Below, piece after piece: positions 1 to 64,000 of a DNA stretch of 64,000 nucleotides. Both the position numbers and the translations under genes were made by a program. Source of the stretch: Ulvibacterium sp. (GTDB taxonomy: Bacteria; Bacteroidota; Bacteroidia; Flavobacteriales; Flavobacteriaceae); contig NZ_JANQOO010000010.1 in the NCBI RefSeq assembly GCF_028285715.1, positions 372,001 through 436,000 on the forward strand, given 5' to 3'. Below the pieces are notes generated by a model. The model did no database searches, was not told the origin of the DNA, and saw nothing but the letters and a program-made list of their open reading frames with translations. How positions within the stretch are numbered: the first letter of the stretch is position 1; every line of letters begins with the position of its first letter.

Positions 1-3000
1 CAATTTGTCTTGTCTTTCTCTTTTTGACCAGTGGTGTAAAGGGTCAAAGCACAGACCAAAAAATAGATATTGCCCTTATCCTTACGGACTCCTACCGTTT
101 TTTGGGAGAGGATACAGCCAAGGATGCACAGAAAGCTTTGGCAGCGTACGGTGTGGAAGCCCGCATAAATAGTTACTATCATTCCGACCTTGATTTACTC
201 ACCTACGAAGAATTAAGTAGCAATCAGTTGCTATTCATCGATATCATCAATGCCGCAAAGGTCGGGCACGTACTACCACTTTTGAATGACATGGCGAAAA
301 GCGGAAGGAAGGTATTTGCAGTAGGCTCCAATGAAACTACGGGTCTTGGAGCATATACGGCTATCCAAATGGATGCAAAAACCATTGAGTTTTACGAGCA
401 GTCGGGGCGCGACAACCTGGTGGGTATGGTATTGGATCAATGCCAACGCGCATTTCGTTTCGACATTCCCCAACAGCGTCCGATTCCCATGCCTGAATTT
501 GCCCTCTGCAATATTCAAAACAAAAAAATCCATGAGGATTTTGAATCGTATCAACAGGACTATGCCGCTTATATGAAAGGTAATCCTTGGATTGCCATAA
601 ACATGTGGCGAAGTGATTTTTTGTCCGAGCAGTTGACACATTTCAAGGAGTACGCTTCACAGTTTGAAGAGAATGGCTTCAATGTGCTTTTCTATTATGG
701 TTATCCTGGGAAAAAAGAGGCCGAAAAGCTGTTTTATGACCGAAATAAACGGCTCGTTCCAGAAGTAATCCTGGCACAAGCCGCCTGGCTCGGAGCAAAT
801 CCACGTACCAACCGGGAACTATTTGAAATGCTCGGCATCCCCGTCATCAATATGATTCAGGTAAATCAGACCGCCGATGAGTGGATGCAGAGTACGAAAG
901 GCATAGCCATTTACAAGCGTACCAGTTCCTTGAATATTCCCGAACAGATGGGAATGGTACAACCTATCGTGACCAGTAGCAAGGAGGAGGTGAATCCTTC
1001 AACGCAGTGGACTGAAAAGCGTTCCATCCTATTTCAGGTACAGCGATTGCTAAAGCGGGTACAGAAAATGCACGTTTTGCAAAATAAACCGAATGACGAG
1101 AAGCAAATTGCACTGATTTATTACAGCCACCCCCCGGGTAAGGAACTTTTAGGGGCAAGCTACCTTAATGTGGTGCCCAATAGTCTTTATTCCATCCTCT
1201 CCAGATTGAAAAAAGAAGGATATGGCGTTGGTAGTGAAGTGCTTACTGAAGATGATGTATTCGAAAAGGTTTCCAACTATGGCCTGAATATCGGACAATG
1301 GGCACCGAAAGAAATCGATAAACTGGTAGAGAAGGGTAAAGCCACGCTGGTTCCCATGGAGTTGTATTTGAAATGGTATGCCAAACTTTCCAGTCCCTTA
1401 AAAAAAGAAATCGAGCAAGAATGGGGAAAGCCCGAAGAGAGTTCCATTATGATCTGGAAGGATAAAAATGGAAAGAAGTATTTCGTAATTCCATCCATAC
1501 GATATGGCAATGTGTTGCTTACGCCCCAGCCTGTCCGTGGGTGGTCGCAAGATTCAAACATAATGCATCACGATATCTCTGTGCCGCCCCATCACCAATA
1601 CGTAGCATTTTATCTCTATTTACAATTTGGCTACGATGCCGATGCGGTTGTACACCTCGGCACGCATAGTACCCTGGAATGGTTACCCGGAAAGGAAACC
1701 GGGCTAAATCATCATGATGCCTCGGAAGCATTGATCGGGGATATGGTAAATGTGTATCCATACATCGTTGATGATGTGGGCGAAGGGCTTCAGGCAAAGC
1801 GCCGATCAGGGGCCATTATCATTGATCATATGACCCCTCCTTTTGACAAAATCGCTATCAATCCAGTGCTGGCTAAATTGGAACAGCTTATTTCCGAGCA
1901 TAGAATCGCCAAATCCAAAAGTACAGCACTTGCGAAGGCCAAATTCAATGAAATAGGCAAATACGCAAAACAATCAGGAATTATAGCTGATTTAGCCTTT
2001 GGTGCCATTGCACAAGAGGCACAGTTGCATTACGTAGAACATTATATAGAAGAGATTCAAGAGCAACATTCACCGCTTGGCCTGCATACCTTCGGAAAAC
2101 TGCCCAAACCGGACTATATCGAGAAAAATGTAGAAGCCATAGTCTCACAAAAAAGCGGTCTCAGTGAAGAGGAGCGAAAAGTCTATGCCGATGATATAAG
2201 GCAGCGTATTATGGCCAGTGCAGAAGCGGAGCTTAGTGCTTTGGTAGACGGTTTAAGCGGTAAATATATTCCTGCAAGCACTGGGAACGATCCCTTAAGA
2301 AATCCCAATTCCCTCCCGACCGGCAAAAACTTTTACGCCTTCGATGCGGATTACATTCCCTCCGAGGAGGTTTACAAAACTGGAGAAATCCTCGCGGAGG
2401 ATCTAATTCAAACCTACCAAAAGGAACACAACGGGGCATTTCCCGATAAGGTGACCTTTAATTTATGGTCCACCGAATGTATTCGCAATGAAGGCATTAT
2501 GGAGTCAAAAATCTTAAGTCTTTTGGGGGTAAGGCCTGTTTATGATGGGTACGGCAAAGTAGTGGACCTAAAAGTGGTTCCTCATCGAATCCTGAAAAGA
2601 CCAAGAGTGGACGTAATACTTATTCCTTCGGGACTCTACCGGGATATTTTCCCCCAATTGGTGCTATTGCTGGATAAGGCAGTGAAGTTGGCCTCGAAAC
2701 AGGACGAAGTAGACAACTATGTACGGCAAAATATGGCGCGGCACTACGATATGTTGCTTGAACAGGGAGTGAAGAAAAATTTGGCAAAGACACTTTCGGA
2801 GGTCAGGATTTTTTCTACTCCGGATGGCGTATATGGCACCGGAACCAATACCGTAATCGATGCCTCGGGCAGTTGGGAAGAGGATACGGAAGTGGCGGAT
2901 GTTTTTATAAACCGCATGCACTTTCCCTATAGCGATCACTTTTGGGGAGACCAACCCGCTAACGATTCCCTGTTGATAGCCTTGTTTAAAGAAAACCTGT

Positions 3001-3908
3001 CCGGGACAAAAGCCGTATTGCACAGCAGGACCTCCCACTTGTATGCGAGCCTTGATAATGATGATTTCTTTCAGTACCTGGGGGGAACGGCCTTGGCTAT
3101 TCGCGCGATAGACGGCGAATCTCCTGAAGTGATCGTTTCCAACCTCACCAACCAAGGTCAGATGAAAAACGAGAAGTTGAGCTATTTCCTGAGTAAGGAA
3201 TTGCAAGCGCGTTATTTCAACCCAGTATGGATCAACTCCATGCTGGATGAAGGATACTCGGGAGGACGATTCGTGAGACAGGTAGCGGCAAACCTATGGG
3301 GCTGGCAAGTAACGGTTCCCGAGGCCGTTACTGAAAGCAAGTGGGACAACTTTTTCAATGTTTACGTGGAGGATTCCTATGAATTGGACATTGCCGAACG
3401 TTTTGAAGCATCCAAAAACCTATATGCCTACCAAGTAATGATCTCCCGGATGTACGAAGCCATACGGAAATCGTACTGGACACCCGATGAAGACGTAAGG
3501 CGTAAGTTACTGTCTGGATTTCTTGAGACCGTGGAAAAGGTAGGACTGTCCTGTAATTTGAACGTTTGCAACAATCCAAAACTGGCGAACTTCCTAGATA
3601 GTGAATTTGAGGAAGTACAAGGTATCCCTTTGGAAAGCGTGGAAAACTATCGCAAGCAATTGCAAGAAATACGTGAGCGATTGGCCGCAGATGGGTTGCC
3701 AAGCAGCGACCAACTGGCATCGGATGCCGAAAATTCCAGTGCATATTTGCCCAAAAAGAACGTCAAAGGCTATGCTGTAGAAGAATTGAATGCCAAGAAA
3801 GCGGCCCAATCCATCATCGATTCCTCAATTTGGAAATGGATGGTCTTGGTCTTGGTGGCGGTATATTCTGTTTTTTACTTTGCACGGAAACGTAAGAAGA
3901 AAGATTAG
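1..3908 (+). CDS. CobN-like chelatase subunit, exported and membrane-anchored (5' end cut)
   Basis: About 1,300 residues match the large subunit of class I cobalt/magnesium chelatases (CobN/ChlH/BchH). The stretch HLGTHSTLEWLPGK near residue 543, counted from the TTG at position 24, is the family core. The gene begins before the window: codons run open from base 3 and encode ICLVFLFLTSGVKGQ, the end of a cleavable signal peptide, so the TTG at 24 is not the true start. The C-terminus has one hydrophobic helix (WKWMVLVLVAVYSVFYF) followed by RKRKKKD, a C-terminal membrane anchor. Classical CobN is cytosolic, so this copy probably works outside the cytoplasm on an imported tetrapyrrole, as proposed for the CobN-like HmuS proteins of Bacteroidota haem uptake operons. 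Cobalamin genes lie 6 kb away, so a role in cobalt insertion cannot be excluded. Family certain; substrate not. Confidence 0.85.
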   Translation, partial: ICLVFLFLTSGVKGQSTDQKIDIALILTDSYRFLGEDTAKDAQKALAAYGVEARINSYYHSDLDLLTYEELSSNQLLFIDIINAAKVGHVLPLLNDMAKSGRKVFAVGSNETTGLGAYTAIQMDAKTIEFYEQSGRDNLVGMVLDQCQRAFRFDIPQQRPIPMPEFALCNIQNKKIHEDFESYQQDYAAYMKGNPWIAINMWRSDFLSEQLTHFKEYASQFEENGFNVLFYYGYPGKKEAEKLFYDRNKRLVPEVILAQAAWLGANPRTNRELFEMLGIPVINMIQVNQTADEWMQSTKGIAIYKRTSSLNIPEQMGMVQPIVTSSKEEVNPSTQWTEKRSILFQVQRLLKRVQKMHVLQNKPNDEKQIALIYYSHPPGKELLGASYLNVVPNSLYSILSRLKKEGYGVGSEVLTEDDVFEKVSNYGLNIGQWAPKEIDKLVEKGKATLVPMELYLKWYAKLSSPLKKEIEQEWGKPEESSIMIWKDKNGKKYFVIPSIRYGNVLLTPQPVRGWSQDSNIMHHDISVPPHHQYVAFYLYLQFGYDADAVVHLGTHSTLEWLPGKETGLNHHDASEALIGDMVNVYPYIVDDVGEGLQAKRRSGAIIIDHMTPPFDKIAINPVLAKLEQLISEHRIAKSKSTALAKAKFNEIGKYAKQSGIIADLAFGAIAQEAQLHYVEHYIEEIQEQHSPLGLHTFGKLPKPDYIEKNVEAIVSQKSGLSEEERKVYADDIRQRIMASAEAELSALVDGLSGKYIPASTGNDPLRNPNSLPTGKNFYAFDADYIPSEEVYKTGEILAEDLIQTYQKEHNGAFPDKVTFNLWSTECIRNEGIMESKILSLLGVRPVYDGYGKVVDLKVVPHRILKRPRVDVILIPSGLYRDIFPQLVLLLDKAVKLASKQDEVDNYVRQNMARHYDMLLEQGVKKNLAKTLSEVRIFSTPDGVYGTGTNTVIDASGSWEEDTEVADVFINRMHFPYSDHFWGDQPANDSLLIALFKENLSGTKAVLHSRTSHLYASLDNDDFFQYLGGTALAIRAIDGESPEVIVSNLTNQGQMKNEKLSYFLSKELQARYFNPVWINSMLDEGYSGGRFVRQVAANLWGWQVTVPEAVTESKWDNFFNVYVEDSYELDIAERFEASKNLYAYQVMISRMYEAIRKSYWTPDEDVRRKLLSGFLETVEKVGLSCNLNVCNNPKLANFLDSEFEEVQGIPLESVENYRKQLQEIRERLAADGLPSSDQLASDAENSSAYLPKKNVKGYAVEELNAKKAAQSIIDSSIWKWMVLVLVAVYSVFYFARKRKKKD

Positions 3909-4124
3909 GTATCCCGTAGCATGGTTCTATCCTGATTTTAATGGAATCTTTAACTATTCTTGACGATAGGCCATATCACGAATTTTCATATTGCAGCTAT
4001 CCGCTTTTTGCAGAAAAACAATTGTTTTATGGAACTCCCTAGCACTTAATTTTTCATTGCTTTTGAAAAGTTCATTTTTACATACTCAATACAATCGTCC
4101 ATTTTTTATACTTTTTCCCTTCAT

Positions 4125-4619
4125 ATGAACACCCAGACCCTATTTGATTCTTACATTAATTCCAACACAAAACAGTGGTACATTTTGGATGATGCCGTTA
4201 TGGGAGGCCGCTCTAAAGGTGAAATTACCCGTACAGATGAAGGGTATGCCCGATTTTCTGGAAAGGTGTCCTTAGCAAATAATGGCGGGTTTTCCTTGGT
4301 ACGATTTGCTATTCAAAAGACTTCGGTGAATCCCGAAAGCACCCTTAAAATTACATTGAAAGGAGATGGAAGTGATTTTCAATTTCGAGTAAAGAACGAT
4401 AAAAACGAATACTACAGCTACACATCCCCATTTAGTACCAAACGCAAATGGGAGACCGTAGAGTTTCAATTAAAAGACCTCTACCCTACTTTCAGAGGGC
4501 GCCGACTGAATATTCCAAATTTTAATCACAATAGCATCGAAGAAGTCACCTTTTTCATTGGTAATAAGGTTCCACAGAAATTTGAACTTCTTATTTCAAA
4601 AATTGAATTGGTTCTTTGA
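4125..4619 (+). CDS. CIA30-family (complex I intermediate-associated protein 30-like) protein
   Basis: The 164-residue protein carries the CIA30 signature near its start (WYILDDAVMGGRSKG) and continues as a galactose-binding-like beta sandwich ending in FELLISKIELVL. Bacterial members are stand-alone cytosolic proteins of unclear function. The eukaryotic homologue assists assembly of respiratory complex I, but no complex I gene lies nearby, so that role should not be transferred. There is no signal peptide. The ATG at 4125 fits the start of the fold, and the length is complete for a single-domain member. It stands alone between the CobN-like gene and the DUF5916 gene with gaps of about 215 and 105 bases. 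Confidence 0.8.
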   Translation: MNTQTLFDSYINSNTKQWYILDDAVMGGRSKGEITRTDEGYARFSGKVSLANNGGFSLVRFAIQKTSVNPESTLKITLKGDGSDFQFRVKNDKNEYYSYTSPFSTKRKWETVEFQLKDLYPTFRGRRLNIPNFNHNSIEEVTFFIGNKVPQKFELLISKIELVL

Positions 4620-4723
4620 CGTATTTAGAACCGCAATAAACTAAACACGTTCTGCTATGCTACAAAAATCATTAGACTATCTTCACGAGTGATTTAGTTA
4701 CCCGTATTAATTGAATCCAAAAC

Positions 4724-6925
4724 GTGCGCATCAAAAGTAACCTTTCAATTTTCCGTTCCATCTCCCGATATATATGGGCTCTAATCCTGTTACTGGGTTT
4801 TCTGCAACTTGGTTTTGGCCAAGCTATTGAACGACCTGAATTTGCTTCTGGAAATTTGACGGAATCCTTAAATTTTGATGGGGCCTTAAACGAAGATGAC
4901 TGGAAAAATGCACCTGTGCTCACCAATTTAAAAACTACGGTTCCCCAGGAAGGGGGTACACCCTCACAATCAACCTTGGTCCAAGTCATAGCCGATGCTA
5001 GGACTGTAGTTATCGGAGTGACTTGCAACGATACCAATCCCGAAGGAATTGTTCGATTTTCCAAACTTCGGGATGCCGATATTTCAGAGGAAGACCATGT
5101 AAAAGTGGTAATCGATCCTTTTTTGGATGGACAATCGGGCTACATCTTCGCTGTAAATGCGCTGGCCGCGCGTTATGATGCCTTAGTATCGGACCGTGGT
5201 GAAAGTGAGAATGAAGATTGGGATGCCGTTTGGGATGCCAAAACACAGATTACGGAAAAGGGTTGGACATTGGAAATAGTGATTCCTATTCAAAGTATTG
5301 CTTTCAAAAAAGGCCTATCGGAATGGGGATTTAATGTGGAACGAAGAATACAGCGCAATCAAGAGACCATTCGCTGGGCAAACGTCAAACGTGATCAATG
5401 GATTGCCCAGACCAGTCGCGCAGGATTGGTCACCGGACTACCTGAGTTTAATTATGGCATAGGCACCAACATTCGCCCTTCGCTCATAGCCAACGCCAAT
5501 CAATTAGGGCCAGATGGGGCTATGAAACTAAATCCGGAGATTAGTTTCGATGCCAATCAACGCATTGGCCCAAATGTTCTGGCCACGTTTACGGTCAATA
5601 CCGATTTCGGTGAGACCGAGGTCGATACCCGGCAAACCAATTTAACACGGTTCCCTTTATTCTTTCCTGAAAAGAGAACCTTTTTTTTAGAAGGCTCCGA
5701 CATTTTTGAGTTTGGGTTTGGCACCGGCACTAGTACAGTGCTCCCCTTTTTTAGTCGCCGAATTGGTTTGCGCAACAATGAGCAAATACCAGTGGTCGGT
5801 GGAACCAAATTGAATGGTCGAATTGGTAAAACCGCATTTGGGGGCTTGGGTATAAGAACGAATGATTTTGTATTGGAAGATGAGAACTTTGAAGCGACCA
5901 ATATGGGTGTTTTTAGAGTTCGCCGTAATGTACTCAAAGAAAGTTCGGTTGGTTTGATAGCCACGGCTGGCGACCCCTTGGCTCGAGACGGCAGTTGGAT
6001 GACCGGAGGCGATTTCACCTTTCAAACCACAAGTTTTAAAGGCGACAAAAACTTTTTAATCGGTGGATGGGCGCTGTTTACAGACCGGGAAGACCTAACA
6101 GGTGACCGTTCGGCAGCCGGATTTAAAATTGACTACCCGAACGACCTCTGGGATGTGGCCGCAACCTATGCCCGAATAGGCGAACAATTTGACCCCTCTT
6201 TGGGTTTTGTTCCTAGAAGGGGAGTGAATTTCTATCGCCTTGGGGGAACCTTTGCACCACGACCCAAAACCCCTTGGTTGCGACAAATGTTTCATCAATT
6301 TTTTGTGACCTATATCAACACGATTTCAGGACCTTGGCAATCGTATAGCGTGTTTACGGCCCCTATCAACTGGAGACTTGAAAGCGGTGACCGAATTGAA
6401 GCAAATATTAGACCCGTTGGCGAAAATATATTGGAACCCTTTCAAATTGCGGAGGGAGTTACCATTCCCATAGGCGAGTATAATTTTATGCGTTATCGTC
6501 TTGAGGGCGAATTTGCCCGTAAACGCAGATTAAGCGGGCAGGCTACGTGGTGGTTCGGCAGCTTTTATGAGGGTAATTTGGACGAATTTGAACTGACCCT
6601 CAATTGGAATCCAAGTGCCTTACTTGCGTTCGAATTCAATGGTTTGCATAACCGCGCACGACTGCCTTTTGGAAATTTTGATCAGACTCTGGCAGGACTT
6701 CGGGTTCGCTTTAACATAACCTCAAATTTGCAAATAAACAGTTATCTGCAATATGATACGGATAGTCGTATACTAGGTTTAAATGCCAGAATTCACTGGA
6801 TTTTCTCACCTTTAGGTGATGTGTTTTTGGTCTATAACTACAACACCATAAACAACATCAACCAACCTTGGGCGCTCCAAAACCAACAGGTGTTGCTTAA
6901 AGTGCGGTATAATTTTAGGCTGTAA
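4724..6925 (+). CDS. DUF5916 outer-membrane protein with CBM9-like N-terminal domain
   Basis: The 733 residues start with a signal peptide (hydrophobic IWALILLLGFLQLGFGQ). A carbohydrate-binding family 9-like domain follows (about residues 35-230; NEDDWKNAPVLTNL, VKVVIDPFLDGQSGYIFAVN). The rest is a DUF5916 region of amphipathic beta strands, with FPLFFPEKRTFFLEGSDIF as its hallmark, ending in VRYNFRL, a typical aromatic outer-membrane barrel terminus. Such proteins probably sit in the outer membrane and bind or pass a glycan or other ligand, but no substrate is established. The start is a GTG at 4724; no ATG precedes the signal peptide in frame. Monocistronic as far as can be seen. Confidence 0.85.
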   Translation: MRIKSNLSIFRSISRYIWALILLLGFLQLGFGQAIERPEFASGNLTESLNFDGALNEDDWKNAPVLTNLKTTVPQEGGTPSQSTLVQVIADARTVVIGVTCNDTNPEGIVRFSKLRDADISEEDHVKVVIDPFLDGQSGYIFAVNALAARYDALVSDRGESENEDWDAVWDAKTQITEKGWTLEIVIPIQSIAFKKGLSEWGFNVERRIQRNQETIRWANVKRDQWIAQTSRAGLVTGLPEFNYGIGTNIRPSLIANANQLGPDGAMKLNPEISFDANQRIGPNVLATFTVNTDFGETEVDTRQTNLTRFPLFFPEKRTFFLEGSDIFEFGFGTGTSTVLPFFSRRIGLRNNEQIPVVGGTKLNGRIGKTAFGGLGIRTNDFVLEDENFEATNMGVFRVRRNVLKESSVGLIATAGDPLARDGSWMTGGDFTFQTTSFKGDKNFLIGGWALFTDREDLTGDRSAAGFKIDYPNDLWDVAATYARIGEQFDPSLGFVPRRGVNFYRLGGTFAPRPKTPWLRQMFHQFFVTYINTISGPWQSYSVFTAPINWRLESGDRIEANIRPVGENILEPFQIAEGVTIPIGEYNFMRYRLEGEFARKRRLSGQATWWFGSFYEGNLDEFELTLNWNPSALLAFEFNGLHNRARLPFGNFDQTLAGLRVRFNITSNLQINSYLQYDTDSRILGLNARIHWIFSPLGDVFLVYNYNTINNINQPWALQNQQVLLKVRYNFRL

Positions 6926-7345
6926 ATAGGGTTAATTCGTGAATCATCGTTTAAGGAGTGATGTAAACTTGTTCGATTTCATCTTGGTGAATTTTTAATT
7001 GCCATAAATATTTAAGTATTGAGCGGAAGCTGTACATCCAGGCATTGGTTTGGCCCACCCCCCTTTGCCTCTCTAAACGACCAGCTTATATCCCTATCGT
7101 TTTAAGGGTCTACAACTGTTCTTTCTTGTGTAGTTTCGAACATCCCTTTGGGTCTATCCTCTGGTGTAAATCTGAGACTCGGAAAAGGAACAGTTCTTAG
7201 GAATCCACTTCTCCTTCCCAATATGTCCCATTAACTCGCTGTCTTAAAGCACGGTTGTTTGATACAAAAGCTCTACCTTGAAAGTTTGTGGCTTGTACTG
7301 CTGCTCTAATTGCCATATACTAACCGCTAATGAACTGTTGCTATC
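6926..7345. other. Intergenic region without a supported gene
   Basis: 420 bases between the DUF5916 gene and the AraC regulator. The minus strand has short stop-free stretches that read like protein: an ATG-started 39-codon run beginning MAIRAAVQATNFQGRAF (about 7317 down to 7201), and, in another frame, a run containing TVPFPSLRFTPEDRPKG. They are in different frames, broken by stops, and I recognise no family. They may be remnants of a decayed gene or chance. No clear hairpin terminator was found after position 6925. Confidence 0.4.
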
Positions 7346-8428
7346 ATGAACATTTCCTTGAACCCTTTTCAATTCATCTTCCTACAAGGGGGGATTCATG
7401 GGTTACTCATTTTTTTCGCTGTTATCACCAAAAAAGGTAAAAGTAAAAATCGATTAATATTCAGCTTACTTCTGCTATCTATTTCCTTGGCCTGTATTAA
7501 AATAGCTCTTCAGGAGATTTTCCCGGTATTTTGGTTAGCCTTCCCCATACCTCTTTTGTTTCAGTTTGCTTGGGGCCCTCTGCTCCTCCTCTACACTCAG
7601 AGCACCCTATATAAAAAGTTTTCCCGTGCCGCCTTCAATTTTAGTCTTTTTATTCCATCTTTCCTCTTTGATTTTCTATTCGTGCTGGTATCCAAATTGG
7701 GATTTATTGATTTAGAGTTATACTATCAAATGAGTTTTATCATTGACATTGCTGCCGCAATTCATTTTTCCTTTTTCATATTTCGATCCATACGTATTTT
7801 AAAATCATATCGAAAAGGATTGGAAGGATTCTATTCTAACATTTCTGAAGAAACTATCAATTGGCTTATTTCTCTCTATATAATTTGTGGAGTTATGCTT
7901 GTTTGTTGGTTGTTCTATATCTCATCTAGCTTATATCTGTCAAGTTTTGACCTGCCATTTGCAAATCTAAAAACATATTATTTCTCATATACATGGATTT
8001 CTACTACCATCTATTACCTTGTATATAAATGGCATGTTGACAGTTCTATTCAGCAGATCGACAAACCAGTCAAATCCAGAAAATCAGTTAAAAGCCTACT
8101 TTACGACCCTAATGAGGTTTTTGAGCAAGTGTCAAAGAACAAGTATTATCTAGATCCAAAGTTGACACTTAAGAAATTAGCTAATCAAATGGAGCTTAAC
8201 ATAAATGACCTGTCTCAAACGATTAATATAGGGCTGGGTAAAACCTTCAATGATTTTATTAACGAGTTACGTGTAAATGAAGTAAAGAAAAAAATGCACA
8301 ATCCTAAATACGATCATCTTAACTATCTGGGAATTGCCATGGAGTCGGGTTTTAATTCCAAAGCTACATTTAATAGGGCCTTCAAAAAGTTCACTGGGGA
8401 GAACCCAACCACTTACCTAAAGAAATAA
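7346..8428 (+). CDS. Membrane-tethered AraC-family transcriptional regulator
   Basis: 360 residues in two parts. Residues 1-230 are hydrophobic with about six or seven membrane-spanning segments (FIFLQGGIHGLLIFFAVI, FSLLLLSISLACI, and others). Residues 255-360 form an AraC/XylS DNA-binding domain with two helix-turn-helix units (LTLKKLANQMELNINDLSQTI and LGIAMESGFNSKATFNRAFKKFTGENPTTYLK). This architecture is common in Bacteroidota and implies a regulator held in the inner membrane that senses a signal there. The next gene on the same strand, 304 bases downstream, is a CPBP-family intramembrane protease; the same order recurs near 28-30 kb. Target genes are unknown. Confidence 0.88.
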   Translation: MNISLNPFQFIFLQGGIHGLLIFFAVITKKGKSKNRLIFSLLLLSISLACIKIALQEIFPVFWLAFPIPLLFQFAWGPLLLLYTQSTLYKKFSRAAFNFSLFIPSFLFDFLFVLVSKLGFIDLELYYQMSFIIDIAAAIHFSFFIFRSIRILKSYRKGLEGFYSNISEETINWLISLYIICGVMLVCWLFYISSSLYLSSFDLPFANLKTYYFSYTWISTTIYYLVYKWHVDSSIQQIDKPVKSRKSVKSLLYDPNEVFEQVSKNKYYLDPKLTLKKLANQMELNINDLSQTINIGLGKTFNDFINELRVNEVKKKMHNPKYDHLNYLGIAMESGFNSKATFNRAFKKFTGENPTTYLKK

Positions 8429-8732
8429 TAGGTCTCATATTCCCATTTGAAGCGCAAGTAGTATTTATTATCATTTCATTTAGGGCAAACAATTTTCATG
8501 GGATACTTCAAGATAATAAAAGTCAGTACAACTCTTACCAAACCTATTCTCTCTATGACTCCTTTAAAGTTAGTACAAGATGAAAAACAAAAACTGGAAG
8601 TATGCATTGATAGGAGTATTGTCTTCGCCTAGTTGCGTAATAATCATAGTTTAACCTGAAATCCTTTACACTGTTTTTTTGACAATGATCTTTTGAAAAC
8701 AGTAATCTAAAAAAACAACTAATAAATGCTTT
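8429..8732. other. AraC-CPBP intergenic region with a micro-ORF
   Basis: 304 bases. An ATG-started 24-codon frame at 8580-8654 (MKNKNWKYALIGVLSSPSCV...) resembles the first half of a lipoprotein or membrane protein signal and then stops. It may be the relic of a small envelope protein, or chance. No convincing TAnnTTTG promoter element or terminator hairpin was seen. Confidence 0.3.
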
Positions 8733-9542
8733 ATGACGATAAAGGGAACAAATAAAAAAAAGGGAAGGTATTACACCTTGGCTAGAGTAATTCTTTTCTT
8801 TGCTTGTACTCTGGTTGTTTATATACTTAGCTCAATTCTTACAGAAAATGCACCTGAAAGAATGGCTAAGCAATTACTAATGCTTTCTGCAACAATCTTA
8901 ACCTTCTTTCTGGTTTTACTATTTACCCGTTGGGAAAAACTTAAGCCAAATGACGTGGGAATTGTTCCTGGTAAAAAGAGTGCTCCACGTTTTTCTATTG
9001 GCTTTGGTATCGGTTTATTAATAGCAATCATGCAAGTAATGATAGCATTAAGTTTTGGTCATTTTCGATTAAACCTCGTTCCCGAAATAACTATAGCCGA
9101 AATAGCGTTAACCTTGCTCTTATTTATATTGGCAGGATTCAGAGAAGAATTGGTTTTCCGCTCCTATTTTTTAAGAAGCTTAGGCTATTCCTTGACTCCT
9201 TTTTTAGCATTGGTCATTATGACCACAATCTTTAGTCTGGAACATTTAGTTTCTGGAAATACATGGCAAAACGCAATAATAGGCGCTGGCACCGGAGCAA
9301 TTTTATTTGGTTTAGCGGCATTAAAAACAAAAGGATTGGCTTTACCCTTAGGGCTTCATATTGCATTTAATTTTGGAAATTGGGCATTTGGGTTTAAAGG
9401 CAGACCGGGAATATGGGAAGTAATAGTTGAAAAGGGATATGACTCGTATGTTAACAATATTGGTATGGGCGCTTATATATTTGTAATGGGTTTAGCGATT
9501 GCCGGGGTTTGTATTGTCTATAGGAGAGAAAAGTTGTCTTAA
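8733..9542 (+). CDS. CPBP-family intramembrane glutamic endopeptidase
   Basis: The 269-residue polytopic membrane protein has all three CPBP (CAAX protease and bacteriocin-processing, Abi/Rce1-like) motifs: EELVFR (EExxxR), FSLEH (FxxxH) and HIAFN (HxxxN). These place the catalytic glutamates and histidines within the membrane. About seven or eight hydrophobic segments are visible. Family members cleave prenylated or membrane peptides, and some are linked to bacteriocin immunity; the bacterial substrate is usually unknown. It follows a membrane AraC regulator on the same strand and precedes a hairpin (9550-9580). Confidence 0.88.
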   Translation: MTIKGTNKKKGRYYTLARVILFFACTLVVYILSSILTENAPERMAKQLLMLSATILTFFLVLLFTRWEKLKPNDVGIVPGKKSAPRFSIGFGIGLLIAIMQVMIALSFGHFRLNLVPEITIAEIALTLLLFILAGFREELVFRSYFLRSLGYSLTPFLALVIMTTIFSLEHLVSGNTWQNAIIGAGTGAILFGLAALKTKGLALPLGLHIAFNFGNWAFGFKGRPGIWEVIVEKGYDSYVNNIGMGAYIFVMGLAIAGVCIVYRREKLS

Positions 9543-9549
9543 AAAGTAA

Positions 9550-9580
9550 AATAATCACAAAAAGAAAAACTGTGATTATT
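9550..9580 (+). terminator. Hairpin after the CPBP gene
   Basis: A perfect 10-bp inverted repeat, AATAATCACA at 9550-9559 and TGTGATTATT at 9571-9580, separated by an A-rich 11-base loop, starts 7 bases after the CPBP stop codon. There is no long T run behind it, so termination is inferred from position and stem quality only. Confidence 0.5.
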
Positions 9581-9746
9581 GCTCCATTTGGACATGGTCG
9601 AAATTATAAACTATCTCACTATAAATAAAGTACTAAAATTTCAAATTTTGGACAGTACCGAAAATCGAACATTTGATGAACCCATTCCAAAGCGGTGGAA
9701 AAATACCGCAATCCTAAATTTCAATGCACACAACGCTAGGTCCATA

Positions 9747-10283
9747 CTAGCCCAGTGTTTTTCCTATGGGAATCACCTCACCATAACCAACTTGATACCG
9801 CTCAAAAGCCTCCTCTAGAGGGGTTTGGTATGCTCTGGACAAAAGTATACGGATAGGCCCTGCATGGGTCACCACGATCACTTTTTTGGAATGTGTTGCC
9901 AATAGGGCTTTATACCATTGGTTAACACGATGGGCAAGCATCTGCATTGATTCACCATTCGGAACTTGATAGTTGACAAAATCTTCCATCCAAGGATTTA
10001 GCTCCTGTTTGGGTACCTGGTCCCAAGGCTTCAGCTCCCAATCACCAAAATCCATTTCCATTAGGTTCGGACTTTTCTCCAATTTTTGGTGGGATATCCG
10101 TTTTGCCAATGCAAGGCACCTTTTTAGAGGACTGGTATAAATTACATCAACCGTATCGGGTAGTTGGGCCAATACACTCTTGGATTCTTCCAAGAAAGTC
10201 TCCGCCAAAGGAATATCCGATTGGCCGTAACATATCCCTTTAGCCATATCTGGCGTGGTATGCCGAACTAAATAAATTTCCAT
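9747..10283 (-). CDS. cobC: Alpha-ribazole phosphatase / histidine phosphatase family
   Basis: The 178-residue phosphoglycerate-mutase-like phosphatase carries the catalytic motif LVRHT near the start, the partner arginine in TSPLKRC, and the second histidine in VVTHAGPIR. In cobalamin synthesis CobC dephosphorylates alpha-ribazole phosphate or adenosylcobalamin phosphate. That function is inferred from its place as last gene of cobU-cobT-cobS-cobC; the family alone is generic. The start is the ATG at 10283 (MEIYLVRHT), which overlaps the end of cobS by 16 bases; an upstream in-frame start would add a tail that the family lacks. Translation is probably coupled to cobS. Confidence 0.85.
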   Translation of the reverse strand: MEIYLVRHTTPDMAKGICYGQSDIPLAETFLEESKSVLAQLPDTVDVIYTSPLKRCLALAKRISHQKLEKSPNLMEMDFGDWELKPWDQVPKQELNPWMEDFVNYQVPNGESMQMLAHRVNQWYKALLATHSKKVIVVTHAGPIRILLSRAYQTPLEEAFERYQVGYGEVIPIGKTLG

Positions 10284-11053
10284 GCCAAAACAATAAGGAA
10301 GTAATAAACTACTTCTACAACCTGTTGCGTTGCCCCAAGGCAATCACCCGTATAGCCGCCAATTTTCTTTTGGAAAATGTTGCTAAGGTATATTTTGACC
10401 AAGTAGAGTACTATGGGAACAAAACACCACCACAACTGCCCCATGAGTAATGCAATTACTGCCGTAGGCAGCAATCCAAAAATAAGCACGAGTACCACAT
10501 TGGTTGGGGAATAGGACTGTGCCACGGGCTTTGCCTTACTCGAACCGTCTTCCCGAACGTACTGATGTGTGAATATTACCATGGCGGCCATTACCCTACT
10601 GATTGTATGTCCGTTGATTATGATGAGCAAGAGATGAATATAATCATATTGGCCAGATACTTTTACCAAGAGTGTCCCTTTGAGTAAGAATAGGAGAAGG
10701 AGACCCACAACCGCGTAGGTCCCTACCCTGCTGTCTTTCATTATCTTAAGAATCTGATCTTTGGTCCATCCGCCCCCAAATCCATCACATACATCCGCAA
10801 ACCCATCTTCATGAAAAGCTCCTGTGAGCCATACGGAGATTGCAATACAAAAAAATGCAGCGAACCATGGGCCTATAAGCCAATTGCCCAACACTAGACC
10901 AAGCCCGGAAACTGTACCAACGATCCATCCGATCAAGGGAAAGTACCGCACCGATTTATTAATGTAGTCTGGGCTGTGATCTACCCATGAGGGACAAGGA
11001 ATGCGGGTGTAAAACATAACTGCCGTTAAAAAAATCTTCAGTTCTTCCTTCAT
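10268..11053 (-). CDS. cobS: Adenosylcobinamide-GDP ribazoletransferase (cobalamin synthase)
   Basis: CobS joins adenosylcobinamide-GDP with alpha-ribazole (phosphate), the last step of the nucleotide loop pathway, in the inner membrane. The 261 residues start with MKEELKIFLTAVMFYTRIPCP, the family N-terminus. They carry the acidic metal-binding stretch GAFHEDGFADVCDGFGGG near residue 80 and several hydrophobic helices. The length is normal. The gene overlaps cobT by 4 bases upstream and cobC by 16 bases downstream, so the four cob genes form a tight operon. Confidence 0.95.
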   Translation of the reverse strand: MKEELKIFLTAVMFYTRIPCPSWVDHSPDYINKSVRYFPLIGWIVGTVSGLGLVLGNWLIGPWFAAFFCIAISVWLTGAFHEDGFADVCDGFGGGWTKDQILKIMKDSRVGTYAVVGLLLLFLLKGTLLVKVSGQYDYIHLLLIIINGHTISRVMAAMVIFTHQYVREDGSSKAKPVAQSYSPTNVVLVLIFGLLPTAVIALLMGQLWWCFVPIVLYLVKIYLSNIFQKKIGGYTGDCLGATQQVVEVVYYFLIVLAWKFI

Positions 11054-12111
11054 TCGTCCGATTTTCCGGTTACTCCTGCCGAATCGAAACTGGCCATTTC
11101 ATTCAATACCGATACGGACATCCGTACTAAAGGGTAGGCCGCAGCACAGCCCGTCCCTTCACCGAGTCTCATTTGCAATTCCAATAATGGATTTGCCTTT
11201 AAAAAAGCCAGCGCCTTGGTGTGGCCCAATTCCTCCGAATGGTGTGTGAAAACCGCAAAATCCCCAATTTCCGGCGCCATGCTATGCGCCACTAAAAAAG
11301 CGGCCGTTGAAATAAAACCATCCACCAATACAAGGCAACGTTTGGATGCCGCTTCCAACATGCCCCCGACCATTTGGGCAATCTCAAAACCTCCGAATGT
11401 TGCCAGGACCTGGTCGGCATCTTCTCCAGCAGTAAGCCCATGGAATTTTTGCGCGTTTTGCAATGTTTTGAGCTTTTGTGCCAAGAAATCACCTGTAGCG
11501 CCCGTACCTTTGCCTACGCAATCGGATAATGGGATGTTGCAAAGTGTGCTCATAATCAGTGATGCTGAGGAGGTATTGCCTATTCCCATTTCTCCAAAGC
11601 CGATTACATTTGTACCTTTTGATAAGGTATCGGCAACAATGTCCGCTCCTTTTTGCATGGCGGTATGACAAGCCACAAGACTCATGGCGGGCCCTAATCT
11701 ATAATCTGCCGTACCCAAGCCCATTTTAGCATGTACCATGGGGAGATCTGGTTCAAAATTGTGGTTCACGCCTGCGTCCACCACGACCACCTGCATTCCC
11801 GCTACCCCGGACATCGTATTTATGGCCGCTCCCTTACCTAAAAAATTCATCACCATTTGATAGGTAACTTCCTGAGGATATGGATTGACCAAACCTGATT
11901 TCGCAATTCCATGATCACCCGCGAAAACCATTACTATAGGTTCCTTCAACGAGGGAGTGAGTGTTCCTTGTAAACGGGCTATTTGAAAGGCAAGACGTTC
12001 TAGTTTGCCCAAAGAGCCGGGCGGTTTTGTCTTATGATTCAACTTATCCCATATCTGGGAATCGAGATCAGTTGGTACAGGCACTATGGATTTTTGAAAT
12101 TTGTCCGTCAT
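11050..12111 (-). CDS. cobT: Nicotinate-nucleotide--dimethylbenzimidazole phosphoribosyltransferase
   Basis: CobT transfers phosphoribose from nicotinate mononucleotide to the lower-ligand base, giving alpha-ribazole phosphate. The 353-residue protein has the family motifs KTKPPGSLGKLE near residue 25, FAGDHGIA, GEMGIGNT, and near the C-terminus LGEGTGCA, which holds the catalytic glutamate. The ATG at 12111 (MTDKFQKS) was chosen; an upstream TTG-type extension of 26 residues would run into cobU and is not family-like. It sits 13 bases after cobU and overlaps cobS by 4 bases. Confidence 0.95.
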   Translation of the reverse strand: MTDKFQKSIVPVPTDLDSQIWDKLNHKTKPPGSLGKLERLAFQIARLQGTLTPSLKEPIVMVFAGDHGIAKSGLVNPYPQEVTYQMVMNFLGKGAAINTMSGVAGMQVVVVDAGVNHNFEPDLPMVHAKMGLGTADYRLGPAMSLVACHTAMQKGADIVADTLSKGTNVIGFGEMGIGNTSSASLIMSTLCNIPLSDCVGKGTGATGDFLAQKLKTLQNAQKFHGLTAGEDADQVLATFGGFEIAQMVGGMLEAASKRCLVLVDGFISTAAFLVAHSMAPEIGDFAVFTHHSEELGHTKALAFLKANPLLELQMRLGEGTGCAAAYPLVRMSVSVLNEMASFDSAGVTGKSDE

Positions 12112-12124
12112 GCGTAAAGTAAAT

Positions 12125-12628
12125 TTATTTGAGTTGAAGGGGCAAACCCGATACCATAAATACCGCCTTATCGGCACTTTTTGCGACAAATTGATTCATC
12201 CAACCTTGTAATTCTGTAAATTTTCTACCGATATGGCTTTCGGCATGTCCCCCCATACCAATCTCATTTGAAATAATAATAAGGGTTCCCTCCTGTCCAA
12301 ACAATTGCTTCAATTCTTGCTTGCCTTGTTTCATGCAGGCATCGATATCCTGCTCCAAATCCATAAACCAATTGGTCAGCCATAAGGTGATACAATCCAA
12401 GACAACCACTCGTCCGGATATATCCAACTTACCTATTAGTTTCTCCACTTCCCAGGTCTCCCAACGTTCGTCCCTTTCATTTTTATGGCGCTCTACCCGT
12501 TTCTCAAAATCAGCGTCCCATTTACGGGAAGTGGCCAAGTAGACTGGGTTTTCGGATAATCCCAGTGCCAATTCCATGGCATAACGACTTTTCCCTGATC
12601 TTTCGCCCCCGGATATGTAATAAATCAA
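12125..12628 (-). CDS. cobU: Bifunctional adenosylcobinamide kinase / adenosylcobinamide-phosphate guanylyltransferase
   Basis: CobU phosphorylates adenosylcobinamide and attaches GMP. Visible motifs are the P-loop GGERSGKS, RHKNERDERW with the histidine that carries GMP in the family, and VVLDCITLWLTNW. The start is uncertain: family members begin close to IYYISGGERSGKS, which points to the TTG at 12628 (167 residues); another in-frame TTG at 12661 would add 11 residues. It is the first gene of the minus-strand cob operon. I searched the 325 bases upstream for a cobalamin riboswitch and saw no recognisable B12-box sequence, so control of the operon remains open. Confidence 0.92.
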   Translation of the reverse strand: MIYYISGGERSGKSRYAMELALGLSENPVYLATSRKWDADFEKRVERHKNERDERWETWEVEKLIGKLDISGRVVVLDCITLWLTNWFMDLEQDIDACMKQGKQELKQLFGQEGTLIIISNEIGMGGHAESHIGRKFTELQGWMNQFVAKSADKAVFMVSGLPLQLK

Positions 12629-12953
12629 AACTGTAAAATTTAAAGTAATCGTAAGGAACAACTACGGTTGATACCCCAAAAATGATACAAATTACGAACA
12701 TTTAAAAAGGGATTTCACCGAATTTTCCTTTATTCCCAATTTATGGTCGCTTCATAACGAAGATTGAAATCAAAGTCGGCAATGATTCCAAATAACTTTT
12801 TCTATAGTATCTTTACTACATACGCTCATACGTGAGCGGTTTTAAGGTGTTCAATCGCCAAACTAATGGCTGAGAGCGTCTTCTTCTTTAGCAACCGATA
12901 ACTATGGCAATGCAATCTGTTTCACATAAAATTTACCCGTTAAATAAAATCAA
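12629..12953. other. Divergent intergenic region between cobU and the CocE hydrolase
   Basis: 325 bases containing the starting signals of the minus-strand cob operon and the plus-strand hydrolase. I found no cobalamin riboswitch core, no exact TAnnTTTG element on either strand close to the starts, and no long inverted repeat. Nothing else can be supported here. Confidence 0.4.
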
Positions 12954-14792
12954 ATGTTACCACTAAAAACTTTCCCCTTTTTTGGCAATAGGTCCCTTGT
13001 AAAAAACCTTTTCCTTCTTGTTATTTTGTTCTTTTGTTGTTTGGGGGCCTCCCAGACTGGTTCGGTCGCCGCGGAAGAGCCCCGTCCTGTGTTGAACGAA
13101 ATCCGACTTGTTCGGCAGGTTCCGGTACCAATGCGGGACGGAACCCTCCTCTATGCCGATATTTATCGTCCCACCAAACCAGGAAAGTATGCGGTCATAG
13201 TAACCCGCAGTCCCTATGGTTTGCAACGCATTGGGGTTCACCATGAGCGGATGATGAAATTTGCACAGCGGGGCTACGTCGCAATCGTACAGGATGTACG
13301 GGGGCGTTACGAAAGCGAGGGAAAATGGGAGCCTTTCCGAGATGAGGCCAAAGATGGCTACGATACTATCGAGTGGATTGCAAAACAGGATTTTTCGAAT
13401 GGAAAGATTGCCATGCAAGGCGGTTCTTACTTAGGACATAACCAATGGGCCGCGGCCAGTCAGAGCCCTCCCAGCTTGGATGCCATCTTCCCCTCCGTAG
13501 CGTCGACCAACCTGTATGCCAACTGGATTACCATGGGAGGCGCCTTTCGGCTAAGTTTTAATTTTGGATGGGGTGCTGTACGTATGCCCAACCGTATCAT
13601 GTTGCCCCAGATTTGGCACACCTCCGATTTTACGCCCGAGGAATTAAAATATGAAAATATCTTGATGCATCTCCCCCTGAAAAATGGCGACTTGCAGAGT
13701 GCAGGTTATGCGGTGCAACATTACCGGGATTGGCTGGCCCATGAGAGTTATGACAGCTATTGGAAGGCCATCAGTGATGAAGAGCGTTTTGATAAGGTGA
13801 TGGTACCTGCCTATAACACCGGAGGCTGGTTTGATATATTCCTTATGGGCACCTTGAACGGGTATACGGGAATGAAAAAATACGGTGGAACAGAAGCCGC
13901 CCGAGCCGGTACCAAGTTGCTCGTCGGACCCTGGGGCCACGGTCCCGGAACCCGATTTGGAGACCTGGAATTCGGGGATCATGCCTATATCGATATTTTT
14001 GAGGAAGAGCTTCGCTATTATGATTTTCACCTAAAAGGAATCGACAACGGGCTGGATAAGGAACTACCGGTAAAAATATTTTATATGGGCGAAAATTCCT
14101 GGCGGGAGGAAAAGGACTGGCCTATCCCTGGAACACAATACAAGGAGCTGTACCTTACCGGAGACAGACCTGCCAACAGCCTGCGGGGCTCCGGTAAGCT
14201 TACCTTCGATAAACCCAAAAGCGCCGGTACCGATAATTATACCTACGATCCCAACCTACCCGTAAAGACCTATGGGGGGAATAATTGTTGTGGCACCCCG
14301 ACCGTTACCGGACCGAGAGATCAACGGATTATTGAACGTAGAAACGACGTTTTGGTCTATACCTCGGATTTCCTGACGGCACCGGTAACCGTGGCCGGCC
14401 CGATTACCATGAAGTTGCACGCCGCTACTGACGGGCCGGATACTGACTGGATGATCAAACTTGTGGATGTGTATCCGGATGGTGGTGCCTACCCCGTATC
14501 GGAGGGTATCCTACGGGCCCGCTTTAAGGATGGCTTGGACAAAATAAACCTGCTTACCCCAAACCAGGTTTACGAATTCGAAATTGAAATGACAGGAACC
14601 GCGAACGTATTTCAGCCCGGGCACCGTATCCGGGTAGACATTACTTCCAGTAACTTTCCGCAATTTGACCGTAATCCCAATACCGGCAAACCCCTCGGGG
14701 AAGATGAAGAAGTCCGCGTTGCCCAACAGATCATCCACCACGGTGGAAAGCGACCCAGTCATATCGTATTACCGCTTGTTCCCGGATTTTAA
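12954..14792 (+). CDS. CocE/NonD-family hydrolase (X-Pro dipeptidyl-peptidase S15 type), secreted
   Basis: The 612 residues start with a signal peptide (LFLLVILFFCCLGASQTG). An alpha/beta hydrolase domain follows (about 50-370) with the nucleophile in GGSYLG and a probable catalytic histidine in VGPWGHG. The C-terminal half is a jelly-roll domain (PDTDWMIKLVDVYPDG, GHRIRVDITSSNFPQFDRNPNTG) typical of X-Pro dipeptidyl-peptidases, cocaine esterase and alpha-amino acid ester hydrolases. It should act in the periplasm or outside the cell on peptides or acyl esters; the exact substrate cannot be read from sequence. It is transcribed alone, divergently from the cob operon. Confidence 0.88.
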   Translation: MLPLKTFPFFGNRSLVKNLFLLVILFFCCLGASQTGSVAAEEPRPVLNEIRLVRQVPVPMRDGTLLYADIYRPTKPGKYAVIVTRSPYGLQRIGVHHERMMKFAQRGYVAIVQDVRGRYESEGKWEPFRDEAKDGYDTIEWIAKQDFSNGKIAMQGGSYLGHNQWAAASQSPPSLDAIFPSVASTNLYANWITMGGAFRLSFNFGWGAVRMPNRIMLPQIWHTSDFTPEELKYENILMHLPLKNGDLQSAGYAVQHYRDWLAHESYDSYWKAISDEERFDKVMVPAYNTGGWFDIFLMGTLNGYTGMKKYGGTEAARAGTKLLVGPWGHGPGTRFGDLEFGDHAYIDIFEEELRYYDFHLKGIDNGLDKELPVKIFYMGENSWREEKDWPIPGTQYKELYLTGDRPANSLRGSGKLTFDKPKSAGTDNYTYDPNLPVKTYGGNNCCGTPTVTGPRDQRIIERRNDVLVYTSDFLTAPVTVAGPITMKLHAATDGPDTDWMIKLVDVYPDGGAYPVSEGILRARFKDGLDKINLLTPNQVYEFEIEMTGTANVFQPGHRIRVDITSSNFPQFDRNPNTGKPLGEDEEVRVAQQIIHHGGKRPSHIVLPLVPGF

Positions 14793-14893
14793 AGCATGGG
14801 TTGGGACCACGTGAGAAAAATACTGAAATGAAAATGACCCTTCCCTTTGTGGAAGGGCTGCTTGGAAACGGTATGGCTTTGGTTCTGCTTTGC

Positions 14894-14907
14894 CCCCCTC
14901 TTGGGCT
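14894..14907 (-). repeat. Partial copy of the tRNA-Asn 3' end
   Basis: The 14 bases CCCCCTCTTGGGCT at 14894-14907 repeat exactly at 15041-15054, where they form the acceptor and T-stem end of tRNA-Asn. The flanking TCTGCT is also shared with a 4-base insertion. The copy lies about 145 bases beyond the real tRNA 3' end, on the same strand. This is the layout left by integration at a tRNA gene or by loss of a tandem tRNA. No integrase gene is present. Confidence 0.55.
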
Positions 14908-14920
14908 TCCTTCGGCGGTG

Positions 14921-14936
14921 CCTGTCTGCAGACAGG
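14921..14936. repeat. Perfect 16-bp palindrome, possible dispersed repeat
   Basis: CCTGTCTGCAGACAGG reads the same on both strands; with imperfect flanks the symmetry extends to about 24 bases (GCGG before, TACGC after). It lies in an unusually GC-rich intergenic stretch (14860-14990) next to tRNA-Asn. Short palindromes of this style occur in many copies in some Bacteroidota genomes; only one is seen in this window, so repeat status is inference. Confidence 0.45.
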
Positions 14937-14997
14937 TACGCTCAGGGTAAATCTGCCCGAAAAAGTCAGCCGGGCTTCTCGCCCAAGGCGCAAACGC

Positions 14998-15025
14998 AAA
15001 AAAGCCACACATTCGTGCAGCTTTT
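14998..15025 (-). terminator. Intrinsic terminator of tRNA-Asn
   Basis: On the minus strand the arms AAAAGCTGCAC and GTGTGGCTTTT form an 11-bp stem (two G-T pairs) with a GAAT loop, ending in six T residues. It begins 14 bases after the tRNA 3' end, which is exactly where a factor-independent terminator is expected. Confidence 0.8.
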
Positions 15026-15038
15026 CGGTCTCGCTCTG

Positions 15039-15112
15039 CTCCCCCTCTTGGGCTCGAACCAAGGACCCTCTGATTAACAGTCAGATGCTCTAACCAACTG
15101 AGCTAAGGAGGA
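15039..15112 (-). tRNA. tRNA-Asn (anticodon GTT)
   Basis: A 74-base cloverleaf reads on the minus strand. The acceptor stem pairs TCCTCCT with AGGGGGA (one G-T pair), with discriminator G. The D arm is GCTCAGTTGGTTAGAGC. The anticodon arm is TCTGA-CTGTTAA-TCAGA with anticodon GTT. The T arm is CTTGG-TTCGAGC-CCAAG. CCA is not encoded. A promoter (15146-15176) and terminator (14998-15025) flank it, so it is a single-gene unit. Confidence 0.95.
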
Positions 15113-15145
15113 ATATTTGCCACTAAATTATCTATTTAGCGGGTG

Positions 15146-15176
15146 CAAATATAATCGTTTTTTTTATTGCCCCCAA
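15146..15176 (-). promoter_or_regulatory. Bacteroidota-type promoter of tRNA-Asn
   Basis: On the minus strand TATATTTG (15146-15153) matches TAnnTTTG, and a TTG (15174-15176) stands 20 bases upstream, the correct spacing for the -33 element of the phylum. The tRNA begins about 33 bases downstream of the -7 element. Confidence 0.75.
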
Positions 15177-15190
15177 TAAAAACAGCCTCA

Positions 15191-16546
15191 CTATTTAAAA
15201 AGCCATTTGTACACATCATTGCCATTGGCAAACAACAATAAAGCGATCAACAAAAAGAATCCGACCATTTGGGCGTATTCCAAAAATTTGTCACTGGGTT
15301 TTCTCCCGGTAACCATCTCATACAACAAAAATGTCACATGGCCCCCATCCAATGCAGGTATGGGCAATATATTCATAAACGCCAGTATTATGGAAATAAA
15401 GGCTGTGGTATTCCAAAAGGCCGGCCAGTTCCAAGTGCTTGGGAATAGCCCCCCGATTGCGGCAAAGCCACCTACTCCTTTATAGGCACCGGTTTCCGGA
15501 TTGAAAATCTTCTTAAGTTGTTTAACATAACCTGAAAGGGTGGTAACGCCCTTGTCTATTCCAGCTGGGATGGCCTCAAGAAAGGAATACTTTTTGGTCT
15601 CGATCTCAAAAAGACCCCTATCCGCCAATTCTTCCATGGTAAGACCTCCTAAGGCAACGCCCAGTTTGCCCGCTTCATTTACTTTGGCAGAAATGATTTC
15701 GGTAGTGCCATCCTCCCGTTTAACGGTCAGGTCAAGGTTTCCTCCCGTATTCGCCTCTAGATAGGGAATGATTTGGTCCCTATAGGCCACAGGATTTCCA
15801 TTTACGGCAACGACTTCGTCCAGTTGCTTAAATCCGGCATCCAGGTTATGGGATTCCTTGGGTACCTGCCCGATTACAAAGGGCAACCTATAACTTAAAA
15901 ACCGAATCCTGTCTTCATCCTCCAAGAGCGTTGCGATAAAATCCACTGGGATTTCCTTTTCCATCCGCTGTCCGTCCCTCTCAATGGTAATCGAATTGCC
16001 GTTGACAATTTCCATAAAAACACTCCCAAATTCCTCAATTTCGTTTCCGTCCACGGCAATAATTTTATCCCCGGTACGGATACCTATTTCATCCCCTATT
16101 TCCGGTTCAATTACCGCTATGCCATCCTTTAGGCTCTTCATGGGTACGTATTGATCGCCATAGGCATAGGCCATACCAATATAAATTAGCACGGCCAACA
16201 CAAAGTTTACCGTAACCCCGCCCAACATAATGATCAAACGTTGCCAAGCCGGCTTACTTCGAAACTCCCACGGTTTGGGCTCCTCCTTCATGGTCTCCGT
16301 ATCCATGCTTTCATCGATCATGCCTGAAATCTTTACATAACCACCCAAAGGCAACCACCCGATGCCATAAACGGTTTCCCCGATCTTCTTTTTGAAAAGG
16401 GAAAACTTGACATCAAAAAACAGATAGAATTTTTCAACACGTGTCTTAAAAAGCTTGGCCGGTATAAAGTGTCCCAACTCGTGCAGTACAATCAAAATGG
16501 ACAGGCTTAAAAAAAACTGAATGGTCTTTATCAATATGGGGCTCAT
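15191..16546 (-). CDS. rseP: RIP metalloprotease RseP (site-2 protease)
   Basis: The 451-residue inner-membrane zinc protease cuts membrane-spanning anti-sigma factors and remnant signal peptides. HExxH is in VLHELGHFIPAK near residue 20. A second metal ligand region is in NILPIPALDGGHV near residue 395. Between them lie two PDZ-like regions (GIRTGDKIIAVDGNEI; LDEVVAVNGNPVAYRD). Length and order are normal for the Bacteroidota form. A TACTTTTG element on the minus strand at 16573-16580 is a plausible -7 box. RseP could process the anti-sigma factors encoded at 22.5 kb, but that is inference. Confidence 0.95.
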   Translation of the reverse strand: MSPILIKTIQFFLSLSILIVLHELGHFIPAKLFKTRVEKFYLFFDVKFSLFKKKIGETVYGIGWLPLGGYVKISGMIDESMDTETMKEEPKPWEFRSKPAWQRLIIMLGGVTVNFVLAVLIYIGMAYAYGDQYVPMKSLKDGIAVIEPEIGDEIGIRTGDKIIAVDGNEIEEFGSVFMEIVNGNSITIERDGQRMEKEIPVDFIATLLEDEDRIRFLSYRLPFVIGQVPKESHNLDAGFKQLDEVVAVNGNPVAYRDQIIPYLEANTGGNLDLTVKREDGTTEIISAKVNEAGKLGVALGGLTMEELADRGLFEIETKKYSFLEAIPAGIDKGVTTLSGYVKQLKKIFNPETGAYKGVGGFAAIGGLFPSTWNWPAFWNTTAFISIILAFMNILPIPALDGGHVTFLLYEMVTGRKPSDKFLEYAQMVGFFLLIALLLFANGNDVYKWLFK

Positions 16547-16664
16547 GGGTACTTTCTAATTATTCAATCGCACAAAAGTAAGTGTTTACCTTCTGTAAAA
16601 AAAAGAAAGCTGAAAAGGGCCTCTCTATTTAAGAAAGTTTTGGGAAGAAGACGGGCCCTATTCC

Positions 16665-16695
16665 TTGAAAGCTTTCGGGACACGCCCTATCTTTG
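16665..16695 (+). promoter_or_regulatory. Promoter of the SCO gene
   Basis: TTG (16665-16667), a 20-base spacer and TATCTTTG (16688-16695) form a full Bacteroidota-type promoter. It lies within a longer open frame, so it decides in favour of the ATG at 16709 as start and gives a leader of only about ten bases. Confidence 0.7.
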
Positions 16696-16708
16696 TAAAA
16701 AAATTGGG

Positions 16709-17383
16709 ATGGGTAATTTTTTTGGCAAGTTCAAATTTTTTGGAATAGTACTTCTTTTCCTTTCGGCCATCATCGTCTATTTGTTTTACAATGCGCTGCA
16801 ACCTAAAACAACCTTGCCCGTTTACCAACCTTCCATGGTAAATCCGGAATTGGTGGATAGCACCGTACACCATGTTAGAAAATACCATACGATAGCCGAT
16901 TTTTCGCTGACGAACCAAAATGGAAAGACCATAACGCAAGCGGATTACGAGGATAAAATATACGTGGCGGATTTCTTCTTTACCACCTGTCCTACCATTT
17001 GCCCCATAATGACCAAAAACATGGCTGGAATCCAGGAGGAAATTAAGGAAGATGAAGACATTTTACTCCTGTCCCATTCGGTAACGCCACAAATTGATTC
17101 CGTTGCCCAGCTCAAAAGATATGCCCTGGAAAAAGGGGTGCTGGACGAAAAATGGAACTTGGTCACCGGGGATAAAAAACAAATCTATGAGCTGGCACGA
17201 AAATCCTACCTGGCCGTTAAAACGGATGGTGACGGCGGACCCTTTGATATGATACATACCGAAAATTTTATTCTGGTGGATAAAGAAAGGCGCATCCGAG
17301 GATTTTATGATGGTACGGACCCTGAGGAAATGGACAAACTACTAAATGACTTGAAAATCTTAAAAGATTCCTATCTGGAATAA
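16709..17383 (+). CDS. SCO family protein (copper chaperone / thioredoxin-like)
   Basis: The 224 residues consist of an N-terminal membrane anchor (FGIVLLFLSAIIVYLFY) and a periplasmic thioredoxin fold. The copper-binding CxxxC is in FFTTCPTICPIMTKNM and the partner histidine in MIHTENFILVD. SCO/PrrC proteins deliver copper to the CuA site of cytochrome c oxidase or act as thiol reductants. The ATG at 16709 follows a well-formed promoter that overlaps any longer reading. FeoAB lies downstream after a 190-base gap with its own promoter-like box, so the two units share the metal theme but not necessarily a transcript. Confidence 0.92.
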   Translation: MGNFFGKFKFFGIVLLFLSAIIVYLFYNALQPKTTLPVYQPSMVNPELVDSTVHHVRKYHTIADFSLTNQNGKTITQADYEDKIYVADFFFTTCPTICPIMTKNMAGIQEEIKEDEDILLLSHSVTPQIDSVAQLKRYALEKGVLDEKWNLVTGDKKQIYELARKSYLAVKTDGDGGPFDMIHTENFILVDKERRIRGFYDGTDPEEMDKLLNDLKILKDSYLE

Positions 17384-17536
17384 AACAAGCTATCCCTTTT
17401 ACGCATAAGAACACTAATGAGCCTTGAATTCCAAAGAAAGGTTTTTTGGCTGATTGAACATAGCCACTATAAGGACTAACTATGCTAAAATTGGTTCTTT
17501 TTTAGGGTTTAGGTATAACAAACCAAGAATTTACGT

Positions 17537-17544
17537 TACATTTG
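17537..17544 (+). promoter_or_regulatory. -7 element before feoA
   Basis: TACATTTG matches TAnnTTTG and ends 28 bases before the feoA TTG start. No clear TTG stands at the -33 distance, so the promoter may need an activator or be weaker. No Fur-like box was recognised. Confidence 0.45.
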
Positions 17545-17572
17545 CCCTTAATTAAAATGAATCTAAATAAGG

Positions 17573-17818
17573 TTGGCCATTACCGTAGCACATCTCAAGC
17601 AAGGACAAAAAGGGATTATCAAGGAATTTGAGAAGGATATCCTTCCCATTAAATTGCTGGAACTGGGGTGTCTGCCCGGAAATCAAATCGAACTGTTGCA
17701 GGTAGCTCCCCTAAGAGACCCCATCTACATCAATGTAAATGGGTCGCACATTGCCATACGGCGTTCCGTGGCGCTTCAAATTGAATTGGAAATTCTGGAT
17801 GATGTTTCTACGGTATGA
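17573..17818 (+). CDS. feoA: Ferrous iron transport protein A
   Basis: The 81-residue SH3-like protein assists FeoB in Fe(II) uptake. FeoA features are LKQGQKGIIKEF at the start, LLELGCLPGNQIELLQVAPLRDPI in the middle, and HIAIRRSVALQIELE. The start is TTG at 17573; the ATG at 17557 is out of frame. It overlaps feoB by 4 bases (ATGA), a sign of translational coupling. Confidence 0.92.
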   Translation: MAITVAHLKQGQKGIIKEFEKDILPIKLLELGCLPGNQIELLQVAPLRDPIYINVNGSHIAIRRSVALQIELEILDDVSTV

Positions 17819-20052
17819 GCAAGCAAATCAAAGTAGCGCTTATCGGTAACCCCAATACGGGGAAAACATCGGTCTTCAATCAGCTTACAGGTCTTAATCA
17901 AAAAGTGGGGAACTACCCAGGTATCACCGTTGAAAAAAAGGAAGGTATCTGCAAACTGCCCAGAGGCGTAAAGGCCCATATCCTAGATCTCCCCGGCACT
18001 TATAGTCTTAATACTACTTCTTTAGACGAGAGTGTGGCGGTAGAACTACTCCTCAACAAAAATGACAAGGATCATCCAGATTTGGCTATCGTGATTTCTG
18101 ATGTGGAGAATCTTAAAAGGAATTTATTCCTGTTCACGCAAATCAAGGATCTCAAAATCCCCACGATATTGGTCATCAATATGTCCGACCGGATGTCTAG
18201 GAAGGGAATCACCATTGACGTTCCTTTGCTCGAGGAAAAGCTGCAGACCAAAATAGCCTTGATAAGTACGCGAAAGGGTACCGGTATTGACCGTCTAAAA
18301 GAGCTGATCACGGATTATAAAAGCTTACCGTCTTCTCCTAACGTGGACATCACGGTGATATCCAAAGACTATTTTGAGCGATTAAAAAATGCATTCCCCA
18401 ACGAAGATCTGTACAAACTTTGGCTGGTGATTACACAGGATGTAAACTTTATGCCTATTGAAAAACAGTCCCTAAAAAATGCAGCCACCTTTGCGGTCAA
18501 ATCAAAATCCGAATTAAAACGGCTTCAGCAAAAGGAGACCATTCTTCGATATCAATTCATAAATGGCATACTTAAGGAAACCTATAAAGTAGATAGCAAT
18601 GCGGCCAAAGGCTTCCGTGCGACTCTAGATCGAATATTGACCCATAAGGTCTTTGGGTATATTATTTTCTTCGCCATCCTCCTGACCATTTTTCAGGCCA
18701 TTTTTGATTGGAGCACATATCCCCAGGATCTTATTGATGAGTTATTTGCATCCGCCAGTGAATGGGTTAAAAATACGTTGCCGGAAGGGGCATTCACCGA
18801 TTTAATCGCCGAAGGCATATTGGCCGGTATTGGAGGTATCGTGATATTCATTCCTCAAATCGCTTTTTTATTTCTCTTCATTTCCCTTTTGGAGGAATCA
18901 GGATATATGAGCCGTGTGGTTTTTTTAATGGATCGGCTAATGCGCCCCTTTGGTCTAAGTGGGAAAAGTGTCGTTCCCTTGATTTCAGGGACCGCCTGTG
19001 CCATTCCCGCGGTCATGGCCACCCGTACCATTGAGAATTGGAAAGAGAGGCTGATAACCATTCTGGTGGTTCCGTTTACCACCTGCTCGGCAAGATTGCC
19101 CATTTACCTCATCATCATTGCACTTGTTATCCCGGAAGGGCGCTTCTTGGGATTGGGTTATCAACCCTTAACATTAATGTTACTATATCTGCTCGGTTTT
19201 GGGACGGCCGTATTCGCCGCTATGATATTGAACAAAATCCTAAAAATAAAAAGTAGAACTTTTTTTGTAGTGGAGATGCCCAGTTACAAAATGCCCTTAC
19301 TTAAAAACGTAGTTTACACCGTATGGGAAAAGACCAAAAGCTTTGTCTTGGGAGCTGGAAAAATAATCCTGGCCATATCTATAGTGCTTTGGTTTTTAGG
19401 TTCCAATGGGTATTCGGAGCAATTTGAAAATGCAGAGACCATAGTAAAGCAGCGTATTGAAAAAGAGGGCTTGTCCGCATACAGTCTAGGCTATATGGAA
19501 CGCAAGTTAAACGAGTATAAAAATTCTACCCCGGTCAGCGTCATCGATACCGAACGCGCCATAAGCCTAAATACTATGCAGGATTCCCTGGCGGCCATAA
19601 CCCTAGATTTGGAGCAAAGGGCCGTTGAACAGGAAATAGCAAGCCATAAACTGGAGCATTCCTACATTGGGCAAATGGGAAAGGCCATTGAACCCTTGGT
19701 GAGACCTTTGGGCTACGATTGGAAAATAGGAATCGCCCTCCTTACCTCCTTTGCCGCACGCGAAGTATTTGTGGGGACCCTGGCCACCATCTACAGCGTA
19801 GGTAGTGATGAAGAAGAGACCATAAAAACCCGTATGGCGGTGGAAGTAAATCCCAGGACTAAAAAGCCCCTCTTTAACTTGGCCTCAGGCATTTCAATTT
19901 TACTGTTCTACGCCTTTGCCATGCAATGTATGAGTACTTTGGCCATTGTAAAACGGGAGACCAATAGTTGGAAATGGCCCATATTACAATTGCTGTCTAT
20001 GAGCTTTTTTGCGTATCTTGTTGCCTTAATCGCCTATCAGTTTATAAAATAG
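17815..20052 (+). CDS. feoB: Ferrous iron transporter B
   Basis: FeoB (745 residues) is the inner-membrane Fe(II) transporter with a cytosolic GTPase domain. G motifs: GNPNTGKTS (G1), NYPGITVEKKEG (G2), DLPGT (G3), INMSD (G4). The membrane part begins near residue 280 with the Gate motifs LEESGYMSRVVFLMDRLM and SGTACAIPAVMATR, and a second half with TSFAAREVFVGTLATIY. A periplasmic-type insertion between residues 530 and 620 is usual in Bacteroidota. It follows feoA with overlap and is followed 11 bases later by the small Cys-rich companion. Confidence 0.97.
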   Translation: MSKQIKVALIGNPNTGKTSVFNQLTGLNQKVGNYPGITVEKKEGICKLPRGVKAHILDLPGTYSLNTTSLDESVAVELLLNKNDKDHPDLAIVISDVENLKRNLFLFTQIKDLKIPTILVINMSDRMSRKGITIDVPLLEEKLQTKIALISTRKGTGIDRLKELITDYKSLPSSPNVDITVISKDYFERLKNAFPNEDLYKLWLVITQDVNFMPIEKQSLKNAATFAVKSKSELKRLQQKETILRYQFINGILKETYKVDSNAAKGFRATLDRILTHKVFGYIIFFAILLTIFQAIFDWSTYPQDLIDELFASASEWVKNTLPEGAFTDLIAEGILAGIGGIVIFIPQIAFLFLFISLLEESGYMSRVVFLMDRLMRPFGLSGKSVVPLISGTACAIPAVMATRTIENWKERLITILVVPFTTCSARLPIYLIIIALVIPEGRFLGLGYQPLTLMLLYLLGFGTAVFAAMILNKILKIKSRTFFVVEMPSYKMPLLKNVVYTVWEKTKSFVLGAGKIILAISIVLWFLGSNGYSEQFENAETIVKQRIEKEGLSAYSLGYMERKLNEYKNSTPVSVIDTERAISLNTMQDSLAAITLDLEQRAVEQEIASHKLEHSYIGQMGKAIEPLVRPLGYDWKIGIALLTSFAAREVFVGTLATIYSVGSDEEETIKTRMAVEVNPRTKKPLFNLASGISILLFYAFAMQCMSTLAIVKRETNSWKWPILQLLSMSFFAYLVALIAYQFIK

Positions 20053-20063
20053 GGTTTCGGAAA

Positions 20064-20213
20064 ATGGAGTATCTTCAACTCATCTTGGTGTATATTACCC
20101 TGGCCTTGGCCGTGGGCTACCTTGTTTATAAATTTCTCTTGCCCAAGTCCATTTTCGCTTCAAAAAAAGGTAAGAAAAGTGCCTGCGGGCAAAATGATTG
20201 TGGATGCCATTGA
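20064..20213 (+). CDS. FeoB-associated Cys-rich membrane protein
   Basis: The 49-residue protein consists of one membrane helix (LILVYITLALAVGYLVYKFLL) and a short basic tail ending in CGQNDCGCH. Proteins of this build stand after feoB in many Bacteroidota and Firmicutes and are thought to support Fe(II) transport, perhaps as metal ligand or regulator. The ATG at 20064 was chosen; an upstream in-frame ATG lies inside feoB. Confidence 0.85.
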   Translation: MEYLQLILVYITLALAVGYLVYKFLLPKSIFASKKGKKSACGQNDCGCH

Positions 20214-20329
20214 GTGTCTTTACGCTTGTCGTATTCCTGTTAAAAAAACAATAAATCCAGCCAAAAAAATCCTAAAAAGTATGGTTTTCCTCGGTACTAT
20301 GCTTTAGTTTGTCGGAAAGTTGATTTTAC

Positions 20330-21862
20330 ATGGGCAAAGTAGCATTAGCGTTTACCCTTATTTTTTTGCTCCTCGGCATAGCAAGTTCCAGTGCCCAGAT
20401 CCTAAGTGCAAGGATTTTGGATTCCACCACTTCAAAACCCGTTCCCTACGTAACCGTGCAATTGAAAAAGCGCGGAATGATTACCAATGAGGAGGGACGC
20501 TTTTCATTTCGTCTGGAGGAAAACATACAAGCTTCGGATTCCCTGTTTATTTCCTGCATAGGCTATGAATCCATTGGAAAGCCCATTTCGGAGTTTAAAG
20601 AGACCACCATTTACCTAAAGCCCAAGGCCATAGAACTGAAGGAGGTTATCGTTTCCAACAAAAACTATACCCCCCGGGAAATTTTGGATGAGGTGAAAAA
20701 AAACCTGGAAAAAAATTATCATCTGGAACTTACCAAGAAGCGATTGTTCCTTAGGGAATCCTATCACCAAAACATTGTAAAGGGTGATTATGTGCTAAAG
20801 AAATCAACCATTCCCGCATTCAATACCAACTTTTTGGATAGCGTAAAAAATACCTTCCCCAAAAACAACAGTTATTATACCGAAATGTTGGGCGACCTTT
20901 ATGGAGGCAATAAGGCCAAGGAACAAAAGTTGGCCATTATAAAGGCATCCGAACTGTACGACAAAAGCAAGACCCTGGATGCGGAGACCTTGGAAAAGAA
21001 GTTCAATGCCATAGTAAAGGAAAACATAAAAACAGATTCCTATTTTAAAATTAAATCCGGTTTGTTCGGTACAAAAGTGGATGCCGATGAACTTTTTGAG
21101 ACCGAGGTAGATTCCAGTGATGTGGAAGCGTTGAACGAACACTTAAAGAAAACCCAGGAAAATGAGCAAGAACGCAAAAAGTTCTTTGCCAATTATAAAC
21201 GCCGCACTTTGGGCAATCTCTACAAAAACCTTCCCATTTTCAAAGATTCCGATTATAATGTGGTCTTTAAACCAAGACGCTATAGTCTTACTTTGGAAGA
21301 GTATACCTACCTAGGGGATGATGCCGTTTACGTATTGCGCTTTGAACCAGAGGGCTCCGAGGAATTTAAGGGTAGGCTTTATATCAACTCCGATGATTTT
21401 GCCATTATCCGTTTGGATTTTGAAAATGTGGATATCTTACGGAAATTTAATCTTTTGGGCGTTTCCTTCAACGAATATCTTGCCGAGGGCAGAATGATCT
21501 TTTCTAAAGGAAAGGACGGCAAATATCAATTGCGTTACTACGAAATAACCAAGGGAAACAATATAGGCTTTAAGAGACCTTTGAAAATAATAGAAAAAAA
21601 TAAAAACGTTCGTGGCCGCCGAAAGCAAAATGAGCTTTCCCTAAAAATCGATGTCGCAGTCAGTGGCAAAAATCGGTATGAGCTGGTTGTTTTTGATGTA
21701 GACCCTATAAACGAGACCCAATATGAAAACCTTAAGGAAGACAATTCCATATTGCCTACCTATATGCCCAATTACAATCCGGAATTCTGGTCCGGGTATG
21801 ATATTATAGAACCCAACACCGCCATAAAGGAATTTGTTTCCGAAGCTGAACTGGAGGAATAA
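20330..21862 (+). CDS. Exported carboxypeptidase-like regulatory domain protein
   Basis: The 510 residues begin with a signal peptide (LAFTLIFLLLGIASSSAQ). A beta-sandwich of the CarboxypepD-regulatory type follows at residues 25-110 (ILSARILDSTTSKPVPYVTVQLKK, TNEEGRFSFRL, ELKEVIVS). It leads into a long region of unknown fold with charged helices (250-300) and a beta-rich end. The N-terminal domain is the one found before TonB-dependent receptor barrels, but no plug or barrel is present, so this is a periplasmic or surface protein of unknown role. It stands alone between feoB and the sigma factor operon. Confidence 0.78.
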   Translation: MGKVALAFTLIFLLLGIASSSAQILSARILDSTTSKPVPYVTVQLKKRGMITNEEGRFSFRLEENIQASDSLFISCIGYESIGKPISEFKETTIYLKPKAIELKEVIVSNKNYTPREILDEVKKNLEKNYHLELTKKRLFLRESYHQNIVKGDYVLKKSTIPAFNTNFLDSVKNTFPKNNSYYTEMLGDLYGGNKAKEQKLAIIKASELYDKSKTLDAETLEKKFNAIVKENIKTDSYFKIKSGLFGTKVDADELFETEVDSSDVEALNEHLKKTQENEQERKKFFANYKRRTLGNLYKNLPIFKDSDYNVVFKPRRYSLTLEEYTYLGDDAVYVLRFEPEGSEEFKGRLYINSDDFAIIRLDFENVDILRKFNLLGVSFNEYLAEGRMIFSKGKDGKYQLRYYEITKGNNIGFKRPLKIIEKNKNVRGRRKQNELSLKIDVAVSGKNRYELVVFDVDPINETQYENLKEDNSILPTYMPNYNPEFWSGYDIIEPNTAIKEFVSEAELEE

Positions 21863-22019
21863 CAGGCCCTGTACCGAACAGACCCGTCCCTGCCTTTAAC
21901 GCTTATCCCTCCATCTCATGAGGTATTCTTCGCAAAAGGTCAATTTTTGCCTCTGGAGATGTAACCTTTTGTATTTTTCCTGCTATATAGTATTGAACGT
22001 TACCTAAAGACTTTCTCTT

Positions 22020-22541
22020 TTGAAGGAGCAGACAGACGAGATAATCATGGGCATGGTAGCCCAAGGGGACCTGGACCTATTGAAGATTCTTTTTAAAAGA
22101 CATCACCTTCACGTCTATAACTTTCTATACAAGATGTGTAGGGACAAGATGTTGAGCGAAGATGTTACACAGGAAGTCTTTTATAACATAATGCGGTATA
22201 GGGCATCCTATAAAAATGGAAAGTTTGTCTCATGGATGTTTACCATTGCGAGAAATTGTCTCAAAAAACACCTTAAAAAAAACGTGTTGCACCATGACGA
22301 TTTGGATGATGTTTCCTATCGATTATTGGACAACGAAGTACCCAAGGAAGACTATACCCATTTGCAAAAAGCCTTGGATAAGCTGAACCCCTCCGATAAG
22401 GAACTGTTGGTCTTAAATCGGTTTCAAGAAATTAAGTATGCCGAATTGGCCCAAATAGTAGGCAGTACAGAAGGAGCCGTAAAGACAAAGGTGAGCCGGG
22501 CCCTAAAAAAATTGAAAACAATCTATTTTGAAAATTTATGA
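22020..22541 (+). CDS. ECF-type RNA polymerase sigma factor
   Basis: The 173 residues form two sigma domains: region 2 (LLKILFKRHHLHVYNFLYKMCRDKMLSEDVTQEVFYNIMRY, residues 20-65) and region 4 (LDKLNPSDKELLVLNRFQEIKYAELAQIVGSTEGAVKTKVSRALKKLK, 120-165). The start is a TTG at 22020; an internal ATG at 22047 is possible but would trim the first helix. Its stop overlaps the start of the anti-sigma gene. The downstream envelope proteins suggest an envelope-directed regulon. Confidence 0.92.
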   Translation: MKEQTDEIIMGMVAQGDLDLLKILFKRHHLHVYNFLYKMCRDKMLSEDVTQEVFYNIMRYRASYKNGKFVSWMFTIARNCLKKHLKKNVLHHDDLDDVSYRLLDNEVPKEDYTHLQKALDKLNPSDKELLVLNRFQEIKYAELAQIVGSTEGAVKTKVSRALKKLKTIYFENL

Positions 22542-23338
22542 CGATGGACAAAAAGCAGGTTATTGATTTACTTCCGGACTATCTAGATGGAGTTTTAGAT
22601 CCCGTTCTGGAGCAAAAAGTGGAGGCTTATTTAAAGGAATGTCCCGAATGCAGAGAAGAATTGGAGCAACTGAAAACCCTTTTTGATGCCTTTGCAAACG
22701 AAGAAGTGGCGGTACCATCACATCGGGTGGAGGCCAGTTTTCTGGAACTTTTGGAGCAAGAAAAGCGGAAAGCCGAAAAGGTTGTCCCCCTAAACTCCAA
22801 GGAACCCTCTACAAGACCCGGTTGGGAGAACTTCTTAAAAGTGGCTGCCAGTATAGCGGCCCTGGTAGGTTCATTTCTACTGGGCCAATATCTGCAAGAA
22901 CGTCAATCCCATATGGAAATAGCCGCCTTACAGGAAGAGGGCCTGGAATTGAGACAAACGGCCATGCTTTCCCTTATGGAGAACAAGTCGGCCAGTAGGC
23001 GCATTCAAGGGGTCAATTATATCGATGCGTTTGGAAATCCTGACGAGACTATCGTAAGAGCATTGACGGACAGGATGTTGCACGACGAAAACACCAATGT
23101 ACGGATGGCTTCGGTGGAAGCATTGGAAAAATTTACGGCTTCGGAAATCGTAAAAAATGCATTTATCAAAGCATTAAAAGTAGAAAAGGATCCCGGAATA
23201 CAAATTGCGATTATCCAAACCTTGGTCCGTATCCAGGAAAAGAAGGCGGTAACGCCCTTAAAAGAGTTAATGCAACAGGACGAAACCCAACCTTTTGTTA
23301 AGGAACAAATTGAATCACTATTACCAAGTATTATATAA
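22538..23338 (+). CDS. Anti-sigma factor: zinc-finger-like head, one TM helix, HEAT-repeat tail
   Basis: 266 residues. The head (1-45) has the layout of an anti-sigma zinc finger (LLPDYLDGVLDP...ECPECREEL), but the usual histidine before CxxC is replaced: AYLKECPEC has tyrosine at that place. A membrane helix lies around residues 103-123 (FLKVAASIAALVGSFLLGQYL). The outer part (135-266) consists of HEAT-like repeats (TNVRMASVEALEKF, PGIQIAIIQTLVRIQEKKAVTPLKEL), a protein-binding surface probably on the periplasmic side. It overlaps the sigma gene by 4 bases, which supports the anti-sigma role. Confidence 0.85.
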   Translation: MTMDKKQVIDLLPDYLDGVLDPVLEQKVEAYLKECPECREELEQLKTLFDAFANEEVAVPSHRVEASFLELLEQEKRKAEKVVPLNSKEPSTRPGWENFLKVAASIAALVGSFLLGQYLQERQSHMEIAALQEEGLELRQTAMLSLMENKSASRRIQGVNYIDAFGNPDETIVRALTDRMLHDENTNVRMASVEALEKFTASEIVKNAFIKALKVEKDPGIQIAIIQTLVRIQEKKAVTPLKELMQQDETQPFVKEQIESLLPSII

Positions 23339-23358
23339 ACATCAAAAAACGAAGTATC

Positions 23359-24111
23359 ATGAAATTACTTAAAATCACATTTTTACTAAGCTTTATTTGC
23401 ACCGGAATATGGGCGCAAGAGGATTACACAAAATCCCTGAACGGGATAGAATGGGTAAAGGTCGAATCCAAAAATGACATTGTGGTAAAAACACATGACA
23501 GTGACCAACTTTTAATCAAGGGCGGACCATCCTATAAAATTCCCGAAAGGGCCAAGGGATTGCGCCTAGTGGGGGAAAGTGGTTCGGATAACACGGATGT
23601 TGGGTTTTATGTTATCCAAGAAGGAAATGATCTCCTGGTAAGAAACCTGAGAAAATCGGAACGCGCCGAAATCTATTTACCGGCAAAGCAAAACATCTCC
23701 GTAAGAACCAACTGGCAAGGTAGTATCAAAATTTCAGGGTTCCGAGGGGAGATAGAAGCAACCGCGGAATTGAACGGGAGCATTAGAATTGAGGACGTAA
23801 GCGGGCCTTTGACCGCAAATACCTTAAATGGCGAAGTGGCGGTGCAGTTCACAAAAGTGAGCCAAAATTCGCCGATAACCATCTATTCCACCAATGGGGT
23901 GTTGGATATTACCATGCCGGAAAATACACCGGCTGATTTTAATCTAGGTACGGTCAACGGATCCATTTATACCAACTTTGAAATTAGCCTACCGGACAAG
24001 GATGGCCTCAAGGCCATTGCCTCCAAAAAGGTGAAGGGATCGGTCAATAACGGAGGCGTGGATATTAAATTAAGCACTACTAACGGAAACATTTATCTCA
24101 GAAAGAAGTAA
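23359..24111 (+). CDS. Exported DUF4097-type beta-helical protein (first of two)
   Basis: The 250-residue protein has a signal peptide (LLKITFLLSFICTGIWAQ) and repeated short strands around an NG turn (TLNGEVAV, STNGVLDI, TVNGSIYT, TTNGNIYL), the pattern of DUF4097/adhesin-like beta-helices. Function unknown; probably periplasmic or surface located. It is third in the sigma/anti-sigma operon, 20 bases after the anti-sigma gene, so it may be the target or sensor partner of that system. Confidence 0.8.
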   Translation: MKLLKITFLLSFICTGIWAQEDYTKSLNGIEWVKVESKNDIVVKTHDSDQLLIKGGPSYKIPERAKGLRLVGESGSDNTDVGFYVIQEGNDLLVRNLRKSERAEIYLPAKQNISVRTNWQGSIKISGFRGEIEATAELNGSIRIEDVSGPLTANTLNGEVAVQFTKVSQNSPITIYSTNGVLDITMPENTPADFNLGTVNGSIYTNFEISLPDKDGLKAIASKKVKGSVNNGGVDIKLSTTNGNIYLRKK

Positions 24112-24129
24112 TCAAAAAATAGAACAGTC

Positions 24130-24840
24130 ATGAAAAAAATAACAATAGTATTGCTAGGCCTAATCAGCCTACAGCTCGGTGCACAGAAAATTATAGAAAA
24201 GAATATAGATTATAAAAATCAATACATAGACATGGATGTGAAATTTGCTTCTATGATAGAAGTAAAGTCGTGGGACAAATCTTCGGTCTATTTTAAAGCG
24301 GACATCCATACCGAGGACGAAAAATTCCAAGATCTTTACAATTTGGATGTAAGCGCAAGCGATACACGGATAGCCATTACTTCGGAAGCCGAACCTATGT
24401 TTAAGGCGTATCGTGAGGATTGTATCAAAAACAATCCCAATAGAAGAAAATACTGCTACAACACCGGGGATCTGTATGAATTCAATTATGTACTCTATGT
24501 CCCTAAAAATGCCCGGGTCAAAATCAGTAGTATTAACGGAAACCTGAAGTCAGAAGTGATTGAGGGCGATTTCACCGCGGACCTGATCAATGGGGACATT
24601 GAAATTGCTAACTATGCCGGAGACCTTGATCTAAGTACCATTAACGGGGAAATTGACCTTAAAATGATCGATGCCGATTTGGTTGCCGAGACCATCCATG
24701 GGGATATTTATGCTGATGAAAAGTTAAAGTTCAAATCTACCGACCGTCACGTAGGTCAGAAAATAATGGGCTGTACGGCCAGTGGCAGCAACAGTTTGCG
24801 CCTAAATACGATTAATGGGAATATGTATTTGAGGTTGTAA
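24130..24840 (+). CDS. Exported DUF4097-type beta-helical protein (second of two)
   Basis: 236 residues with a signal peptide (ITIVLLGLISLQLGAQ) and the same NG-turn ladder as its upstream neighbour (SINGNLKS, LINGDIEI, TINGEIDL, TIHGDIYA, TINGNMYL), so the two are probably diverged duplicates. Two cysteines in DCIKNNPNRRKYC could form a disulfide in an insertion absent from the first copy. It is the last gene of the operon and converges with the DUF423 gene. Confidence 0.8.
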   Translation: MKKITIVLLGLISLQLGAQKIIEKNIDYKNQYIDMDVKFASMIEVKSWDKSSVYFKADIHTEDEKFQDLYNLDVSASDTRIAITSEAEPMFKAYREDCIKNNPNRRKYCYNTGDLYEFNYVLYVPKNARVKISSINGNLKSEVIEGDFTADLINGDIEIANYAGDLDLSTINGEIDLKMIDADLVAETIHGDIYADEKLKFKSTDRHVGQKIMGCTASGSNSLRLNTINGNMYLRL

Positions 24841-24868
24841 TCCGCTAAACGAAACAAAGATTTGGCCC

Positions 24869-25261
24869 TTAAAACAGGTTTTTTACAAATGAATACAACA
24901 ACAGGCCCCACCCAATAACCAACAATAATCCTCCCAAGGGAGTAATGGGACCCAAAAAACGCCACTTTCTCCCTTGGGAGGCACTCAATGTAAGCCCATA
25001 AATACTGAATGAAAAAAGAAAGGTGCCCCAAATAATACAATGGGCAATATAGCTTTCCAAAGCAGAGGTGAATCCAAAATTGAAGCCCAAAACAATCAAA
25101 AGAAGTGCGTGATACATCTGATACTTAACACCGGTTTCAAAGCTTTTTAGCTGTTCCTCCGTAAAGGATTTCTTGAGGGCATGCGCCCCAAAAGCCCCAA
25201 ACACAACGGCCAACAGTCCGTAAAGGGATCCCATGACCTGAACTAGAAAAATTGTCTCCAT
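24869..25261 (-). CDS. DUF423 membrane protein
   Basis: 130 residues with four membrane segments. The DUF423 (YgdD-like) signature is GLLAVVFGAFGAHALK near the start, followed by FETGVKYQMYHALLLI. Function unknown in all organisms. A TATCTTTG box on the minus strand at 25270-25277 lies only 8 bases upstream of the ATG, indicating a very short leader. Confidence 0.9.
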   Translation of the reverse strand: METIFLVQVMGSLYGLLAVVFGAFGAHALKKSFTEEQLKSFETGVKYQMYHALLLIVLGFNFGFTSALESYIAHCIIWGTFLFSFSIYGLTLSASQGRKWRFLGPITPLGGLLLVIGWGLLLYSFVKNLF

Positions 25262-25362
25262 AATCTGGACAAAGATAGCCAGACAATCGGATTACCCCAT
25301 TATAAAAAGCCCGTAAGGAAATCATCCCAACAGGCTTTGTACGTAGTTATGAAATTATGCCC

Positions 25363-26112
25363 TTAAATTTGGCTCAACCCACCATCAACGGACAACTCTA
25401 TACCATTTACATAACTGGCCTCTTCAGAAGCTAGAAACAAAACGGCATCGGCTATCTCCTTGGGGCTACCGAAACGTTTTAGGGGATTAGCCGCGGCAAA
25501 ACCTTGCCCCATTTCACTGACCACTTCCTGGGGCATTCCCATTTTGTCATAAATTGGGGTGGCAATTGGTCCAGGAGCTATGGAATTAATACGGATTTGG
25601 CGTGGCGCGAGTTCGGTGGTAAGTACCCGGGCGTAAGCTCGTAGGGCACCTTTGGTAGCGCTATAGACCGCAGCACCTTCAAATCCCTTTTGATGCACGA
25701 TAGAGGTATTGAAGATTATGCTCCCGCCGTCATTCAAATGAGGTATGGCATACTTGGTCAAAAAAGCGGGTCCCTTGATGTTGATATCGAATTGAGAATC
25801 AAAATGGTCTTCATCAATTTGATCCGCAGGGGTAAAGTAGGCTACCCCGGCGTTTGCAAAGAGCACATCGATTTTGCCATACGTATCAATGGCCTCCTGA
25901 ATCAGCTTTTCATTATCCTGGGGTTTGGATTGATCGGCCAAAACTGCCTTAAAGTCCCCTTCAAGGCTTTGGGCCACCTCATCCAGGGCTTCTTGTCTTC
26001 GCCCTGAAAACACCACCTTTGCGCCTTCGTTCAAAAAGCCTTTAACGGCCTCTAAACCTATTCCGGAATTTCCACCGGAAATCACTACTACTTTGTTGTT
26101 GAATTTATTCAT
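25363..26112 (-). CDS. SDR family oxidoreductase
   Basis: 249-residue classical short-chain dehydrogenase/reductase. The NAD(P)-binding motif is GGNSGIG near residue 12, then NAGVAYF, the catalytic YSATK near residue 155, and a normal C-terminus (SVDGGLSQI). The substrate is unknown. The start is the ATG at 26112. A TetR-type operator (26131-26148) stands just upstream, and the tetR gene is 52 bases further, on the same strand. The pair resembles reductase-repressor modules that respond to quinones or electrophiles. Confidence 0.9.
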   Translation of the reverse strand: MNKFNNKVVVISGGNSGIGLEAVKGFLNEGAKVVFSGRRQEALDEVAQSLEGDFKAVLADQSKPQDNEKLIQEAIDTYGKIDVLFANAGVAYFTPADQIDEDHFDSQFDINIKGPAFLTKYAIPHLNDGGSIIFNTSIVHQKGFEGAAVYSATKGALRAYARVLTTELAPRQIRINSIAPGPIATPIYDKMGMPQEVVSEMGQGFAAANPLKRFGSPKEIADAVLFLASEEASYVNGIELSVDGGLSQI

Positions 26113-26130
26113 TTTAGTTAAAAATTTATT

Positions 26131-26148
26131 TTGAAACAATCGTTTCAA
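26131..26148 (-). promoter_or_regulatory. Putative TetR operator before the SDR gene
   Basis: TTGAAACAATCGTTTCAA: perfect 7-bp inverted arms TTGAAAC/GTTTCAA around AATC. An almost identical site stands before the tetR gene at 26775-26792 (16 of 18 bases equal). Occurrence upstream of both genes points to the TetR protein as the binder. Confidence 0.65.
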
Positions 26149-26164
26149 AAATGGTTAAAAAAAT

Positions 26165-26746
26165 TTAAGTTATTACAGTAAGCGTATTATCTATTATCTG
26201 TTGAAGTACTTTTTTATCCTTGATTAATATTCCGGTCATTCGGAAACCTTGAAACGCATTGAATACAAAATAAGCATAACTTCTACAATCCTGTTTTTTG
26301 TTGATAATGCCTTGCTCCTGACCCTCCCGTATCAAGTTCTGAAAAGTGGACAGTGTTTGTTCCTGGGTATCCAAAAGCCACTCTTTAATGTCTCGGTCCT
26401 GATTGCCCATCTCCGCTTTACAGTTCATCACAAAACAGCCCTTGCCCTTATCATCGCCGACTATCTCTGGAAGGAAGCCTTCAAAAACAAGTCGTATGGC
26501 CTCTAGGGGGGTCTTGGCCTTAATAAGCGCTTTTTGAAAGATTCCACCCGTTTCCCTTTGATAACGGGACAGGGTAATGCGATAAAGTTCCGACTTTGAA
26601 CCAAACGAATTGTATATACTGGAACGATTTAGGCCTGTGGCATCCACCAAATCCTGCATGGAAGTCCCATTATAGCCCTTCTCCCAAAAAACGTACATAG
26701 CGTTCTGCAGTACTTTTTCCTCGTTAAATTCGGTGATCCTTGGCAT
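26165..26746 (-). CDS. TetR/AcrR family transcriptional regulator
   Basis: 193 residues. The N-terminal helix-turn-helix (YVFWEKGYNGTSMQDLVDATGLNRSSIYNSFGSKSELY, residues 18-55) is of the YcdC/TetR type; the C-terminal ligand domain (CFVMNCKAEMGNQDRDIKEWL) resembles the TetR_C group that often controls neighbouring reductases. The start is the ATG at 26746; upstream codons are not conserved in the family. It probably represses itself and the SDR gene through the paired operators. Confidence 0.9.
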   Translation of the reverse strand: MPRITEFNEEKVLQNAMYVFWEKGYNGTSMQDLVDATGLNRSSIYNSFGSKSELYRITLSRYQRETGGIFQKALIKAKTPLEAIRLVFEGFLPEIVGDDKGKGCFVMNCKAEMGNQDRDIKEWLLDTQEQTLSTFQNLIREGQEQGIINKKQDCRSYAYFVFNAFQGFRMTGILIKDKKVLQQIIDNTLTVIT

Positions 26747-26764
26747 TTTTGTTTTATGAATACA

Positions 26765-26792
26765 CAAATATATATTGTAACAATCGTTTCAT
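26765..26792 (-). promoter_or_regulatory. tetR promoter with overlapping operator
   Basis: A minus-strand TATATTTG (26765-26772) matches the -7 element, and the operator TTGTAACAATCGTTTCAT (26775-26792) lies directly upstream of it, between -7 and -33, where a bound repressor would block polymerase. Confidence 0.65.
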
Positions 26793-26868
26793 AAAAGTAT
26801 TTAACAAATTTTTAATCATTGCCATAACACAAGATTTGCGGACAGTAGTTTAACCCTACCGCGATTTC

Positions 26869-27276
26869 CTAAAGTATTACTGTGATTTCCTTATCGGAGC
26901 GAAGTTCAAATGCGCATTCGGCGAAGCTGGGAGGGCCAAAGGTTTTCATCTTGGCATTGGAAAAGCCAATCTTCTCCTTTGGGATACCCAACCAGTTGCG
27001 ATCAAGTACATCATTACTATTCTCGTCATGAAAAATGGCCACGGCGTATTTCCCTGGCGGAAGACTCTCAATAGAAAGTTCCGTGGTGCCTTTCTGTGCC
27101 TTGGTACTATCAAATTTATAAACTCCCTCAAACTCAAGAAAGCCATTTTCACTGTCATAGATGGCCACACTTATCTTGCCATCCGATGTTTTTACCCCTT
27201 CTACGGAGATAGAGAGGCGATTTTGGGCCAGGCCAAAAATCGGTAATAGCACAAAGACCAAAAACCTTTTTTTCAT
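26869..27276 (-). CDS. DUF2141 exported protein
   Basis: 135 residues with a signal peptide (RFLVFVLLPIFGLAQ) and the DUF2141 beta-sandwich (ISVEGVKTSDGKISVAIYDSENGFL, LPPGKYAVAIFHDENSNDVLDRNWLGIPKEKIGFSN). Members are secreted or periplasmic and of unknown function. Monocistronic on the minus strand. Confidence 0.88.
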   Translation of the reverse strand: MKKRFLVFVLLPIFGLAQNRLSISVEGVKTSDGKISVAIYDSENGFLEFEGVYKFDSTKAQKGTTELSIESLPPGKYAVAIFHDENSNDVLDRNWLGIPKEKIGFSNAKMKTFGPPSFAECAFELRSDKEITVIL

Positions 27277-27474
27277 TTACTTAAAAATTTTTATCCTCTC
27301 AATAGTTGGTTTAATAAAATTTTTCCGCTTAAATCAACCGCTTGCCATTAATATTTTCACAGTTGGCGGGCAGGTTTGCACAAAAAAATTAATTATTTCC
27401 ATTAGTATGCAAAAAATAATTTTATTTATGCTCATTTCATTAGCCCAAAAATAGGAACTCCAAGGCTCATAAAC

Positions 27475-27927
27475 TCACTTTTTGGATGAAAATTGTAGAG
27501 GTAGGCTGTCCTTTTTATTCTTTAGAAAATGGTACATTTTTTCATTTTCCAAAGAATCCCTTAAGTTCATAAAAAGCTTTAACGAATCCTTATACACCAG
27601 TTTTATCTTGGGGTTAGGAATATGGTCCACATATACGTACACCTTCTTGTCCGTAAGGGAATCCTTGAATTCCCTAAACATTCCTTTTTCCCTCTCCAGG
27701 GCCGAAAAACCGTTAAGGCGTTCCATTGGAGGAATTTTTTCCACCATCAATACACTGTCAAGCTCCGAAAATTTTATTTTGTTGTAATAAAATCCGGAGA
27801 GTATCTGAATGTCATTGGTATTGGTCCTGATCCAATTTTTATAATGTGCCGTAAGGGCAAGCACGCAGACAATCACGGTAATGACCACCACTACGTTCCA
27901 AAATCGATGTCGCCTTTTTATTCCCAT
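27475..27927 (-). CDS. Membrane-anchored protein of unknown function
   Basis: 150 residues: a basic N-terminus (MGIKRRHRF), one membrane helix (WNVVVVITVIVCVLALTAHY) and a charged, lysine-rich outer part with several KDSL segments (FKDSLTDKK, VYKDSLKLF, LRDSLENEK, KKDSLPLQ). No family is recognised. Single-pass topology suggests a periplasmic domain. Codon use and the clean reading frame from ATG to stop support a real gene. Confidence 0.65.
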   Translation of the reverse strand: MGIKRRHRFWNVVVVITVIVCVLALTAHYKNWIRTNTNDIQILSGFYYNKIKFSELDSVLMVEKIPPMERLNGFSALEREKGMFREFKDSLTDKKVYVYVDHIPNPKIKLVYKDSLKLFMNLRDSLENEKMYHFLKNKKDSLPLQFSSKK

Positions 27928-28033
27928 ACCGTTACTTGCGTTTCCTAAATTACAAACGATCCAAGTGAATAAAAATTTTCGAAAGGCTTAAATTACGCCT
28001 TATATGGAAACATCCCATCCTGTATATTCCATA

Positions 28034-28777
28034 TCAGCTGAAATAAATACTGCCCAACAAAAGGGTATCCATATAGGCGTGCGCCAAAATTAGGACAATC
28101 ATCCTGTTCTTATACCGTATATGAAAAGTTCCCAACACCAACCCCATAAAGCCCGTTTGTACCATTCCTGATACCCCCCAGCTGTAGTGGGCCAAACAAA
28201 AAACCAGTGCGCTAATCAGAATCGCATAGGTCCTCTGGAATTTTGTTCCTTCTAGCAACCATGAAATACGTTGAATTAAAAATCCACGATATACCAATTC
28301 CTCCCCAAAGGAAGACACAAGGTAAATTCCCAATAGGGAGACCATAAATGCCCATGGGTTTTCCTTTAGGTATTGATAACCCTCAACATCGGGTTGAGCG
28401 GGGGCTACAGTCAACACGGACATGACAATGGACCCCAGTACAAAACTTAAAAGGGTGATGACGAATAGGAACAAGGACCACAAAACCATTTTTAGGTATG
28501 TTTTTGAACTCCAGATCGGCAATACCAGTCCTAGGTCACCAAAATTTGCTCTCCTTAGCCATTGCCCGAAAAACACCAGGGCGATCATAAGTACATTGGC
28601 CAACCATACAACGCCCTGTTGCATAAATTGATTCCCTTTAAAAAAGGGTACAATCATCCGGATAATCAAAAAAACGATTCCAAAAATGAGTAAAATTTCT
28701 ATCAAAGTTGCGGATTTATTGGACTTCAAATGCCTTCCCAATTTATCCCTTAGCGTATCCCAGAATTGATGGTCCAT
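28034..28777 (-). CDS. CPBP-family intramembrane glutamic endopeptidase (second copy)
   Basis: 247 residues, polytopic. The three motifs are EELVYR, FCLAH (FxxxH) and HAYMD (HxxxD/N), so the catalytic set is intact. It is not closely similar to the copy at 8.7 kb outside the motifs. It lies 89 bases after a membrane-type AraC gene on the same strand, which repeats the gene order seen at 7.3-9.5 kb. Substrate unknown. Confidence 0.88.
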   Translation of the reverse strand: MDHQFWDTLRDKLGRHLKSNKSATLIEILLIFGIVFLIIRMIVPFFKGNQFMQQGVVWLANVLMIALVFFGQWLRRANFGDLGLVLPIWSSKTYLKMVLWSLFLFVITLLSFVLGSIVMSVLTVAPAQPDVEGYQYLKENPWAFMVSLLGIYLVSSFGEELVYRGFLIQRISWLLEGTKFQRTYAILISALVFCLAHYSWGVSGMVQTGFMGLVLGTFHIRYKNRMIVLILAHAYMDTLLLGSIYFS

Positions 28778-28866
28778 ATCTTCTTACTTTTTAGGCTATG
28801 TCATAAAAGTAGAAGTGAAATTCCGGGGAATGGTTTTACTTCAGGAAGGCGAACCCTTTTTACAAT

Positions 28867-29997
28867 TTATTTTATGGCTGAAGAAAGTCTAAATTCGGAA
28901 GGTGTCTGATTGGTCTTCTTTTTAAAGATCGTGTTGAAGGAAGATTTGGAGGAAAAACCCACGGAATACATCACCTCCTGTATGGTCATACTGTTTTGGG
29001 TGTCCCGAAGTAATTTTTTGGCCTCATCAATTCTGTACGAGTTTACAAAATCGAAAAAATGTTTTTTGAAAGATTGGTTAATAATCTGAGAAAGCTCCTT
29101 AGGCGGAAGATCCAAAATGCTGGCCAGATCATTTAAGGTAAGATCAGGATTTAGGTAGCGTTTTTCCGTTTCCATTTGGAAAAGCAAAGCTTCCCTGAAC
29201 CTATTTTGTTTATCCACAGACAAGGTTGATCCGGAATACTTCTTTTTGTTTTGGGTTGAAAATGGATCACCGGAAAGTAATTCGGAGTGCTTTAAAGCTT
29301 TAAAAATTGCCCTGTTGATGAAGTAAAAAAGGAACACTATAAAGCCGAGCAATAAGCTATTTATGTAGGGTCTGTAGGAAGTATAGGGAACTATGGTCAG
29401 CAAAACGCCCAACACCCATAGTCCGATAAATGAGTTTATCATAAAATGCAGCCAATCCAAGTTAATCCTGGCTAGATTGGAATGGTAGTCTTTCATGGTT
29501 TCACTGTGTAGGGCCACAATACGTTTTGACAGCCACAAGTAGATTCCCCCATGTAGGTAGGCGACGACTACAAATACTATGGCTCCTTTTGGAAGGTTGG
29601 CCTTGCTTATAGTTTCCAGCGAATCGTTAAATGGTACCGCTACCGTTGTATATAAAATGAACAACCCTAACAAACATGCAACAAAAGGAATAAAGTGAGC
29701 CCATTTTTTAAGAAGTGTAAAATGTTCATCCAAACAAGACCGGGTATAGAAATAAATCAATGGTCCGAAAAGCAATAAAAAAGAATCATCCAGTAGTAAA
29801 ATCAGCGGAAAAAAGAACCAAATATCCTGTATTTGCAATAGAATATCTGTGGTGTTAATGGCCAATATGAGGAAAAAAGTACCAAGTAAAAGATTACTTG
29901 TCCTTTTGCCCTTTTTGTTGGACAGTGAAAAAATAGCGATAAAAAATAGCTGAAACGCTACAAGCAACAAAAGTATCGCATTCAACTTCAGGTCCAT
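28867..29997 (-). CDS. Membrane-tethered AraC-family regulator (second copy)
   Basis: 376 residues. About seven membrane segments (residues 5-240: AILLLLVAFQLFFIAIF, LLLGTFFLILAI, ...) are followed by an AraC DNA-binding domain (LTLNDLASILDLPPKELSQIINQSF and IQEVMYSVGFSSKSSFNTIFKKKTNQTPSEFR). The ATG at 29997 was chosen over a TTG two codons upstream. It precedes a CPBP protease and follows an S9 peptidase gene by 21 bases on the same strand, so it could be part of a three-gene unit. Confidence 0.88.
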   Translation of the reverse strand: MDLKLNAILLLLVAFQLFFIAIFSLSNKKGKRTSNLLLGTFFLILAINTTDILLQIQDIWFFFPLILLLDDSFLLLFGPLIYFYTRSCLDEHFTLLKKWAHFIPFVACLLGLFILYTTVAVPFNDSLETISKANLPKGAIVFVVVAYLHGGIYLWLSKRIVALHSETMKDYHSNLARINLDWLHFMINSFIGLWVLGVLLTIVPYTSYRPYINSLLLGFIVFLFYFINRAIFKALKHSELLSGDPFSTQNKKKYSGSTLSVDKQNRFREALLFQMETEKRYLNPDLTLNDLASILDLPPKELSQIINQSFKKHFFDFVNSYRIDEAKKLLRDTQNSMTIQEVMYSVGFSSKSSFNTIFKKKTNQTPSEFRLSSAIK

Positions 29998-30018
29998 GTT
30001 CAAAGTTATTGCCCAAAC

Positions 30019-32043
30019 CTATTCCCGGTATTTCTGAAACCAGGCCAAGGTATGTGCTATCTTGGTGATCAAATTGCTCGGTCTATTGGCAATGCCATGG
30101 CTCGCATTCGGTATTTCCACCAATACTGTTGGAATTTTGCGCAGTTTTAGCGCATGGTACAACTGTTTGGCCTCACTGGGCGGTGTCCGCAAATCGTCCA
30201 TTCCAACCAGTACCATGGTTGGCGTTTCTACGTTGCCCACCAATGAAATCGGGGAAAACTTCCAGTAGGTCTCAAAACTTTCCCAAGGTTGGCCCGGATA
30301 ACGGCTATTGGCATAGCGAAAATAATTATCGGCTACCAAGGTCTTGCTGATCCAATTCATTACAGGTTTGGCCACTACGGCCGCCTCAAAGCGGTTGTTC
30401 TTGCCTATCATCCAGGCAGACATAATGCCCCCCGCGCTCCCTCCAGTAACAAAAAGCTGGTCTTCATGGGCAATTCCCTTTTGGATGCAATAATCTACTC
30501 CGTCCATTACATCATTATAATCCTCTCCCGGATAATTGCGGTATAGCAAATTGGCGAATTCTTCACCATAACCGGTACTCCCCCGAGGGTTTGGATAAAA
30601 AACAACGTACCCCGAAGCCGCATACAATTGCATTTCTGCCGAAAAACGGTCCCCGTAGTTCAGAATAGGGCCTCCGTGGTTTTCAACCAAGAAAGGGTAC
30701 TTTTTGGAGGCGTCGTAATCCGGGGGGTATACCACCCATCCCTGGATGTCCCGTTGGTCAAAACTGGATGTATACCAGATTTCCTCTACCTTTCCTAAAT
30801 TCCGGAAATCCAATAAGGCCTTATTCAGGGAAGTAATCCTTGTCGGGTTTTTTGCCTTGGATTTCAAAACCGCCAACTCGGAAGGGTATTCTGGCCGGGT
30901 TTGGGTATAGGCAATGGTTCCGTTCTGGGACACACTAAAAGATCCTCCGGCATAGGGCCTGCCAATTGAGGTGCCTCCCAGGTTATCCAAAAGTTTGCTC
31001 ATCTTACCATTCAAGGCGACGTAAGCAATTTTAGTGTTTCCTTTATCGTCATAAGAACAATAAAGACCATTCCCCTTTTCATCCCACACCGGGTTGGAAA
31101 CTGTCCTATCCAAATTTTGGGAAACCACCTTTGGATTACTTCCATCCCGATCCATGATATGGAGCCTACGCACTTGATAAGCCTGCCTTTTGTCCTCGAC
31201 ACTGATATAGGCTATTTTTGTACCATCCGGAGAAACAACAGGATGATAATCCGGACCATCCCTATCCGTCAATGCATCGATTTGACCATCGTAGACCCCC
31301 ACGGAATAAATCTCGCTATTCCGAAAGTCGTATTCCCAGTCTTCCTTCCTATTCCCTGAAAAATAAATGTGTTGGCCATCCTTGGACCAGGAAAGGGCGC
31401 CTCTGTGATGGAAATCTCCAGAGGTCAATTGTCTTGGAGCACCGCCATCGGAGGGAATCACAAAAATATGATTGAATCCTGGCTCAATATAGCCCCGGCC
31501 GTCCGCTTCATGGTACAATCTATCTGTTATCCTTGGTTTTTCCGCCCATTTTGCGTCTTTGGGTTTTTCGGGCATTTTGGCCAAAACCGGCGGTTCTTTT
31601 GTTACGTTCCTGGAAAAGGCAAGCTGCCCACCATTAGGTGACCATGTTAAGGAACTTGGGCTGAAGGGAAGTTGGGTAAGTTTGGCAATTTTACCCGAAG
31701 CTATCCAATACACATAAATCTCCGATCCCTCTTCCGTACTGCTTACAAAGGCTAAACGATCTCCTTGGGGCGACCAGCGCGGATTGGATTCACCAACCTC
31801 CCTGGTGGTCAATTTTTGATGTGCCGAACCATCGTTCCTCACCATCCATAGATTGCCCAAAACCTTATCTTCCATAATGTCAAAATCCATTCTCCGATAG
31901 ACTACCCACTCTCCATTGGGGGAAATCTGTGGGTCGGATACATATTGCAGGTCAAAAATATCAGTGTATGAGAAGTTTTGTTTTTGGGCCTTCAAGGATT
32001 GGAAGAGGGCCAGAAAGACAGCTAAAAAATAGAATTTGCGCAT
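30019..32043 (-). CDS. S9 family peptidase (acylaminoacyl-peptidase / DPP-like), secreted
   Basis: The 674 residues begin with a signal peptide (FYFLAVFLALFQSLKAQ). A TolB/WD-like beta-propeller follows (about 30-400; repeated SPDG/SPNG/SPQG turns), then an alpha/beta hydrolase domain (410-674). The catalytic set is serine in GGSAGG, aspartate in GMDDLRTPP and histidine in ASHGIANRP. Such prolyl-oligopeptidase-like enzymes trim peptides in the periplasm. The frame is intact and the length normal. Confidence 0.93.
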   Translation of the reverse strand: MRKFYFLAVFLALFQSLKAQKQNFSYTDIFDLQYVSDPQISPNGEWVVYRRMDFDIMEDKVLGNLWMVRNDGSAHQKLTTREVGESNPRWSPQGDRLAFVSSTEEGSEIYVYWIASGKIAKLTQLPFSPSSLTWSPNGGQLAFSRNVTKEPPVLAKMPEKPKDAKWAEKPRITDRLYHEADGRGYIEPGFNHIFVIPSDGGAPRQLTSGDFHHRGALSWSKDGQHIYFSGNRKEDWEYDFRNSEIYSVGVYDGQIDALTDRDGPDYHPVVSPDGTKIAYISVEDKRQAYQVRRLHIMDRDGSNPKVVSQNLDRTVSNPVWDEKGNGLYCSYDDKGNTKIAYVALNGKMSKLLDNLGGTSIGRPYAGGSFSVSQNGTIAYTQTRPEYPSELAVLKSKAKNPTRITSLNKALLDFRNLGKVEEIWYTSSFDQRDIQGWVVYPPDYDASKKYPFLVENHGGPILNYGDRFSAEMQLYAASGYVVFYPNPRGSTGYGEEFANLLYRNYPGEDYNDVMDGVDYCIQKGIAHEDQLFVTGGSAGGIMSAWMIGKNNRFEAAVVAKPVMNWISKTLVADNYFRYANSRYPGQPWESFETYWKFSPISLVGNVETPTMVLVGMDDLRTPPSEAKQLYHALKLRKIPTVLVEIPNASHGIANRPSNLITKIAHTLAWFQKYRE

Positions 32044-32254
32044 GAAAGAACAATTTGAATTCTATATGAAAATAGCAGAATGAGGTCAATTTCGCAAGCC
32101 ATAGCAAGCTTTGTTAAGCATAGTAAAAAAAGAAAGCAATAACCCAACACTCCCTTAGTCCCTAAAGCTACTAAATGATGTCTTTAATGGACAAAGAGAA
32201 TCTTAATTCTTTTCATACCTCCTCGGAAAATCGTATCTTTAGGAATCGTAGAAG

Positions 32255-32653
32255 ATGACAAAACTTATTTCCATAACAATATCCTTGCTCATTCTTTTTC
32301 AGAGCTTTAACATCCATGTCAACGATTTGGTGGAATTGGACGAACTCATCGAGCACGCCCAATTTCATGCCGAGGCGTATGGCGATAGTTTTTGGGTCTT
32401 TCTTTCCAAGCATTATGGGGAACTCAAAACCGAACACAATCAAAAACATCAGGAAGAACAAAAGGACCATGAGGAGCTTCCCTTTCAACATCAATACTAT
32501 TCCCTTTCACTTTCAGCCTTCGTTATCAACGACCCGCTGCCCTATACTTCCCAAGTGGAAATAATGTCCCATGATTCCGGCAACTTTCATTATGCCGATT
32601 CGTATTCTCCCCTACTTGGAGATGGACTTTTCCAACCCCCACGATACGCATAA
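32255..32653 (+). CDS. Small exported His-rich protein before the metal efflux operon
   Basis: 132 residues: a signal peptide (LISITISLLILFQSFNI), then a soluble part with 11 or more histidines (HVND, EHAQFHAEAY, KHYGE, EHNQKHQEEQKDHEE, QHQYY, SHDSGNFHYAD). Such a composition suits binding of zinc, copper, cobalt or nickel in the periplasm. It lies 72 bases upstream of the CzcA/CusA-type pump on the same strand and is probably co-transcribed, acting as metal buffer or delivery protein. No named family is assigned. Confidence 0.75.
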   Translation: MTKLISITISLLILFQSFNIHVNDLVELDELIEHAQFHAEAYGDSFWVFLSKHYGELKTEHNQKHQEEQKDHEELPFQHQYYSLSLSAFVINDPLPYTSQVEIMSHDSGNFHYADSYSPLLGDGLFQPPRYA

Positions 32654-32725
32654 TCCTTACTGACATACATCATTTTTAGGCAGACAAATTCACATTAGTT
32701 TGCCATAACCCTTATTCAGTGGATT

Positions 32726-35700
32726 ATGTTATCGCGAATCATTAAATTAAGTATACGTAATAAGTTTATCGTTCTCCTTTTTACCCTTTTTCTTATCTGT
32801 TTTGGGTTGTACTCCTTGACCCAAATACCTATTGGCGCCGTTCCCGACGTGACCAATAACCAAGTACAGGTCATTACTACATCGCGCAATCTTTCTACCC
32901 AAGATATGGAACAGTTCATTACCTATCCCGTGGAGCTGGAAATGGCCAACCTCCCCGGAGTTAAGGAAATCCGTTCCATATCCAAATTCGGACTTTCCGT
33001 AGTAACCATCGTTTTTGATGATGATATGGGCACGTATTTACCCCGTCAACTCATTGCCGAAAAAATAAAATCGGCCTCTGAAAAAATTCCGGAAGGTTTC
33101 GGAACACCTGAAATGGGACCCATTTCGACAGGGCTAGGAGAGATTTATCAATACATCCTAGACGTAAAGGAAGGCTATGAAGATCAGTACACGGTGACCG
33201 ACCTCAGGACTATTCAGGACTGGGTGGTAAAACGTCAACTCTCGGGCATCCCAGGCGTGGTGGAGGTAAATACGTGGGGTGGTTTTTTAAAACAATATGA
33301 GGTGGCCCTCAATACCGAAAAGCTCAATGCTATGGAGATTGATGCCAGAGAAGTCTTTACCGCATTGGAGGACAATAATAATGTAGTGGGCGGTGGGTAT
33401 ATAGAAAAAAGGAATCAAGCTTATTTTATACGGGGTGAAGGGCTTGTTATTTCGCTATCGGATATTGAAGAAATCGTAGTAAAAACTAGGGACGGTATCC
33501 CAATTTACATTAAGGATATTGCCGAAGTAGGATACGGTAGTGCCATTCGGTTTGGTGCCATTACAGGAAATGGTGAGGGCGAAAAGGTATTGGGACAGGT
33601 GATGATGCTGAAGAATGCCGATTCTAAAAAGGTTATCGATGCCGTAAAGGAACGGGTCGCCAGTATTTCCAAAACGCTGCCCGAAGGCGTTTATATCAAC
33701 GCCTTCCTAGACCGCAGCGAACTCATTGCCAAGACCACGTCTACCGTAACCGAAAATCTGGTCTTGGGTTGTCTCATAGTTACTTTTGTTGTAGTACTGC
33801 TCTTGGGCAATCTACGTTCCGGATTAGTGGTTACATCGGTAATTCCGTTAAGCTTATTTTTTGCCCTTTCACTTATGTATCTGTTTGGAGTGGATGCCAA
33901 CCTCATGAGTTTGGGTGCTATTGATTTTGGAATTATCATCGATGGTGCGGTTATTATCGTGGAATTCATTGCCTTTCAGATTACCCAACAACGTTCACAA
34001 CTAGTCGCGCTTTCTAAAAACGACCGACAGAAAAAACGTGATGCCATTACCGAGAGCAGTACTTCCAAAATGATGAATTCTGCCATTTTTGGTCAACTTA
34101 TCGTCTTCATCGTGTTTATTCCTGTCCTTTCCCTAAGCGGGGTGGAAGGTAAAATGTTCAAACCCATGGCGCTTACGTTTAGTTTTGCGCTTATTGGTGC
34201 CATTGTGCTATGTTTTACTTATGTCCCAGTAGCTGCGGCACTTTTCTTGAGGCCTTCCAAAACCGCTGAAAAAAATATTTCTGTACGGTTAATGAACCTA
34301 CTGAACAGGGGATATGAGCCAGTAATCGATTGGGCCTTGCGCAGTAAAAGATGGGTGCTTGGAATTTCAGGAGGATTGCTTGTGCTGGCCGGAATTCTAT
34401 TTAGTTCAATGGGGGGGGAATTCGTGCCAACTTTGGACGAGGGCGATTTTGTAATACAGCCCATACTGAAAACAGGTACTTCATTGGAAAAGACCGTGGA
34501 GATTACCACACAAATCGAAACCATCCTGCTCGAGAATTTCCCGGAAGTGGAGCAGGTAGTAACCCGTATTGGTGCGGCCGAAGTCCCAACGGATCCCATG
34601 TCCATGGAAGAAAGTGATATCATCATTATCCTAAAGCCCAAAAACGAATGGGTCTCCGCAAGGACCAAGGACGAATTGGCCGAAAAGTTTAAGGAAGCCC
34701 TGAGTGTAATCGCAGGGATGGAGGTAGAGTTTACACAACCCATAGAAATGCGATTTAATGAACTCATTACAGGCGTGCGGGCAGATATTGCCATTAAAGT
34801 GTTTGGGGAAGATCTGGATATCCTAAGTAAAAAGGGCAACGAAATAAAGGACCTGATCCAAAACGTGAAAGGAGCAGCCGATGTTTCCGTAGAAAAAATA
34901 GTGGGTCTTCCTCAGATGAACGTAAAATACAACAGGACTAAAATAGCACGATATGGGCTTAATATTGCCGACTTGAACGACATGGTGGCCATGGGCTTTG
35001 CAGGTCGCAACGTAGGTAATGTCTATGAGGGGGAAAAACGGTTTGAACTGGTGGTGCGGTTGGACAAACGGCAAAGAAAAGACATCGATAATCTCAAAAA
35101 TCTGTATGTGGACCTACCCGCTGGGGGAAAAATTCCGTTAAGGGAACTGGCGGATATCAGTTATCAAAAGGGGGCCGCCAAAATTTCCAGGGACGATACC
35201 CGAAGGCGTATCGTGGTAGGTATTAACGTACGTAATCGAGACCTGCAATCCGTGGTGAACGATGTGCGTCGATTAATCGACGAAAATTTGCAGTTACCCG
35301 TTGGGTACTCCATCACCTATGGCGGGCAATTCGAGAACCTACAAAGTGCCAAAACCCGACTTTGGGTGGCCGTGCCTATTGCCCTCTTATTGATTTTTAT
35401 CCTCTTGTATTTTGCCTTCAGGTCCGTTAAGGAAGCTTTGCTCATCTTTTCCGCTATTCCTTTGGCGGCGGTGGGTGGCGTACTTTTGTTGTGGTCGAGG
35501 AGTATGCCCTTCAGCATTTCGGCGGGAGTGGGATTTATTGCTCTTTTTGGAATTGCAGTGCTTAACGGAATTGTGCTATTGGAACATTTTAAGGAACTCG
35601 GACACCAATCTTTTAAAACTATGGAAGCACTTGTAAAACAAGGAACAAAGGATAGATTACGCGCCGTGGTGCTTACCGCCTCGGCGGCGTCCCTGGGTTT

Positions 35701-37060
35701 TTTGCCCATGGCGGTATCTACCAGTGCCGGGGCCGAAGTGCAACGGCCATTGGCCACGGTGGTCATTGGTGGGCTGGTCACGGCCACGCTATTGACCTTG
35801 ATAGTGCTACCCGTACTGTATATTATTTTTAGCGGCACGAAAACCAATCTCCCAAAAAAACGGAAGACAAGAAACAAGGTAATGCTGTTGTTGACAGGAA
35901 TCCTGTTGCCCACTATGGCAAGGGCTCAAGAACGACCATTGGTCTTGGATGATTTGTTATCAATAGCCCTGGAAAACAATGCAGGTCTAAAAGCGGCCAA
36001 ATTACACGTTGAACAGTCCGACGCGTTGATATCCAGTGCCTTCGATTTTAATAAGACCGAGATCTATTATCAATATGACGAAAATAACCTTACGCTGACG
36101 AACGAGCCCCTTCGTGTTTTTGGAATACAGCAAGATTTTCTGTTCCCAACCGTGTATTTCGCGGAAAAACGTCGAAATAAGGCTCGCGCCTTAATGGCGG
36201 TAAACCATTACGAAATCGTACAAAAAACTATAAAACGTGAAGTGGTCGCCACATATTACACCTACCTGTATGCCAAGGAAAAGGAAGCTATTTTTAAACG
36301 ATTGGATAGCCTCTACCGAAGTTCCTCCCGAATGGCACAACGCCGTTTTGAACTGGGGGAAACCAATTATCTAGAAAAGATTACAGCACAGTCCAAACAA
36401 CAACAAATGACTATTCGTTTGGAACGTGCCATTCAGGAAATCGCCATTGCAAGGACAAACCTGAGAAGAGTAATTCAGACCGATTCCCTTCCGACAATTG
36501 CCCTAATACCACTGACCAAATTTGTTTTGCATTCTCCCCAGATGGCCCTAAGTCCCGAGCTCCGATATTATGAAAACAATGCGACTTTGATGCAAGCGGA
36601 ACGGAGCCTGGCCACACAACAATTGCTACCGGATATTGGCCTTAACTACTTTCAGGGTACCACACCTAACCTAAACGGCACATTGATAGGTTATCAATTA
36701 GGGCTTAAGATTCCCCTTTTCTTTAGCGGTCAATCGGCAAGGATAAAATCCAGCAAGATAGCCGAGGAAATAGCCGTAGAAGAATCCAAGGAATATAAAA
36801 TTCGATTTAGTGCCCGTTATGACGAACTCATGGCCCAATACAAAGCGCATATGAAAGCCTTGGAATATTATGAAAAGGAGGGAAATCAGCTCTCCGAAGA
36901 ACTTTTAAAGACCTCGGAATCGAGTTTTAGAAACGGAGAAATCGATTTCTTCCAGTATATACTTAGCTTGGAAAATGCCTATGAAATACAGTTGGATTAT
37001 TTGGATAATCTCGACCTGTTTAACCAAACGGCCATCAAACTTAACTATCTAAACCTTTAA
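32726..37060 (+). CDS. CzcA/CusA-family heavy-metal RND pump fused to a TolC-like outer-membrane component
   Basis: 1,444 residues. Residues 1-1050 are a complete heavy-metal RND permease: N-terminal helix, porter domains, GAIDFGIIIDGAVIIVE in TM4 with the proton-relay aspartate, DEGDFVIQPILKTGTS and GFIALFGIAVLNGIVLLEH in the second half. From residue 1053 on, the frame continues without stop into a TolC-family protein (LVLDDLLSIALENNAGLKAAK, helical hairpins to 1444). The junction has a basic stretch (KKRKTRNK), a hydrophobic core (VMLLLTGILLP) and ARA before Q1068, exactly a signal peptide. Inner-membrane pump and outer-membrane channel thus come from one gene, with likely cleavage between them. 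The adaptor follows 10 bases later. Confidence 0.93.
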   Translation: MLSRIIKLSIRNKFIVLLFTLFLICFGLYSLTQIPIGAVPDVTNNQVQVITTSRNLSTQDMEQFITYPVELEMANLPGVKEIRSISKFGLSVVTIVFDDDMGTYLPRQLIAEKIKSASEKIPEGFGTPEMGPISTGLGEIYQYILDVKEGYEDQYTVTDLRTIQDWVVKRQLSGIPGVVEVNTWGGFLKQYEVALNTEKLNAMEIDAREVFTALEDNNNVVGGGYIEKRNQAYFIRGEGLVISLSDIEEIVVKTRDGIPIYIKDIAEVGYGSAIRFGAITGNGEGEKVLGQVMMLKNADSKKVIDAVKERVASISKTLPEGVYINAFLDRSELIAKTTSTVTENLVLGCLIVTFVVVLLLGNLRSGLVVTSVIPLSLFFALSLMYLFGVDANLMSLGAIDFGIIIDGAVIIVEFIAFQITQQRSQLVALSKNDRQKKRDAITESSTSKMMNSAIFGQLIVFIVFIPVLSLSGVEGKMFKPMALTFSFALIGAIVLCFTYVPVAAALFLRPSKTAEKNISVRLMNLLNRGYEPVIDWALRSKRWVLGISGGLLVLAGILFSSMGGEFVPTLDEGDFVIQPILKTGTSLEKTVEITTQIETILLENFPEVEQVVTRIGAAEVPTDPMSMEESDIIIILKPKNEWVSARTKDELAEKFKEALSVIAGMEVEFTQPIEMRFNELITGVRADIAIKVFGEDLDILSKKGNEIKDLIQNVKGAADVSVEKIVGLPQMNVKYNRTKIARYGLNIADLNDMVAMGFAGRNVGNVYEGEKRFELVVRLDKRQRKDIDNLKNLYVDLPAGGKIPLRELADISYQKGAAKISRDDTRRRIVVGINVRNRDLQSVVNDVRRLIDENLQLPVGYSITYGGQFENLQSAKTRLWVAVPIALLLIFILLYFAFRSVKEALLIFSAIPLAAVGGVLLLWSRSMPFSISAGVGFIALFGIAVLNGIVLLEHFKELGHQSFKTMEALVKQGTKDRLRAVVLTASAASLGFLPMAVSTSAGAEVQRPLATVVIGGLVTATLLTLIVLPVLYIIFSGTKTNLPKKRKTRNKVMLLLTGILLPTMARAQERPLVLDDLLSIALENNAGLKAAKLHVEQSDALISSAFDFNKTEIYYQYDENNLTLTNEPLRVFGIQQDFLFPTVYFAEKRRNKARALMAVNHYEIVQKTIKREVVATYYTYLYAKEKEAIFKRLDSLYRSSSRMAQRRFELGETNYLEKITAQSKQQQMTIRLERAIQEIAIARTNLRRVIQTDSLPTIALIPLTKFVLHSPQMALSPELRYYENNATLMQAERSLATQQLLPDIGLNYFQGTTPNLNGTLIGYQLGLKIPLFFSGQSARIKSSKIAEEIAVEESKEYKIRFSARYDELMAQYKAHMKALEYYEKEGNQLSEELLKTSESSFRNGEIDFFQYILSLENAYEIQLDYLDNLDLFNQTAIKLNYLNL

Positions 37061-37070
37061 AATTTTATCT

Positions 37071-38210
37071 ATGAAACATTTACCCTATATATCGCTCGTT
37101 ACCCTGGCCCTTTTAAATACTTTGGGCTGTGGGGAAAACAAAAGTACCGGGGCCTCCGAAGAGAATGTGGAAACGGTTATCAACGAATTTATCGTAACTA
37201 GGGAACAGTTTAAGAAAAATGGGATGGAGTTGGGCCATTTGGAGGAAAAATCCTTTCCAATGACCGTAAGTACCAATGGTAGAATAGATGTCCCTCCCGA
37301 AAATATGGCGGTTGTAAATGCGATGATGGGTGGTTACATCAAAAAAACACCACTTTTAATTGGGGACAAGGTAAACAAAGGCCAGCTTTTGGTTACTTTG
37401 GAAAATCCTGAATTTATTGCCCTGCAACAAGAATATCTGGAAGTAAAGGAGCAATTAGTCTATCTGAAATCCGAATACGACCGACACAAAATCCTTTTTG
37501 AGGAAAAAATTTCCTCCCAAAAGAACTATTTAAGGACGGAAAGTGAATTTAAAACCGCTCAAGCCCGATATAATGGGTTGCAAAAACAATTAAAAATGCT
37601 GAATATTTCTCCATTAGAAGTAGAAAACGGGAATATCACGGCTACAACTTCACTCTATGCCCCTGTATCAGGCAGCATTACTAAAATATGGGTATCCAAA
37701 GGTGTCTACGTATCTCCTTCTTCCCCTATTTTGGAAATTGTGAACAATGAACATATTCATCTAGAATTGGTTGTTTTTGAAAAGGACATTATGCAAGTGG
37801 AGAAAGGACAGCCCATACATTTTAGGATTCCCGAAGCTTCGGACGAGACCTTCGAAGCAGAGGTATATTTAGTAGGTACGACCATAAATGAGAATCGTAC
37901 CATTCAAGTCCATGCGCATCTAAAAAACGAGAAGGAAAACAGATTTCTAATGGGAATGTTTGTTGAGGCGGACATTGTTACGGATGAAGACCGGGCCCCT
38001 GCCCTTCCCTCGGAGGCTATTGTGACCATTGATGACAAGACCTACGCACTTCTCCTTGTTTCCGAGAATGATGGCAATTATCAATTCAGGAAACTGCAAG
38101 TACAAATAGGGCAGACCCATGCCGGTCATACCGCTATTGGGAACATTGAAAAATTGGATGCCAACGGCAAGTTTTTGGCCAAAGGCGCTTTTGGGCTAAT
38201 AGGGGAATAA
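37071..38210 (+). CDS. RND efflux periplasmic adaptor (CusB/CzcB-like lipoprotein)
   Basis: 379 residues with a lipoprotein signal (LLNTLGC lipobox near residue 20). Membrane fusion protein layout: lipoyl half (VNAMMGGYIKKTPLLIGDKVNKGQLLVTLENPEF), a coiled-coil hairpin (residues 115-180), the second lipoyl half (LYAPVSGSITKIWVSKGVYV) and beta-barrel domain (RIPEASDETFEAEVYLVGTT). It should link the CzcA-type pump and its TolC part. Last gene of the unit; it converges with the ZIP gene at 38215. Confidence 0.93.
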   Translation: MKHLPYISLVTLALLNTLGCGENKSTGASEENVETVINEFIVTREQFKKNGMELGHLEEKSFPMTVSTNGRIDVPPENMAVVNAMMGGYIKKTPLLIGDKVNKGQLLVTLENPEFIALQQEYLEVKEQLVYLKSEYDRHKILFEEKISSQKNYLRTESEFKTAQARYNGLQKQLKMLNISPLEVENGNITATTSLYAPVSGSITKIWVSKGVYVSPSSPILEIVNNEHIHLELVVFEKDIMQVEKGQPIHFRIPEASDETFEAEVYLVGTTINENRTIQVHAHLKNEKENRFLMGMFVEADIVTDEDRAPALPSEAIVTIDDKTYALLLVSENDGNYQFRKLQVQIGQTHAGHTAIGNIEKLDANGKFLAKGAFGLIGE

Positions 38211-38214
38211 GGTT

Positions 38215-39036
38215 TTATCCCAATCCCACATCCAACGTCATCATAATAATAAAACCCCCGATAAAACCCATAGTGGCAATGTCCGTATATCTGTCTTGCT
38301 GCGTTTCGGGGATTACCTCCTCTACCACCACGAATATCATGGCCCCAGCTGCAAACGAGAGCGCATAAGGCAAAATAGGCTGGAAGGTCAATACGGCCCA
38401 TGCTCCCAAAACCCCAGCTATGGGCTCAACGATAGCCGAGGCCTGACCGTAAAGAAAACTCTTATAACGGCTTAAGCCTTGACGGCGTAGTGGCATAGCC
38501 ACTGCAAAACCTTCCGGGAAATTTTGTAAGCCTATGCCCAAGGCCAGTGCTACTGCACCACCAATGCTGGCTCCCTCAAACCCCGCTGCCACACCTCCAA
38601 AGAGTACCCCTACGGCCAAACCTTCAGGAATATTATGTAGGGTTATGGCCAAGGTAAGTAGGGTGGTCCTGTGCCAAGGGGTCTTAACACCTTCGGCCTC
38701 GCTTTCCTTAAAATTGATATGCAAATGAGGTAGAATTTTATCCAATCCATAGATAAAAATGGCCCCAAACAAAAAACCAATGGCCGCAGGAATCACTTTT
38801 ACAAAGCCCTCCCCTGGACTCATCTCTATCCCAGGGGCCAAAAGACTCCAAAAACTCGCAGCGACCATAACCCCACCGGTAAAACCTAGCATCCCATCCA
38901 AAAGGGCCCTATTCATTCCCTTGAACAAAAAAACCAGGGCGGCACCACATGCCGTAAGCCCCCATGTAAACAAAGTGGCATAAAGCGCTGCTAAAATTGG
39001 GTTTATGGATTCAAAATAATCGATTACCTGTTGCAT
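38215..39036 (-). CDS. ZIP family divalent metal transporter
   Basis: 273 residues, about eight membrane helices, with ZIP metal sites HNIPEGLAVG in TM4 and NFPEGFAVAM in TM5. ZIP proteins bring Zn(II), Mn(II) or Fe(II) into the cytosol. The gene follows the DtxR-type regulator with a 2-base gap, so both share one promoter and the transporter is presumably under its metal-dependent control. It faces the efflux operon tail to tail; uptake and export of divalent metals are therefore neighbours here. Confidence 0.92.
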   Translation of the reverse strand: MQQVIDYFESINPILAALYATLFTWGLTACGAALVFLFKGMNRALLDGMLGFTGGVMVAASFWSLLAPGIEMSPGEGFVKVIPAAIGFLFGAIFIYGLDKILPHLHINFKESEAEGVKTPWHRTTLLTLAITLHNIPEGLAVGVLFGGVAAGFEGASIGGAVALALGIGLQNFPEGFAVAMPLRRQGLSRYKSFLYGQASAIVEPIAGVLGAWAVLTFQPILPYALSFAAGAMIFVVVEEVIPETQQDRYTDIATMGFIGGFIIMMTLDVGLG

Positions 39037-39038
39037 AG

Positions 39039-39695
39039 CTATTCTGTAATTTTAATATAGAGATTGGCTGCAATCTGTTCGGAAATATGAATATCCCGGC
39101 CTTTAATTTTTAAATGTAGCGAGCCATCGAACTCCTCCTTGTCCAAGACCTGTATGGCATCGCCCAAGGCGATATTGTTCTTGTCCAGGAATTTTAGGAA
39201 GGGGGGTGTGGAATCCTTGACCCCGACACATATTCCCTCTGCTCCAATGGGTACTTCGTTCAATAGTTTTTTGATCGCTTTCTTAAATTCGCCTTCCTTT
39301 GAAGGTATGGGGTCCCCGTGGGGATCAACTTGCGGATATCCCAAATGCTTATCCAAACGATCCACCAATTTTTCACTTTTTATGTGTTCCAACTGCTCCG
39401 CAACGTCATGTACCTCATCCCATGAAAAGTCCAATTTTTCGACTAGGAATACTTCCCAAAGACGATGCTTTCGAACCAAGGTCAAAGCCGTTTTCGTACC
39501 GAACTCGGTTAGGTATACCCCTTTGTATTTTTTGTAATTGACCAGTCCCTTTTCCGAAAGTTTTTTGACCATATCCGTTACCGAAGAAGGTTTGGTCTCC
39601 ATTTGTTCCGCAATGGAATTGGTGGATACACTGGTAAGCTCCCCTTTGCTCAAGTGATAAATGGTTTTAATATAGTCTTCCTCCGAAAGTGTCAT
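39039..39695 (-). CDS. DtxR/MntR-family metal-dependent transcriptional regulator
   Basis: 218 residues: an N-terminal winged helix (LTSVSTNSIAEQMETKPSSVTDMVKKLSEKGLV), a dimerisation/metal-binding domain (HRLWEVFLVEKLDFSWDEVHDVAEQLEHIKSEKL; the E/H residues are the usual ligands) and a C-terminal FeoA/SH3-like domain (residues 150-218). It should bind DNA when loaded with Mn(II), Fe(II) or Zn(II). The promoter region carries a 15-bp perfect inverted repeat (39735-39770) over the -33 element, which suggests autoregulation. First gene of a two-gene operon with ZIP. Confidence 0.93.
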   Translation of the reverse strand: MTLSEEDYIKTIYHLSKGELTSVSTNSIAEQMETKPSSVTDMVKKLSEKGLVNYKKYKGVYLTEFGTKTALTLVRKHRLWEVFLVEKLDFSWDEVHDVAEQLEHIKSEKLVDRLDKHLGYPQVDPHGDPIPSKEGEFKKAIKKLLNEVPIGAEGICVGVKDSTPPFLKFLDKNNIALGDAIQVLDKEEFDGSLHLKIKGRDIHISEQIAANLYIKITE

Positions 39696-39712
39696 TCAAA
39701 TTTCATTTTATA

Positions 39713-39770
39713 CAAAAATACATTTTTATATGTAAAAACAAATTTTTAGACAACACTAAAAATTTGTTTT
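39713..39770 (-). promoter_or_regulatory. dtxR-ZIP promoter and operator
   Basis: On the minus strand TATTTTTG (39713-39720) matches TAnnTTTG and TTTG (39739-39742) sits 18 bases upstream. A perfect inverted repeat, AAAACAAATTTTTAG (39735-39749) and CTAAAAATTTGTTTT (39756-39770) with a 6-base spacer, covers the -33 box. This fits repression by the metal-loaded DtxR-type protein encoded directly downstream. Confidence 0.7.
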
Positions 39771-40128
39771 GCTATAATTAAAAAGAAATCTAATTATCTA
39801 TTCTCCTTGCATTTCCCAGGTTTTTGTCCCTTTTGTCGGTATGAGTAGAACACTAAACCTGTGAGCTTATTGGAAGGTCTGGTACACACTGAAATGTAAA
39901 GTCCCGCTTTCCTTAAAAAAACCAACGGCCCGTATTTTTCCGACCCTACATATATCTATGGGCCAGCTATAGGTCTCCTGGGTTTTTCGGAATGTGCTAT
40001 CGATTATACTTAAGATTACCCGCCTCCGACCAAAAGCCCAGGAAAGTAGATTAAAAAGAAAGGACTAAGCCGAACCGAAGTATTGCCAAACAGAGGATAT
40101 TCCATACTTTTAAAGGCAAAACGGGCAC
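39771..40128. other. Intergenic region upstream of the lycopene cyclase
   Basis: 358 bases between the dtxR operator and the lycopene cyclase start. No open frame with protein-like content, no tRNA and no strong hairpin was found. No exact TAnnTTTG box lies close to the TTG start at 40129. Confidence 0.4.
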
Positions 40129-41283
40129 TTGCAAAAAGAAAATACACTATTTGATTACATCATTATCGGTGCGGGAGCCGCAGGTCTTATGTTGGCCGAG
40201 GCCATGGGCAGGGATGTCTTTTTTAGGGATAAATCGATTTTAGTATTGGACAAGGACGCCAAAAAAATCAATGACCGCACCTGGTGTTTTTGGGAAAAGG
40301 GACCAGGCCATTTTGATGATATTGTACACCAAACCTGGGACCATATTTATTTTTCCGGACAACGGTTTTCCGAACGGTTTCCTATTGCGCCATATTCCTA
40401 TAAAATGATCAAGGGTATCGATTTTTATACGTCATACTTCAGTCGGATTTCGAGCTTCCCAAATATTATATTCAGCCAGGAAAAGGTGTCAAAAATTCAA
40501 GAAGGAAAGGACGTGGTAAGGGTGATTACGGAAAAAAAGGAATATAGGGGAAAGCAGGTCTTTAACAGTATTTTTGACTATCGGATGGCTACCGGGCAAA
40601 AGAAGTATCCGGTACTACAACAGCATTTCCTTGGGTGGTTTTTGCGAACCACTCGTCCTATTTTTGATGTGAATCAAGCTACCTATATGGATTTTTCAGT
40701 TCCGCAACAAGGTAATACTCGATTTATTTATGTCCTACCTTTCTCGGAGACCGAAGCCCTAGTGGAGTATACCCTATTCTCCGAGGATTTGCTTCCAGAG
40801 GAAGACTACAAAGACGCCCTGGTAGACTATCTAAAATCTAAGTTGAAGAGTCCCGATTTTGAGATTATGGAAACAGAAAAGGGTAATATTCCCATGACCT
40901 GTTATAATTTTAGTGAACATAATACCTCAAAGATTTACCATATAGGAACAGCGGGCGGTTGGGCCAAACCCAGCACGGGTTACACTTTTATGAGTACATC
41001 CAAAAAGGTTCCCATTCTTTTGGAGTTTCTGAAAACCGGTAAGCCCCTGAACACATTTCGTTTTAAGAATAGATTTTGGTATTACGATTTGTTGTTTTTA
41101 GATGTACTAAAGGATAACAATGCCATAGGATTTAAGGTGTTTGAAGCTCTTTTCAAAAATAGGACGCCCCAACAGGTCTTTAAGTTCCTTGATGAAGAAA
41201 CCAACATTTGGGAAGACTTGGGAAATATTTGGGGAAGTCCAAAAATTCCGTTTACCAAGGCACTCCTTAAACGATTGTTTTAA
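40129..41283 (+). CDS. crtY: Lycopene beta-cyclase (CrtY-type)
   Basis: 384 residues. The N-terminal dinucleotide-binding motif is DYIIIGAGAAGLMLAEAM. Cyclase motifs follow: NDRTWCFWEKG, FLGWFLRTTRPIFDVNQATYMDF, FIYVLPFSETEALVEYTLFS and GTAGGWAKPSTGYTF. It converts lycopene to beta-carotene at the membrane; flavobacteria then make zeaxanthin-type pigments. Start TTG at 40129. It overlaps the polyprenyl synthase tail to tail by 4 bases. Other crt genes are not in the window. Confidence 0.92.
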   Translation: MQKENTLFDYIIIGAGAAGLMLAEAMGRDVFFRDKSILVLDKDAKKINDRTWCFWEKGPGHFDDIVHQTWDHIYFSGQRFSERFPIAPYSYKMIKGIDFYTSYFSRISSFPNIIFSQEKVSKIQEGKDVVRVITEKKEYRGKQVFNSIFDYRMATGQKKYPVLQQHFLGWFLRTTRPIFDVNQATYMDFSVPQQGNTRFIYVLPFSETEALVEYTLFSEDLLPEEDYKDALVDYLKSKLKSPDFEIMETEKGNIPMTCYNFSEHNTSKIYHIGTAGGWAKPSTGYTFMSTSKKVPILLEFLKTGKPLNTFRFKNRFWYYDLLFLDVLKDNNAIGFKVFEALFKNRTPQQVFKFLDEETNIWEDLGNIWGSPKIPFTKALLKRLF

Positions 41284-42254
41284 ACTTGGCGGCGCATTAA
41301 ATTTTCACCAAATTGCTGTAGTGAAGCCTTTTTATCGGTGGGAACATCCAGCCTTTCGAGACTTTTAAACGCTCTTTGGGTATAGCCCTCAATAGCTGTT
41401 TCCGTAATTTTGGCCGTACCGCTATCGATGAAAATCTCCTTAATGGAATTGATTTTGGCAGTGGGGTCTTCAGGTCTAATGGAATACAGGTCCAATAACT
41501 CCTTTTTTTGTTCCGGTTTAGCTAATTCCAATGCTTTTAGGTATAGGAATGTCTTCTTATTTTCAATAATGTCACCTCCTACTTGCTTACCAAAGGTCTC
41601 CGAATCACCAAAGACATCTAAAAAGTCGTCCTTTATTTGAAAGGCGATTCCTAGATTAAGTCCAAAATCATAGACCGCATCTTGCGCATCCTTTGGCGCT
41701 TTGGCCACAATGGCACCCATTTTTAAGGTAGCCGCGACAAGTACCGCCGTTTTATACTCGATCATCTTCAGGTATTCGGGAATGGTCACATCGTCCCTTT
41801 CCTCAAAATCCATGTCATATTGCTGGCCCTCACAAACTTCCAAGGCTGTTTTGCTAAAAAGTTTTGCCAAATCCCTGAACATTGGGTTTTCATAATTCTC
41901 AAATAACTGATAGGCAACAATGAGCATGGCATCACCTGAGAGAATTCCGGTATTTATATTCCATTTTTCATGTACCGAAGGTTTGCCCCTACGTAACGGG
42001 GCCCGGTCCATAATATCGTCATGCACCAATGAAAAATTGTGAAAAACTTCTACAGAAAGTGCTGCATCCAAAGCCTTTTTATAATCGACTTCAAAGATTT
42101 CCGCGGCCATCAAAACCAGAACAGGACGTAGACGCTTGCCTTCCAAATTCAGAATATAGGTAATAGGTTCATATAGGTTTCTGGGCTCCTGAGTCTCTAC
42201 TCTCTTTTCCAAATACGAAATGAACTCGGAACGATAGAATTCTATGGATTGCAT
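41280..42254 (-). CDS. Polyprenyl diphosphate synthase (GGPP/FPP synthase-type)
   Basis: 324 residues. The two aspartate-rich motifs are HDDIMDRA (DDxxD) near residue 80 and KDDFLDVFG near residue 210; LEGKRLRPVLVLMAAE and GDAMLIVAYQ are also typical. It condenses IPP with allylic diphosphates; product length cannot be fixed, but the place next to lycopene cyclase favours a C20 product for carotenoids. Start ATG at 42254; longer readings are not family-like. A TATTTTTG box (42270-42277, minus strand) is a plausible -7 element. Confidence 0.92.
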   Translation of the reverse strand: MQSIEFYRSEFISYLEKRVETQEPRNLYEPITYILNLEGKRLRPVLVLMAAEIFEVDYKKALDAALSVEVFHNFSLVHDDIMDRAPLRRGKPSVHEKWNINTGILSGDAMLIVAYQLFENYENPMFRDLAKLFSKTALEVCEGQQYDMDFEERDDVTIPEYLKMIEYKTAVLVAATLKMGAIVAKAPKDAQDAVYDFGLNLGIAFQIKDDFLDVFGDSETFGKQVGGDIIENKKTFLYLKALELAKPEQKKELLDLYSIRPEDPTAKINSIKEIFIDSGTAKITETAIEGYTQRAFKSLERLDVPTDKKASLQQFGENLMRRQV

Positions 42255-42399
42255 TGTAACAATTTTCCCCAAAAATACACCTATTGCCAACATCTTATGC
42301 AGTGCACCCCGGAAATAGTAGTGAATAAGTGAAATAAAGTGCAATAGATTAGAAAACCTTCGTCTATATAATTGAAGTTTTCCAATAACTCACTTTCGA

Positions 42400-42942
42400 A
42401 TGGTTTCGAATACCGAAAACTATACCAAGTTAAAAACCTTTTTCAACGACGAATATCATTCGCTGAGATTCTATGTAAAATCGCGAATAGATAATGCGGC
42501 GGATAGGGATGCCGAGGATATTGTGCAGGACGTTGCCCTTAAGCTTTTTTCTAGGGCCGATAATCTTTCGCCTATTGAAAATATTGCTGGTTTCGTGTAC
42601 AATTCCATACGCAATAAGATTATTGACCTAATGCGCACCAAAAAGTCCGAAACACGTTTGGAAAGCGAAATAGAAGATCGGTTTATGGAGTTTGCGGAAG
42701 TGTTCTACGGCAAAACGGACAATGCCTATTCAGATCATATGAAAAACGAGTTGAAACGGGCAATCTTCAATTTAAAGCCTGATTATCGCGATATTTTATT
42801 GGCCGTGGATTTTGAGGGTTATAGCTACAGGGAACTGTCCGATGAAACCGGGGTTCCCCAGGGAACATTGATGTCTAGGCGCCATCGTGCCCTAGCACTG
42901 TTATTGACACAATTAAAATCAGAAAAAAACAACAATAATTAA
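42400..42942 (+). CDS. ECF-type RNA polymerase sigma factor (second)
   Basis: 180 residues: region 2 (AEDIVQDVALKLFSRADNLSPIENIAGFVYNSIRNKIIDLMR, 35-80) and region 4 (LKPDYRDILLAVDFEGYSYRELSDETGVPQGTLMSRRHRALALL, 125-170). It is followed after 10 bases by a single-pass or two-pass membrane protein that could act as its anti-sigma factor or sensor. It is not closely related to the sigma factor at 22.0 kb. Direct repeats of GTGAA-like units lie upstream (about 42320-42345) but no promoter consensus is proven. Confidence 0.9.
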   Translation: MVSNTENYTKLKTFFNDEYHSLRFYVKSRIDNAADRDAEDIVQDVALKLFSRADNLSPIENIAGFVYNSIRNKIIDLMRTKKSETRLESEIEDRFMEFAEVFYGKTDNAYSDHMKNELKRAIFNLKPDYRDILLAVDFEGYSYRELSDETGVPQGTLMSRRHRALALLLTQLKSEKNNNN

Positions 42943-42952
42943 ATGTAAAAAA

Positions 42953-43357
42953 ATGGAAGATCATGTAGAACGTGTCGTAAAGACCAAAGTAAAAAAAGAA
43001 GTCACCAAAGCATTCAAGGTATTTTTCGCCATTACAGCCGCCATAGTTTTTGTGTTTCTCTTTGGCTATATCATCATGTGGCTTTGGAATTGGCTAATGC
43101 CGGATATTTTTGGTTTGACCAAAATTACTTACTGGCAAGCCGTTGGTATTCTGGCGTTGGCGAAAATTCTTTTTGGAAGCTTTGGAGGCCACCATTCGAA
43201 AAGCAAATCAAAGTCCGGAAGAAAATGGAAATCCATTGAGTGCCGGGGCTCAAGAAATGATTTTTCAGAATGGAAATATTATGACAGCTACTGGAAAGAA
43301 GAAGGCGAAAATGCCTATAAGGAGTATGTGGAGCGAAAAAAACAAGAGGAACAATGA
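42953..43357 (+). CDS. Membrane protein paired with the ECF sigma factor
   Basis: 134 residues: a charged cytosolic start (EDHVERVVKTKVKKEVTKAFK), two hydrophobic segments (VFFAITAAIVFVFLFGYIIMWLWNWL and ITYWQAVGILALAKILFGSF) and a basic, polar tail ending in a charged helix (EGENAYKEYVERKKQEEQ). No zinc finger and no known anti-sigma domain is visible. The 10-base spacing to the sigma gene implies a functional couple; an anti-sigma role is inference. Confidence 0.72.
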   Translation: MEDHVERVVKTKVKKEVTKAFKVFFAITAAIVFVFLFGYIIMWLWNWLMPDIFGLTKITYWQAVGILALAKILFGSFGGHHSKSKSKSGRKWKSIECRGSRNDFSEWKYYDSYWKEEGENAYKEYVERKKQEEQ

Positions 43358-43395
43358 TATCTGTCAGTGGCAATGTTAAATAATTGCAAAACTTT

Positions 43396-43436
43396 GGAAA
43401 CTTTTAATGTGTTTTAAGTTTCCCAGTGTATATTTG
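43396..43436 (+). promoter_or_regulatory. Promoter and dyad of the tetR-efflux operon
   Basis: TATATTTG (43429-43436) matches the -7 element, 10 bases before the ATG. Just upstream GGAAACTT (43396-43403) and AAGTTTCC (43416-43423) form an 8-bp perfect inverted repeat with 12 bases between, spanning the expected -33 region. This is a natural position for autorepression by the TetR protein. Confidence 0.6.
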
Positions 43437-43446
43437 CGGCCTTATT

Positions 43447-44052
43447 ATGAAGGAAGAAATCTTAGAAAAGGCTACGGATATGTTCTTGAACCTAGGGTTC
43501 AAAAGCGTTACTATGGACGACTTGGCCAACGAGATGGGTATCTCTAAAAAAACCATCTACACCCATTATGACAATAAGACAAAACTCATAGAAGATAGCA
43601 CTTTTCATCTTTTTTGTGGCGTATCCGAGGGTATAGATTACATCTGTTCCCTAAAAAAGAATCCAATTGAGGAAATCTATGAAATCAAAAAATTCCTGAT
43701 GCTTCATTTAAAGGGCGAAAAGTCTTCCCCGCAGTATCAACTGCAAAAATATTATCCCAAAATTCACGAAAACATCAAGCAAAAGCAATTCGAAATGATG
43801 CAGGACCGTGTCTTAGACAACATTAAAAGGGGAATGGAACAAGGCATATACCGGGAAAATCTGGATATCGGTTTTGTTGCGCGGATTTACTTTTTCGGGG
43901 TTACCAGTATAAAGGACCATAATCTTTTCCCAATAGAAAAGTTTCCAACGGAATCTTTAATGGACAATTATTTGGAATATCATATTAGAGGTATCGTAAC
44001 GCCCAAGGGGCGAAAAATATTGAATGCAATTATCAACTCAAACCAGGAATAG
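43447..44052 (+). CDS. TetR/AcrR family regulator of the RND efflux operon
   Basis: 201 residues with the TetR helix-turn-helix at the start (EKATDMFLNLGFKSVTMDDLANEMGISKKTIYTHYDNKTKLI) and an all-helical ligand domain. The start is the ATG at 43447, after a promoter that runs into any longer frame. Its stop is directly followed by the ATG of the TolC gene with no gap, so it is the first gene of a four-gene tetR-tolC-adaptor-permease operon and probably its repressor. Confidence 0.93.
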   Translation: MKEEILEKATDMFLNLGFKSVTMDDLANEMGISKKTIYTHYDNKTKLIEDSTFHLFCGVSEGIDYICSLKKNPIEEIYEIKKFLMLHLKGEKSSPQYQLQKYYPKIHENIKQKQFEMMQDRVLDNIKRGMEQGIYRENLDIGFVARIYFFGVTSIKDHNLFPIEKFPTESLMDNYLEYHIRGIVTPKGRKILNAIINSNQE

Positions 44053-45399
44053 ATGAGGAATCTTTTTATAGTGTTCTTTGCACTTTGTGCCAGTACATTT
44101 GCATATTCACAGGAACAGGTGGAACAGACCTATAGCTTTTCCTTGGAAGAGGCCATTGCCTTTGCCATGGAAAACAATTATAGCTCCATTAATGCCAATA
44201 GGGATCTAACCGACGCCCAAAAACAAAAATGGGAAGTCATAGCATCTGGGCTTCCCCAAATCGATGGGACCGTAAATTATCAAAATCAATTGAAGCAACC
44301 GGTTTCTTTAATACCCTCTGAATTTTTCCCGGATGGGGAACCCGGCACATTTACACCGGTGGTCTTTGGTGTGCCCCAGCAGATTATCGCTACGGGAACC
44401 TTGAAGCAGCAGATATTCGATGGATCCTATATCGTGGGCGTACAGGCCACCAAGGCTTTTTTAAGGTACAGCGAGTATAATAAGGAAAAGACCGATTTAG
44501 ATGTCAGGAAAGCAGTAGTGGAAGCTTACGGTAATGTTTTGCTGGCACAAGAAAGCGTAGAAATTTCCGAAAAGAACAAGGCCACCTTGGAGAAAAATTT
44601 ATACGAAACACAAAAACTCTTTGAAAATGGTCTAGGGGACGAGGAAAGTGTGGAGCAATTGGAAATAACGCTTTCTTCGGTTGAGAACCAACTGAAGAAT
44701 GCCATACGTTTCGAAAAGATTACGTTGCAAATGCTGAATCTTATCATGGGCATAGATATAGATGCGCCCACCAAACTGGAAGAAAATCTGGACAACTTGA
44801 CACAAAGCCAGATACAGTTTGCGCTTTTGGAATCCGATTTCAATATCGAGAACAATGTGGATTACAAATTGGTCCAGAACCTTAATGAACAACGTTTCTA
44901 CGAATTAAAATTGGCCAAAAGCAAGGCATTGCCAACATTGAACGCTTTCATCAACTATGGCACATCCGCTTTTGGGAATAATTTTGAATTTTTTAATAGT
45001 GATCAGGATTGGTTTGAATTTTCAACATTTGGCGTAGACCTTACCATTCCCATATTCAGCTCCTTGGGCAGAAGCGCAAGTACCCAACGTGCAAAAATTG
45101 CCTTTGACAAAGCCAAGACGCAATTGTCGGAAGCGGAAGAACAGATAAGACTGCAATGGGAAAGGGCAAAAAGTGATTTCATCTTTGCCACCGAAGAATA
45201 TGAAACGGCCAAGGAAAATTTGCGATTGGCGGAACGTATCGAAAACAAAAACCAAATCAAGTATTCCGAAGGTATAGCCAGTAGTTTTGAACTGAGGCAG
45301 GCACAGACTCAATTGTATGACGCACAACAAGGCTATCTTCAATCCATGGTAGATGTCATCAATAGGAAAACCGATCTGGAAACCATTATAAACGAATAA
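44053..45399 (+). CDS. TolC family outer-membrane efflux protein
   Basis: 448 residues with a signal peptide (LFIVFFALCASTFAYS) and two homologous helical-hairpin halves typical of TolC/OprM (YSFSLEEAIAFAMENNYSS..., SKALPTLNAFINYG, FGVDLTIPIFSS). It forms the outer-membrane channel of the pump encoded by the next two genes. It starts immediately after the tetR stop codon. Confidence 0.93.
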   Translation: MRNLFIVFFALCASTFAYSQEQVEQTYSFSLEEAIAFAMENNYSSINANRDLTDAQKQKWEVIASGLPQIDGTVNYQNQLKQPVSLIPSEFFPDGEPGTFTPVVFGVPQQIIATGTLKQQIFDGSYIVGVQATKAFLRYSEYNKEKTDLDVRKAVVEAYGNVLLAQESVEISEKNKATLEKNLYETQKLFENGLGDEESVEQLEITLSSVENQLKNAIRFEKITLQMLNLIMGIDIDAPTKLEENLDNLTQSQIQFALLESDFNIENNVDYKLVQNLNEQRFYELKLAKSKALPTLNAFINYGTSAFGNNFEFFNSDQDWFEFSTFGVDLTIPIFSSLGRSASTQRAKIAFDKAKTQLSEAEEQIRLQWERAKSDFIFATEEYETAKENLRLAERIENKNQIKYSEGIASSFELRQAQTQLYDAQQGYLQSMVDVINRKTDLETIINE

Positions 45400-45431
45400 G
45401 TATTTAACGTATCAACTATAAACCTTAAAAA

Positions 45432-46598
45432 ATGAAAAAGACAATATATGTTTTAGTGTCCGTCCTGATGATTGTGGCCTGTGGGGGTTCTGGCGAACAA
45501 TCTCTTGAGGCTTTGATCGCAGAAGGGAATCTTGAATCCCTACGTGCGGAAAAAACAAAAATTGCCGGAAAACAAAAGGAATTGGAATCCAGCATTAAGC
45601 TTTTGGATTCTGTAATTGCGGTTAAATCCGGTGAGGAAAATCTACCGCTGGTTACAACTTTAACCGCTACCCCTGAAAAATTCAATCACTTTTTAGAACT
45701 TCAAGGCAATGTAAAAACAAAACAAAATGTCTTGATTTACCCAGAGATGTCGGGCACCCTCCAAAAAGTCTATGTTAAGGAAGGGGACAAAGTTAGAAAA
45801 GGACAGTTGTTGGCCACCATAGATGATGGGGGCGTGGGAAGTCAATTGGCACAATTGAAAACTCAGGCTGCATTGGCCCAAACCACCTTTGAGCGGCAAA
45901 AAAGGCTATGGGACCAAAAGATAGGTTCAGAGATACAGTACTTGCAGGCCAAATCCAATTATGAAGCAGCTGAGAGTGCCGTCAACCAAGCAAAAAGCCA
46001 ACTGGGAAAGTCATCGATTAGGGCCCCTTTTACGGGAATTATCGATGATGTCATAAAAGATCAGGGAACGGTAGTGGCTCCTGGGGTAGGTTCCGAAGTA
46101 TTCCGTATTGTTAACTTATCGGACATGTACGTGGAGGTAGACGTTCCTGAAAATTATCTTAGCGGTGTTCAAGAAGGAAAGAAAGCCAAGGTTTTCTTTC
46201 CAGTCCTACGAGATACCGTGGTATCGACGATAAGACAAACCGGAAATTTCATCAATCCCGGCAATAGGGCCTTTCGAGTTGAAATATCGGTTCCCAACAA
46301 AAACGGTCATATAAAGCCGAATCTAACTGCCAAGGTGAGTCTTAACGATTATACCAATGAATCGGCCATCCTAATCCCCCAGGGCATTATTTCCGAAAAT
46401 GCCGAAGGGCAACAATATGTATACGTTGCGGAAAAAATGGGTGAAGACAAAGCCACGGCCAATCGGAGGATAATTGAGACCGGACTGGCCCAGGGTAGAA
46501 TGGTCGAGGTACTTTCCGGGATTGCGGAAGGAGAATTATTGATCGAGGAAGGAGCTCGAAACATCAAGGAAGGGCAAAATGTAAAAATATTGAACTAG
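45432..46598 (+). CDS. RND efflux periplasmic adaptor lipoprotein
   Basis: 388 residues. The lipobox is LMIVAC near residue 17. A coiled coil follows directly (EALIAEGNLESLRAEKTKIAGKQKELESSIKLLDSVI), then lipoyl halves (IYPEMSGTLQKVYVKEGDKVRKGQLLATID and IRAPFTGIIDDVIKDQGTVV) around a second hairpin, and barrel and membrane-proximal domains. HlyD/AcrA family. It lies 7 bases before the permease. Confidence 0.93.
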   Translation: MKKTIYVLVSVLMIVACGGSGEQSLEALIAEGNLESLRAEKTKIAGKQKELESSIKLLDSVIAVKSGEENLPLVTTLTATPEKFNHFLELQGNVKTKQNVLIYPEMSGTLQKVYVKEGDKVRKGQLLATIDDGGVGSQLAQLKTQAALAQTTFERQKRLWDQKIGSEIQYLQAKSNYEAAESAVNQAKSQLGKSSIRAPFTGIIDDVIKDQGTVVAPGVGSEVFRIVNLSDMYVEVDVPENYLSGVQEGKKAKVFFPVLRDTVVSTIRQTGNFINPGNRAFRVEISVPNKNGHIKPNLTAKVSLNDYTNESAILIPQGIISENAEGQQYVYVAEKMGEDKATANRRIIETGLAQGRMVEVLSGIAEGELLIEEGARNIKEGQNVKILN

Positions 46599-46605
46599 CA
46601 AAGCG

Positions 46606-49600
46606 ATGAGTAGACAACAGAAAAACGCCAACAAAGAGTTTAGGTTATCCTCCTGGGCCATAGACAACCCTTCGGTTATCTATGTAATGATTGCTATCTT
46701 CCTTTGGGTAGGGTTTAAGGCCTATCAGGCCATGCCACGAGAGGATTTCCCGGAAATTGTGGAAACTAAAATTTATGTGAGCACCTTGTTTCCTGGAAAT
46801 ACGGCCGAGGATATGGAACGGCTTGTTACAGATCCCTTGGAAGATCGACTAAAAAACCTGAGCAATGTCGTAGAGACCATTTCTACTTCTCAGGAAGACT
46901 ATTCCATCATTACCGTGGAATTTGACGAAGAGATTACGGTAGAGCAGGCCAAACAGAACGTTAAGGACGAAGTAGACGTTGAAAAGGCAAGTGAGGATTG
47001 GCCCACTTTTAATGGCGCCAAAGTGGAGCCCAATATCTTTGACCTTAACTTGGCAGAGTCCTTTCCCATAATGAACGTTAATTTCACTGGAGACTACCCT
47101 GTTGAAAAGCTGAAGGAATACGCAGAGTATCTAGAGGATGAAATAGAAAACCTTCAAGAAATCAAGGAGGTAGATATTAGGGGGGCACAGGAAAAAGAGG
47201 TCGAAGTTGCGGTGGACGTTTACAAAATGATGGCCGCCAGAGTAAGCTTTCAAGATGTAATAAACGCCATTGCCAATGGCAATATGACGATGTCTGCCGG
47301 AAACATAAAGACCAGTGAGCAGCGCAGGACCATTCGTATACTCGGGGAAGTAGATGATCCCCAGGAGCTGAATGATTTTGTCGTTAAATCCGAGAATGGG
47401 GCAGTGTACCTGAAGGACATTGCTACGGTCTCCTTCGATGAAGAGGAAAAAACCACTTACGCCCGGGAATTTGGTGAAAGTGTGGTTATGCTTGATATTA
47501 AAAAACGGTCGGGCAAAAACATGATCGAGGCTACCACCAAAGTCCGGGAGCTCGTAAAAGAGGCAAAGGAGAATTATTATCCGGCCGATCTTAATATTTC
47601 CATCGCCAATGATTCTTCGGGAAGAACCTTGAACCAAGTGGATGATTTGGTGAACAACATTATTTTCGGGATTATCCTAGTGGTAACCGTATTGATGTTT
47701 TTCCTTGGATTTCGCAATGCCCTTTTTGTCGGTTTTGCCATCCCAATGTCCATGTTCATTTCGTTCACCATATTGAATCTATTTGGGAATACCCTCAATA
47801 CGATGATCCTGTTCGGAATGATTATGGGTCTGGGAATGCTCGTGGATAATGGTATTGTGGTCGTGGAAAATGTATATCGTTTAATGGGCGAGGGCATGTC
47901 ACGGGTCCAAGCCACCAAGAAAGGTATTGGGGAAATCGCTTTTCCCATTATCATTTCCACGGTGACCACGGTCGCTGCCTTCGTCCCACTGGGATTATGG
48001 CCCGGAATCTTTGGTCAGTTCATGATTTTCTTTCCGCTGACGTTGTCCGTTGTTCTGGGATCCTCATTGTTCGTAGCCATTTTCATGAATTCCATGCTGG
48101 TATCCCAGTTTATGGAAACCGGTCAAAAGGAACTCGACCTGAAGCAATTGATACGGACCACGGGTATTTTGGTAGCCATCGGTATTTTTATTTTCATTGT
48201 GGGTGGTACAGTTCGCGGGCTCGGTACGGTCATAGTTTTCACCGCTATAATGTTCTGGGTATACAAGTACTTCCTGAAACCAGGGGCCAACCGATTTCAG
48301 AATAGGATTATGCCACGATTCGAGAACTTTTACGAGAAGCAGATAAAGCACGCCTTAAAAGGAGGAAATGTATACTGGTATTTTGGTATTACCGTTTTCT
48401 TATTGGTGGCAACCTTTATGCTCTTCGGGATGTCCATAGGAGCGGGACGGACAAAAATCGAATTCTTCCCGGACAATACCCCAAATGAAATCTATGTATA
48501 TATTGAATATCCGCAAGGCACTTCAATCGAAAAAACGAATGAATTGACCCAGAGTGTTGAAAAAAGGGTATATGAGGTAGTCAATAGGCCACAGTATCGA
48601 AATGGGGAAGAAAGCTATTTAGTAGAATCCGCGGTTTCCCAAGTTGGTGAGGGTGCAGGAAACCCCCAGACGGATGGAGGTTCCTCCGCCGAAATGCCTC
48701 ATAGGGGCAAAGTGACGGTTTCCATGCGTGAATACAAATACCGGAACGGACTGGATACCGAGGAACTACGGGGTGCCATTCAGGATAATCTAAAAGGTAT
48801 TTATCCCGGAGTTACCATTTCCGTTGAAAAAGATTATAACGGCCCACCGGCCGGTTATCCGGTAAACATAGAATTGGAAGGAAAAGATTACGATCAACTG
48901 ATCAGCACCGCGGAGGAAATCCGGAACTTCATCAATACCAAGAGCATTCCTTTTATAGAAGAACTGAAAATTGACGTGAACAAAAGTAAACCCTCGGTAC
49001 AAGTGGTTGTTGACCGTGAAAAGGCAGGGGAACTTGGTGTTGCCGTGGGACAAGTGGGTACCCAGTTGCGACGTTCGCTTTTTGGTGAGAAAGCAGGGGT
49101 CTACAAATTGGATGGTGAAGATTACGATATTAATGTCCGATTTGATGAAAGTATTCGGTTCGATAAGAATGCCCTGTTCAATCAAAATATCATTTTTAGA
49201 GATCAAGCAAGCGGGCAGATCAAGGAAGTACCGGTGTCGGCTGTGGCCCAACAACGAAATTCCTCCGGATTCAGTGCTATTAAACACAGGGACGGGAATC
49301 GCGTGGTTACCGTATATTCCGGACTAAAGGCAGGGGGCAATCCGGCCGAGGTAGTAGCTCAGGTCCAAGAAGAAATGAAGAATTTCAATGGTATTCCGGA
49401 AGGAGTGAAAATAGACTTTACAGGTGAAATTGAAGAACAGAACAAACAAATGCAATTTTTGGTCGGAGCATTTTTTGGTGGTTTGGGATTGATTATGCTT
49501 ATCTTAATTTTCCAGTTCGGGGGCATTTCCAAACCGCTTATTATTATGATTGCTATTTTCTTGAGCTTCATCGGCGTCTTTGGCGGATTAATGTTGACCG

Positions 49601-50106
49601 GTTGGCCTTTTGTAATTATGATGACCATGATGGGTATTATTTCCCTAGCCGGAATCGTGGTCAACAACGGGGTGGTACTTCTTGACTATACCCAGATATT
49701 GATCGACCGTAAGAAAGTTCAGTTGGGTATGGATGACAAGGATTTGTTGAGTATGGAGGAGGTTACTAAAATAATTGTACAAGGAGGTAAGGCGAGGTTA
49801 CGTCCTGTAATCTTGACCGCCATTACTACTGTCCTAGGCCTGATTCCGTTGGCCATTGGTTTGAATATCGACTTCTTCTCCCTTTTCTCTGAATTTAATC
49901 CCAAAATTTATATGGGTGGGGATAATGTAATTTTCTGGGGTCCATTGGCTTGGACGGTTATTTTTGGATTGATAGTGGCTACCTTCCTTACCTTGATCAT
50001 AGTTCCCGTACTATTCAATATCACCTACCGCATTAAGGTACGGATATGGGGAACCGGGAAAACGACCAAAGTAAGTGATGAAAAAGAGCTGGAAGTTGCT
50101 GCTTAG
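46606..50106 (+). CDS. RND-type multidrug efflux permease
   Basis: 1,166 residues, complete hydrophobe/amphiphile-type RND permease: an N-terminal cytosolic tail, TM1 (SVIYVMIAIFLWVGFKAY), porter domains, TM4 motif GMLVDNGIVVVEN, and the second half with GIISLAGIVVNNGVVLLDY. Compared with AcrB, the second TM4 aspartate is asparagine, and the TM10 lysine position also appears as asparagine, so the proton relay differs from the E. coli model. It has an extra segment near residues 505-560 with two additional hydrophobic stretches (TTGILVAIGIFIFIVGG, GTVIVFTAIMFWVYKYF). Last gene of the operon, followed by a strong hairpin. Substrates unknown. Confidence 0.93.
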   Translation: MSRQQKNANKEFRLSSWAIDNPSVIYVMIAIFLWVGFKAYQAMPREDFPEIVETKIYVSTLFPGNTAEDMERLVTDPLEDRLKNLSNVVETISTSQEDYSIITVEFDEEITVEQAKQNVKDEVDVEKASEDWPTFNGAKVEPNIFDLNLAESFPIMNVNFTGDYPVEKLKEYAEYLEDEIENLQEIKEVDIRGAQEKEVEVAVDVYKMMAARVSFQDVINAIANGNMTMSAGNIKTSEQRRTIRILGEVDDPQELNDFVVKSENGAVYLKDIATVSFDEEEKTTYAREFGESVVMLDIKKRSGKNMIEATTKVRELVKEAKENYYPADLNISIANDSSGRTLNQVDDLVNNIIFGIILVVTVLMFFLGFRNALFVGFAIPMSMFISFTILNLFGNTLNTMILFGMIMGLGMLVDNGIVVVENVYRLMGEGMSRVQATKKGIGEIAFPIIISTVTTVAAFVPLGLWPGIFGQFMIFFPLTLSVVLGSSLFVAIFMNSMLVSQFMETGQKELDLKQLIRTTGILVAIGIFIFIVGGTVRGLGTVIVFTAIMFWVYKYFLKPGANRFQNRIMPRFENFYEKQIKHALKGGNVYWYFGITVFLLVATFMLFGMSIGAGRTKIEFFPDNTPNEIYVYIEYPQGTSIEKTNELTQSVEKRVYEVVNRPQYRNGEESYLVESAVSQVGEGAGNPQTDGGSSAEMPHRGKVTVSMREYKYRNGLDTEELRGAIQDNLKGIYPGVTISVEKDYNGPPAGYPVNIELEGKDYDQLISTAEEIRNFINTKSIPFIEELKIDVNKSKPSVQVVVDREKAGELGVAVGQVGTQLRRSLFGEKAGVYKLDGEDYDINVRFDESIRFDKNALFNQNIIFRDQASGQIKEVPVSAVAQQRNSSGFSAIKHRDGNRVVTVYSGLKAGGNPAEVVAQVQEEMKNFNGIPEGVKIDFTGEIEEQNKQMQFLVGAFFGGLGLIMLILIFQFGGISKPLIIMIAIFLSFIGVFGGLMLTGWPFVIMMTMMGIISLAGIVVNNGVVLLDYTQILIDRKKVQLGMDDKDLLSMEEVTKIIVQGGKARLRPVILTAITTVLGLIPLAIGLNIDFFSLFSEFNPKIYMGGDNVIFWGPLAWTVIFGLIVATFLTLIIVPVLFNITYRIKVRIWGTGKTTKVSDEKELEVAA

Positions 50107-50128
50107 TAAAATCTCTTCTTACGCTAAA

Positions 50129-50159
50129 TAGAAACGGCCCCTTATCGGGGCCGCTTCTA
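50129..50159 (+). terminator. Strong hairpin after the efflux operon
   Basis: CGGCCCC (50135-50141) and GGGGCCG (50147-50153) form a 7-bp GC stem with loop TTATC, extended by TAGAA/TTCTA (50129-50133/50155-50159) across an A-C mismatch. It lies 23 bases after the permease stop and between convergent genes, so it can serve both directions. Confidence 0.75.
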
Positions 50160-50179
50160 TTTCACCTCGTAAATTCGTA

Positions 50180-50527
50180 TTAGTTTATAACAACGGGTTT
50201 TGTATCCGAGGATTCTATTATACTGGCAATCCTGTTATCCGCAAAATCCACCTCTTTGAGGACTTCCCCTTCCCAGAAATACCATTTTCCGGTCCGCTTG
50301 CCCATTTCATAGTTTCCCTTTGCTATTTTTTTCCCGGCTTCATCGAACATCGTCCATTGTCCGTGCAGTTTTCCTGCTAAAAAATAGCCGGTTTGTGCTA
50401 TCTCGCCATTATCGTGAAAATACGTGGCCTTCGTTAAATCACCTTCCTTTTCAAAAGTGGGCTTATTTTCTTGGGCACAGATTCCTAAGCTGAATATAAG
50501 TGCCAATACTGTAGTAATTAATTTCAT
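50180..50527 (-). CDS. Exported MORN-like repeat protein
   Basis: 115 residues with a signal peptide (LITTVLALIFSLGICAQ) followed by MORN/YwqK-type repeats (ATYFHDNGEIAQTGYFLAGKLHGQWTMFDEAGKKIAKGNYEMGKRTGKWYFWEGEVLKEVDF). Databases often label such proteins YwqK antitoxin-like; there is no toxin next to it and the signal peptide makes that label unlikely. Function unknown; probably periplasmic. Start ATG at 50527. Confidence 0.82.
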   Translation of the reverse strand: MKLITTVLALIFSLGICAQENKPTFEKEGDLTKATYFHDNGEIAQTGYFLAGKLHGQWTMFDEAGKKIAKGNYEMGKRTGKWYFWEGEVLKEVDFADNRIASIIESSDTKPVVIN

Positions 50528-50586
50528 AATATTATCGGATTTAAGTTCGCATCTATTCAATATGAACGTTACAAAGATACATTTAT

Positions 50587-50636
50587 TTTACACAAAAAAC
50601 ATGTTTGCATAACTTTTAATTAACATTAAATTTACA
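50587..50636. promoter_or_regulatory. Possible Pho-box-like hexamers
   Basis: TTTACA (50587), TTAACA (50620) and TTTACA (50631) lie on an 11-bp grid, the last two directly adjacent in phase. The pattern resembles the array before the phosphate transporter but is less complete. It lies between the MORN-like gene and aspS. Confidence 0.3.
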
Positions 50637-50754
50637 TTGTGAATATAACACTCTCATTTATATATGTTTATGACTTTTATCAGTTTTTGATTCTTTTCGT
50701 CCTTTTTTGGGAAAAATGGGACGAAATACATATCCTTTAAACAGGGATACTTCT

Positions 50755-50762
50755 TAACTTTG
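50755..50762 (+). promoter_or_regulatory. -7 element of aspS
   Basis: TAACTTTG fits TAnnTTTG and ends 20 bases before the aspS ATG. No clear TTG is seen at the -33 spacing. Confidence 0.55.
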
Positions 50763-50782
50763 CCGTCCTAAACCACAATATT

Positions 50783-52531
50783 ATGTACAGGAGTCATACC
50801 TGCGGTGAATTGAGGGAGTCCCATAGCAATACTCTGGTTACGCTTACCGGTTGGGTTCAAAAGACCAGGGATAAAGGTTTTGTAGTCTGGGTAGATTTGC
50901 GAGATCGCTATGGTATTACCCAATTGGTCTTTGATGAAGAACGTACTTCCAAGGACTTATTGGAAAAGGCTAGGAATTTAGGCAGGGAGTTTGTAATCCA
51001 GGCGAAAGGAACGGTTATTGAAAGAGCTTCCAAAAATCCCAACCTTCCTACCGGGGATATAGAGGTTTTGGTGAATGAACTTATCATTCTCAATACGTCC
51101 AAAACACCTCCGTTTACTATTGAAAATGAAACCGATGGCGGTGAGGATCTGAGAATGAAATATCGTTATTTGGACATTCGCAGAAACCAGGTCAAAGACA
51201 ATCTTATTTTTCGCAGTAAGGTAGCTATAGAGGTACGCAAATATCTCTCAGAGGAAGGTTTTATTGAGGTGGAAACACCGTATTTGATAAAATCCACACC
51301 TGAAGGTGCCCGAGACTTTGTAGTGCCCAGCCGAATGAATGAAGGACAATTCTATGCTTTGCCCCAGTCGCCACAGACTTTTAAGCAACTGTTGATGGTA
51401 GGGGGAATGGACAAATACTTTCAGATTGTCAAATGTTTTCGGGACGAGGATTTGCGAGCGGACAGACAACCCGAATTTACTCAGATAGACTGTGAGATGG
51501 CCTTTGTGGAACAGGAAGATATACTAAATACCTTTGAAGGCCTTACGCGACATTTGTTGGCGGAAATTAACGGAGTTGAAATAGATGCTTTTCCCAGAAT
51601 GACTTTTGACGAAGCCATGAGGCGCTTTGGAAACGATAAACCAGATATCCGTTTCGGCATGGAACTGGGTGAATTAAATGAAGTCGCCCAACATAGGCAT
51701 TTCAACGTATTCAATTCGGCCGAATTTGTAGGTGGTATTGCCGTTCCCAATGGTGCCGAATATACTCGAAAGGAGATCGATAAATTGATAGATTGGGTAA
51801 AACGCCCCCAAATCGGTGCAAAGGGAATGGTTTATGTAAAATGTAATGAGGATGGTACCTTTAAATCATCGGTAGATAAATTTTATGACCAAGATGACCT
51901 AGCCAATTGGGCGAAAGTTGTTGGGGCCAAGGTCGGTGACCTCATCTGTATACTGTCTGGCCGCACCGATGAAACCCGCGCCCAACTAAGCGCATTGCGT
52001 ATGGAAATGGCGGAGCGTTTGGGGCTTAGAAAGTCCAACGAATTTGCCCCGCTTTGGGTCACCGATTTCCCTTTGTTGGAACTGGACGAGGAAACGGGTC
52101 GCTATCATGCCATGCATCATCCGTTTACCTCGCCAAAACCAGGTCAATTGGAATTATTGGAAACGGATCCTGGAGCTGTAAAGGCCAATGCCTATGATTT
52201 GGTCTTGAACGGTAATGAAATTGGCGGTGGATCCATCCGTATCCACGACAAGGATGTCCAAGCCACCATGTTCCGACATTTGGGCTTTACTCCAGAAGAG
52301 GCGCACGCCCAATTTGGATTTTTGATGGATGCGTTCCAATATGGCGCTCCTCCCCATGGTGGTATAGCCTTTGGTCTGGATCGTTTGGTTGCAATTTTAG
52401 GCGGACAGGAAACCATCCGGGATTTTATTGCCTTTCCCAAAAACAACAGTGGTAGGGACGTAATGATCGATGCTCCCTCTCCTATTGACCAAGAGCAGTT
52501 GGATGAGTTGGGGCTAAAACTTCGAACCTAG
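50783..52531 (+). CDS. aspS: Aspartyl-tRNA synthetase
   Basis: 582 residues, bacterial-type class II synthetase charging tRNA-Asp. The anticodon-binding OB fold is at 1-105 ([32 protein letters not shown]). Motif 2 is in [27 protein letters not shown]. The bacterial GAD insertion follows (about 285-400). Motif 3 is in [16 protein letters not shown] near the end. The length is normal for Bacteroidota. Start ATG at 50783 after a TAACTTTG element. Confidence 0.97.
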
Positions 52532-52548
52532 TAAGTTGAACCGGGTTT

Positions 52549-52561
52549 GGGACAAAGTCCC
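52549..52561 (+). terminator. Small hairpin after aspS
   Basis: GGGAC-AAA-GTCCC with a short T-rich tail (TATTCTTT), 17 bases after the aspS stop. The stem is only 5 bp, so termination here is a guess. Confidence 0.3.
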
Positions 52562-52593
52562 GTATTCTTTGGCAGGACACTTAACAGCGTACC

Positions 52594-53700
52594 ATGAGAA
52601 CTATTTTAGTAGTATTTACCGTCCTATCCCTTAGTTGTAGCAAAAACAGTACAGATACCGTGCCCATTGAGGCTAAAATAGACCTGGAAGGATTGACTTC
52701 CGGTATTGGTGAAATCACCTCTACTTCAATAGAGCTTCAATATACCTATTCAAATCTTACGACAAATGGAGGGGATTTGGCAACAGAAATTTGGTACAAG
52801 AAGGTTACCGATGAAGACTGGTATATTCTAGAAACCCCCATTGAAAATCAAAAGGTGGTGGAAATCAACAATCTTGATCGTGGGACTGCTTATCTCGTAA
52901 AGCCCGTATTCAAGGTAAACAATTTTGTAAAGGAAGGTGAAGAGATAGATTTTATAACACTCCCTTTTAATTACACGTTTATACGGGAAGAAAATCCCAA
53001 TAGTATCTTGATTACCAACATATTTGGTGATGATAACTACAACGAGGTAAAAGATGGTATTGTTACATTTTTCAAAAGTGAAAACGACAGTATTCCTACG
53101 GAAGTTACCATTATCTCTAAGGATTCCCTACTAATCATGCCTTCGGATGAATTGCCCAACTTGTTTGATCCGTTCGTCTATGAAGAAAAGTTGGAAGCAA
53201 CTTTAACACTTCGATTCAATGACTATTATAACGGTAGTTTTGGTACCATTAGTCTATTTAATCCGAAGCCAAAAATAGATGTGCTGAATTTTCAAAAGAT
53301 AGTGCCCTGTAGTGAAACGGACAAGACAAAACTGCTTTTTCAGGGATTTTTTTGGGATTCATCAATTAGGACAGAAACCGACTTTAATAAACCTGAAGAA
53401 TATCAGATTAAAATTACAAGTGTAGAGAATCCGCTTATAACCACACCAACTTACACGCTATTAGATCAGAGGGTCCATGACACCGATGACGTCAATTCGT
53501 TTTTGGCAAATAGCTGCGAGGAGGGTTTTACAATCATTGAGGATCCCCCGATCAGAAATTCGTTTCACCGGGGAAGCTTTATGTGGATTTCCTTTCCAAC
53601 AGAGATTTTACCAGAAGGAACCTACGTATTACAATTCGATGTAATCAAAAACGGAGCACTCCTATCGGCGGAACCTTTCGAGTTTCAGTTGCAGTACTAG
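52594..53700 (+). CDS. Lipoprotein of unknown function with fibronectin-like region
   Basis: 368 residues. A lipoprotein signal (TILVVFTVLSLSC, cysteine near residue 15) is followed by a beta-rich region that reads like a fibronectin type III domain (TSTSIELQYTYSNL, EIWYKKVTDEDWYILETP, INNLDRGTAYLVKPVFKVN). The rest has no recognised domain; two cysteines (VPCSETDK, ANSCEEG) may pair. Probably anchored to the outer membrane. No operon partner is evident. Confidence 0.75.
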   Translation: MRTILVVFTVLSLSCSKNSTDTVPIEAKIDLEGLTSGIGEITSTSIELQYTYSNLTTNGGDLATEIWYKKVTDEDWYILETPIENQKVVEINNLDRGTAYLVKPVFKVNNFVKEGEEIDFITLPFNYTFIREENPNSILITNIFGDDNYNEVKDGIVTFFKSENDSIPTEVTIISKDSLLIMPSDELPNLFDPFVYEEKLEATLTLRFNDYYNGSFGTISLFNPKPKIDVLNFQKIVPCSETDKTKLLFQGFFWDSSIRTETDFNKPEEYQIKITSVENPLITTPTYTLLDQRVHDTDDVNSFLANSCEEGFTIIEDPPIRNSFHRGSFMWISFPTEILPEGTYVLQFDVIKNGALLSAEPFEFQLQY

Positions 53701-53719
53701 GGATCCCACTGAGGTACGC

Positions 53720-53755
53720 TTTGCAGTTTTCTTCAATGGAAATTGGATACCTTTG
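53720..53755 (+). promoter_or_regulatory. Promoter of the ClC gene
   Basis: TTTG (53720-53723) and TACCTTTG (53748-53755) are separated by 24 bases, slightly long. The -7 box lies inside a longer open frame and argues for the ATG at 53770 (or 53779) as the true start. Confidence 0.5.
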
Positions 53756-53769
53756 CCCTTAGTCAATGG

Positions 53770-55563
53770 ATGGATGCAATGCCCTACCCTAAGAAAAGTC
53801 TATTAAAACGTGTGTTGGTCTGGAGATATAAGCACATCTCCAACAAAACATTTATCCAAATACTTAGTGTGGTAGTTGGCCTTTTGGCCGGTTTGGCTTC
53901 GGTTACCCTCAAGAACATCACGTATTTTATAGAATCTTCCCTGGAAAGAGGCATCCTTTTTTCCAACTATGGGATGTATTTTGTGTTACCCATAATCGGT
54001 CTGGCACTCGTGTATCTATACGTTAAATTTGTACACAAGGAAAAACTGCAACATGCCGTTTCCTCAATTCTTTTTTCACTATCCAAAAAGAAAGGCATCA
54101 TTGCGCCCAAACATATTTATACCCAATTGATTGCTGCTCCGCTGACTGTGGGTTTTGGAGGTTCCGTTGGTCTTTTAGGGCCAGCTGTAGCCTCTGGGGC
54201 CGCAATCAGTTCCAATTTGAGCCGGTTGTTCCATATCAACACCAAGACCCGTTCCTTATTGATCGCTTGTGCCTCCGCTGGGGCTATTGCCTCTATTTTT
54301 CAGTCTCCCATTGCCGCTATCATTTTTGCCGTAGAAGTGTTTAGCCTAGACTTGACCATGTTATCCGTATTACCTCTTTTACTGGCCTCAATATCCGGCG
54401 TACTTACCTCATACTTCTTTTTAGGCAACGAGGCCCTTTTTAACTTTACGATCACAGAGGATTTTGAGGTAAAGGATACACTGTTCTATATTGTTCTCGG
54501 TGTGGGGACCGCTTTTGCCTCCATATATTTCACCAAAATGTACTTTGGCATTCAAAAACTCTTTAAGCCTTTCAGGAGTCCAAAGTACAAATTGCTTGTA
54601 GGCGGTTTGGCCATAGGGGTAATGTTGTACTTTATTCCTCCCCTCTATGGGGAAGGTTTTGGATTCATCAATAACCTTTTGGATGGTGAACATACAGTTG
54701 CCTTGGGCAGAACACCATTTGATGCCTATATTGAAAATATTTGGGTGGTAATAGCGCTACTTTTTGGCATTACTATTTTCAAAGCCGTAGCTATGACCAC
54801 TACTTTGGCGGCAGGTGGTGCCGGGGGGATATTTATCCCCACCATGGTAATGGGCAGTGCCTTAGGCAATGTTGTCGCAAAAGTGATAAACCATTCGGGA
54901 TTGGGAATCTCCGTTTCCGAAAGTAATTTCACATTAATCGGTATGGCCGGTCTTATAGCCGGCGTATTGCATGCCCCGTTGACCGCAATATTTCTAATTG
55001 CAGAAATCACAGGAGGCTATGTTCTTTTTGTCCCACTTATGATTACGGCCTCTATTTCTTATTTAATTACCAAGAATGCTATCGACCATTCCATCTATAC
55101 CAGGGAATTGGCGCAACAAGGAGCTCTATTGACCCATAACAAGGACCAGGCGGTGCTTACTTTGATGCAATTGGATGATGTTATTGAAAAAAATTTCAAA
55201 CCCGTATCCCCTGATATGACCTTGGGTGATATGCTACACCAATCGGTATCAAAATCTACCCGCAACATTTTTCCAGTGGTAGACGAAAAACAAGCCCTGG
55301 CCGGTATCATATTGTTGGACGATATCCGGGAATTTATGTTCGATACTTCTATGTACGATACGACACTGGTCAGGAATTTTATGCGAAATCCTCCAGAGCA
55401 TATTTTTTACGGAGAGGACTCGATGCAAAAGGTAATGCGAAAATTTCAAGATAGTGGGGCTTGGAATCTTCCGGTAATTAAAGAAGGTAAATATCTTGGT
55501 TTTGTGTCCAAGTCTAAATTGCTGACCGCCTACCGCCGCGAGTTGATCAACTTTACAAGATAA
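53770..55563 (+). CDS. ClC-family chloride channel/transporter with CBS domains, lacking the gating glutamate
   Basis: 597 residues: a ClC membrane domain (about 20-420) and two CBS domains at the C-terminus (430-597; DVIEKNFKPVSPDMTLGDML, GEDSMQKVMRKFQDSGAWNLPVIKEGKYLGFVSKSKLL). The GxFxP motif is present as GGIFIPTMVMG. In the GxEGP motif, however, the sequence is GLLGP: the gating glutamate is leucine (codon TTA at 54175, residue 136). In ClC-ec1, replacement of this residue uncouples proton exchange, so the protein may be a passive anion path. The start was chosen by the promoter; ATG at 53779 is an alternative. Confidence 0.9.
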   Translation: MDAMPYPKKSLLKRVLVWRYKHISNKTFIQILSVVVGLLAGLASVTLKNITYFIESSLERGILFSNYGMYFVLPIIGLALVYLYVKFVHKEKLQHAVSSILFSLSKKKGIIAPKHIYTQLIAAPLTVGFGGSVGLLGPAVASGAAISSNLSRLFHINTKTRSLLIACASAGAIASIFQSPIAAIIFAVEVFSLDLTMLSVLPLLLASISGVLTSYFFLGNEALFNFTITEDFEVKDTLFYIVLGVGTAFASIYFTKMYFGIQKLFKPFRSPKYKLLVGGLAIGVMLYFIPPLYGEGFGFINNLLDGEHTVALGRTPFDAYIENIWVVIALLFGITIFKAVAMTTTLAAGGAGGIFIPTMVMGSALGNVVAKVINHSGLGISVSESNFTLIGMAGLIAGVLHAPLTAIFLIAEITGGYVLFVPLMITASISYLITKNAIDHSIYTRELAQQGALLTHNKDQAVLTLMQLDDVIEKNFKPVSPDMTLGDMLHQSVSKSTRNIFPVVDEKQALAGIILLDDIREFMFDTSMYDTTLVRNFMRNPPEHIFYGEDSMQKVMRKFQDSGAWNLPVIKEGKYLGFVSKSKLLTAYRRELINFTR

Positions 55564-55614
55564 TGGACAGGATATTAGATTAGCTATTCATATTCTTTTT
55601 AATATTTTAGGTGG

Positions 55615-55866
55615 ATGAAATACGTCATTATCCTTATTACCATTGCTTCATTTGCTTCTATTTTTTATGGGTTTTCCATCCAAGGGGAAGAACCCTTATT
55701 GGGCAACAAGTTCATTGGCTTTGGTACAGTTGGGCTTTTTCTTATTGCCATGCCCCTATTTTTGATAAAGGAGAGCAAGGGAAAAAAGATGAAGGATTAT
55801 ATGCTCAACGAGGAAAACATTCGAAAAATGCGAAGAAAAGAAAGTGAAAAGTCTGAAAACCAATGA
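55615..55866 (+). CDS. Small two-helix membrane protein
   Basis: 83 residues: two membrane helices (VIILITIASFASIFYGFSI and FIGFGTVGLFLIAMPLFLI) and a lysine/glutamate-rich cytosolic tail (KESKGKKMKDYMLNEENIRKMRRKESEKSE). Common in flavobacteria; function unknown. It lies about 50 bases after the ClC gene and may be co-transcribed. A second frame starting at 55611 is a shadow. Confidence 0.75.
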   Translation: MKYVIILITIASFASIFYGFSIQGEEPLLGNKFIGFGTVGLFLIAMPLFLIKESKGKKMKDYMLNEENIRKMRRKESEKSENQ

Positions 55867-55960
55867 CTTTATCAATATTTGACCGAGAATCCCAGCCGAT
55901 TTGCCTAAAAAAATTATACCTTAGTGAGACAAACATTTTTTCACAAATAATTTTAATTGA

Positions 55961-56155
55961 ATGACCGGTACAGTAAAATTTTTTAATGACTCCAAAGGAT
56001 ATGGATTCATTACAAACGACGAAACGGGAAAAGACATCTTTGTTCATGCTACGGCATTGAATGGGGTTGAGCTAAACGAAGGCGACAAAGTAGAATACGT
56101 TGAAGAAGAAGGCAGAAAGGGTATGGTAGCTGCACAAGTGCAAGTATTAAGATAA
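55961..56155 (+). CDS. Cold shock protein (CspA family)
   Basis: 64 residues, a single OB-fold cold shock domain with RNP1 (KGYGFIT) and RNP2 (DIFVHATAL). Acts as an RNA chaperone in the cytosol. The leader is about 95 bases from the previous stop. A good intrinsic terminator follows at 56181-56207, so it is a single-gene transcript. Confidence 0.95.
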   Translation: MTGTVKFFNDSKGYGFITNDETGKDIFVHATALNGVELNEGDKVEYVEEEGRKGMVAAQVQVLR

Positions 56156-56180
56156 GTATTGTATTATTGAATGGAATTGA

Positions 56181-56207
56181 AACCCTGGCGTACTGCCGGG
56201 GTTTTTT
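56181..56207 (+). terminator. Intrinsic terminator of the cold shock gene
   Basis: AACCCTGGC (56181-56189) and GCCGGGGTT (56195-56203) pair over 9 bp with one T-G pair and loop GTACT, followed by a T run to 56207. Confidence 0.85.
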
Positions 56208-56224
56208 ATCACAATACCAAACCC

Positions 56225-56674
56225 TTAGTTCAAATTCCTTTTTTGAATAAAGAAGCGTTTTAATAGAACGGAAGCTTCATTTTCCATTACCCCCCCAAGG
56301 ACCTCTGTTTTCGGGTGTAGTTTTGCTCCCATAGCTGCAAATCCTCTTTTAGGGTCTTCAGCCCCGTACACTACTTTTGAAATTTGGCTCCAGTACAATG
56401 CCCCGGCACACATTTGACAAGGCTCCAAGGTCACATAGAGGGTACAATTTGTTAAGTACTTTCCTCCCAAAAAATTGGCTGCAGAGGTTATCGCCTGCAT
56501 TTCTGCATGTGCCGTAACATCGTTCAATTGTTCGGTTAGATTATGCGCCCGCGCAATAATCCTCTCCTGCGTTACGATAACGGCTCCAATGGGCACCTCA
56601 CCCTTCTCAAACGCTATATGGGCCTCCTCCAGGGCCTTCTTCATAAAGTACATATCATCAAAAGGCAAAACCAT
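56225..56674 (-). CDS. tadA: tRNA-specific adenosine(34) deaminase
   Basis: 149 residues. The zinc deaminase motifs are HAEMQAI and PCQMCAGAL. TadA changes A34 of tRNA-Arg(ACG) to inosine. The start MVLPFDDMYFMKKAL (ATG at 56674) matches the family; a TACATTTG box on the minus strand at 56680-56687 lies only 5 bases from it, so the mRNA would be almost leaderless unless translation begins at the in-frame ATG at 56653. Divergent from dxs. Confidence 0.93.
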   Translation of the reverse strand: MVLPFDDMYFMKKALEEAHIAFEKGEVPIGAVIVTQERIIARAHNLTEQLNDVTAHAEMQAITSAANFLGGKYLTNCTLYVTLEPCQMCAGALYWSQISKVVYGAEDPKRGFAAMGAKLHPKTEVLGGVMENEASVLLKRFFIQKRNLN

Positions 56675-56679
56675 AGCGC

Positions 56680-56739
56680 CAAATGTACAATTTTGGGTCA
56701 AATTGTGAAGAGCCACACAACCATTTTACCGTACATTTG
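56680..56739. promoter_or_regulatory. Divergent tadA/dxs promoters
   Basis: CAAATGTAC (56680-56688) and GTACATTTG (56731-56739) are exact inverted copies. Read on their own strands each is a TACATTTG -7 element, facing tadA and dxs respectively. Both stand within 10 bases of the start codons. Confidence 0.6.
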
Positions 56740-56748
56740 TCCCCGAAA

Positions 56749-58536
56749 ATGAAAATACTTTCCCAAATAAATGCTCCAGAAGACTTGCGTGGGATTCCTA
56801 TAGACGCTCTACCCCAGCTTGCCCAGGAGCTTAGGGATTTCATCATAGATATTGTAGCGGTCAAGGAAGGGCATCTCGGGGCGAGTCTGGGTGTAGTAGA
56901 ACTTACCATTGCCCTCCACTATGTTTTTGATACCCCCAAGGATAAACTTATTTGGGATGTTGGACACCAGGCTTATGGGCATAAAATTTTGACGGGGCGA
57001 AAGGAAAGTTTCATTACCAACAGGCAATTAGGCGGTATCAGTGGATTCCCTAAAATTGAAGAAAGCGAGTATGACGCTTTTGGAACGGGGCATAGTTCAA
57101 CTTCCATTTCAGCTATTCTGGGCATGGCGGTGGCCTCTAGATTAAAAGGCGAAATGAATAAAAACCATATTGCGGTAATCGGGGATGCATCCATTGCCAG
57201 CGGGATGGCTTTTGAAGGATTGAATCATGCCGGTGTTACCGATGTTGATGTTCTGATTATCCTTAATGATAACGCCATTGGAATAGACCCCAGTGTAGGT
57301 GCCTTAAAAAAATACCTGACCAACGTAAAAAGGGGTACGGCCAAGGACGAAAATATTTTTGAGTGTCTCAATTTTGATTATTCTGGACCCGTGGACGGTA
57401 ACGATTTGCCAAATCTAATTGACGAATTGACGCGGTTAAAGTTGGTCCCTGGTCCCAAATTGTTGCACATAATCACTACCAAGGGAAAAGGACTGCAAAA
57501 AGCTGAAGAGAATCAGGTGACTTATCATGCCCCGGGAAAATTCGATAAATCCACAGGGGAAATACTTCCAAGACCTATTAAAAACGAGTATCCGAAATAT
57601 CAAGATGTTTTTGGACATACCTTGGTCGAGCTCGCCAAGAAGAATCCTAAAATTGTGGGAATTACACCGGCCATGCCTACCGGTAGTTCTTTAAAATACA
57701 TGATGGATGAGATTCCGAGTAGGGCCTTTGACGTAGGAATCGCCGAACAACATGCAGTTACGCTAGCGGCCGGTATGGCCTTAGAGGGCATGATTCCTTT
57801 TTGTAATATTTACTCTACCTTCCTTCAGCGTGCCTACGATCAGGTTATACATGATGTGGCCCTACAAAATCTACCCGTAATATTCTGTTTGGACCGCTCC
57901 GGTATTGTTGGCGAGGACGGTGCAACCCATCATGGTGTTTATGACATTGCATACTTGCGATGCATTCCCAACGTGATTATTTTTGCACCCATGAACGAAA
58001 TGGAGCTTCGTAACATTATGTTTATGGCGCAGTTGGGGACGATGACCGGCCCCATTGCCATCCGCTATCCCAGAAGTAGGGGAACTACTATGGATTGGAA
58101 ACGACCCTTCCAAGAGATAACGATCGGGTCTTCCCGAGAACTGAGAAAAGGAAGTAAAATTGCGATACTTTCAGTGGGCACTATAGGCAATAGGGTTGGC
58201 AAGGTTATTGATGAAAACGATAACGACCAACAAATAGGACATTATGATATGCGTTTTATAAAGCCCTTGGATACAAATCGCCTAGAGCACATTTTTCAAA
58301 ACTACGCATATATTATAACCGTTGAAGATGGTTGCAAGGCCGGAGGATTTGGAAGTGCCATATTGGAAAAAGCCAATGAGATGGGATTTCATAAAAAAAT
58401 TCATATCCTCGGCATAAATGATGTTTTTTTAGAGCATGGTACAGTAGATGAGCTCCATCAGTTGGCAGGGATAGACGCCACTGCCTTAAGAAATCTTTTA
58501 AATAGAATTTTTGATGCGCAACAAGAACCAACGTAA
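56749..58536 (+). CDS. dxs: 1-deoxy-D-xylulose-5-phosphate synthase
   Basis: 595 residues, thiamine diphosphate enzyme that condenses pyruvate and glyceraldehyde 3-phosphate, first step of the MEP isoprenoid pathway. Motifs: VKEGHLGASLGVVELTIALHYVFDTP, the ThDP/Mg site IGDASIASGMAFEGLNHAG...NDNAIGIDPSVG, and in the second half DVGIAEQHAVTLAAGMA and DRSGIVGEDGATHHGVYDIAYL. The length is at the short end but usual for flavobacteria. The ATG at 56749 follows its -7 box by 9 bases. It overlaps the DUF3078 gene. Confidence 0.95.
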   Translation: MKILSQINAPEDLRGIPIDALPQLAQELRDFIIDIVAVKEGHLGASLGVVELTIALHYVFDTPKDKLIWDVGHQAYGHKILTGRKESFITNRQLGGISGFPKIEESEYDAFGTGHSSTSISAILGMAVASRLKGEMNKNHIAVIGDASIASGMAFEGLNHAGVTDVDVLIILNDNAIGIDPSVGALKKYLTNVKRGTAKDENIFECLNFDYSGPVDGNDLPNLIDELTRLKLVPGPKLLHIITTKGKGLQKAEENQVTYHAPGKFDKSTGEILPRPIKNEYPKYQDVFGHTLVELAKKNPKIVGITPAMPTGSSLKYMMDEIPSRAFDVGIAEQHAVTLAAGMALEGMIPFCNIYSTFLQRAYDQVIHDVALQNLPVIFCLDRSGIVGEDGATHHGVYDIAYLRCIPNVIIFAPMNEMELRNIMFMAQLGTMTGPIAIRYPRSRGTTMDWKRPFQEITIGSSRELRKGSKIAILSVGTIGNRVGKVIDENDNDQQIGHYDMRFIKPLDTNRLEHIFQNYAYIITVEDGCKAGGFGSAILEKANEMGFHKKIHILGINDVFLEHGTVDELHQLAGIDATALRNLLNRIFDAQQEPT

Positions 58537-59641
58537 CCTATCCTTTTTTCTTTTGTCCTTTAGCTTCACTATCGGATTTTTACTGGCCCAGGATCCCGTT
58601 CCTCCGGGCACACAATTGGATAGCATAGTGGTGGATACGACCGTTGTTGATACTATTGTGGTTCGCCGTATCCAAGAAAAGATAAAAAATATTCCTAGGG
58701 GCGTTAATCTAACTATTCCCGAGGTGTCGTTTAAAAAAACAAAGGCTCTTACGGAGAAGCCCAAAAGATTTCGTGTACCTTCTTTCTGGACCCGATTGAA
58801 TAAGCTTGGGTTAAACCTAAGTGAAGTAGCCTTTGTAAACTGGAATGCGGGGGGAGACAATTCCATATCTGCCCTGGGCAATGCCAGTTTTGCCAGAAAC
58901 TATAAATTTAGATATATCCAGTGGGACAACGAACTGCGTTTTCGATATGGAATAAATGTACAGGAAGGTCAACAAATACGGAAAACGGATGACCTGATCC
59001 GGTTTAGCTCCACATTTGGTTATCAAAGGGACACCATAAGCAATTGGTATTATTCCGTAAAAGCAAATTTTAATACCCAATTTTCCAATGGATTTAAATA
59101 TCCGGATCGTACCACACCTATATCTCGATTTATGTCCCCAGGATATTCCTTTTTGGGAGCAGGAACCTCGTATATCACCAAAGACCAAAGATTCAATCTA
59201 TACATTTCACCGGTAACCCAGAAGGCCACTTTTGTGTTCGACCAAGATTTGGCCGATAGAGGGGCATTTGGGGTGCAGAAAGCTATTTTTGACGCTGACG
59301 GAAACATAATACAGCAAGGGGAAAATGTTTTTTTGGAATTTGGCTTTCTGGTCAACAACACTTGGGAGACTCAATTGTCTAAAAATATGGGGCTGAAGCA
59401 TCGGCTAAATTTGTATACTGATTATTTACGCAGATTTGGGAATGTTGATATAGATTGGGAACTCAACTTTAACCTTAAGGTCAATGAATATATAGTTACC
59501 ACCATTGGCACCCATTTAATCTATGACGACGATATTTTGTTCGATGAGCAAGTAAATGCCGAAGGCGTTGTAATAGATCCGGGAGAGCCTAGGATACAGT
59601 TCAAGCAACTATTGGGTGTAGGGGTTTCCTATGATTTTTAA
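58514..59641 (+). CDS. DUF3078 outer-membrane-type protein
   Basis: 375 residues with a signal peptide (LSFFLLSFSFTIGFLLAQ) and the DUF3078 region (LNLSEVAFVNWNAGGDNSISALGNASFARNYKF...WDNELRFRYGINVQEG...RKTDDLIRFSSTFGYQ), rich in amphipathic beta strands and ending in GVGVSYDF, an outer-membrane barrel terminus. Function unknown. It overlaps dxs by 23 bases, so both are co-transcribed, though no functional link is known. The end overlaps the convergent dgt gene through a shared TTAA. Confidence 0.88.
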   Translation: MRNKNQRNLSFFLLSFSFTIGFLLAQDPVPPGTQLDSIVVDTTVVDTIVVRRIQEKIKNIPRGVNLTIPEVSFKKTKALTEKPKRFRVPSFWTRLNKLGLNLSEVAFVNWNAGGDNSISALGNASFARNYKFRYIQWDNELRFRYGINVQEGQQIRKTDDLIRFSSTFGYQRDTISNWYYSVKANFNTQFSNGFKYPDRTTPISRFMSPGYSFLGAGTSYITKDQRFNLYISPVTQKATFVFDQDLADRGAFGVQKAIFDADGNIIQQGENVFLEFGFLVNNTWETQLSKNMGLKHRLNLYTDYLRRFGNVDIDWELNFNLKVNEYIVTTIGTHLIYDDDILFDEQVNAEGVVIDPGEPRIQFKQLLGVGVSYDF

Positions 59642-60981
59642 AGTTGTTTGCCCATAATCTTGTTATGTATATGGACGGCGGAACCATCTGAAAGACTGGC
59701 CACGTAACAAGAGGTATTTAATAGTATTTTATATAAGGATGTTTCCGTCTGCTGATAGAACTTGGGCAAAGTTTGTATCATCAATCTGTCATAATTGGAA
59801 AATTTGCCTTCCTTGCCCCGAACAAGTGCACCCGTATATACATCCAAAATATCTGAAATAATTCTATAACCGGCTATTTCCTTTTCCACCACCTCTTGGG
59901 AACGATAGACTTTATGGACGCTTAACGAAATTATATCGGCAATTTGAGCTTTGTACCTACTTTTGTCCAATAGGGAAGTATCAAATGAACCGTTAAGTAT
60001 TTTCTCTTCGTTCTCAACAAAAACTTCAATGGCATCGCCTATTAGTGTATTAATGGCCAAAGCCCTGAGATAACTTAATCGGTCCTCTTTATATATCAAT
60101 CCATTATACTTCTTGGTACTTATACTATCCTTAACCAATTTTATCAAATACTCCAACGCGAATTCCTCGGAAATAAGGCCAAGATTTATTCCATCCTCAA
60201 AATCAATTATGGTATAACAAATATCATCTGCGGCCTCCATAAGATAGGCCAAGGGATGTCTGGAAAAGGAAATACTTTCACCATTTGACGTGGATAATAG
60301 ACCCAATTCTTGGGCAACTTCCCAAAAAAACCCTTTTTCGGACTGAAAAAACCCAAATTTCTTATCTGCGATATGTTGGGTAGGTTTCTTGGGAAGCGAT
60401 TCTTTTGGATATTTCATAAAAGCCCCTAGCACCGCATAGCTAAGACGCAATCCACCTTCAACACCTTCTTTGGATTCGGACAACAACTTGAATCCATTGG
60501 CATTCCCTTCAAAATCAATCAGGTCCTGATATTCTTTTTTGGATAATGACGATTGGTATTTTTTTCCATTGCCATTTTTAAAATATTCACCTATCGCCTT
60601 TTCCCCGCTATGACCAAAAGGAGGATTCCCAATATCATGGGCCAGGGCAGCGGCGGCCACTATGGCCCCAAAATCATTGAATGTATATCCATGAACTTCG
60701 TGGAGGTGCGGATGCTTTTCCAATATGCGTTTCCCGGCTATCCTGCCTAAACTACGGCCTACTACGGATACTTCCAGACTATGGGTTAAACGGGTATGGA
60801 CAAAATCAGTTTTAGACAAGGGAATAACTTGGGTCTTGTCCTGCAAACTCCGAAAAGCTGAGGAAAAAATAATCCGGTCATAGTCTACCTCAAATCCCAA
60901 TCGGGTCTCATCCTGTTCCTTGCGTAATCTCTTATTGGTGTCACCATATCGCTTTAAGGAAAGTAAGCGTTCCCAATCCAT
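59638..60981 (-). CDS. dgt: Deoxynucleoside triphosphate triphosphohydrolase (dGTPase family)
   Basis: 447 residues with the HD-domain metal ligands in RLTHSLEVSVVGRSLG and AALAHDIGNPPFGHSGEKAIGEYF and, downstream, EAADDICYTIIDFEDGI. It hydrolyses dNTPs to nucleosides and triphosphate, affecting nucleotide pools and phage defence in some bacteria. The N-terminus MDWERLLSLKRYG is typical. Cytosolic, monocistronic on the minus strand. Confidence 0.93.
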   Translation of the reverse strand: MDWERLLSLKRYGDTNKRLRKEQDETRLGFEVDYDRIIFSSAFRSLQDKTQVIPLSKTDFVHTRLTHSLEVSVVGRSLGRIAGKRILEKHPHLHEVHGYTFNDFGAIVAAAALAHDIGNPPFGHSGEKAIGEYFKNGNGKKYQSSLSKKEYQDLIDFEGNANGFKLLSESKEGVEGGLRLSYAVLGAFMKYPKESLPKKPTQHIADKKFGFFQSEKGFFWEVAQELGLLSTSNGESISFSRHPLAYLMEAADDICYTIIDFEDGINLGLISEEFALEYLIKLVKDSISTKKYNGLIYKEDRLSYLRALAINTLIGDAIEVFVENEEKILNGSFDTSLLDKSRYKAQIADIISLSVHKVYRSQEVVEKEIAGYRIISDILDVYTGALVRGKEGKFSNYDRLMIQTLPKFYQQTETSLYKILLNTSCYVASLSDGSAVHIHNKIMGKQL

Positions 60982-61157
60982 GCTATTCCATTTAGGGGTG
61001 CAAGATACATCTTTTAACCATTTTCAGATTTCTTATCCCATCGATTGCCCAATAGCTAGCTAACGTTTAGTTAACCTTAAACAGTTTATTGATAACATAT
61101 GCATAACCTTATCTTAAAACACTTCTGTTTTCTTTGCAGAAAACAGCGTTACCTAAG

Positions 61158-61556
61158 ATGAAAAAAATAATTCTCATTGTTACATCCCTTTTTTCAACGG
61201 TCATTTTGGCCCAGCAGACCAGTTCTATATCCGGGAAGATTCTAGACAATGAACTTAATGGCGAGCCGATGCTATTTGCGGATGTTATGCTGAAAAATAC
61301 GAAATGGAAAACACAGACCAATTTTCATGGTAATTTTGAAATTGAAGGAGTTGACCCAGGAAATTATGTTGTGGTAATTAGTTTTTTAGGTTATAATACC
61401 CTGGAAATTCCTATTGAGATAAAACCAAATAAAGTACTTCGAATAGAAAAAGGGTTAGATTCAAAAACCATCGATTCCGAATTGATTATGGTTTCCAGCA
61501 CGGAATCCGAACCTTATGGGCCTCTAGTGTCCACAGAAAAAGAAACTCAAAAGTAG
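61158..61556 (+). CDS. Small exported carboxypeptidase-like regulatory domain protein
   Basis: 132 residues: a signal peptide (IILIVTSLFSTVILAQ) and a single CarboxypepD-regulatory-like beta-sandwich (SISGKILDNELNGEPMLFADVMLKNTKWKTQTNFHGNFEIEGVDPGNYVVVISFLGYNTLEIPI), then a short polar tail. This is the domain that normally precedes TonB receptors; here it stands alone. Start ATG at 61158. Role unknown, perhaps binding at the periplasmic or outer surface. Confidence 0.8.
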   Translation: MKKIILIVTSLFSTVILAQQTSSISGKILDNELNGEPMLFADVMLKNTKWKTQTNFHGNFEIEGVDPGNYVVVISFLGYNTLEIPIEIKPNKVLRIEKGLDSKTIDSELIMVSSTESEPYGPLVSTEKETQK

Positions 61557-62052
61557 TTTAATACCCCACCATACTTAAAACTAACGGTTTGTATGAACCT
61601 GGCATATCCTTGGTCCTGTGATATCCCATTGTTTTTCTATCAAAGTTTTATTCCTTTGAAAACACAGAGCTAGCACCTAAGGTTAGGACATTATTGAATT
61701 TAGACCTCATATGGCATGTTTACCACAAAACCCCTAGTTCACATTAGTCGAACAATAAGTTAACAATAGATTTACATAAATGGCTCTTCGTAAAACCAAG
61801 GCTACTATTTCCCTTTGATTCCTTGTTAAAAATAAAGTCTATCATTTCATCTCTCCTTCCATCAAAACAGCAAAGAAAAACGGATTTTTCAATAACAGCC
61901 TATCAAAACTTCAACGGAATAGGTTCTCCAATAGCAATACAATCCAAAACCAAACCAATTTTCTTCCGCACGCCAGGAAATTAAGAAAACAACTTTCATA
62001 ACTTTATTTTAACTTACTTGACAAATTATAATGTCATTTTTGTGCTTATTTG
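61557..62052. other. Long intergenic region upstream of the phosphate transporter
   Basis: 496 A/T-rich bases without an open frame of protein character. The only ordered structure I see is the 11-bp-period hexamer array at 61738-61776. No exact TAnnTTTG box stands close to the transporter start; the region 62018-62042 is A/T rich and may hold the promoter. Confidence 0.4.
61738..61776 (+). promoter_or_regulatory. Four tandem Pho-box-like hexamers
   Basis: TTCACA (61738), CGAACA (61749), TTAACA (61760) and TTTACA (61771) repeat at an exact 11-bp period with 5-base spacers. The form TTNACA-N5 is that of PhoP/PhoB binding repeats known from Bacillus and other phyla. It stands about 280 bases before a phosphate transporter gene. 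Confidence 0.55.
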
Positions 62053-64000
62053 ATGTTAATGGGCGAAAACATTTATCTGTTCATGATTATCGCTCTTGCT
62101 GTGCTGGCCATCACGGATCTGGTGGTAGGTGTAAGCAATGATGCCGTCAACTTTTTAAACTCAGCGATAGGCTCTAAGGCCATTTCCTTTAGGACCATTA
62201 TGATTGTTGCGAGTGTTGGCATTGCCTTTGGGGCAATGTCTTCAAGCGGCATGATGGAAGTGGCAAGAAAAGGAATATTTAACCCTGGGGAATTTGTGTT
62301 TGCCGAAATCATGATCATATTTATGGCCGTCATGATTACCGATATCCTTTTGTTGGATTTCTTCAACACCTTGGGTATGCCAACTTCCACTACGGTATCT
62401 ATCGTATTTGAATTGTTAGGTGCCGCCGTGGCTATTTCATTGATAAAAATTACGGCATTAGGTGGTGGGTTCGTTGATTTGGGTACGTATATCAACACTG
62501 AAAAAGCGACCGAGATTATTTTGGGCATCCTACTTTCGGTGGTAGTTGCCTTTTCCGTAGGTGCCTTTGTCCAATTTGCCTCACGTTTGCTTATTTCCTT
62601 TAAATTCAAGGAAAGACCCAAATGGATCGGGGCCATATTTGGTGGATTGGCCATTACATCCATAGTTTATTTCATCATAGTTAAAGGATTAAAAAGCGCC
62701 GATATTTTTGATCCTATCATTCTTGAGCACATTAGCTCTAATCCATTCCTCTTTATTCTTGAAAACTTTGTGGTCTGGACATTTATCTCGTGGTTGATTA
62801 CTTCATTTTTTAAACTTAACATATACACCATAATCATTGTTCTCGGCACCTTCGCGTTGGCTATGGCTTTTGCGGGAAACGATCTGGTAAATTTTATTGG
62901 TGTTCCCTTGGCCGCACTTGAGTCGTATACGAGTTGGAGCCAAGCTGGGGTAACTGCTGAACAGTATACCATGGAAAGCCTGTCGCAAGCCGTGAGGACA
63001 CCGACATTGCTTCTATTGCTATCCGGGGTCATTATGGTCATTACCCTTTGGTTTTCTTCTAAGGCAAGAAATGTGGTGAAAACCAGCGTAGACCTTTCAA
63101 GACAAGATGAGGGAGAAGAACGCTTCCAACCCAATTTCCTTTCCAGGCAAATTGTGAAATTTTCCATAAAGGCTACAGAAAACTTCTCAGGTATTCTGCC
63201 AATCTCCCTTAGATCCAAAATAGACAAGCGTTTTGAGAAGCCTTATGTGTATATTCCTAAAGTCCGGGCCCAAGATCTTCCAGCATTCGATTTGGTAAGG
63301 GCCTCCGTAAACCTTATGGTAGCCAGCGTGCTAATATCTATAGCAACTTCGATGAAATTGCCTTTGTCTACCACTTATGTCACTTTTATGGTAGCAATGG
63401 GCACCTCTCTGGCCGATAGGGCTTGGGGACCAGAAAGTGCGGTTTACCGTGTTGCCGGCGTGCTCAATGTAATAGGTGGATGGTTCTTCACGGCCATAAG
63501 TGCTTTTACGGCTGCGGCAATAATAGCATACCTTATTCATTTGGGGGGAATTGTAGCCATAGTGATTTTGCTCATTACCGCCTTTTTGCTCATTGGAAAA
63601 AATTACCTTTCCCACACAAAAAAAGTAAAGGAAAATAAGATTGAGGAAAGACTGCAAAAAGCGGAAAGCAGTTCTATAAAGGAACTAATTGAAGAAAGTG
63701 CGGACAACATTGCACTTACTATGAAAAGAGCCAACAAAATATATACCTATTGCATTGATGGTCTAGCAAAGCACGACATAGAACGATTGAAAAAAAGTAG
63801 ACGAAGTATCTCCAAATTGGATAAGGAGGTAGAAGAATTAAAGGATAATATCTTTTATTTTATTAAGAACTTGGATGAATCAAGTGTAGGGACAAGTAAT
63901 TTTTACATTACCATGTTAAACTACCTGGAAGATATGACCCAATCTTTGGAGTATATTTCCAAGGCTGGATATAAACACGTGAACAACAATCATAAAAAAC
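62053..64000 (+). CDS. PiT-family inorganic phosphate transporter with PhoU-like tail (3' end cut)
   Basis: The frame runs open from the ATG at 62053 (MLMGENIYLF; ATG at 62059 also possible) to the window end, 649 codons. Two PiT signatures are visible: GVSNDAVNFLNSAIGSKA near residue 26 and AFAGNDLVNFIGVPLAALESY near residue 276, each at the head of a half of the inverted-repeat transporter. After the last membrane helices (about residue 520) a charged helical region (ELIEESADNIALTMKRANKIY, RLKKSRRSISKLDKEVEELKDN) resembles PhoU domains. It imports phosphate or metal-phosphate with Na+ or H+. The true stop lies beyond the window. Confidence 0.93.
   Translation, partial: MLMGENIYLFMIIALAVLAITDLVVGVSNDAVNFLNSAIGSKAISFRTIMIVASVGIAFGAMSSSGMMEVARKGIFNPGEFVFAEIMIIFMAVMITDILLLDFFNTLGMPTSTTVSIVFELLGAAVAISLIKITALGGGFVDLGTYINTEKATEIILGILLSVVVAFSVGAFVQFASRLLISFKFKERPKWIGAIFGGLAITSIVYFIIVKGLKSADIFDPIILEHISSNPFLFILENFVVWTFISWLITSFFKLNIYTIIIVLGTFALAMAFAGNDLVNFIGVPLAALESYTSWSQAGVTAEQYTMESLSQAVRTPTLLLLLSGVIMVITLWFSSKARNVVKTSVDLSRQDEGEERFQPNFLSRQIVKFSIKATENFSGILPISLRSKIDKRFEKPYVYIPKVRAQDLPAFDLVRASVNLMVASVLISIATSMKLPLSTTYVTFMVAMGTSLADRAWGPESAVYRVAGVLNVIGGWFFTAISAFTAAAIIAYLIHLGGIVAIVILLITAFLLIGKNYLSHTKKVKENKIEERLQKAESSSIKELIEESADNIALTMKRANKIYTYCIDGLAKHDIERLKKSRRSISKLDKEVEELKDNIFYFIKNLDESSVGTSNFYITMLNYLEDMTQSLEYISKAGYKHVNNNHKK

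Follow-up and report, generated by a model that had tools for sequence, protein, structure and literature searches.

Multitransmembrane AraC regulators recurrently precede CPBP protease genes: a probable membrane-integral switch with a dedicated target gene

Two neighboring genes in a 64,000-nucleotide stretch of Ulvibacterium sp. DNA (here called the window) raise the question of why a regulator built into the membrane should be followed directly by a membrane protease. The original prediction described a multitransmembrane (multi-TM) AraC gene and a same-strand CPBP gene with complete catalytic motifs, noted the 304 bases between them, reported the same gene order at 28.0 to 30.0 kb, and proposed that cleavage by the protease would free the DNA-binding domain of the regulator. 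Open reading frames (ORFs) and Pfam agreed with both gene assignments, the gap of copy 1 measured 304 bp, and the second copy was found on the minus strand, with a gap of 89 bp (Table 1). We define the regulator and protease of copy 1 as A1 and C1, those of copy 2 as A2 and C2, and those of a third pair as A3 and C3; the third pair lies outside the window on contig C29 (L001) and has a gap of 117 bp. Duplication of a module was rejected as the source of the three pairs, as each of C1, C2, and C3 falls in a different CPBP subfamily and any similarity among them is at most local.

Table 1. Features of the two window copies and of the parallel LytTR-CPBP pair
Feature	Position	Strand	Basis or remark
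Copy 1 regulator A1, AraC, 360 aa	7346-8428	+	ORF; Pfam HTH_18, 5e-14
A1 membrane domain, aa 1-234	7346-8047	+	AF2; predicted GPCR-like seven-helix bundle
A1 linker	aa 235-254		
A1 AraC-type HTH_18 domain	aa 255-360		
ORF scrap in copy 1 gap, 24 codons, MKNKNWKYALIGVLSSPSCVIIIV and stop	8580-8654	+	Read by eye
Copy 1 CPBP (Rce1-like) protease C1, 269 aa	8733-9542	+	PF02517, 1e-13
C1 motif EELVFR, aa 138-143	9144-9161	+	
C1 motif FSLEH, aa 167-171	9231-9245	+	
C1 motif HIAFN, aa 209-213	9357-9371	+	
Copy 2 CPBP protease C2 (EELVYR, FCLAH, HAYMD)	28034-28777	-	Pfam and motifs
Copy 2 -7 box, TACTTTTA	28804-28811	-	Canonical offset behind element
Copy 2 operator-like element, GTTCGCCTTCCTGAAGTAAAACC	28832-28854	-	PWM score 16.6 (99.9% shuffle level, 11.05)
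Copy 2 regulator A2, seven-TM AraC	28867-30003	-	Pfam HTH_18, 8e-18
S9 prolyl oligopeptidase gene	30019-32043	-	Ends 15 bp before A2
LytTR-CPBP pair, this genome (L003)	6152-7768 of L003, contig C9		Also L264-L271, L273, and L274

The A1 protein joins a membrane domain to a DNA-binding domain. Its AF2 model (pLDDT 87) contained seven TM helices (residues 7-28, 34-58, 73-88, 99-117, 123-159, 168-198, and 205-234), a linker, and a C-terminal helix-turn-helix (HTH) domain, and the positive-inside distribution of loop charges predicted an N-out/C-in topology. HTH_18 was matched in 70 of 70 homologues, which thus carry the C-terminal double HTH domain of AraC/XylS regulators, and no Pfam 7TM or 7TMR-DISM model was among the 25 most frequent matches of the 70 members at E values of up to 1. 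Structural alignment with VIA-align 2 superposed 234 residues of the A1 model on a GPCR-fold receptor (Z 15.8, rmsd 4.3 Å). Moreover, all of the best 50 matches listed were GPCR-fold receptors, Frizzled and Smoothened among them (Z 15.8 to 14.3, roughly 230 residues, rmsd about 4 Å); by contrast, the model of C1, which is also a polytopic helical protein, gave no GPCR-type match above a Z of about 6. Foldseek returned weak GPCR and rhodopsin matches for A1, as well as matches to AraC-domain structures. We conclude that the receptor half of A1 is predicted to adopt a seven-helix, N-out/C-in fold that resembles GPCRs, a shared fold that does not imply homology.

The downstream proteins belong to the CPBP/Rce1 family by motif, and C1 also by predicted fold. 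The EExxxR, FxxxH, and HxxxN/D motifs were found in C1 and C2, the last motif of C2 having the HxxxD form, and the AF2 model of C1 had an Rce1-like fold that matched SpdC (6u0o; Z 13.6) and Rce1 (4cad; Z 11.6). The catalytic residues E, E, R, H, and H did not vary among 26 CPBPs, the majority of which were paired. We note that the CPBP domain lies, in putative fusions, within ORFs of 609 to 623 residues in three genera (L040, L041, and L045), that EExxxH replaces EExxxR in CPBP-like proteins downstream of multi-TM AraCs in L118 (2778-3635), L234 (6817-7689), and L249, and that L234 has two AraC-CPBP pairs in tandem.

Copy 2 is embedded in a conserved neighborhood. The order S9 peptidase, AraC, and CPBP was kept in four other loci (L124, L125, L178, and L179). 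On the plus strand beyond the peptidase gene, at 32726-37060, the translation of a 1,444-residue ORF reads as a CusA/CzcA-type RND pump apparently fused to a TolC-like outer-membrane factor.

The genome contained 8 CPBP genes, 70 HTH_18 matches, and 17 multi-TM AraCs, with A1, A2, and A3 included. The original prediction had called for adjacency to be counted against background, and a CPBP gene lay directly behind 3 of the 17 where about 0.03 were expected (binomial, 4e-6, assuming 4,400 genes in the genome); the other 14 had no adjoining CPBP. Because two of the three pairs had prompted the finding, conservation elsewhere is cleaner evidence than this count. Among C2 orthologues from other genera, a multi-TM AraC was directly upstream in L123-L127, L129-L131, L133-L135, and L138 but not in L128 or L132, and among C3 orthologues the same was true of five out of five (L153-L157). 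A broader set of 92 CPBP neighborhoods from other genera had an upstream multi-TM AraC in 4 cases and a multi-TM LytTR regulator in 3, a count that includes L046, whose CPBP was masked by an antisense ORF; that ORF (L046/L129) had concealed a true AraC-CPBP pair from automatic annotation. Counted from the regulator, CPBP was directly downstream of 21 of the 79 nearest A2 relatives in 84,980 species genomes and was missing there from 58, so that, with 14 of 17 in the genome likewise lacking one downstream, an adjacent protease is not consistently linked to the regulator, which leaves room for proteases acting in trans. We conclude that adjacency exceeds the background frequency at which the original prediction would have been refuted, and that pure chance is rejected as the cause of pairing for the AraC class by enrichment and conservation, though not for copy 1.

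The history of the pairing was read from a tree of 129 multi-TM AraCs. Being followed by CPBP required 11 changes on the tree, 8 of them forced by well-supported branches, against a mean of 33 for shuffled labels, and the CPBP-linked AraCs fell into a single large clade plus a number of isolated branches. The regulators of L134 and L183 were 71% identical, yet their CPBPs had no full-length similarity, and the L183 protease was instead 43% identical to the CPBP of a distant AraC, L196. The pairing persists in many genera, with CPBP subfamilies exchanged under the same AraC, which suggests that CPBP activity as such is retained. Within the CPBP clade, the sister AraCs of L180 and L202 were followed instead by a 540-residue protein of LNT_N plus CN_hydrolase type, and other multi-TM AraCs preceded serine hydrolases, TonB-type proteins, or an AhpC/TSA protein. 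AraCs related to the CPBP clade precede a second apolipoprotein N-acyltransferase-like (Lnt-like) gene in seven loci (L180, L190, L195, L197, L202, L209, and L218), the domain pair being confirmed in L180 and L202. Tandem multi-TM AraC genes, overlapping or a few base pairs apart, were seen in L239, L247, L259, and L260.

Regulators of other families were found in the same position. A CPBP gene followed a LytTR regulator with three or four TM helices here and behind 10 of its 11 orthologues, which makes 11 of 12 overall, and direct repeats of ACYATTCAGT were conserved in the gap of about 125 bp. In addition, L100 (1453-2855) encodes an XRE-type HTH protein with a DUF4870 domain (three TM helices), and the next gene encodes a CPBP homologous to C1 (29%). 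Taken together, the AraC, LytTR, and XRE cases indicate that membrane-bound regulators of several families precede CPBP genes.

Alignment of the gaps between multi-TM AraCs and the next gene revealed a common 23-bp block, GTTCGACttcaTGaaaTCGGTCG, which was present whether the next gene encoded a CPBP, an Lnt-like protein, a serine hydrolase, a beta-lactamase-like protein, a TonB-type protein, or AhpC/TSA. A position weight matrix (PWM), begun from sites spotted by eye and trained solely on AraCs followed by CPBP, was applied to 90 held-out AraCs with other downstream neighbors. Behind 33 of these 90 the element was detected on the coding strand (0.9 expected at the 99% shuffle level) and behind 19 on the opposite strand, as an inverted second copy; upstream of the AraC gene it was detected by the PWM in 0 of 90. 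At the 99.9% shuffle level, 59 of the 129 AraCs had the element, and TTTG followed exactly 24 nt past it in 33 of those 59 sites (next commonest offset, 4). The columns behind the element read yAnnTTTG, consistent with TAnnTTTG, the known -7 box of flavobacteria and Bacteroides (PMC9723704, PMC7366714). Inverted half-sites stood upstream at spacings of 11 to 12, 20 to 21, 32, and 42 bp, in steps of about one helical turn, a periodicity that suits a DNA-bound dimer rather than an RNA hairpin. The copy 2 element is a diverged yet conserved version, kept in the four loci that share its gene order, and the C2 start codon lies 27 nt beyond the -7 box. Element strength varied before Lnt-like genes, and in L247, L259, and L260 the tandem AraCs are followed by the element and a gene of the TonB/carboxypeptidase-regulatory type.

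The element was also located without reference to the regulators. A search of the 5-Mb genome with up to three mismatches gave a single match, in the A3-C3 gap. The element together with the -7 box was then sought as an exact pattern, by DNA sequence alone, in 395 Bacteroidota genomes. Of the 12 matches, 11 fell immediately downstream of multi-TM AraCs, and the other preceded a serine hydrolase similar in kind to those under such control at other loci; a reversed control pattern gave zero matches. The element alone gave four exact matches in 395 genomes of the order Flavobacteriales, two behind multi-TM AraCs and two in one coding sequence; the latter pair, inside a sufS-like gene, was dismissed as chance. 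The modeled element was absent from copy 1 and from most other multi-TM AraCs of the genome, and thus the rule is not universal. We conclude that the AraC most likely controls the promoter of its neighbor, as the element stands there whatever the next gene is and 11 of the 12 pattern matches lie behind such AraCs.

We propose that the module probably consists of a one-component regulator integral to the membrane and the target gene dedicated to it, a reading drawn from sequence patterns that holds for the putative modules of copy 2 and the third pair. The seven-helix receptor, with its predicted topology, would keep the cytoplasmic DNA-binding domain attached to the membrane, where a membrane or periplasmic signal would drive it. 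The AraC domain would bind the 23-bp element in the gap that separates the regulator gene from its neighbor. With 24 nt between the end of the element and the TTTG of the -7 box, the element covers the -33 region, and AraC bound there would activate transcription by recruiting RNA polymerase as at a class II promoter. The presence of the element in the gap would mark the CPBP gene as a regulated target. The regulated gene would usually encode an envelope or membrane protein, with CPBP as that gene in the large clade and the several separate branches, and the protease would act downstream of the switch on an envelope substrate. CPBP is therefore best read, most likely, as one output class of the AraC switch. 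Local regulation alone, we note, leaves the repeated recruitment of CPBP with exchange of subfamilies unexplained.

Copy 1 is the weakest of all the pairs, and the chances are evenly balanced between a working module and a chance or recent adjacency. Its 304-bp gap gave no element in the PWM scan and contains an ORF scrap that may be left over from a gene for a secreted protein. Neither A1 nor C1 is conserved in two congeners, no convincing orthologous pair was found in those congeners and about 147 further relatives, and A1 forms a long branch in the tree. Fortuitous adjacency is nevertheless weakened by the strong general enrichment of CPBP behind multi-TM AraCs, and the branch of A1 is poorly covered by the operator model. 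Convergent to copy 1 on the minus strand are cobC-, cobS-, cobT-, and cobU-like genes (9747-12661), ordinary genes assigned by reading, with 9747-10343 also searched.

The protease could be both target and inhibitor of its regulator, acting through cleavage or binding, and we regard such feedback as improbable. Consistent with feedback, the two-gene order places a regulator beside a membrane protein with the operator before the partner, a multi-TM partner has been chosen repeatedly, and inhibition of the regulator by a membrane protein is described for a LytTR regulatory system (LRS; PMC6193735); many partners of the AraC class, however, are secreted or outer-membrane proteins and are unlikely direct inhibitors. 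Feedback by CPBP on the regulator would fit both the evidence for a target and the evidence for a release-type relation. A more specific form, in which GPCR-like seven-TM AraCs would be a widespread class of receptors that drive a one-site operator-promoter from the membrane and, in the CPBP-linked clade, the protease would cut or otherwise reset the receptor in a self-limiting loop, is likewise a doubtful one.

Release of the DNA-binding domain by CPBP cleavage in or next to TM7, the mechanism of the original prediction, is unlikely. Nonrandom pairing, invariant catalytic residues in repeatedly chosen CPBPs, the LytTR and XRE regulators with TM helices in the same position, and the exchange of CPBP subfamilies under near-identical AraCs would all agree with it. 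However, AraCs of this class also precede nonproteases, and do so with an unchanged operator and promoter, which argues that the regulators work independently of an adjacent protease, and 14 of the 17 multi-TM AraCs in the genome have no CPBP neighbor. Furthermore, a search for a juxtamembrane cleavage signature that would set the CPBP-paired AraCs apart found no private motif or conservation in TM7 or the linker, and freeing a domain by cutting a seven-TM protein would be unusual. Thus, of the original proposal the recurrent, nonrandom pair stands, and the release switch is not supported, given the nonprotease neighbors, the element, the many regulators lacking a CPBP, and the missing motif. 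Finally, the alternative that the element functions in the AraC transcript, as an RNA structure or terminator, rather than as a DNA operator is very hard to credit and was rejected, for although some gaps have an inverted repeat (GTCGAAC...GTTCGAC), its arms vary without compensation, the gaps gave no Rfam match and have no U tract, the half-site spacing differs by helical turns, and the element stands at a constant distance from the -7 box.

A dedicated target under a membrane-integral regulator, the reading we prefer, would make the multi-TM AraCs (17 in this genome, with relatives in several phyla) a testable class in which the sequence itself points to receptor, binding site, promoter, and target, and the CPBP proteases of Bacteroidota would gain a candidate upstream regulator. 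If true, a seven-helix receptor would be wired straight to a promoter, without a kinase or second messenger. A literature search, with subscription journals mostly outside its reach, returned no description of the AraC-CPBP pair or of the multi-TM AraC class, in agreement with the novelty first suggested for the pair.

The proposed module has features of several known systems. Like 7TMR-DISM proteins and GPCRs, the receptor is predicted to have seven TM helices, an N-out/C-in orientation, and a direct fusion to an intracellular effector, but the effector here is an AraC domain, and sequence homology to GPCRs is not claimed. ToxR, CadC, and TcpP are single-pass winged-helix proteins whose DNA-binding domain stays permanently on a membrane sensor and reaches promoters from the membrane; the regulators here are instead predicted seven-helix receptors with an AraC domain. 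The proteases resemble other CPBP/Rce1 proteins (Rce1, 4CAD; SpdC, 6U0O; and MroQ) in the motifs of C1 and C2 and in the fold of C1 and differ in that their genes stand under membrane regulators. Regulated intramembrane proteolysis, as in the site-2 protease/anti-sigma factor system (PMC10202637), likewise places a membrane protease near a membrane-tethered regulator, but here there is no sign that the regulator is a substrate, and CPBP is a glutamate-type protease rather than a site-2 protease. LRS-like operons of Bacteroides, described as encoding LytTR regulators with several TM helices and as having promoter-proximal repeats (PMC6193735), share the combination of a regulator with a membrane protein and binding repeats whose spacing to the promoter is constant. 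The LRS domain is LytTR whereas ours is AraC, and the LRS membrane proteins are inhibitors rather than CPBPs. Moreover, the LRS operator precedes the regulator's own operon, whereas the element described here (0 of 90 upstream) stands between the regulator and its candidate target.
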